The translations under genes and the position numbers were made by a program. From positions 1 to 21,090 of IMG/VR virus record IMGVR_UViG_3300027763_000276: a stretch of DNA of 21,090 bases. One strand, written 5' to 3'. The notes beneath the pieces were generated by a model. The model did not search any database, was not told where the DNA came from, and saw only the letters and a list, made by a program, of their open reading frames with translations. Below, in pieces: positions 1 to 21,090 of this stretch. Source of the stretch: a virus. How positions within the stretch are numbered: the first letter of the stretch is position 1; each line of letters opens with the position of its first letter.

Positions 1-1155
1 GTCGACCAGTTGACGCATAAGAGACGTTGCCGACTTGGCGAAGCCTCCAATGAGGTGGAACAGCCCGAAGCCGTAGGCTCCAAATCCGGGGATGTATTGG
101 TAGTGGACGAAGTGTTGGCGCTTAAGATTGAGATCATCATCTTCCTTCCAGTTGCGGCGGATCGACAGGACGTCGTTTGTGCCTTTAATCATCGTGACCA
201 CGTACGGTAGCAGAATACCTGTCGGCTCGCCATCTTCATCCACGTCTTCGTAACCTTCAAGGTCCAGATCGGCGTGGCACTCGTACAAAGTAAACCGATC
301 GTCGTTCAGGTCACTAAAACCCGTCTCTTTGTCTTTGGCTTTCTGGATGTCGGTCTGCGCACGACTGGGTTCTCCCAGCTCAACGTCACGGTAGAACCCG
401 GCGGCTTGCAGCTTAACGATCTCGTTCTTGGTTTTGCGCATGACGTGCGTGACGCGGTAGCACGTATCCATGTCTGTGGCCCCGTACGGGAGCAGCATGT
501 CCTCGGCAGGCACAAAGATCGACACCTGACGGCCCAGACCCGGATCAAAATACACCTTCTTGAACGCCGAACCCGTGGCCGGAAGGCTCCACAGCATGCG
601 CTCGTGCTCTGGGCGAAACTCTTTCATCACGTCGGTCAACTCGTGATTCATGTCCTCTTCGATGTTTGCCGCAATTTCTTTGTTTTCGGGGGTCACTTTT
701 CCAATAATTTTGGTTTTTACGGGGCCTTGCGCGGGAAAGGTTTCAGTAATTGTTTCAGCCTGAAAGCGTACAACAGCCTCTGTAATCATGGGGTGGAACA
801 CGCCGCAAGCCCCATTCCAAGGCTCTGTGCGCTCTTCCATCTGCAAACCAAGCAGTTTCAGCCCCTCTGTGTACGATTTTTCCCAGTCTTTGCGGCTGGA
901 TTTGTCGTTCTCGATGTCCCGGGCCAGATCACTGGCCATGGAACTGATCTTGTTGTCCTCCATGTACTCAGCAAGGTTGTCGCCAAAGCCTTCTTCGTCT
1001 TCTTCGCCGGGCTTCAGGGTAATTTCCATGCCATCCATACCAATTGTGACCTCTTCGGGGTCCACAATTTCAATCTCCAACGGGGATTCGCCCATTGCTG
1101 CCTCGTCAATACCCATTGGCTGTTGATACAGCGCCTTGTCTATGTTTGTTGCCAT
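1..1155 (-). CDS. Phage portal protein, N-terminal 385 residues (runs off left edge)
   Basis: The portal forms the dodecameric ring at one capsid vertex through which the terminase pumps DNA. The frame is open from an ATG at 1155-1153 to the window edge. An AAGGA sits just upstream and overlaps the terminase stop codon, which fixes the start. The N-terminus (about residues 1-60) is acidic and probably disordered. The portal-like body follows: EPWNGACGVFHPMI at about 111-124, a helix ending ETITETFP at about 134-141, and LPATGSAFKKVYFDP at about 191-205, which is typical of P22-like podovirus portals and relatives. Gene order small terminase, large terminase, portal supports the call. The C-terminal part lies outside the window. 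Family assignment is from recognised sequence style and context. Confidence 0.85.
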   Translation of the reverse strand, partial: MATNIDKALYQQPMGIDEAAMGESPLEIEIVDPEEVTIGMDGMEITLKPGEEDEEGFGDNLAEYMEDNKISSMASDLARDIENDKSSRKDWEKSYTEGLKLLGLQMEERTEPWNGACGVFHPMITEAVVRFQAETITETFPAQGPVKTKIIGKVTPENKEIAANIEEDMNHELTDVMKEFRPEHERMLWSLPATGSAFKKVYFDPGLGRQVSIFVPAEDMLLPYGATDMDTCYRVTHVMRKTKNEIVKLQAAGFYRDVELGEPSRAQTDIQKAKDKETGFSDLNDDRFTLYECHADLDLEGYEDVDEDGEPTGILLPYVVTMIKGTNDVLSIRRNWKEDDDLNLKRQHFVHYQYIPGFGAYGFGLFHLIGGFAKSATSLMRQLVD

Positions 1156-1164
1156 TGGTTTTCC

Positions 1165-2703
1165 TTAATAGTATGCAGCCTTGCGGGCGTATCCGTACAG
1201 ATCGTCCTTCTCGTCGGAGTCCAGCGCGATAAATCCGCCTTGGCGGAACCGCATAAGCGCCTGAGTCGTTGTATCCACAAAATCGTCGTGCTCTCCCACA
1301 GGAAAAGCCGCCATTTCTTCAATTACTTCTCGCGCCCAGCGTTTATCTGGTGCCCACACCATGCCAGAGGCGAACAGATCGGACACCGCATTTAATCGTA
1401 CCATCTTGTCGTTGCCCCGGCTAGGGTTTGTTTCCTGTACAGGGATGCCCATAGCCCGCAGTTCTTGGATCAGCGGCGCACCAGACGCCTTCTTCTCCAC
1501 AATGAACGCATCCGGCTCCCATTCTTTCCAGTGTTTGAGCGCGGATACCTTCAGATCGGGGAATGTCATCCTGTCCTTGAACGCATCGAGCAGGATGATC
1601 TGGGGTTTGTCCCCTTCTTCCTCGTTGTAGAACACGCCCCACGTTGTGCAGGCGCTGTAGTCGGAGTTGTTCTTGACTTCAAACGCCGTATCCCAGCTCT
1701 GGATCACGTAGTCGCAGGTGGGCGGGTCGTCGCTTGGCCACATTCTCCACATCTTGCGCGACACGATTGCGCTGGTTTCAGATGTCGGTTGCTGCATGTA
1801 CTGCGCGTTCCAGTACCGCGGCTCAATACTTGCCTTGGTGGACTTAAGCGCCTCAAGCGCCCACTGCTCTGGCCACAATGACTTCTCTTCCGGCGTGTCT
1901 TCGTTCAAGATGGCCGGGAGTTCTACGATCTCCCATGGAACTGCGTCGGGGTTCTTGGTCTGGTAGTCAATCAAGCGTCCGGTCAAGTCAAGCAGCGACC
2001 AACGGGTCATGATGACAATGATCGCCCCACCCGGCATCAGTCGCTGAAGCGGCCCGGTCTGGAACCATGACCACGCCGTGTCAAAAGCCAGACGGCTATT
2101 GGCCTTTACGTCCTGTTCAGAATGAGGGTCATCAATAACGAACAGATCAGCGCCACGTCCAGCCAGAGCACCCCCCACGCCAGCAGCATAATACTGACCG
2201 CCAGCGCTTGTAGACCATTTACCAGCGGCCTTCTGATCGTCAGCAACCAAGGTGTTGGGAAAAACCTCATGGTACTCCTCCGTCTCGATCAGGTTACGTA
2301 CGCGCCTGCCAAAGTCTTCCGACAAACCTGCGGTGTGCGTACCCATAATGATTTTCTTCTCTGGGTACTTGCCTAAAAAGTAAGCAGGGAACAGGTAGCT
2401 TGAAAACTCTGACTTGCCCATACGCGGCGCGATGTTGATGATGACGCGTTTCTTGCGCCCCTCAATCACGTCCGTAAAGATGCGTGCTAATTTTTTATGG
2501 TGAGACCCTACCTTGAACCCGGGGTACACCGCTGTGGCAAATCCCAACATGTTTGTTTTTGCGGCCACAAGACGAGCGCGGCGTTCGCGTACATCCAAGT
2601 CATTAAACAGCTCTAACTTCTCCTGCTTAGACATGTAGGGTAAACCCTTAAGCAGTGCTTGCATTTCCACCATAGACAGCGTGGTGAGCTTTTCAAGATT
2701 CAT
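1165..2703 (-). CDS. terL: Terminase large subunit (packaging ATPase and nuclease)
   Basis: This is the DNA-packaging motor, with an ATPase that drives DNA into the procapsid and a nuclease that cuts the concatemer. At 512 aa it is full length for the family. The ATPase domain has a deviant Walker A, IAPRMGKSE (about 91-99), a Walker B ending LFVIDD (D191, D192) and a coupling motif, TRW (233-235). The RNase H-like nuclease has candidate acidic residues D338 (SWDTA), E403 (IVEKKASG) and D473/D474 or D477 (EHDDFVD). All ATPase and nuclease landmarks are present, so it looks functional. Its start overlaps the upstream gene by 11 nt, and its stop lies 9 nt before the portal start, so the three genes form one leftward operon. 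Confidence 0.96.
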   Translation of the reverse strand: MNLEKLTTLSMVEMQALLKGLPYMSKQEKLELFNDLDVRERRARLVAAKTNMLGFATAVYPGFKVGSHHKKLARIFTDVIEGRKKRVIINIAPRMGKSEFSSYLFPAYFLGKYPEKKIIMGTHTAGLSEDFGRRVRNLIETEEYHEVFPNTLVADDQKAAGKWSTSAGGQYYAAGVGGALAGRGADLFVIDDPHSEQDVKANSRLAFDTAWSWFQTGPLQRLMPGGAIIVIMTRWSLLDLTGRLIDYQTKNPDAVPWEIVELPAILNEDTPEEKSLWPEQWALEALKSTKASIEPRYWNAQYMQQPTSETSAIVSRKMWRMWPSDDPPTCDYVIQSWDTAFEVKNNSDYSACTTWGVFYNEEEGDKPQIILLDAFKDRMTFPDLKVSALKHWKEWEPDAFIVEKKASGAPLIQELRAMGIPVQETNPSRGNDKMVRLNAVSDLFASGMVWAPDKRWAREVIEEMAAFPVGEHDDFVDTTTQALMRFRQGGFIALDSDEKDDLYGYARKAAYY

Positions 2704-3268
2704 TGGGGGCTTCCGTTGGGGTCACGTCAATAACATCAACCACCTGCATGAACCGATTCAACTTGTCTTTAATGCGCGTCTCCAGTTCTGCGTCAGAAAT
2801 TTCAGTTTTCTTGACTTCAATCTGTTCTGTAAACAAACCAACTTCGGTAACCTTACCCAGCGCAATCAACGCTTTAAGCCGGATATTGGCGTTGGGGGAC
2901 TTGGTCTCTTCCACCAACTTAGCCACCGTATACCCACGGATTTCTTGCGCCATGTCTATAAACGCCCAGTCGTATGCGGCAAGCATACCTGTCAGATGCC
3001 TTACCGCTTGTGGCGTTTTGAGTTCTGCCAGCGTTGCTTTTTGCTCTATGGTGTCTGTATTGGTGGTCAGCGTGTTAAAAGCTTTTCGCGCAGCCTGAGT
3101 CTGTTGCTGGTCAGCAACATCCCCGTCATCTTCAATACCTAGATCAGCTAACCACTTCTCTGTAGCAACTTGTGCGGACAGCAAAGCTTCTGGCGACGCG
3201 TTGTCCAGTTTTTCAAAAGTGTCCTGAAAGGTGACTTCAGGTTCAAAATGCACCAAGTGATCTAGCAT
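2693..3268 (-). CDS. Probable terminase small subunit
   Basis: This 191-aa protein is the first gene of the leftward packaging operon and ends inside the terL start, the usual place for the DNA-recognition small terminase. It is mostly helical and acidic. The C-terminal half contains LKALIALGKVTEVGLFTERIE-like sequence (here KALIALGKVTEVGLFTEQIE, about 132-151) followed by a charged helix, a pattern I associate with phage small terminases. A GTVAKLVEE-like helix (YTVAKLVEE) precedes it. No clear N-terminal helix-turn-helix can be assigned by eye. The start at 3268 is supported by AAGGA 9 nt upstream. Function rests on position plus the C-terminal pattern. Confidence 0.6.
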   Translation of the reverse strand: MLDHLVHFEPEVTFQDTFEKLDNASPEALLSAQVATEKWLADLGIEDDGDVADQQQTQAARKAFNTLTTNTDTIEQKATLAELKTPQAVRHLTGMLAAYDWAFIDMAQEIRGYTVAKLVEETKSPNANIRLKALIALGKVTEVGLFTEQIEVKKTEISDAELETRIKDKLNRFMQVVDVIDVTPTEAPNES

Positions 3269-3305
3269 GCGCAGGAGTCCTTATAGGTTGCTTCCTCGTT
3301 GGCGG

Positions 3306-3317
3306 GAGTGTACACTC
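3306..3317. repeat. 12-bp perfect palindrome, possible operator
   Basis: GAGTGTACACTC reads the same on both strands. It lies 38 bp upstream of the packaging operon start and contains the sequence TACACT on both strands, which could serve as a -10 box in either direction. A dimeric regulator bound here would block both. This is inference from symmetry and position. Confidence 0.4.
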
Positions 3318-3336
3318 TTTTCTGGCTGGTGTGCAA
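3307..3336 (-). promoter_or_regulatory. Candidate leftward promoter for the packaging operon
   Basis: Read on the minus strand, TTGCAC (3336-3331) is followed after 18 bp by TACACT (3312-3307). Transcription would start near 3300, giving a leader of about 30 nt before the small terminase gene. The -35 match is poor, so this could instead depend on an activator or a phage-specific factor. Confidence 0.3.
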
Positions 3337-3377
3337 GCAGTTGCCACTTGCTTCTCCTGATGGGCTTCCCATCCTTT

Positions 3378-3406
3378 GCCCCGGCTAATCCCCGGGGCAT
3401 TTTTTT
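3378..3406 (+). terminator. Strong rightward intrinsic terminator
   Basis: A perfect 7-bp GC-rich stem (GCCCCGG, loop CTAATCC, CCGGGGC) is followed by ATTTTTTT. On the opposite strand there is no T tract, so it acts rightward. No rightward gene precedes it in this window, so it must end a short untranslated transcript or insulate the early promoter from antisense readthrough. Confidence 0.85.
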
Positions 3407-3415
3407 GCCTTGAGA

Positions 3416-3441
3416 TTTTTCAAATTTTTATAAAATTTTTT
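3416..3441. other. A/T tracts in near-helical phase
   Basis: T tracts at 3416-3420, 3425-3429 and 3436-3441 have centres about 9-11 bp apart, with A tracts between them, as in intrinsically curved DNA. The location in the divergent control region suits promoter architecture or protein-assisted bending. Curvature is inferred, not measured. Confidence 0.4.
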
Positions 3442-3563
3442 GAGGGGGGTCATGTGTGGCTGGGATTTTTTTAAATTTAATTTGCGTTTCAGAAACAGTG
3501 TTCACACCCAACGTGATCCGGCACGTCAAAAAGGGGTTGTGGGGGGTAGGTGGGGGTCGCAAG

Positions 3564-3581
3564 AGTGGAGGATTCTCCACT
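3564..3581. repeat. 18-bp palindrome family, copy 1 (G variant)
   Basis: AGTGGAGGATTCTCCACT. Relative to the other copies the outer pair is changed from T-A to A-T, which preserves pairing, and the centre carries G instead of A. It lies about 28 bp upstream of the extended -10 box at 3610, where an activator or repressor could act. Confidence 0.85.
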
Positions 3582-3606
3582 GTCAAGGTGATTTGGCAAC
3601 GGGTTG

Positions 3607-3615
3607 TGGTATAAT
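3607..3615 (+). promoter_or_regulatory. Extended -10 early promoter
   Basis: TGGTATAAT is a perfect extended -10 element (TG, one base, TATAAT at 3610-3615). No good -35 lies at 16-18 bp, as is usual for extended -10 promoters. Expected start is near 3622, leaving a leader of about 70 nt that contains the hairpin at 3652-3670 before the gene at 3692. Confidence 0.65.
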
Positions 3616-3651
3616 AGATGTATCGATTGGGGAAGGCCCGATCGTTCGTTC

Positions 3652-3679
3652 GCCTCACACGTTGTGAGGCTTTTCTATT
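3652..3679 (+). promoter_or_regulatory. Leader hairpin with T tract ahead of a ribosome-binding site
   Basis: A perfect 8-bp stem (GCCTCACA, loop CGT, TGTGAGGC, 3652-3670) is followed by TTTTCTATT and then GGAG at 3680-3683. It resembles an intrinsic terminator or attenuator placed directly before the Shine-Dalgarno of the gene at 3692. The same layout with identical 9-nt spacing recurs at 4198-4222. Confidence 0.65.
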
Positions 3680-3691
3680 GGAGAGTTCATC

Positions 3692-4078
3692 ATGAACAAA
3701 TCATTCATCAACTTCATCAACGCCTTGCGCGTTGCCCTCAAAGCTAACCAGAAGGTTGGCTCAGCCCTGAAGGAGTTCAAGCCTGTCTACGACAAAGCCG
3801 CACCAGAGACTCAGTGGCAGTACCGCTTGCAAGTGGCAGGTGTCATCGCATCAGCTTATCAGTGCAAGGCGCGTGAGAGCGTGTATCGCGGTGCCAAGAC
3901 AGTGGCGTTTGACGGTGACGACAGGAACGCAGAGAACGCACGGGCTTGCATGAAGTACTACTTCCCTGTGAAACCTACTGCCAAGACAAGCAACAAGGTT
4001 GATCCGGTCAAGGCGTTGCTGACAAGTTACAGCAAGCTGACTTCGGCTGAGAAGCGCCGCTTCCTTGCCGCTATCTGA
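3692..4078 (+). CDS. Hypothetical early protein, 128 aa
   Basis: I do not recognise this family. It is the first rightward gene after the extended -10 promoter and so a candidate immediate-early product. It is basic and mainly helical with no membrane segment. The C-terminus (KALLTSYSKLTSAEKRRFLAAI, trimmed core LTSAEKRRFLAAI) is a short helix of a type often seen at the ends of small phage proteins. The start is set by GGAG 8 nt upstream. Two cysteines (in YQCKARE and RACMKYY) do not form an obvious metal site. The gene stops 1 nt before palindrome copy 2. Confidence 0.8.
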   Translation: MNKSFINFINALRVALKANQKVGSALKEFKPVYDKAAPETQWQYRLQVAGVIASAYQCKARESVYRGAKTVAFDGDDRNAENARACMKYYFPVKPTAKTSNKVDPVKALLTSYSKLTSAEKRRFLAAI

Positions 4079-4079
4079 T

Positions 4080-4097
4080 TGTGGAGAATTCTCCACA
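4080..4097. repeat. 18-bp palindrome family, copy 2
   Basis: TGTGGAGAATTCTCCACA is perfectly symmetric and lies 1 nt after the stop codon of the 128-aa gene. As RNA it would fold into a 7-bp stem with an AAUU loop. There is no following T tract, so it is not a standard terminator. Confidence 0.9.
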
Positions 4098-4144
4098 GTT
4101 CCCTGCTAACCCGTGAGAGCGATGCTCTTGCGGTGTTTTATGCG

Positions 4145-4175
4145 TTGTCAATCAGCGCAACTCACGCCTTATAAC
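4145..4175 (+). promoter_or_regulatory. Candidate promoter for the 47-aa gene
   Basis: TTGTCA (4145-4150) and TATAAC (4170-4175) each match consensus at five of six bases, with a 19-bp spacer that is slightly long. An inverted repeat (ATAACT, TCC, AGTTAT, 4171-4185) covers the -10 region and could be an operator. A leader hairpin follows at 4198. Confidence 0.4.
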
Positions 4176-4197
4176 TTCCAGTTATATAAACCCCTTC

Positions 4198-4222
4198 GCC
4201 ACCTTCGGGTGGCTTTTCTTTT
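4198..4222 (+). promoter_or_regulatory. Second leader hairpin with T tract ahead of a ribosome-binding site
   Basis: The stem GCCACC, loop TTCG, GGTGGC (4198-4213) is an extra-stable UUCG tetraloop type, followed by TTTTCTTTT and GGAG at 4223-4226. Architecture and spacing match the leader at 3652. It could attenuate transcription into the 47-aa gene or end an upstream transcript. Confidence 0.65.
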
Positions 4223-4232
4223 GGAGTTAATC

Positions 4233-4376
4233 ATGCAATTCAAAGTCTATATGCCACTCATCTCAGCATGGGTGACCATCTCACAGGCTGACGGCAAAGC
4301 TTGGGTCAGCTACTACAAAGCGCAAGGCTACGAAGTCCTGCAAGTCAACCAGTCCAATGCGCGTTACTACGCCTGA
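4233..4376 (+). CDS. Hypothetical protein, 47 aa
   Basis: This small gene is unrecognised. I chose the ATG at 4233 because GGAG lies 6 nt upstream; a longer frame from 4113 would run through the leader hairpin and has no ribosome-binding site. The protein is aromatic-rich with a pattern (WVTISQADGKAWVSYYKAQGYEV) suggesting a compact strand-helix-strand fold; the core to note is GKAWVSYYKAQGYEVLQV. It is followed 11 nt later by the 65-aa gene, with which it probably shares a transcript. Confidence 0.7.
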   Translation: MQFKVYMPLISAWVTISQADGKAWVSYYKAQGYEVLQVNQSNARYYA

Positions 4377-4387
4377 AAGGAGTCATC

Positions 4388-4585
4388 ATGAGCAAACACA
4401 AACACTACGCCCTTTCACAGATGAAAGACCTTCGCCAACAGTACGTTGAGATGGTAGAGCTAGGCAAGCGCAACCAACGCGCCCTCATAAGCCACAAAGC
4501 CAAACTGCGTGAGCACCGCATCTCTGAAGGCCTTGACGAGTGGGAACAAATCAAGCGGCAGACCAAACAACTCCGACTCTGGTAA
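4388..4585 (+). CDS. Hypothetical basic helical protein, 65 aa
   Basis: I do not recognise a family. AAGGAG at 4377-4382 sets the start; a longer in-frame opening from 4301 overlaps the previous gene and lacks such a site. The sequence is highly charged with many Lys, Arg and Glu and is predicted by eye to be almost entirely helical (LRQQYVEMVELGKRNQRAL), which could form a coiled coil or bind nucleic acid. The stop codon lies 1 nt before palindrome copy 3 and the large non-coding region. Confidence 0.7.
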   Translation: MSKHKHYALSQMKDLRQQYVEMVELGKRNQRALISHKAKLREHRISEGLDEWEQIKRQTKQLRLW

Positions 4586-4586
4586 C

Positions 4587-4604
4587 TGTGGAGAATTCTC
4601 CACA
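4587..4604. repeat. 18-bp palindrome family, copy 3
   Basis: TGTGGAGAATTCTCCACA, identical to copies 2 and 5, begins 1 nt after the stop of the 65-aa gene. A further pair of half-sites follows 6 nt later, so this locus has four half-sites within about 47 bp. Confidence 0.9.
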
Positions 4605-4611
4605 ATGTACT

Positions 4612-4633
4612 TCTCCACAACGTGTTGTGGAGA
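4612..4633. repeat. Everted half-site inverted repeat
   Basis: TCTCCACAA, CGTG, TTGTGGAGA is a 9-bp stem with a 4-nt loop. It contains the two palindrome half-sites in the opposite order (TCTCCAC first, GTGGAGA second), so it was not made by simple copying of the 18-bp unit. The same protein could bind each half here. Confidence 0.75.
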
Positions 4634-4752
4634 GATTACATAAAAGTGTTGTTTTTTTGCACATACCCACCATTCTGCACATCTGGACACGACATGGGTG
4701 CGCTACAACCCGCATGGTTACTGGCGTCTCCCATACCCACGTCCACAACACC

Positions 4753-4792
4753 TATATATATATAACTTATATTCTCTTAAGATATATATATA
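4753..4792. other. A/T island with paired TA runs
   Basis: Forty bases that are nearly all A/T include a TA run at 4753-4764 and another at 4782-4792 around a CTTAAG centre. The arms can pair as a cruciform, and the island should melt readily. In the context of flanking repeats this could be a DNA unwinding element. Confidence 0.5.
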
Positions 4793-4923
4793 CCTGTATC
4801 CATGGGTGTGTTGGAACTTGCTTCTTTTTAAAAAGGTCTTATAGTTCTTTAAAAATGGTAGGTATTGTGGTCAGTTACCCCTCAAACCCAGTATCCATGC
4901 GGTTCCCAGCGCACCCACCACAA

Positions 4924-4974
4924 GTGGGTAAGTGCCCTGAATGGTGGGCCAGTAACGTATCCAAGTGGGCCAGT
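4924..4974 (+). repeat. Three direct repeats at about two helical turns
   Basis: GTGGGTAAGT (4924-4933), GTGGGCCAGT (4944-4953) and GTGGGCCAGT (4965-4974) are spaced 20 and 21 bp apart, placing them on the same DNA face. The first also pairs with ACCCAC at 4913-4918. They end 25 bp before the 211-aa gene, so they may be operator or iteron sites. Confidence 0.55.
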
Positions 4975-4999
4975 TAGCCCCAAACTGTAAGGAGATAGT

Positions 5000-5635
5000 A
5001 TGCTATTCAAATCATGCGCGAAATGCGAGGACTCTTACCCGCTGAGCCATTTCAGGTTCCGCTCCACGCTTGCACAGGCAAAAGCATGGGGCAGGACAGG
5101 CAACATACGGGTGTTGTGCGAATCCAAGCACTGCCGCAACTGCCGCGCAAAGCCCAAACCCCTGTCTAAACTCAGCGCCAAAGACATTCACAACAAGGTG
5201 CACTCAGGCGATATGCACCCATACGTTGCCAAGCACACGCTTGCCGACAAGGAACGCAGGGGGCGTAACAAGCAAGCCATCTCCTCCCGCAACAGGTGGA
5301 TCAAAGAATGGAAGGCCGAACTCAAGGCCGTGCTTGCGCCCATCACCCGCGAAATAATCAGCGCCAGAAACATCTGGCGCTACGCCAGAGACACACGCCC
5401 ACCACAAGTGCAGAAGGCTGAGTTCTACTTCGAGTACGCAGGGATGCTTGAGAGTCTCAAGACCCAAGCACAACTCAGCTTTATGACCTACCCGTGCCGA
5501 CCACGGGCATCATGGTGGCAGCTCGTGCCGCCTGAGGTATTCACTAAGACCCGCGAGTTGTGGGCAGGTGTGCCCCAGATGTATAAAAACACAGGGAAAG
5601 TACCCCTGCTCATCAAGCACAGAGATGTGGCTTGA
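5000..5635 (+). CDS. Hypothetical zinc-binding-type protein, 211 aa
   Basis: I do not recognise a named family. The N-terminus has a likely zinc-binding cluster: C6-x2-C9, then C40, H44, C45 and C48 (CESKHCRNC), which resembles a zinc ribbon or treble clef. A long basic helical stretch follows (about 85-130), then a tryptophan- and proline-rich C-terminal part (ASWWQLVPPEVF near 170). Such basic, zinc-containing phage proteins often bind nucleic acid, but that is inference. AAGGAG lies 7 nt before the start. It follows the repeat-rich gap directly, so a product acting on that region is possible. Confidence 0.75.
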   Translation: MLFKSCAKCEDSYPLSHFRFRSTLAQAKAWGRTGNIRVLCESKHCRNCRAKPKPLSKLSAKDIHNKVHSGDMHPYVAKHTLADKERRGRNKQAISSRNRWIKEWKAELKAVLAPITREIISARNIWRYARDTRPPQVQKAEFYFEYAGMLESLKTQAQLSFMTYPCRPRASWWQLVPPEVFTKTRELWAGVPQMYKNTGKVPLLIKHRDVA

Positions 5636-5645
5636 GTAAACCGAA

Positions 5646-5663
5646 TGTGGAGGATTCTCCACA
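5646..5663. repeat. 18-bp palindrome family, copy 4 (G variant)
   Basis: TGTGGAGGATTCTCCACA. It shares the central G with copy 1 and lies 10 nt after a stop codon. The only deviation from perfect symmetry falls where an RNA loop would be. Confidence 0.9.
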
Positions 5664-5702
5664 CTGCCGCCAGTCATTACTGGCAAACCAAGGAGAAAGC
5701 AA

Positions 5703-5882
5703 ATGAATGCAGGACAAGAGCACGAGTGGCACATCGAGCTGGAATACATGAGGGCGCAACTGCGCTGGGTGTTGAACAACCTCGACAACAAGCCCCGTTT
5801 CAACGATGTCAAGGGAAAGATTGAGGTTGTGTGCTCACGCCTCAATGACCTGTGTAAATTAACCAAAGGAGAAAGCAAATGA
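5703..5882 (+). CDS. Hypothetical protein, 59 aa
   Basis: This short gene is unrecognised. It is preceded by AAGGAGAAAGCAA, an excellent ribosome-binding site, and ends by ATGA overlap with the next gene. The product is helical (HIELEYMRAQLRWVLNNLDN) and contains two cysteines. Its last residues, KGESK, are encoded by the ribosome-binding site of the following gene, so the C-terminal tail is constrained by translation signals and not necessarily by function. Confidence 0.7.
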   Translation: MNAGQEHEWHIELEYMRAQLRWVLNNLDNKPRFNDVKGKIEVVCSRLNDLCKLTKGESK

Positions 5883-6283
5883 AATACGAAGCACTGATTG
5901 ACGCTCAGATGGGTAGATGGCCGGACAGCGTGGTGCTGACTGACCGGCAAATGCACGATGCCATGAAGGTAGGCATACCCGACTGGATGGTTGGTCACAA
6001 GTTCGCGGACTGGATTCACCACGACGCTCGGCACGAGATGGGTTGGTACGCTGATATGTACTACCGAGAGTGGCGTAGCGTACAGATTGAGCAGACCCGC
6101 GCACAGTGGGCACGCAATGCGTTCTATTACCGAGGCGGTGACCCTGAAGGATTCTTCTATGCGTGTGGCAAGCGCGACGATGGGACATACCGCCATGTTG
6201 GGTTTCGCTACGGCACACAAGACAGCGAGTACGCATCAGGGTTTGATGGCTTGACTTACACACCCGAAGGAGAAAGCAAATGA
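5879..6283 (+). CDS. Hypothetical protein, 134 aa
   Basis: No family is recognised. The protein is rich in Trp, Tyr and His (DWIHHDARHEMGWYADMYY around 44-62), soluble, with no membrane segment. HDARH and nearby histidines could suggest metal binding but do not match a motif I can name. It starts within the previous gene's stop (ATGA) behind AAAGGAGAAAGCAA, and ends the same way, with the same KGESK-like tail (PEGESK) formed by the next gene's ribosome-binding site. It sits in a coupled three-gene run. Confidence 0.75.
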   Translation: MKYEALIDAQMGRWPDSVVLTDRQMHDAMKVGIPDWMVGHKFADWIHHDARHEMGWYADMYYREWRSVQIEQTRAQWARNAFYYRGGDPEGFFYACGKRDDGTYRHVGFRYGTQDSEYASGFDGLTYTPEGESK

Positions 6284-6522
6284 ATACAGGAGAAAACACC
6301 ATGAATGACATTTATGTAAAAGGCACGTGGACATTTACCAGCGGGGCATGTTTTGCCCTGCGTAAGGTGGGGATAAACCTAACCGAACTAAATACTAATA
6401 AGGGGTTCTGCATACCCGCTACCGCTCTTGAAGCGGCAGGGGTGAGATATGTCAGGGGAAACCCAGAAACAAAAGGCCTGTTAACTTTAAACCATCGACA
6501 ACAGATAAGGAGAACCAAATGA
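6280..6522 (+). CDS. Hypothetical protein, 80 aa (73 aa from an alternative start)
   Basis: The family is unknown. Two starts are plausible. The ATG at 6280 overlaps the previous stop and has GGAGAAAGCAA. The ATG at 6301 has its own GGAG 8 nt upstream, and the protein from there (MNDIYVKGTWTF) looks more natural, so the first seven residues may be a leader. The fold is probably small alpha/beta. The C-terminal IRRTK is encoded by the AAGGAGAACCAA site of the next gene. Confidence 0.65.
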   Translation: MNTGENTMNDIYVKGTWTFTSGACFALRKVGINLTELNTNKGFCIPATALEAAGVRYVRGNPETKGLLTLNHRQQIRRTK

Positions 6523-6611
6523 ACTTAACCCACTGGCAACGCTTCGAGCGTGTAGTATTTTTGTTGTGCCTCATTGTGTGGGCACTTGATATGTTTTACT
6601 GGCGACCGTAA
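6519..6611 (+). CDS. Very small membrane protein, 30 aa
   Basis: This micro-gene begins by ATGA overlap with the preceding gene, behind AAGGAGAACCAA. A short basic head (MNLTHWQRFER) is followed by a hydrophobic helix, VVFLLCLIVWALDMFYW, then RP and a stop. One transmembrane segment with cytoplasmic N-terminus is likely. It could modulate a host membrane enzyme or be a small lysis accessory, but nothing identifies its role. Confidence 0.6.
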   Translation: MNLTHWQRFERVVFLLCLIVWALDMFYWRP

Positions 6612-6641
6612 GGAAAGGAGAAGGAACACTCATCAAGCTTT

Positions 6642-6659
6642 TGTGGAGAATTCTCCACA
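6642..6659. repeat. 18-bp palindrome family, copy 5
   Basis: TGTGGAGAATTCTCCACA, identical to copies 2 and 3, in the 75-nt gap before the 106-aa gene. It follows an unused copy of the leader GGAACACTCATCA (6623-6635). This is the last copy in the window. Confidence 0.9.
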
Positions 6660-6686
6660 CTTTTTAATTTTTTAGGAGTATCAAAC

Positions 6687-7007
6687 ATGGAACCAACCTT
6701 AGAGGCAATCATCATTGCCATTATCGACAAACGTGTTGCTGAGATTATGGAGGCGCACGCAACTGTGCGGCTCATCAGTGACGAGTTCATACACGAGGTG
6801 CACAAAATCGCCAACGGCGAAGCACGAAGTGTCGTGCGAGCACATGAGAGCGATTTTGTGCACCTCGGTGAGGCGGACGTAGAGAATAAGATAGGAGAGC
6901 ATGACTTCGGTGACCAGATCGATGAAGCTATGGACAACTACGACTTTGAGGACAAGATCAAGGACGTGCTCATAAACAACATCTCCCTTTCCGTACAGGT
7001 AAACTGA
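6687..7007 (+). CDS. Hypothetical acidic helical protein, 106 aa
   Basis: No family is recognised. The product is strongly acidic and apparently all helical, with heptad-like spacing of hydrophobic residues in LEAIIIAIIDKRVAEIMEAH (about 5-24) and again near the C-terminus (FEDKIKDVLINNI), which would suit a coiled-coil oligomer. DNA-mimic or antirestriction-type roles are conceivable for acidic phage proteins but are not shown. AGGAGTATC precedes the start in a 20-nt leader identical to the one before the ATPase gene at 10313. Confidence 0.75.
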   Translation: MEPTLEAIIIAIIDKRVAEIMEAHATVRLISDEFIHEVHKIANGEARSVVRAHESDFVHLGEADVENKIGEHDFGDQIDEAMDNYDFEDKIKDVLINNISLSVQVN

Positions 7008-7008
7008 C

Positions 7009-7647
7009 ATGGAATACGAAGATCTTACGCCAAGCGCACAACGTGCGGCGCTCTCTGAATATGGGGAGCCTCCAGATGACTGGCAATTGGATGTTTACGA
7101 GTATGCAAGAGAGAAAGCACGAGAGCGGGGCTTCCACATCGAGGAGATAAACTACAGCGGCTTTCACTCACAAGGTGATGGCGCGTCATGGACAGGTGTA
7201 GCCGACCTGTTGGAGTTCCTTGAGTACCACGTCCAACGTGATGTGCCCCACTATACCGAGCTCGTCATGCTCACTGAGTTGGTGCGTAACCTGCACCCTG
7301 ACAAGTGGCTGAGCTTTCACAGACGCTCGTTCTACTACTCACACAGTGGCACGATGCAGTTGGAGGACAACAACATCACGTTTGAGTTTGGTGACGAGCC
7401 TGTAGTGATGAGCTCGGGGATACTGGCAGGCGCTGATGCACGAGAGGTAGCCGATGCGATAGGGGCCAAGTATCTGTGGAATGATGTGGAGGAATGGGTG
7501 TTGCGCGAAGCAAAAGACTACGCTGACACGATTTATAAACAACTTGAAGAGGAGTACGACAACTACACAAGCGAAGAGTATTTCAAGGAACTTATCTACA
7601 TCAACGGCTGGCGCTTTGATAGCGCTGGCAAACTTATTCAGGAGTAA
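7009..7647 (+). CDS. Conserved hypothetical phage protein, 212 aa
   Basis: The function is unknown. The segment GFHIEEINYSGFHSQGDGAS (about 41-60) is a pattern I have seen in uncharacterised phage proteins (GF.SQGDGA). The protein is acidic, with many Asp, Glu and Tyr and no membrane helix. It starts 1 nt after the previous stop with only a weak AGGT upstream, so it likely depends on translational coupling with the 106-aa gene. Its terminal codons (CAG GAG TAA) provide the GGAG used by the next gene. Confidence 0.75.
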   Translation: MEYEDLTPSAQRAALSEYGEPPDDWQLDVYEYAREKARERGFHIEEINYSGFHSQGDGASWTGVADLLEFLEYHVQRDVPHYTELVMLTELVRNLHPDKWLSFHRRSFYYSHSGTMQLEDNNITFEFGDEPVVMSSGILAGADAREVADAIGAKYLWNDVEEWVLREAKDYADTIYKQLEEEYDNYTSEEYFKELIYINGWRFDSAGKLIQE

Positions 7648-7652
7648 CAAAA

Positions 7653-8018
7653 ATGGGATATAGATCAGACGTTGCATACGTCATCAAGTTTGCTGACATC
7701 AAGACGAGGGATACTTTTGTCGCGCTGATGCTGGCAAAGAACGACAAGCACATCACCGAAGCACTCGATGATGTTCGACACGATTGGGCGGAAGACCCGA
7801 TCATCACCTATCGGTGTTGTGATGTGAAGTGGTATCCAAGTTTCGATGATGTGAAGGCACACCACGCGCTTATGGGTGATGCCGTTGAGTTATACGGTGC
7901 ACGATACCGCTTCCTTGCGCTAGGGGAGGACGGAGCAGAGGACTACTCAGAAGAAGACAATGTAGGCGACTTGTACGACTACGTTTCCACCGTGCATGAA
8001 TTGCACACATCTTTTTAA
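7653..8018 (+). CDS. Conserved hypothetical phage protein, 121 aa
   Basis: It begins MGYRSDVAYVI, an opening I recognise from uncharacterised phage and bacterial proteins that start MGYRS[DE]V. The rest is an alpha/beta sequence with an acidic C-terminal part (EDGAEDYSEEDNVGDLYDYV, about 92-111). No catalytic motif is evident. GGAG overlaps the stop of the upstream gene, so translation is probably coupled to it. Confidence 0.75.
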   Translation: MGYRSDVAYVIKFADIKTRDTFVALMLAKNDKHITEALDDVRHDWAEDPIITYRCCDVKWYPSFDDVKAHHALMGDAVELYGARYRFLALGEDGAEDYSEEDNVGDLYDYVSTVHELHTSF

Positions 8019-8040
8019 TCAACCATTAGGAGAATCAAAC

Positions 8041-9015
8041 ATGGCATTCACTTGCAAAGACTTTCAATCCGCAGAAAAGATATTTAACGCACGAGGCCCT
8101 GTGCGTAGCGCACAGTGGGCACCTAATGAGAGGCCACTAGATGACCGTCCTCAAAAGCAACACCGCTTAATCAAGCACACCGAGGACGGCGTGACGTACT
8201 ACGACATCAAGCTGTACCAGACTATCATGGCACGGTTCTATGAGCCTAAGGTGGAGTGGATGATGGACGCTGTGCGCCTTGAGCGTAGGCTGTACATGGG
8301 CGACAGTTCCCAGACGAGTAAGCAGTTCATGTGGCACACACTCCATGTCGGCACAATCAACATTACACGCACAGGCAAGGGCAATGCCACCGATGACATA
8401 GTGTGGCCTGTCTACAACCATGCAGGTCTGAGCGACAGGGGTACGCCGTTCAGTCTTGACGCTACGTTTGTGAACGGTGAGCTTGTGCCCATGCGATCAG
8501 CGCATACGCCGCACTACCGTATGATTGCAGATACAGACGACAAGAAGCGTAGGGCAGACGTTGCCAAGCACTTTGAGAACTACATCATGCTTGCGCTTAT
8601 GCGTATGCCTGCTTACAAAGCGGCGTGTGTGCCTCAAGATAGGCTAGGCCGACCGTTCGGGGGCAACGGGTTCGAGCACAAAGAACACGAGGCAGTGCAG
8701 TGCTTGCTCTTGGACGAGGAGCCATCGCAGTATGCGTTTGATGCGTTCTTCGCAATGTGTCAGGGAGTGTATGACACCATCGTATCCAAGCGGGGGAGGG
8801 AGCAACAAGGGTTTGTATTGAACCGTTCTTGGGGGGGTAACCGGACAGTCAGTTCGCCTGATGAGTTGGAGAAGCCTGTTGAAACGCCAGAGTTTCGCAG
8901 ATCAATCCTTGAGCGTGTTTACAAATACGCTGGGGAGAATAAACGTAGCAAGAAAGTAGAGGTGAAACAATTTCCAAAGTACGCTGAGTACCCTAAGTCC
9001 AACATCTGTTGCTAA
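8041..9015 (+). CDS. Hypothetical protein, 324 aa
   Basis: I do not recognise this family. The ATG at 8041 is chosen because AGGAG lies 8 nt upstream; an opening 45 nt earlier overlaps the previous gene. The protein is soluble and basic, with a central part rich in His, Asn and Thr (FMWHTLHVGTINITRTGKG, about 84-102) and a C-terminal Lys-rich tail ending in Cys-Cys. No Walker, HNH or metallopeptidase motif is seen. It precedes the promoter of the VWA/MoxR module, from which it is separately transcribed or read through. Confidence 0.75.
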   Translation: MAFTCKDFQSAEKIFNARGPVRSAQWAPNERPLDDRPQKQHRLIKHTEDGVTYYDIKLYQTIMARFYEPKVEWMMDAVRLERRLYMGDSSQTSKQFMWHTLHVGTINITRTGKGNATDDIVWPVYNHAGLSDRGTPFSLDATFVNGELVPMRSAHTPHYRMIADTDDKKRRADVAKHFENYIMLALMRMPAYKAACVPQDRLGRPFGGNGFEHKEHEAVQCLLLDEEPSQYAFDAFFAMCQGVYDTIVSKRGREQQGFVLNRSWGGNRTVSSPDELEKPVETPEFRRSILERVYKYAGENKRSKKVEVKQFPKYAEYPKSNICC

Positions 9016-9030
9016 GGGTAGGGTAAATGC

Positions 9031-9065
9031 TAGGTTGTCAAGTCTTTGACAACCTATGCTATAAT
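9031..9065 (+). promoter_or_regulatory. Promoter with embedded inverted repeat for the VWA/MoxR module
   Basis: TGCTATAAT is a perfect extended -10 (TATAAT at 9060-9065). TTGTCA at 9035-9040 could be a -35 at 19 bp. An 11-bp-arm inverted repeat (TAGGTTGTCAA, GTCT, TTGACAACCTA, 9031-9056) covers the -35 zone and stops just before the -10, a classic operator position. As no T tract follows, it is not a terminator. Confidence 0.65.
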
Positions 9066-9090
9066 TTGTTCAACAACATAGGAGAAGCAA

Positions 9091-10293
9091 ATGAGCTTTG
9101 AAAAGATGACTCTCAATCAGAGAGTACAAGCCGCCAACATTGACTGTATGCGGCACCCTAAGTTCGCACTGCTCAGTGGTGCGATCATGCTCGGCAAGTC
9201 CGAGGTGGTAGAGAAGATGAAGACAGCGGCAACCAATGGCCGTGACAAGAAGTATGGTGCGGCGTTCGTTACGATACTCAATCGCAAGCAGTTGCGCTAC
9301 TTAGTTCTGCATGAGAACTTTCACGTTGCACTCAAGCACTGCATCCTGTTCAAGGATGTCAAGAAGAAGTATCCCAAGCTGAGCAACGTAGCGCACGACT
9401 ACGTAGTCAATGCACTGATCGAAGAGATGGACCCCGACTTCAAGTTTGTCGAGCGTCCGTCCGAGAGTTTGTGTATTGACCGCAAGTATTTCGGTTGGTC
9501 ATTCCCTCAGGTAATGAACGATCTCATTGCACAAGGGCGTAAGGAACCCAAGGATGGTGAGGGTACGGGCGAGAATGATGAGGGCTTTGATGAGCCGATT
9601 GATTCACACGAGGATGGTGAGTTCGATGATGACCCGATCGAGCGTGACAAGCTTGAGAAGCAGATCGATGATGCCAACCGTCAAGGTGAGATGCTTGCTC
9701 GTAAGTTGGCAGGTAAGGGCGATGGCAACCGCGACATCTTGGGTACTGCCAAGGAACGCATGACAGATTGGAAGCAAGCGCTTCAAGACTGGATCAGTTC
9801 CGTCTCTTCAGGTGATGACAACTCACGGTTCAGTCCTCCAAACAAGCGACTGCTTGCTTCTGGGTTCATCATGCCATCGCACTTCACGGAGACTGTCGGT
9901 GAGTTGATCCTTGCTGTTGATACATCGGGTTCAATGTACCCGTACTATCGCTTGCTGTTCGGTGAGATCGCTCGTATCTGTCAGCTTACTAAACCTGCCG
10001 CTGTGCGTGTGCTGTGGTGGGACAACGCTGTGTGTGGTGATGAGACATTCAAACCTGCGGACTACGAGCAGATCGCATCGCTCATGAACCCCAAGGGCGG
10101 TGGCGGCACTACTCCACAAGTCGTTGTCGACTACATCCGCGAACACAAGATCGACGCTAAGGCAATCGTCTGGTTATCAGATGGCTACCTTGGTTGCGAT
10201 GACCCAGTTACCCCAATGCCGTCTCTGTGGGGCATAGTGGAGAACGACTCGTTCGTTCCTGCTCACGGCAAACTCTTGCGTATATCTGTTTAA
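9091..10293 (+). CDS. Metallopeptidase-like and VWA-like domain protein (DUF2201 type), 400 aa
   Basis: The N-terminal part has a zinc-peptidase signature, HENFH (74-78) with H83, followed by VAHDYVVN (D103), as in the putative metallopeptidase domain of DUF2201 proteins. A long acidic linker (about 150-195) leads to a C-terminal von Willebrand A-like domain with a complete metal-ion-dependent adhesion site: DTSGS (277-281), GGGGTT (T340/T341) and SDG (D364). In this family VWA proteins act as substrate or partner adaptors for MoxR-type ATPases, and one is encoded 19 nt downstream. Start is fixed by AGGAG 7 nt upstream. All key residues are present. Protease activity is inferred. Confidence 0.85.
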   Translation: MSFEKMTLNQRVQAANIDCMRHPKFALLSGAIMLGKSEVVEKMKTAATNGRDKKYGAAFVTILNRKQLRYLVLHENFHVALKHCILFKDVKKKYPKLSNVAHDYVVNALIEEMDPDFKFVERPSESLCIDRKYFGWSFPQVMNDLIAQGRKEPKDGEGTGENDEGFDEPIDSHEDGEFDDDPIERDKLEKQIDDANRQGEMLARKLAGKGDGNRDILGTAKERMTDWKQALQDWISSVSSGDDNSRFSPPNKRLLASGFIMPSHFTETVGELILAVDTSGSMYPYYRLLFGEIARICQLTKPAAVRVLWWDNAVCGDETFKPADYEQIASLMNPKGGGGTTPQVVVDYIREHKIDAKAIVWLSDGYLGCDDPVTPMPSLWGIVENDSFVPAHGKLLRISV

Positions 10294-10312
10294 TTTTTTA
10301 GGAGTATCTATC

Positions 10313-11437
10313 ATGCAAAACTTTCTGACACACAACCAAGTTGTTTCCCTCATCGCCGCTATCGGTGGCAAGCGTACCGTTATTGTGGAGGGCGAGAACG
10401 GCATCGGCAAGACCGCGCTGTTCCATGCCTTGCGTAAGCTTCCCAAGTTTGCCAACCACATCGCTGTTCGTCCTATCGACTGCACTCAGTTGTCTGATGG
10501 CTCGGTGTGGATGCCTGACCTTGATCGTGAGAATGGCGTCTCCCGTGAGTTGCCTAACGAACGCTTCGGTGTTAGCGCACACAACCAACTCGGTGTCAAC
10601 AATGCACAGCCAATCATGGTCATGCTCGATGAGATCGCCAAGGCTCCTCAGTTCATCAAGAACGTGCTTGCACCTATCATATACGAGCGTCATGTAGGCA
10701 ACCTCGGTATGCCAGAGGGTAGCGTTGTGTTCTGTGCTACCAACCTGTCAATCGAGGGTCTGGGTGACAGCATCCAAGCACACTTGCGTAACCGTCTCGT
10801 GTTCGTCAAGATGCGTAAGCCTACTGCTGACGAGTGGGTCAAGTGGGCTACGGACAACAACGTGCACCCCATGGTGATTGCTTTTGTCAACAACGAGCCA
10901 CGCGTTATGCACAGCTTCCTTGACTACGAGAAGGGCGGTATGTTCGAGGGCAAGGATATGTCCAAGGACAATGGCTTTGTGTTCAATCCCAAGTCTACGC
11001 AACTTGCGTACGCTACGCCTCGCTCGTTGGTTGCCGCTAGTGACATCTTGCATGAGGGTCTTGGCGTTCTTGATGACGATACGTTGGAGGCGGCGTTGAT
11101 CGGTACTGTGGGTGCGACTACTGCACAGGCATTGGCATCGTTCATTCGGTTCGGTCGTGACATCTGTGACTACGCTCGTGTCATCAAGTCACCAGATACT
11201 GCGCCGTTGTCTGACAACCCTACAGCGCAGTTGATTCAGGTATTCCAGTTCGTTACTCGCGTAGCTGACCGGACAGAGGCATCGTCCATCGTCAAGTACG
11301 TATGGCGTATGCGGGCAGAGATGCAATCGATCTTCTGCAACACAGTGGCATCTAGTTCTCGTGTGGCTACGTTTGCTACTGTTGATGGCTTCGGCACTAT
11401 GTTGGCCGAGCACAAAATCTTTTTCTCAACCAAGTAA
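10313..11437 (+). CDS. MoxR-type AAA+ ATPase, 374 aa
   Basis: This ATPase probably remodels a protein complex together with the VWA protein encoded just upstream. Walker A is GENGIGKT (27-34), Walker B is IMVMLDE (101-107), sensor 1 is CATN (141-144), and the arginine-finger region is HLRNRLVFV (157-165). The small lid domain follows with PTADEWVKWA. This matches the MoxR/CbbQ/NirQ group, which work as hexamers with VWA proteins to activate or mature targets. GGAGTATC with ATC-ATG gives the start. The leader is identical over 20 nt to that before the gene at 6687. Confidence 0.9.
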   Translation: MQNFLTHNQVVSLIAAIGGKRTVIVEGENGIGKTALFHALRKLPKFANHIAVRPIDCTQLSDGSVWMPDLDRENGVSRELPNERFGVSAHNQLGVNNAQPIMVMLDEIAKAPQFIKNVLAPIIYERHVGNLGMPEGSVVFCATNLSIEGLGDSIQAHLRNRLVFVKMRKPTADEWVKWATDNNVHPMVIAFVNNEPRVMHSFLDYEKGGMFEGKDMSKDNGFVFNPKSTQLAYATPRSLVAASDILHEGLGVLDDDTLEAALIGTVGATTAQALASFIRFGRDICDYARVIKSPDTAPLSDNPTAQLIQVFQFVTRVADRTEASSIVKYVWRMRAEMQSIFCNTVASSSRVATFATVDGFGTMLAEHKIFFSTK

Positions 11438-11449
11438 GGAGTATCAATC

Positions 11450-12334
11450 ATGAACACTAATACACCCCGTCACAATCTCGACACCTGCGCTATGCTTGTG
11501 GAGTTCAACGCTTCCGTGTGGACAGCACGTAAGTTAGATAAGTCAACCTCTGATGAAGTGGTGGCAAGCAAGAATGCGGGGGCAAAGGATGCCGCTCGTG
11601 TCAACAAGCACCTGCTTGCAGGTCGCACTGAGCTGGACGTAATCCAACAGGCCGTTGGCCGTGCTCGTCAGTTTGTGTATGACAACACTGCACCTTGGTC
11701 TGACTCCGGTCTGCGTCTTCTGCCTACCGTCAACTTCATGAAGTTCACTGAACGTATGAATGACTTTGAGGAAGAGATCGAGGCGCTCGTCAAGTCCTTC
11801 GTAGCCATCTACCCCACGCTCATCACTGCACAGGCGTTGGCACTGGGGGATATGTTTAAGAGAGACGACTTCCCCACCGCCAATGAGATCATGACCAAGT
11901 TCTCGTTCCGTGTGAACTATATGCCTGTCCCCTCGTCGGGTGACTTTCGTGTAGATGTGGGCAATCAGGCACAACAAGAGCTGAAGGAGCGACTTGAAGC
12001 GCTGACTCAAGAGCGTATCGACTTGGCCATGTCTGATGTGCGTGAGCGTCTTGGAACCCACCTGAAACGTATGTCTGACAGACTGACTACAGACTATGTG
12101 AACGGTGAGGCTAAGTCTCGCCGCTTCCACGACACCCTTGTTGATGGGGCGCTTGAGTTGTGTGATCTCACCAAGTCATTGAACGTAACCAATGACGCTG
12201 ATCTTGAGGGCGCACGTCACCAGTTGGAACAGTTGCTTGTGGGTGTAACTCCAACCGATCTCCGTAAGAATGAGGCTATTCGTCAAGACGTCAAGAAGAA
12301 CGTAGATGCCATCCTCGACAAGTTCAACTTTTAA
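11450..12334 (+). CDS. Helical partner protein of the VWA/MoxR module, 294 aa
   Basis: Third gene of the module, 12 nt after the ATPase, with AAGGAGTATC before the start. The protein is largely helical, with a segment near the N-terminus (LVEFNASVWTARKLDK, about 16-31) and long charged helices later (ELKERLEALTQERIDLAM, about 173-190). It resembles the phage family I remember as DUF3150, which is found beside such ATPases, but that assignment is from memory and unverified. A structural or substrate role in the complex is inferred from gene order. Confidence 0.7.
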   Translation: MNTNTPRHNLDTCAMLVEFNASVWTARKLDKSTSDEVVASKNAGAKDAARVNKHLLAGRTELDVIQQAVGRARQFVYDNTAPWSDSGLRLLPTVNFMKFTERMNDFEEEIEALVKSFVAIYPTLITAQALALGDMFKRDDFPTANEIMTKFSFRVNYMPVPSSGDFRVDVGNQAQQELKERLEALTQERIDLAMSDVRERLGTHLKRMSDRLTTDYVNGEAKSRRFHDTLVDGALELCDLTKSLNVTNDADLEGARHQLEQLLVGVTPTDLRKNEAIRQDVKKNVDAILDKFNF

Positions 12335-12343
12335 AAGGACTAC

Positions 12344-12502
12344 ATGAACACGCACCACCTAACCAGAGTGCGTCGTATGTTTGCTACGTATGACGCACCA
12401 CCAAAAACAATTCGCAGTTATCAGCGCCAGTGGGTTCGATCTGTGAGAGCGCTTGGTGACAAGTGGTTGATCGCACACTTTATGCAAAAGCAGGGGAACT
12501 AA
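12344..12502 (+). CDS. Hypothetical basic protein, 52 aa
   Basis: This short gene sits 9 nt after the module, with AAAAGGAC before the ATG. The product is very basic (HHLTRVRRMFATY and RSYQRQWVRSVRALG), probably two helices that could bind nucleic acid. It abuts the next gene with no gap: TAA ends at 12502 and a GTG follows at once, with GGGG in its own last codons serving as ribosome-binding site. No family is recognised. Confidence 0.6.
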   Translation: MNTHHLTRVRRMFATYDAPPKTIRSYQRQWVRSVRALGDKWLIAHFMQKQGN

Positions 12503-13222
12503 GTGCGATACCGCCGCCATATTTCTACACTGTCTACTGACAAGACGGTGTTAACTCCTGACGAAGTAGAGCGGCGTCTTCATGGCGCTCCTCTGACTGA
12601 CCTTAACAAGCTACAACCTGTTGCCTCAAGCGGAGGGGCAGTTGAAGCACAACAACTTATGCAAAGACTTTCATCAACTACTACGAAGGGAACACTCATC
12701 ATGCCTGACATCCAGACCGCACTTAAAAATGCAATCAATACTTGGGAACCCACCCCCATCAACCCCGTTCAACAACTTGAGGAGAACACAATGCAGATTA
12801 AACCAGTACCTTTTTCCATCCAAAATAATGTTACTCGTGTGACGTTCGACTACGTGAAACAGCATCCCGGCACTAGAGCCGTGTCCGCCGCTCGTGATTT
12901 AGTGAAGCTTGGCTTCAAGGAATCTTCCGTTACATCTCTGATGGCGCAGTTTGTACGAACAGGTCTAGCTGTGCGAGATAAGAATGGCGGTTACCGCGTG
13001 ACACAAGAAGACTACGTACCCATGAAGGCTAAACAAAAGAAGCAATCAGCACCCGCGCCTTCTCTTAAGAGCGGTCTTGAAGGCATCGCCGCGCTACGAC
13101 CTGAAGGTAAGAAGATGCATACACTTGTGCTAAACAAATCGCCACAAGATATTACGCAACACTTGACGGTTTATCAAGCAAAAGAACTGTACGATCACCT
13201 GAAACAACTGTTCGGAGGCTGA
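12503..13222 (+). CDS. Winged-helix-like protein, up to 239 aa, with several possible starts
   Basis: The middle (about residues 110-167) looks like a winged helix: TFDYVKQHPG, a recognition-like helix ESSVTSLMAQFVRTG and a wing VRDKNGGYRVT. The C-terminus QAKELYDHLKQLFGG is a short helix common in phage proteins. Three starts have support: GTG 12503 (239 aa), ATG 12701 with AAGGG (173 aa) and ATG 12791 with GAGGAG (143 aa). The last has the best ribosome-binding site and still keeps the whole DNA-binding-like region. The N-terminal 96 residues are low-complexity and may be a separate peptide or linker. A regulator role is plausible. Confidence 0.65.
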   Translation: MRYRRHISTLSTDKTVLTPDEVERRLHGAPLTDLNKLQPVASSGGAVEAQQLMQRLSSTTTKGTLIMPDIQTALKNAINTWEPTPINPVQQLEENTMQIKPVPFSIQNNVTRVTFDYVKQHPGTRAVSAARDLVKLGFKESSVTSLMAQFVRTGLAVRDKNGGYRVTQEDYVPMKAKQKKQSAPAPSLKSGLEGIAALRPEGKKMHTLVLNKSPQDITQHLTVYQAKELYDHLKQLFGG

Positions 13223-13223
13223 C

Positions 13224-13427
13224 ATGGACGCTACGTTTGCTTTAATAAAAGAGTTAGTAATCACCTGCGGCATCATCTTTGCCCTAATGTGCTTTATGGC
13301 GCTGTGCTTTTGGATGTACCCGAGCATGAATGAGGTACGGAAAATGGACTGCGCGATGGCAGAGTTTTCACCTGACATGGCGTTGGAAGTTAAACAAGCA
13401 TGCCGAGAGGCGAGGAGTAAAAAATGA
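13224..13427 (+). CDS. Small single-span membrane protein, 67 aa
   Basis: A transmembrane helix (LVITCGIIFALMCFMALCF, about 11-29) is followed by a short charged cytoplasmic or periplasmic tail rich in Met, Cys, Glu and Lys. GGAGG lies 5 nt before the start, 1 nt after the previous stop. The size and single span would fit a holin or spanin-like role, but no lysis gene is nearby, so function is open. Confidence 0.7.
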   Translation: MDATFALIKELVITCGIIFALMCFMALCFWMYPSMNEVRKMDCAMAEFSPDMALEVKQACREARSKK

Positions 13428-13660
13428 GTGAGTATTACGATGAAATGGCTGGCGACATTGCCCTTGCCGAGCAGGCATGGGAAGAGCGAGAAGCTCGGCG
13501 CAACTTCCGCACGGAAGTATGGACAACAAAAGACGGGCGTCGGATTGCCATCAAGGACATGGAAGACAGCCATCTGTTCAACGCATACAAGCACAGCCAA
13601 GACCGCTTGCTGTTCCGCGAGATGGTGCTACGCCTTTTTGAAGAAAGGATGAAGAAATGA
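13424..13660 (+). CDS. Conserved small phage protein, 78 aa
   Basis: The N-terminal half is acidic and helical. The C-terminal half carries VWTTKDGRRIAIKDMEDSHL (about 32-51), a pattern (W.T.DG..I.I..M.D.HL.N) that I recognise from small proteins in many phages and whose role is unknown. ATGA overlap with the preceding gene and GAGGAG upstream set the start. Confidence 0.75.
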   Translation: MSEYYDEMAGDIALAEQAWEEREARRNFRTEVWTTKDGRRIAIKDMEDSHLFNAYKHSQDRLLFREMVLRLFEERMKK

Positions 13661-13857
13661 ACAACCCACCAGCATTTCCGTTGCATAACCACGGCGCACA
13701 AACGCTTGGCTTGCACGTTACAGGCATGACCCTGCGAGATTATTTTGCGGCTAGGGCGATGCAGGGAATTATTTATGAAGGCGCAGAATCATCATTAGAG
13801 ATTGCCAAATGGTCGTATGAAATGGCGGATGCCATGTTGAAAGCGAGGGAGTCATGA
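13657..13857 (+). CDS. Conserved small phage protein, 66 aa
   Basis: Contains MTLRDYFAARAMQGII (about 24-39) and ends YEMADAMLKARES, a pattern widely seen in small uncharacterised phage and prophage proteins (TLRDYFA..AM, then A..AY.MADAML..R). No enzymatic motif is known to me. It overlaps its neighbours by ATGA on both sides. Confidence 0.8.
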   Translation: MNNPPAFPLHNHGAQTLGLHVTGMTLRDYFAARAMQGIIYEGAESSLEIAKWSYEMADAMLKARES

Positions 13858-13949
13858 AACGGCAAACAAAACTGGAGGTTGCATTTGTGTTTGTGTGCAT
13901 GGCGGTGATATCAATGATTGCATGGAGGTTTTATGAGTGGATGGCGTAA
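13854..13949 (+). CDS. Very small membrane protein, 31 aa
   Basis: A micro-gene overlapping the previous stop (ATGA). A basic head, MKRQTKLE, is followed by a hydrophobic helix, VAFVFVCMAVISMIAW, then RFYEWMA. It looks like a single-span membrane peptide with cytoplasmic N-terminus, similar in design to the 30-aa protein at 6519. The next gene starts 17 nt before its end in another frame. Confidence 0.6.
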   Translation: MKRQTKLEVAFVFVCMAVISMIAWRFYEWMA

Positions 13950-14157
13950 AAGGACGATCATGGAGATGGCGCGGGAAACCAAACTGCCTTATGACTTTGT
14001 AACAGGTGAGCCGTTGTACGCAGAAAAATTGGAAGCCTTTGCCAAGTTGGTGCGTGCTGATGAGCGTGAACAAATAGCGCAGTGGTATGACACAACGGGA
14101 CATGTTTTGATGCGGCACGAAGTACCAGACGCCATACGAGCAAGGGGACAAGCATGA
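13933..14157 (+). CDS. Tandem small-gene array, member 1, 74 aa
   Basis: First of four related genes. Motifs in order are IMEMA (N-terminal), FAKLVRADERE (middle) and AIRARGQA (C-terminal). Small phage proteins of this kind are common and uncharacterised. GGAGG lies 4 nt before ATG 13933; an in-frame ATG at 13918 lacks a good site. A 35-bp segment (14035-14069) matches member 2 at 14235-14269 with one difference, exactly 200 bp away. Its last codons form the ribosome-binding site of member 2. Confidence 0.75.
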   Translation: MSGWRKRTIMEMARETKLPYDFVTGEPLYAEKLEAFAKLVRADEREQIAQWYDTTGHVLMRHEVPDAIRARGQA

Positions 14158-14441
14158 AAACAATCATTGAGATGGCACATGAAGTTTATGGCGAGGAAAA
14201 GTTTTGGATTGAAAAAGAGTTGTTGAACTTAAAAGCCTTTGCCGAGTTGGTGCGTGCTGATGAGCGTGACAAATGGATGGAGCGTGCCCACATCATGATT
14301 CTTGGGGAGCGTGAGGGTTGTCATGCGCTACGCCAAACTCTACCAAATCCGCACAAGAACTGTCAGGTAAGCGCACATGCATACGACATGGCAATTGCGT
14401 CATACGGAGCCGCCATACGAGCAAGGGGAGAACAAGCATGA
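14154..14441 (+). CDS. Tandem small-gene array, member 2, 95 aa
   Basis: The longest member. It has IIEMA at the N-terminus, FAELVRADERDKW in the middle and AAIRARGEQA at the end. The extra length lies between the middle motif and the tail (HALRQTLPNPHKNCQVSAHA), absent from the others. It starts by ATGA overlap inside the tail repeat of member 1. The sequence is soluble and helical; no function is known. Confidence 0.75.
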   Translation: MKTIIEMAHEVYGEEKFWIEKELLNLKAFAELVRADERDKWMERAHIMILGEREGCHALRQTLPNPHKNCQVSAHAYDMAIASYGAAIRARGEQA

Positions 14442-14632
14442 CACCAGCAAAAATGTTTGAAGGCGATCTTTGGGTGCTTGCATCTGATGCGATTCAGATG
14501 TCTGAGAACGCTTACAAAAAAGGGCAAACTGATGAGCGTGAAGAATGCGCCAAGCTGTGCGAGACAACAGCCCCAAGTCAGATAAATGGCTATGAATGCG
14601 CCGCCGCCATCCGAGCAAGGGGACAAGCATGA
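14438..14632 (+). CDS. Tandem small-gene array, member 3, 64 aa
   Basis: Starts by ATGA overlap, with AAGGGGAGAACAAGC upstream. It has lost the IIEMA opening but keeps TDEREECAKLCE (about 31-42), which is close to the EREACAKVCE motif frequent in phage proteins, and the AAIRARGQA tail. The DNA word CTGATGAGCGTGA is shared with members 1 and 2. The two cysteines in the middle motif may bind metal or be incidental. Confidence 0.75.
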   Translation: MTPAKMFEGDLWVLASDAIQMSENAYKKGQTDEREECAKLCETTAPSQINGYECAAAIRARGQA

Positions 14633-14826
14633 CACAAGATGAAATCATTGAGATGGCAATTCGAGGCCATGCAGGAACAAGAGATGCAATTTGTTGGGCA
14701 ATAAATCAAGTTGTAAAAGCCGAGCGTGAGGCGTGTGCAAATACGGCGGGTCTTGCATTACTTGGCGCAGATAAAGCACTAAGTGATCGGGTTTTGAAAG
14801 CCATTCGAGCAAGGGGAAACACATGA
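14629..14826 (+). CDS. Tandem small-gene array, member 4, 65 aa
   Basis: Has DEIIEMA at the N-terminus, VVKAEREACANTAG in the middle and KAIRARGNT at the end. The N-terminal DNA word AATCATTGAGATGGCA is identical to that of member 2, while the tail is more like members 1 and 3, suggesting recombination among members. It overlaps the next gene by ATGA through the same AAGGGG-type site. Confidence 0.75.
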   Translation: MTQDEIIEMAIRGHAGTRDAICWAINQVVKAEREACANTAGLALLGADKALSDRVLKAIRARGNT

Positions 14827-14975
14827 ACAACGAAACCCAAAGAATTATGGAAGCACTGATGCTTATCTACGGCAGTGACTTGCAGGCCGCAACGATAACT
14901 GTGCTGCTTAAAGATGGCGACAATGTTGTGCGCTTTATTACACAAACTTTGCCACAGAAGGAGACAGAGAAATGA
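14823..14975 (+). CDS. Hypothetical protein, 50 aa
   Basis: A short gene that starts in the tail repeat of array member 4 and ends by ATGA overlap. The product (MNNETQRIMEALMLIYGSDL, then a strand-like VVRFITQTLP) is soluble and unrecognised. Its last codons, CAG AAG GAG ACA GAG AAA, supply AAGGAG for the next gene. Confidence 0.6.
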   Translation: MNNETQRIMEALMLIYGSDLQAATITVLLKDGDNVVRFITQTLPQKETEK

Positions 14976-15187
14976 CTACATGCCCAACTTGCGAAGCGTT
15001 AGCCCGCACTGTGATGCTTGACCAAACAAGCCATGACACACAGCGCAAGCCGCTGACAAATGGGGAAATATATACCGCATACGTGGAAGCCGCAAACCAA
15101 ACACTACGCCCACAAGACGAACGGATTGCGTTTGCATTTGCCAGAGCTATCGAAGCCGCCCACGGCATAAAGGAGAAGAACATATGA
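14972..15187 (+). CDS. Conserved small phage protein, 71 aa
   Basis: Begins MTTCPTC, so a CxxC pair (C4, C7) sits at the N-terminus without a second pair. The C-terminal half, LTNGEIYTAYVEAAN and then AFARAIEAAHGIK, matches a pattern seen in many small phage proteins (LT..EI...F..ARAIE.AHGIK). Its function is unknown. It overlaps both neighbours by ATGA. Confidence 0.75.
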   Translation: MTTCPTCEALARTVMLDQTSHDTQRKPLTNGEIYTAYVEAANQTLRPQDERIAFAFARAIEAAHGIKEKNI

Positions 15188-15387
15188 TGAAATGTTACCT
15201 ATGCAACTGGGATGTGCGAAACGGAAATTGCACAAATTACCTTCATTGCTCTAACAAAAAAGAATACAACGATGGCAAGCCGTCTCGCGCCACCACAAAA
15301 GAAGAGCGAGATAGGGCGGCTGACTCTTACAGGCGGGAAGAGCCAAACAACGGGTGGGCGGATAGCCCGTTCGGGTACTACGATTAA
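15184..15387 (+). CDS. Hypothetical cysteine-rich protein, 67 aa
   Basis: A possible small zinc knuckle: C4-x2-C7, C16 and C22 (CYLCNWDVRNGNCTNYLHC), with H21 adjacent. The rest is hydrophilic. Start 15184 follows GGAGAAGAACAT; a second ATG at 15187 is equally possible. I do not recognise a family; metal binding is inferred from spacing. Confidence 0.7.
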   Translation: MMKCYLCNWDVRNGNCTNYLHCSNKKEYNDGKPSRATTKEERDRAADSYRREEPNNGWADSPFGYYD

Positions 15388-15404
15388 CTCAAGGAGAAGA
15401 ACAC

Positions 15405-15590
15405 ATGACACCAATTGATTTTGTAATTTTTGATGGCGACAGTACGCCGAACTTGCCCGTGTACGAAATAGCCGAGGCTATGCATAAGCCCATCCGAATC
15501 TACAGCGTTGGCCAATCGTGGGAAGTCATTGGCTACTACTACGCAAACGGTCAAATGACGCTGGACATCCGGGAGAAGAACAATGGATGA
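15405..15590 (+). CDS. Hypothetical protein, 61 aa
   Basis: Begins MTPIDFVIFDGDSTPNLPVY and looks like a small alpha/beta fold. The opening FVIFDGDST is reminiscent of haloacid dehalogenase or papain-like (C58-type) OTU folds, but the protein is too short to judge; motif IRIYSVGQSWEV could equally mark half of an OTU-like domain. AAGGAGAAGAACAC is the ribosome-binding leader. It overlaps the next gene by 8 nt. Confidence 0.6.
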   Translation: MTPIDFVIFDGDSTPNLPVYEIAEAMHKPIRIYSVGQSWEVIGYYYANGQMTLDIREKNNG

Positions 15591-15768
15591 AGATGACGAT
15601 ATACAAGTCTATGCAGCGGACACGGCAATCGTACAAACACTATTGCCCAAGCTGTACTCAATCATTGACCGACTGCTGGACGGGCAGGACAAGGCGCTGG
15701 TTATCGAAGCCCGCAGGGTGTTGCCCAAGGCATACGAGAATTCATTTGAGAAAGGTAAAGGCGTATGA
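15583..15768 (+). CDS. Hypothetical acidic protein, 61 aa
   Basis: The acidic start (MDEDDDIQVY) is followed by two helices (IVQTLLPKLYSIIDRLLDG and ALVIEARRVLPKAYEN). It is soluble and of unknown function. GGGAGAAGAACA, in the last codons of the previous gene, serves as ribosome-binding site. It ends with an ATGA overlap. Confidence 0.65.
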   Translation: MDEDDDIQVYAADTAIVQTLLPKLYSIIDRLLDGQDKALVIEARRVLPKAYENSFEKGKGV

Positions 15769-15962
15769 CTGATTTAACTGAGAAAAACCTAGAGGCCACT
15801 CTTTTGAACCTGACTAAAACAGGTAAGCCAATAAAGATTAAACCGACCAGCATGTCCGTGGCCTACAACCTACACATGCAGAAACTGCGGGAGGAGTTCC
15901 CGACAGGCATTCCGTTTGTGACTCAAGATGAATTGGAACGTTTACGGAGAGAGACGGAATGA
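15765..15962 (+). CDS. Hypothetical protein, 65 aa
   Basis: Starts by ATGA overlap behind AAAGGTAAAGGCGT. A basic, mostly helical protein with a central LTKTGKPIKIKPTSM stretch and an acidic C-terminal helix (DELERLRRETE). No family recognised. Confidence 0.65.
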   Translation: MTDLTEKNLEATLLNLTKTGKPIKIKPTSMSVAYNLHMQKLREEFPTGIPFVTQDELERLRRETE

Positions 15963-16147
15963 AAGAGAAACCGGACTCGCCCTTTCTGTGGAAAGAAAAC
16001 CCCCGTCCCAGTATCATAGGAACGGATAAACTGATCCGCGCCGCTGAAACTGCAAGGCGGCAATCGCACCTGTCTAAGAACAGCACATTCACAACTTACT
16101 CAAAGGCGAAGAGTAATGCCACGACCAAAACCACCAGAACCGCTTAA
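15959..16147 (+). CDS. Hypothetical basic protein, 62 aa
   Basis: Starts by ATGA overlap with GGAGAGAGACGGA upstream. Hydrophilic and rich in Lys, Arg, Ser and Thr, with a low-complexity C-terminal tail, so it may be largely disordered. It overlaps the next gene by 32 nt in a different frame; the real end of one of the two may be under little constraint. No family recognised. Confidence 0.55.
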   Translation: MKEKPDSPFLWKENPRPSIIGTDKLIRAAETARRQSHLSKNSTFTTYSKAKSNATTKTTRTA

Positions 16148-16295
16148 GCCACGAGAAGTCCGCTTGTCCAATAGGCAGATGCTGATAATGAAACAACTTG
16201 GCGGCGCTAAATGGTTGCGCGAGTTGTTGGACAAGAAGGCACCAATGCCAAAAGCATGGTACGAGATGCGAGCACAAAAAGAAACACAGGGTTGA
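16116..16295 (+). CDS. Small putative DNA-binding protein, 59 aa
   Basis: Begins MPRPKPPEPLKPREVRLSNRQ and continues LIMKQLGGAKWLRELLDK. The order basic tail, R-V-R-L-S strand, helix with LGG and WLR resembles small phage and plasmid ribbon-helix-helix-like regulators. It is too short to be certain. AAGGCGA lies upstream, inside the previous gene. It is the last gene before the non-coding stretch at 16296-16457. Confidence 0.6.
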   Translation: MPRPKPPEPLKPREVRLSNRQMLIMKQLGGAKWLRELLDKKAPMPKAWYEMRAQKETQG

Positions 16296-16349
16296 CAGTT
16301 GTTTGATAGACAACGCATGCGAGCCTAGTAGATGCGACCATGAATTGTC

Positions 16350-16390
16350 CGAAGCGGGGGTTGTCAACCCCGGATGTGCCCTACGCTTCG
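16350..16390 (+). promoter_or_regulatory. Nested stem-loop in the 162-bp gap before the VRR-NUC gene
   Basis: An outer 7-bp stem (CGAAGCG 16350-16356 with CGCTTCG 16384-16390) encloses a 6-bp hairpin (GGGGTT, GTC, AACCCC, 16357-16371) and a 12-nt unpaired strand. No T tract follows. It could be a leader control element or part of a small RNA; the surrounding gap 16296-16457 holds no gene that I can support. Confidence 0.45.
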
Positions 16391-16457
16391 ACTCCTCACC
16401 GCGAAACAAAGGGGCGCGGAATCTACTTCACCCCTTACCCAATTACAGGAGAATGCT

Positions 16458-16754
16458 GTGGCAACACCAGAAGCTAAAGTTAAACTGAAGATTAGAAAAA
16501 TACTGGAGGAGCTTGGCGTGTACTACGCCATGCCCATCGGGACAGGATACGGGAACTCAGGAGTGCCTGACTTCCTTGTATGTGCCAACGGTAAGTTTGT
16601 TGGTATCGAAGCCAAGGCGGGTAAGGGTAAGACCACCGCCTTACAAGAAGCCCATCTAAGCCGCATACGTGGCGCAGGGGGGACAGCAGTGGTTATCAAT
16701 GAGGATAACCTTCACACATTAAAGGAGTATTTGTCATGGAACAAACAGAGTTAG
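16458..16754 (+). CDS. VRR-NUC (PD-(D/E)XK) nuclease, 98 aa
   Basis: A compact single-domain nuclease. The motifs are YGNSGVPDFLV (catalytic D38) and GIEAKAGKGKTTALQ (E51, K53 and Q60), the D...ExK core of the VRR-NUC family, which in phages is a stand-alone endonuclease acting on DNA junctions or ends. GTG at 16458 is chosen because AGGAG lies 6 nt upstream and the protein then begins ATPEAKVK as relatives do; a longer frame from 16374 would cross the structured gap. It ends 19 nt inside the next gene, near the polymerase. Confidence 0.88.
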   Translation: MATPEAKVKLKIRKILEELGVYYAMPIGTGYGNSGVPDFLVCANGKFVGIEAKAGKGKTTALQEAHLSRIRGAGGTAVVINEDNLHTLKEYLSWNKQS

Positions 16755-17005
16755 AGCAACGTGTTGCAGAGATGTCGGATGAAGAGCAGGAGCACTTCAA
16801 GATGCTCATCCAGAAGTTGGTGATGTGCTACGGCAAAGGCGAGGCACAGGCCGTTGTTGTCCTTGGCCGCGCTGAAGATGCGATTGCGGGAGTCGTCACG
16901 CTGAACTGTACGGGTATGGAGGCGTCGCAACTTATGTTGGCGGCAAATGATTTTTTCGGCTTTTTAAATCTCCGAGACGCGCCAGCCAAGGAGATGTTTA
17001 ATTGA
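16736..17005 (+). CDS. Hypothetical protein, 89 aa
   Basis: A small acidic alpha-helical protein (EQRVAEMSDEEQEHFKMLI near the N-terminus). The middle has AVVVLGRAEDAIAGVVTLNC and the end DFFGFLNLRDAPAKEMFN. No family is recognised. AAGGAG lies 9 nt before the ATG. Its last codons carry the AAGGAG used by the polymerase, and the overlap is TTGA, so the two are translationally coupled; a polymerase accessory role is only a guess. Confidence 0.7.
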   Translation: MEQTELEQRVAEMSDEEQEHFKMLIQKLVMCYGKGEAQAVVVLGRAEDAIAGVVTLNCTGMEASQLMLAANDFFGFLNLRDAPAKEMFN

Positions 17006-18972
17006 GCGCACCATACGACCGGATACTGACGATCGACTTTGAGACGTATTGGGACACCAGTATTGGCTACACACTTTCCAAGATGACAACTGAGGAGTAC
17101 ATACGCCATGAGAACTTCAAATCGTTCGGAGCATGCGTCCATGATTATGGAAGCGACGAGCCAACTCGATGGTATCGAGACAGCGAACTACGTGAGTACC
17201 TTCATGGAGTGGACTGGGGACGAACCGCAGTACTTGCACACAACGCACAGTTCGATGTATCAATTATGGAGTGGGTCTACGGAGTACATCCAGTCTTCAT
17301 CTTCGACACGTTATCAATGGCACGAGCTTTACGTGGCGTGGAAGTTGGCAACAGCCTCGCCAAGCTTGCGGCAGACTTCGGACTCCAAGCTAAAGGAACA
17401 GCCGTTTATTCAACTAATGGAGTTCACGAGTTGGACACCGCGCTCGAAGGGGAGTTATCTGAGTACTGCAAACATGATGTGTTTCTGTGCGAAGAAATAT
17501 TCAAACGGTTGGTTGTATCCTATCCATCAAAGGAACTTAAACTGATTGACATGACGCTCAAGATGTACACACGTCCGTTGCTACAACTTGATCCTGTGAT
17601 GTTGTCAAACGCTATTAACGAAGAGAAGGAATTACGTGAATCACTTTTACAAAAGCTCGGCGTGGAAGAAACTGCACTGGCATCGAACCCAAAATTTGCG
17701 GAAGCACTCACTGAAATGGGCGTCCGCCCCCCTCTCAAAGTCAGTAAGACAACAGGCAAGGCGACATACGCTTTTGCAAAAAATGACGCGCTATTTCAAG
17801 CGTTGCTCAATGGTGGACGTGCGGACGTTGCCCTTATTTGTGAAGCGCGTCTTCGGGTTAAGTCAACCACCGAGCGCACAAGGGCTCAGAGATTCCTCGA
17901 CATTAGTAAACGTGGAGCCTTACCGGTACCTCTCTCGTACTACGGTGCGCAGACTGGCAGGTGGACGGCAAGCAAGGGCAGTGCAATCAACATGCAAAAC
18001 CTCAAGCGAGGTTCGTTCCTACGCAAAGCAATTATGGCTCCCAAGGGGCACCAGCTCGTCGTTGGGGACCTCTCGCAGATTGAACCGCGAGTTCTTGCGT
18101 GGCTTTCAGATTACACAGATATGCTCGACATCTTCCGCGTTGGGGGTGACCCTTATGCCGCGTTCGGTGCGCAGATGTTCAACACCCCTAATCTCACAAA
18201 AGAGTCTCATCCAGACCTACGCCAGTCTGCAAAATCGGCGCTACTCGGGTGCGGCTATGGCCTTGGTTGGGCGGCGTTTGCTTCGCAACTTCTTGTAGGA
18301 TTCCTTGGCGCACCACCCGTAAGATACTCCAAAGACTTTGCAAAGAAGTTGGGCGTTGATTCAGAGTACGCAGAAAAGTTTGCCAAGTGGGATGGCAACG
18401 AAACAAAGTTCTTTGATATTCCGCATACGTGCTCCACCAAGGAACTTCTAAACCATGTGCTTGCAGCGAAGGCTATCATAGATACGTATAGGAGAACTGC
18501 ATACCCTGTGGTGGCGTTCTGGAGTCTCTGTGAAACAGCTTTACACAGAGCACTTGTGGGCGGTGATGAATTGGTGTATAAATGCGTTACGTTCCGTAAA
18601 AGCGAGATTGAGTTGCCAAACGGGATGAAGTTGTTGTATCCTGATCTGCGCTATGTGCAGGATGACAATGGTAGGAGCCAAGCAGTTTATGGGCCACACG
18701 CTACCAAGTTGTATGCAGGTAAGATAACGAACAACATTACACAAGCGCTTGCGCGTATTGTGATGACAGACGGGATGTTAAGGGTATCAAAAAGATACCC
18801 TATCGCGGGGACAGTGCATGATGAATTGATTGCAGTTGTGCCTGACGATGAAGTGGTTGACGCTAAGACTTGGGTCTTGGCGCAAATGACTATGGAACCG
18901 AGTTACATGCGCGGTATTCCGTTAGCCGCTGACGGTGGCGCTCACCGTAGATATGGACTGGCAAAATCATAA
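17002..18972 (+). CDS. DNA polymerase family A with 3'-5' exonuclease
   Basis: The phage replicative polymerase. The exonuclease domain has DFE (D12, E14), HNAQFD (N81, D85) and YCKHD (Y155, D159), so proofreading residues are complete. The polymerase domain has motif A VVGDLSQIE (D356, E361), motif B RQSAKSALLGCGYG (R407, K411, Y419) and motif C HDE (606-608). The residue at the position equivalent to E. coli Phe762 is Leu (415). The 656-aa size is typical of phage PolA. It starts with TTG in a TTGA overlap behind AAGGAG, which would limit its synthesis. Downstream genes follow within 9 nt, suggesting one replication operon. Confidence 0.96.
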   Translation: MSAPYDRILTIDFETYWDTSIGYTLSKMTTEEYIRHENFKSFGACVHDYGSDEPTRWYRDSELREYLHGVDWGRTAVLAHNAQFDVSIMEWVYGVHPVFIFDTLSMARALRGVEVGNSLAKLAADFGLQAKGTAVYSTNGVHELDTALEGELSEYCKHDVFLCEEIFKRLVVSYPSKELKLIDMTLKMYTRPLLQLDPVMLSNAINEEKELRESLLQKLGVEETALASNPKFAEALTEMGVRPPLKVSKTTGKATYAFAKNDALFQALLNGGRADVALICEARLRVKSTTERTRAQRFLDISKRGALPVPLSYYGAQTGRWTASKGSAINMQNLKRGSFLRKAIMAPKGHQLVVGDLSQIEPRVLAWLSDYTDMLDIFRVGGDPYAAFGAQMFNTPNLTKESHPDLRQSAKSALLGCGYGLGWAAFASQLLVGFLGAPPVRYSKDFAKKLGVDSEYAEKFAKWDGNETKFFDIPHTCSTKELLNHVLAAKAIIDTYRRTAYPVVAFWSLCETALHRALVGGDELVYKCVTFRKSEIELPNGMKLLYPDLRYVQDDNGRSQAVYGPHATKLYAGKITNNITQALARIVMTDGMLRVSKRYPIAGTVHDELIAVVPDDEVVDAKTWVLAQMTMEPSYMRGIPLAADGGAHRRYGLAKS

Positions 18973-18981
18973 GGAGAAGTA

Positions 18982-19275
18982 ATGCAGATACCAAAGAAAA
19001 TACATGTAGGAATCAAGGAGTACACCGTGCTTAAAGTCAAGAGGGCAAGGCATGGCGACACGCTTGGCACAATAGACTACACAAACGGAATCATTTGGAT
19101 TGCTACACATGACGACCGTGGCAACAAGCTGACGAAAGATGAGATGGCAGACACCTTTTGGCACGAGATGACGCATGCCGTACTGCACGATATGCACAGT
19201 CCGTGTGTTGATGAACGCTTCGTCACTACTTTTGCCAACCGACTCACCAACGCCATCAACTCCGCAAAACTATGA
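18982..19275 (+). CDS. Small HExxH metallopeptidase-like protein, 97 aa
   Basis: Contains FWHEMTHAVLHDM (H61, E62, H65), a zinc-peptidase signature, with E78 a possible third ligand. The short, almost minimal domain resembles the SprT/ImmA-like phage metallopeptidases often coded near replication genes. It may act on host or phage replication proteins, but the substrate is unknown. GGAGAAGTA precedes the ATG. It overlaps the next gene by ATGA. Confidence 0.75.
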   Translation: MQIPKKIHVGIKEYTVLKVKRARHGDTLGTIDYTNGIIWIATHDDRGNKLTKDEMADTFWHEMTHAVLHDMHSPCVDERFVTTFANRLTNAINSAKL

Positions 19276-19937
19276 AACAAACAGCATGGTCACACTCTTC
19301 CCTCAAAGACTTTGAGGGTTGTCAACGCCGCTACTACGAAATCAAGGTCTTGAAGAACTACCCGTTCACAGAGACTGAGGCGACACGGTACGGCAACCAA
19401 GTGCATGAAGCTATTGAACTGTTCATTCGGGAAGGAAAACCAATTCCTCCTGAGTATTCGCAGTTCAAGCCTGTGGTGGAAGCCATGCTGAGAAAAGACG
19501 GACGCAAGTTGGCTGAGTATGAGATGGCGCTGACCACTGACCTCAAGCCGACAGGTTGGAAAAGCAAAGACGTTTGGGTGCGCGGCATTGCTGACATCTT
19601 GATCGTTGATGATGACAACCTAACAGCATGGGTGGGTGATTGGAAAACAGGCAACAACAAGTACCCCGACAGGGATCAGCTTGTACTGATGTCTTTGATG
19701 GTGTTTGCCCACTTCCCGCACATTCGCAAGGTCAACTCTGCGTTGCTGTTCATTGTGAAAAACACTATGATAAAGATGTCGATGATGCGCGATGATATCG
19801 ATAAGCACTGGTGGGACTACCGTGAGCGCACTGCTCGGCTACAAGCAAGCTTTGCCAATGACGTGTGGAACCCCAACCAAACACCGCTCTGTGGTTGGTG
19901 CCCAGTAAAAACTTGTGAATTTAACAAGAAACATTAA
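19272..19937 (+). CDS. PD-(D/E)XK exonuclease with likely 4Fe-4S cluster (Cas4/AddB-like), 221 aa
   Basis: A RecB-family nuclease. Motifs are GNQVHEAIE (H45), E82/E84, GIAD (D108), GDWKTG (D123, K125) and Q136. C17 near the N-terminus plus C207-x2-C210-x4-C215 near the C-terminus match the split four-cysteine pattern that binds an iron-sulfur cluster in Cas4 and AddB. Phage members trim or process DNA ends in replication or recombination. No CRISPR array or cas1/cas2 is present here. All key residues are in place. Position after PolA supports a recombination or replication role. Confidence 0.9.
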   Translation: MKQTAWSHSSLKDFEGCQRRYYEIKVLKNYPFTETEATRYGNQVHEAIELFIREGKPIPPEYSQFKPVVEAMLRKDGRKLAEYEMALTTDLKPTGWKSKDVWVRGIADILIVDDDNLTAWVGDWKTGNNKYPDRDQLVLMSLMVFAHFPHIRKVNSALLFIVKNTMIKMSMMRDDIDKHWWDYRERTARLQASFANDVWNPNQTPLCGWCPVKTCEFNKKH

Positions 19938-19951
19938 AAGGAACACTCATC

Positions 19952-20209
19952 ATGCCTTACGCACCCGGCAAACGTCCGTCGTACGAACCGTACCAAAAAA
20001 CTGAAAAAGCAAAAAAGTCTCGCGCCGAGTCAAACAAAGCGCGGCGCATGCTCACGCGTGAAGGACTAGTTCAGAAAGGAGATGGTAAAGATGTCGACCA
20101 CAAAACACCCCTTAGTAAAGGCGGAAAAACTGTACGCTCGAATCTGCGTGTTCAGAGTGCCAGCAACAACCGCACGTATGCGAGAAAAGCTGACCACTCT
20201 ATTAAGTGA
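19952..20209 (+). CDS. HNH endonuclease, 85 aa
   Basis: A short HNH nuclease. The motif is VDHKTPLSKGG (about 48-58), then SNLRVQ and SNNR, giving the D-H...N...N arrangement. A basic N-terminal half (KAKKSRAESNKARR) should bind DNA. It could nick DNA at packaging or recombination sites; free-standing homing is also possible. The leader GGAACACTCATC directly precedes the ATG. The next gene appears to start inside it. Confidence 0.85.
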   Translation: MPYAPGKRPSYEPYQKTEKAKKSRAESNKARRMLTREGLVQKGDGKDVDHKTPLSKGGKTVRSNLRVQSASNNRTYARKADHSIK

Positions 20210-20393
20210 GGTACCGACAAAGACACTCATAAATTTGTGGGTGGCAAAGTGGGGTCACGATTGGATTGACTTAAACGATCTAGTTGATGATTCCTTCTTT
20301 AACGATGCGTACCATCGGCTTCGTCAGGAAGGTGAAGTTGAAGTTCACTACTTAACAGATCGTGCTAAGTATGTGTGTAGGAATCCAAAATAA
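20091..20393 (+). CDS. Small paralogous protein A, about 100 aa, overlapping the HNH gene
   Basis: The C-terminal half, LINLWVAKWGHDWIDLNDL and FFNDAYHRL, is clearly related to the protein encoded at 20409. A frame open from 20082 overlaps the HNH gene by 128 nt. I favour ATG 20091 because AAAGGAG lies 9 nt upstream; ATG 20178 would leave 71 aa without a good site. The N-terminal region inside the HNH gene is read in another frame and is unlike the paralogue, so a late start is possible. The pattern L.NLW...GH.W.D resembles a small winged helix, but no family is named. Confidence 0.65.
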   Translation: MSTTKHPLVKAEKLYARICVFRVPATTARMREKLTTLLSEVPTKTLINLWVAKWGHDWIDLNDLVDDSFFNDAYHRLRQEGEVEVHYLTDRAKYVCRNPK

Positions 20394-20408
20394 GTTTAGG
20401 AGAAGCAA

Positions 20409-20723
20409 ATGAAAAAAATACTGCTTTCAAGCACAGACATAGCTATGGCGGCAAAGCACGGCCTCACTCCGCGTGCGTACGCCAAAAAGAAAGCATCATT
20501 GATGTCGTGGAACCCCAACACGGACCCTACGTATTCAATATCAATAGAAGAGCTTGTTAATTTATGGCAACTTAAATACGGACATACGTGGGTAGATGTG
20601 TCAGAGATTGAAGAAGAGTTCTGGCTTAACGCATCAAGACGCTTGCACAAAAACAACAAGCTTGAAGAGACAGAAGGTTTGCAAGATAACACGCCTTGGG
20701 CGCGGCTGAAGGAAGATGCGTAA
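20409..20723 (+). CDS. Small paralogous protein B, 104 aa
   Basis: Shares L-V-NLW, K-Y-GH, W-V-D and an A-x2-RL ending with the protein at 20091, so the pair arose by duplication. The N-terminal third (STDIAMAAKHGLTPRAYAKKK) looks like a helix-turn-helix-type segment absent from the first copy. GGAGAAGCAA precedes the ATG. The stop overlaps the helicase start by 1 nt (TAATG). Function unknown; DNA binding is inferred. Confidence 0.75.
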   Translation: MKKILLSSTDIAMAAKHGLTPRAYAKKKASLMSWNPNTDPTYSISIEELVNLWQLKYGHTWVDVSEIEEEFWLNASRRLHKNNKLEETEGLQDNTPWARLKEDA

Positions 20724-21090
20724 TGCAGATTGTTGATGACAAGGCGCTTGTACTGCGCACACGCAATCCGCACAAGTACAACATCATCCCCAAGCACAAG
20801 GTGCTATCTGAAAGCAACGGTGTCTACGAAGTAGCTGTGTACTGGGGGCTTGATGAGGCCAGAGTGCTCAAGAATCTTGGCGTGAAGGACGTACCCTCAC
20901 CCATTACTCGGCGCTACGACTGGCCCGGAAAGTTTAAACCAATGGCTCACCAAATAGAGACAGCGGCTTTCCTCACACTGAACCGCAGAGCGTTCTGCTT
21001 TAACGACCCCGGCACTGGCAAGACGCTGAGCGCTTTATGGGCGGCTGACTTCTTGATAAAGCGTGGCGAGGTTCGGCGAGTGCTTGTCTT
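20723..21090 (+). CDS. SNF2/DEAD-like helicase, N-terminal fragment (runs off right edge)
   Basis: The first 122 residues end in an ATPase start: KPMAHQIETAAF with the helicase Q-type motif (H76, Q77) and Walker A DPGTGKT (95-101). The order HQ then GTGKT about 20 residues later is typical of superfamily 2 helicases of the SNF2 type found in phage replication regions. It starts in a TAATG overlap with no strong site of its own beyond AAGGA, so it is translationally coupled to paralogue B. The ATPase core lies outside the window. Confidence 0.85.
   Translation, partial: MQIVDDKALVLRTRNPHKYNIIPKHKVLSESNGVYEVAVYWGLDEARVLKNLGVKDVPSPITRRYDWPGKFKPMAHQIETAAFLTLNRRAFCFNDPGTGKTLSALWAADFLIKRGEVRRVLV

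Follow-up and report, generated by a model that had tools for sequence, protein, structure and literature searches.

Dispersed early-region palindromes as probable operators of a co-varying phage-encoded regulator

Comparison of a viral genome fragment with its relatives suggests, with good confidence, that five short palindromes in its early region are DNA operators of a phage-encoded dimeric regulator, c11, which would govern its own gene and the early region. The fragment analysed (the window) comprises positions 1-21,090 of the IMG/VR record IMGVR_UViG_3300027763_000276. Its terminase is encoded on the minus strand, and from ~3.6 kb it has a rightward block of small genes without assigned function that also includes a VWA protein, a MoxR-like ATPase, a DNA polymerase and an exonuclease. 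There was no near match for the window among GenBank phages, and the closest named phages by terminase were distant (~51% identity at most). The window contained no Rfam family and no tRNA. The palindromes and the elements around them are arranged as follows.

2693-3268: small-terminase candidate by position only, overlapping the large terminase
3564..3581: predicted operator 1, AGTGGAGGATTCTCCACT, upstream of the inferred c11 promoter
3607..3615, plus strand: inferred extended −10 promoter of c11, TGGTATAAT, recognised in the sequence and not called by a consensus scan that needs a −35 box
3618..3676, plus strand: putative leader RNA of two hairpins, the second terminator-like, directly before the c11 ribosome-binding site
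3692..4078, plus strand: c11, 128 aa, predicted palindrome regulator, with an N-terminal domain that co-varies with site type and a conserved C-terminal tail
4080..4097: predicted operator 2, TGTGGAGAATTCTCCACA, 1 nt past the c11 stop codon
4587..4604: predicted operator 3, TGTGGAGAATTCTCCACA, bordering the left side of a conserved noncoding block
5646..5663: predicted operator 4, TGTGGAGGATTCTCCACA, between two genes, 39 nt ahead of the next start codon
6642..6659: predicted operator 5, TGTGGAGAATTCTCCACA, 27 nt ahead of the start codon at 6687

The five 18-bp palindromes had been noticed in an earlier sequence-only reading, and all were found where it had placed them: a motif scan of the window allowing up to 3 mismatches returned 5 matches, compared to 0 in 100 dinucleotide-preserving shuffles. 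Its description of the copies was accurate. Variation consisted of a central A/G and one outer T-A to A-T swap, and each copy, taken as RNA, formed a 7-bp stem closed by a 4-nt loop, with flanking bases lengthening the stem at 4080 to 10 bp. Distances from the preceding stop codon were 1 nt (4080), 1 nt (4587), 10 nt (5646) and 30 nt (6642), placing three copies within 10 nt of a stop as claimed; site 1 (3564) has no gene upstream on its strand. The copy at 5646 is counted as intergenic because the ORF that begins with the ATG at 5645 is out of frame, and the real start is at 5703, preceded by AAGGAGAAAGC. The claim that the copies always lie between genes therefore held in the window; it failed in relatives, where most GCNGACA and ACAGACA types have their first copy within the coding part of the first gene.

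Scanning viral contigs for the motif recovered roughly a dozen relatives, in which 3-5 copies were laid out in the same way, plus isolated single matches, and the same scan of bacterial genomes gave scattered single matches only. Chance recurrence was considered for these hits; the single matches in unrelated genomes were isolated across unrelated phyla, as chance would produce, and every multi-copy match was a relative. To avoid selection by the motif, 52 loci were fetched by the VWA protein; c3 as query retrieved no relatives. The motif of the window itself was visible in only some of the 52. Nearly all VWA-fetched loci that reached far enough upstream contained repeated palindromes in the same places, with other sequences. 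Each lineage had its own half-site sequence, given below as read inward, with the spacer in bp after the slash.

T1 (window): GTGGAGA/2
T2: GTGGTCA/2
T3: GCGGACA/3
T4: GCAGACA/3
T5: AGTATCA/3
T6: GCTGACA/3
T7: ACAGACA/3
L320 type (found later): GTGGACA/2
L359 type (found later): CGGGTCA/3

Types with a 3-bp spacer had an extra ACTN...NAGT outside the half-sites, forming a 25-bp element. All copies in a genome and both of their arms switched together between types. The compensatory change proposed earlier thus amounted to one outer pair within the window, and it was between genomes that joint switching was evident. Such a concerted switch means that something must read the sites. Exactly five sites were present in T1/T2 records of 46-66 kb (G001, G002 and G003), confined to a 3-kb early block, and exactly five were also counted in two T1 records of smaller size, 23 and 36.5 kb. 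The other types had 2-4 exact matches to the strict pattern, usually plus one or two imperfect copies, all in the early block, with just three sites in a T6 locus (L179). Records of 44-66 kb contained five or fewer pattern matches, all in one block. The position of site 1 was shared by GTGGAGA, GTGGTCA and some AGTATCA relatives, and the T3 backbone was common to T1/T2 phages.

The gene that followed the site type was c11. Among T1-T3, which have almost identical backbones, mean c11 distance was 0.16 within a type vs. 0.59 between types, while VWA, MoxR, TerL, c3, c4, c5, c8, c12 and c13 showed similar within-type and between-type distances. The partial rank correlation with site distance, given VWA, was 0.49 for c11 and at most 0.31 for the others. 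After redundancy was removed, same-type and different-type pairs with backbones ≥90% identical were separated by c11 identity with an AUC of 1.00; values for six other genes were 0.40 (TerL), 0.71 (c3), 0.69 (c4), 0.48 (c12), 0.61 (c5) and 0.36 (VWA). When one T3 genome was compared gene by gene with T3, T2 and T1 genomes, the type-linked genes were c11 and one partly matched tail-region gene. The nearest-neighbour c11 was of the same site type for 42 of 47 proteins (non-redundant at 95%). The c11 of the window was about equally far from other T1 proteins (59-60% identity) and T2 proteins (55%). We also considered c8 (12503-13222), by eye the most HTH-like early protein, and rejected it; T2 and T3 share its putative recognition helix, and it did not track type.

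Two scans queried with nothing but the c11 alignments A1 and A2 brought in many further loci. A c11-like ORF was present in 105 loci, corresponding to 85 distinct contexts, with a few of the ORFs probably spurious. A site type could be assigned in 100 of the 105, and in 96 of these a matching palindrome lay within 25 nt after the c11 stop, where the palindrome family was found by repetition near c11 (so that chance families are possible) and the place after the stop was not imposed. This was the most constant site position in relatives. A second palindrome was usually present at the c11 promoter or 5′ end. In GCNGACA and ACAGACA types it lay within the gene, ~340 nt ahead of the c11 stop. In T1, T2 and some T5 the distance to the stop was ~510-530 nt, which put it upstream of the promoter, and in L320 and L336 it was ~420-430 nt, which put it directly before the ribosome-binding site. 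These three placements indicate that the first site moves yet remains at the promoter or 5′ end of c11. Overall, 250 of 251 distinct sites fell between about 0.6 kb (~560 nt) before and 5 kb after the c11 stop. The earlier suggestion of an operator regulon restricted to the early region was thus well supported by the placement of the sites, and the one gene near which they gather co-varies with the motif. Spacing followed the protein as well. Half-sites were always 2 bp apart with subfamily A c11 (25 loci) and 3 bp apart in the typed loci with subfamily B c11, and T3 combined a subfamily B c11 with 3-bp spacing despite its T1/T2 backbone.

Because c11 is located between sites 1 and 2, part of this co-variation could be due to linkage. 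It is unlikely, though conceivable, that the sites are bound by some other protein, of phage or host origin, and that c11 co-varies merely through its physical position between them; c3 and c4 do show a mild association (AUC about 0.7), and some genomes in the comparison are incomplete. However, sites 3-5 switch as well and the intervening genes do not. Specifically, linkage cannot explain sites 3-5 because c3, located between sites 3 and 4, does not track type. The fit of c11 subfamily to spacing class across backbones also argues against linkage, and the sole other gene flagged was the partly matched tail-region gene.

The palindromes could instead act as RNA hairpins in early transcripts, where they would be processed, terminate transcription or be bound by an RNA-binding protein, a reading that we consider improbable. 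It would account for the good RNA fold of each copy and for arms that vary in a compensated way between genomes. Weak KH-like fold matches were obtained for c11 residues 38-93. A T-run follows site 2 in most relatives, resembling an intrinsic terminator, and is absent in the window, where the copy at 6642 is followed by CTTTTTAATTTTTT; sites 3 and 4 have no T-run. Site 2 may therefore also be part of a terminator. Within types, arm variants numbered 48 at the innermost position and 17 at the outermost, and 73 sites had one uncompensated change vs. 3 clean compensated sites, all 3 at the outer pair of T3 site 2. The arms alone cannot decide between DNA and RNA, because variation at interior positions is almost absent and some outer changes would still allow G-U pairing. 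The bases flanking the arms were more informative: the flanking N paired in 62 of 211 spacer-3 sites, fewer than the 75 that independence predicts, and pairing of the outer conserved bases was no more frequent than expected.

By contrast, substitutions in the adjoining leader, which runs from the inferred promoter to c11, do follow an RNA structure: 7 of 19 hairpin pairs had two-sided changes. The promoter pattern TGNTATAMT and a downstream ATCGNTTGGGG were kept in about 20 relatives. Site 1 of T1, T2 and some T5 lies upstream of this inferred promoter and so outside its transcript, and in other types it lies within c11. The processing hairpins offered by the sequence-only reading as an option are disfavoured by these placements and by flanks that pair no more than chance. 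DNA operators thus appear to be the better reading.

It is also quite improbable that the palindromes function in replication or packaging and that c11 is an initiator or a DNA-binding protein of terminase type rather than a transcription regulator. An AT-rich conserved noncoding block adjoins site 3, and the c11 model gave weak small-terminase matches in BFVD (best E 0.033, TM 0.23). Against this, the candidate at 2693-3268 is a better small terminase by position, the sites are dispersed over 3 kb at gene borders, and one site, when present, is always at the c11 promoter or 5′ end.

Hairpin promoters of the coliphage N4 kind, read by a phage RNA polymerase that is injected, were considered seriously after the VWA matches and rejected as very improbable. 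The early-region palindromes have short centres or loops like those of N4 vRNAP promoters, two lie 27-39 nt ahead of start codons, and the phages encode both a VWA protein whose distant homologs occur in N4-like phages and a giant protein of 2827 aa that is free of cysteine. The giant protein matched LPD38 rather than vRNAP. The N4 mini-vRNAP matched 0 of 10 records while the N4 control matched, although some records may lack part of the genome and a distant homolog could escape. N4 promoters require specific loop bases (PMC4496689). Their hairpins have a conserved 3-nt loop with a central purine and are accompanied by a vRNAP gene, neither of which was found here; the spacer centre varied freely (C 74, T 50, G 44 and A 43 of 211), and a site 1 within c11 would yield a truncated message. 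In a search for T7-type RNA polymerase the control was silent, so that search shows nothing alone.

With c11 as regulator of the palindromes, a simple circuit can be proposed. As the first gene of the rightward block, c11 would accumulate early and bind all sites as a two-fold symmetric dimer. It would shut off its own promoter through the operator at the promoter, leader or 5′ coding end and the operator behind its stop, an arrangement for which self-feedback is the simplest role. The remaining three operators are at the upstream edges of the following gene groups, where c11 would limit transcription through the early region, in part by acting as a road-block where no promoter is near. The consensus scan, which needs a −35 box, called no plus-strand promoter in the region, and no sigma-70-like promoter with both boxes near sites 2-5. 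For sites 4 and 5, whose distance to the next start codon is 27-39 nt, this points to a road-block or to a promoter type that the scan does not recognise. Judged by position, repression appears more likely than activation. Direct binding, dimerisation, the preference for repression and early timing are what we infer from this layout, with the timing taken from position and promoter only.

A literature search on phage operators that are palindromic and dispersed over an early region gave no result. Operators scattered over a phage genome and evolving together with their regulator are already known, and the nearest in logic are the mycobacteriophage stoperators and SPBRE/MrpR, from which the sites here differ in being palindromic, few and local. 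In cluster A mycobacteriophages (L5, Bxb1), the stoperator consensus differs per lineage and the repressor co-varies (PMC6550527). Likewise, the present phages have several short sites, one of them at the locus of the regulator itself, whose consensus shifts between lineages together with the presumed repressor c11. Stoperators are asymmetric, oriented with transcription and number 20-30 per genome, genome-wide, and the bound repressor blocks elongation away from promoters; the sites here are two-fold symmetric and usually five in one 3-kb early block. The SPBRE of Bacillus phage SPbeta is a repeated intergenic element that was found first by sequence and later proved to be the site of MrpR (PMC10516654). 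The present element was likewise noticed first from sequence. However, MrpR has a tyrosine-recombinase-like fold, and SPBRE sites are in promoter regions of many genes across the prophage. No relation of c11 to stoperator repressors or MrpR was detected. Lambda-type Cro/CI regulators use dyad-symmetric operators near an early promoter, and related phages differ in operator and regulator specificity. Lambda operators cluster in two control regions, whereas single sites are spread over gene borders here.

Stoperator phages are temperate, with an integrase or parABS. Here, tyrosine and serine recombinase domains (PF00589 and PF00239) were absent from 14 records of 44-66 kb, which may be incomplete; the missing integrase does not settle a virulent lifestyle, and the phages may be temperate. 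It is a tentative and rather doubtful proposal that c11 represents a new regulator family of phages without detected integrase, with at least eight matched protein-site types, in which close relatives ignore each other's regulator and so form immunity groups between non-lysogenic phages in co-infection. The analysis ties a small phage protein family without a name to probable DNA targets from sequence alone. The ~85 distinct loci with at least eight site types would be a natural set of matched protein-DNA recognition pairs, in which joint specificity change of one protein and several dispersed operators could be tested, and a potential source of orthogonal regulator-operator pairs. They would also reveal whether immunity-type diversification happens in phages that do not integrate.

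The c11 protein had no confident Pfam or PHROG family. Two c11 proteins gave no match in 50,697 phage records, and a c11 profile gave none in PDB sequences. Foldseek of the c11 models returned no confident match (best E 0.22 in PDB), and with VIA the best Z was 5.9, to designed and unrelated proteins. The models (pLDDT 82 and 77) showed three helices, a beta-hairpin, a helix, a linker and two C-terminal helices, for which a winged helix is plausible as a reading of topology only. An EKRRF tail was conserved at the c11 C-terminus.

Two features of the window lie in the leader of the c11 gene, which encodes the predicted regulator of the palindromes, and in the noncoding DNA beside site 3, the predicted operator at 4587:
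3618-3676, c11 leader containing a pair of RNA hairpins, of which the second resembles a terminator
4605-4999, AT-rich noncoding block that is conserved and contains hairpin TTCTCCACAACGTGTTGTGGAGAG at 4611-4634

The leader hairpins showed two-sided changes and conservation across relatives, and could possibly serve as an attenuator or a cis antiterminator. Hairpin TTCTCCACAACGTGTTGTGGAGAG was almost unchanged among several operator types (lineage-specific half-site sequences), and the block that holds it is a candidate replication origin or noncoding RNA. At L184, a related virus locus, the sites were mixed (four GCGGACA and one GCTGACA, ~1.5-4.9 kb before its VWA gene), and this locus is perhaps in transition between operator types.

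Further features were recorded around site 5 (6642), elsewhere in the window and in L236, a related virus record:
window 6622-6634, 12688-12700 and 19939-19951, leader motif that recurs as GGGAACACTCATC or in a closely similar form
window 6687-7007, short, fast-evolving acidic protein immediately past site 5
L236 5467-13950, minus strand, 2827-aa cysteine-free protein with an LPD38 domain

The latter two motif copies precede start codons, while the first sits upstream of site 5, as it likewise does in relatives. The acidic protein is a candidate DNA-mimic by resemblance. The LPD38 protein, which reaches 3144 aa in relatives, is perhaps an ejected virion protein.
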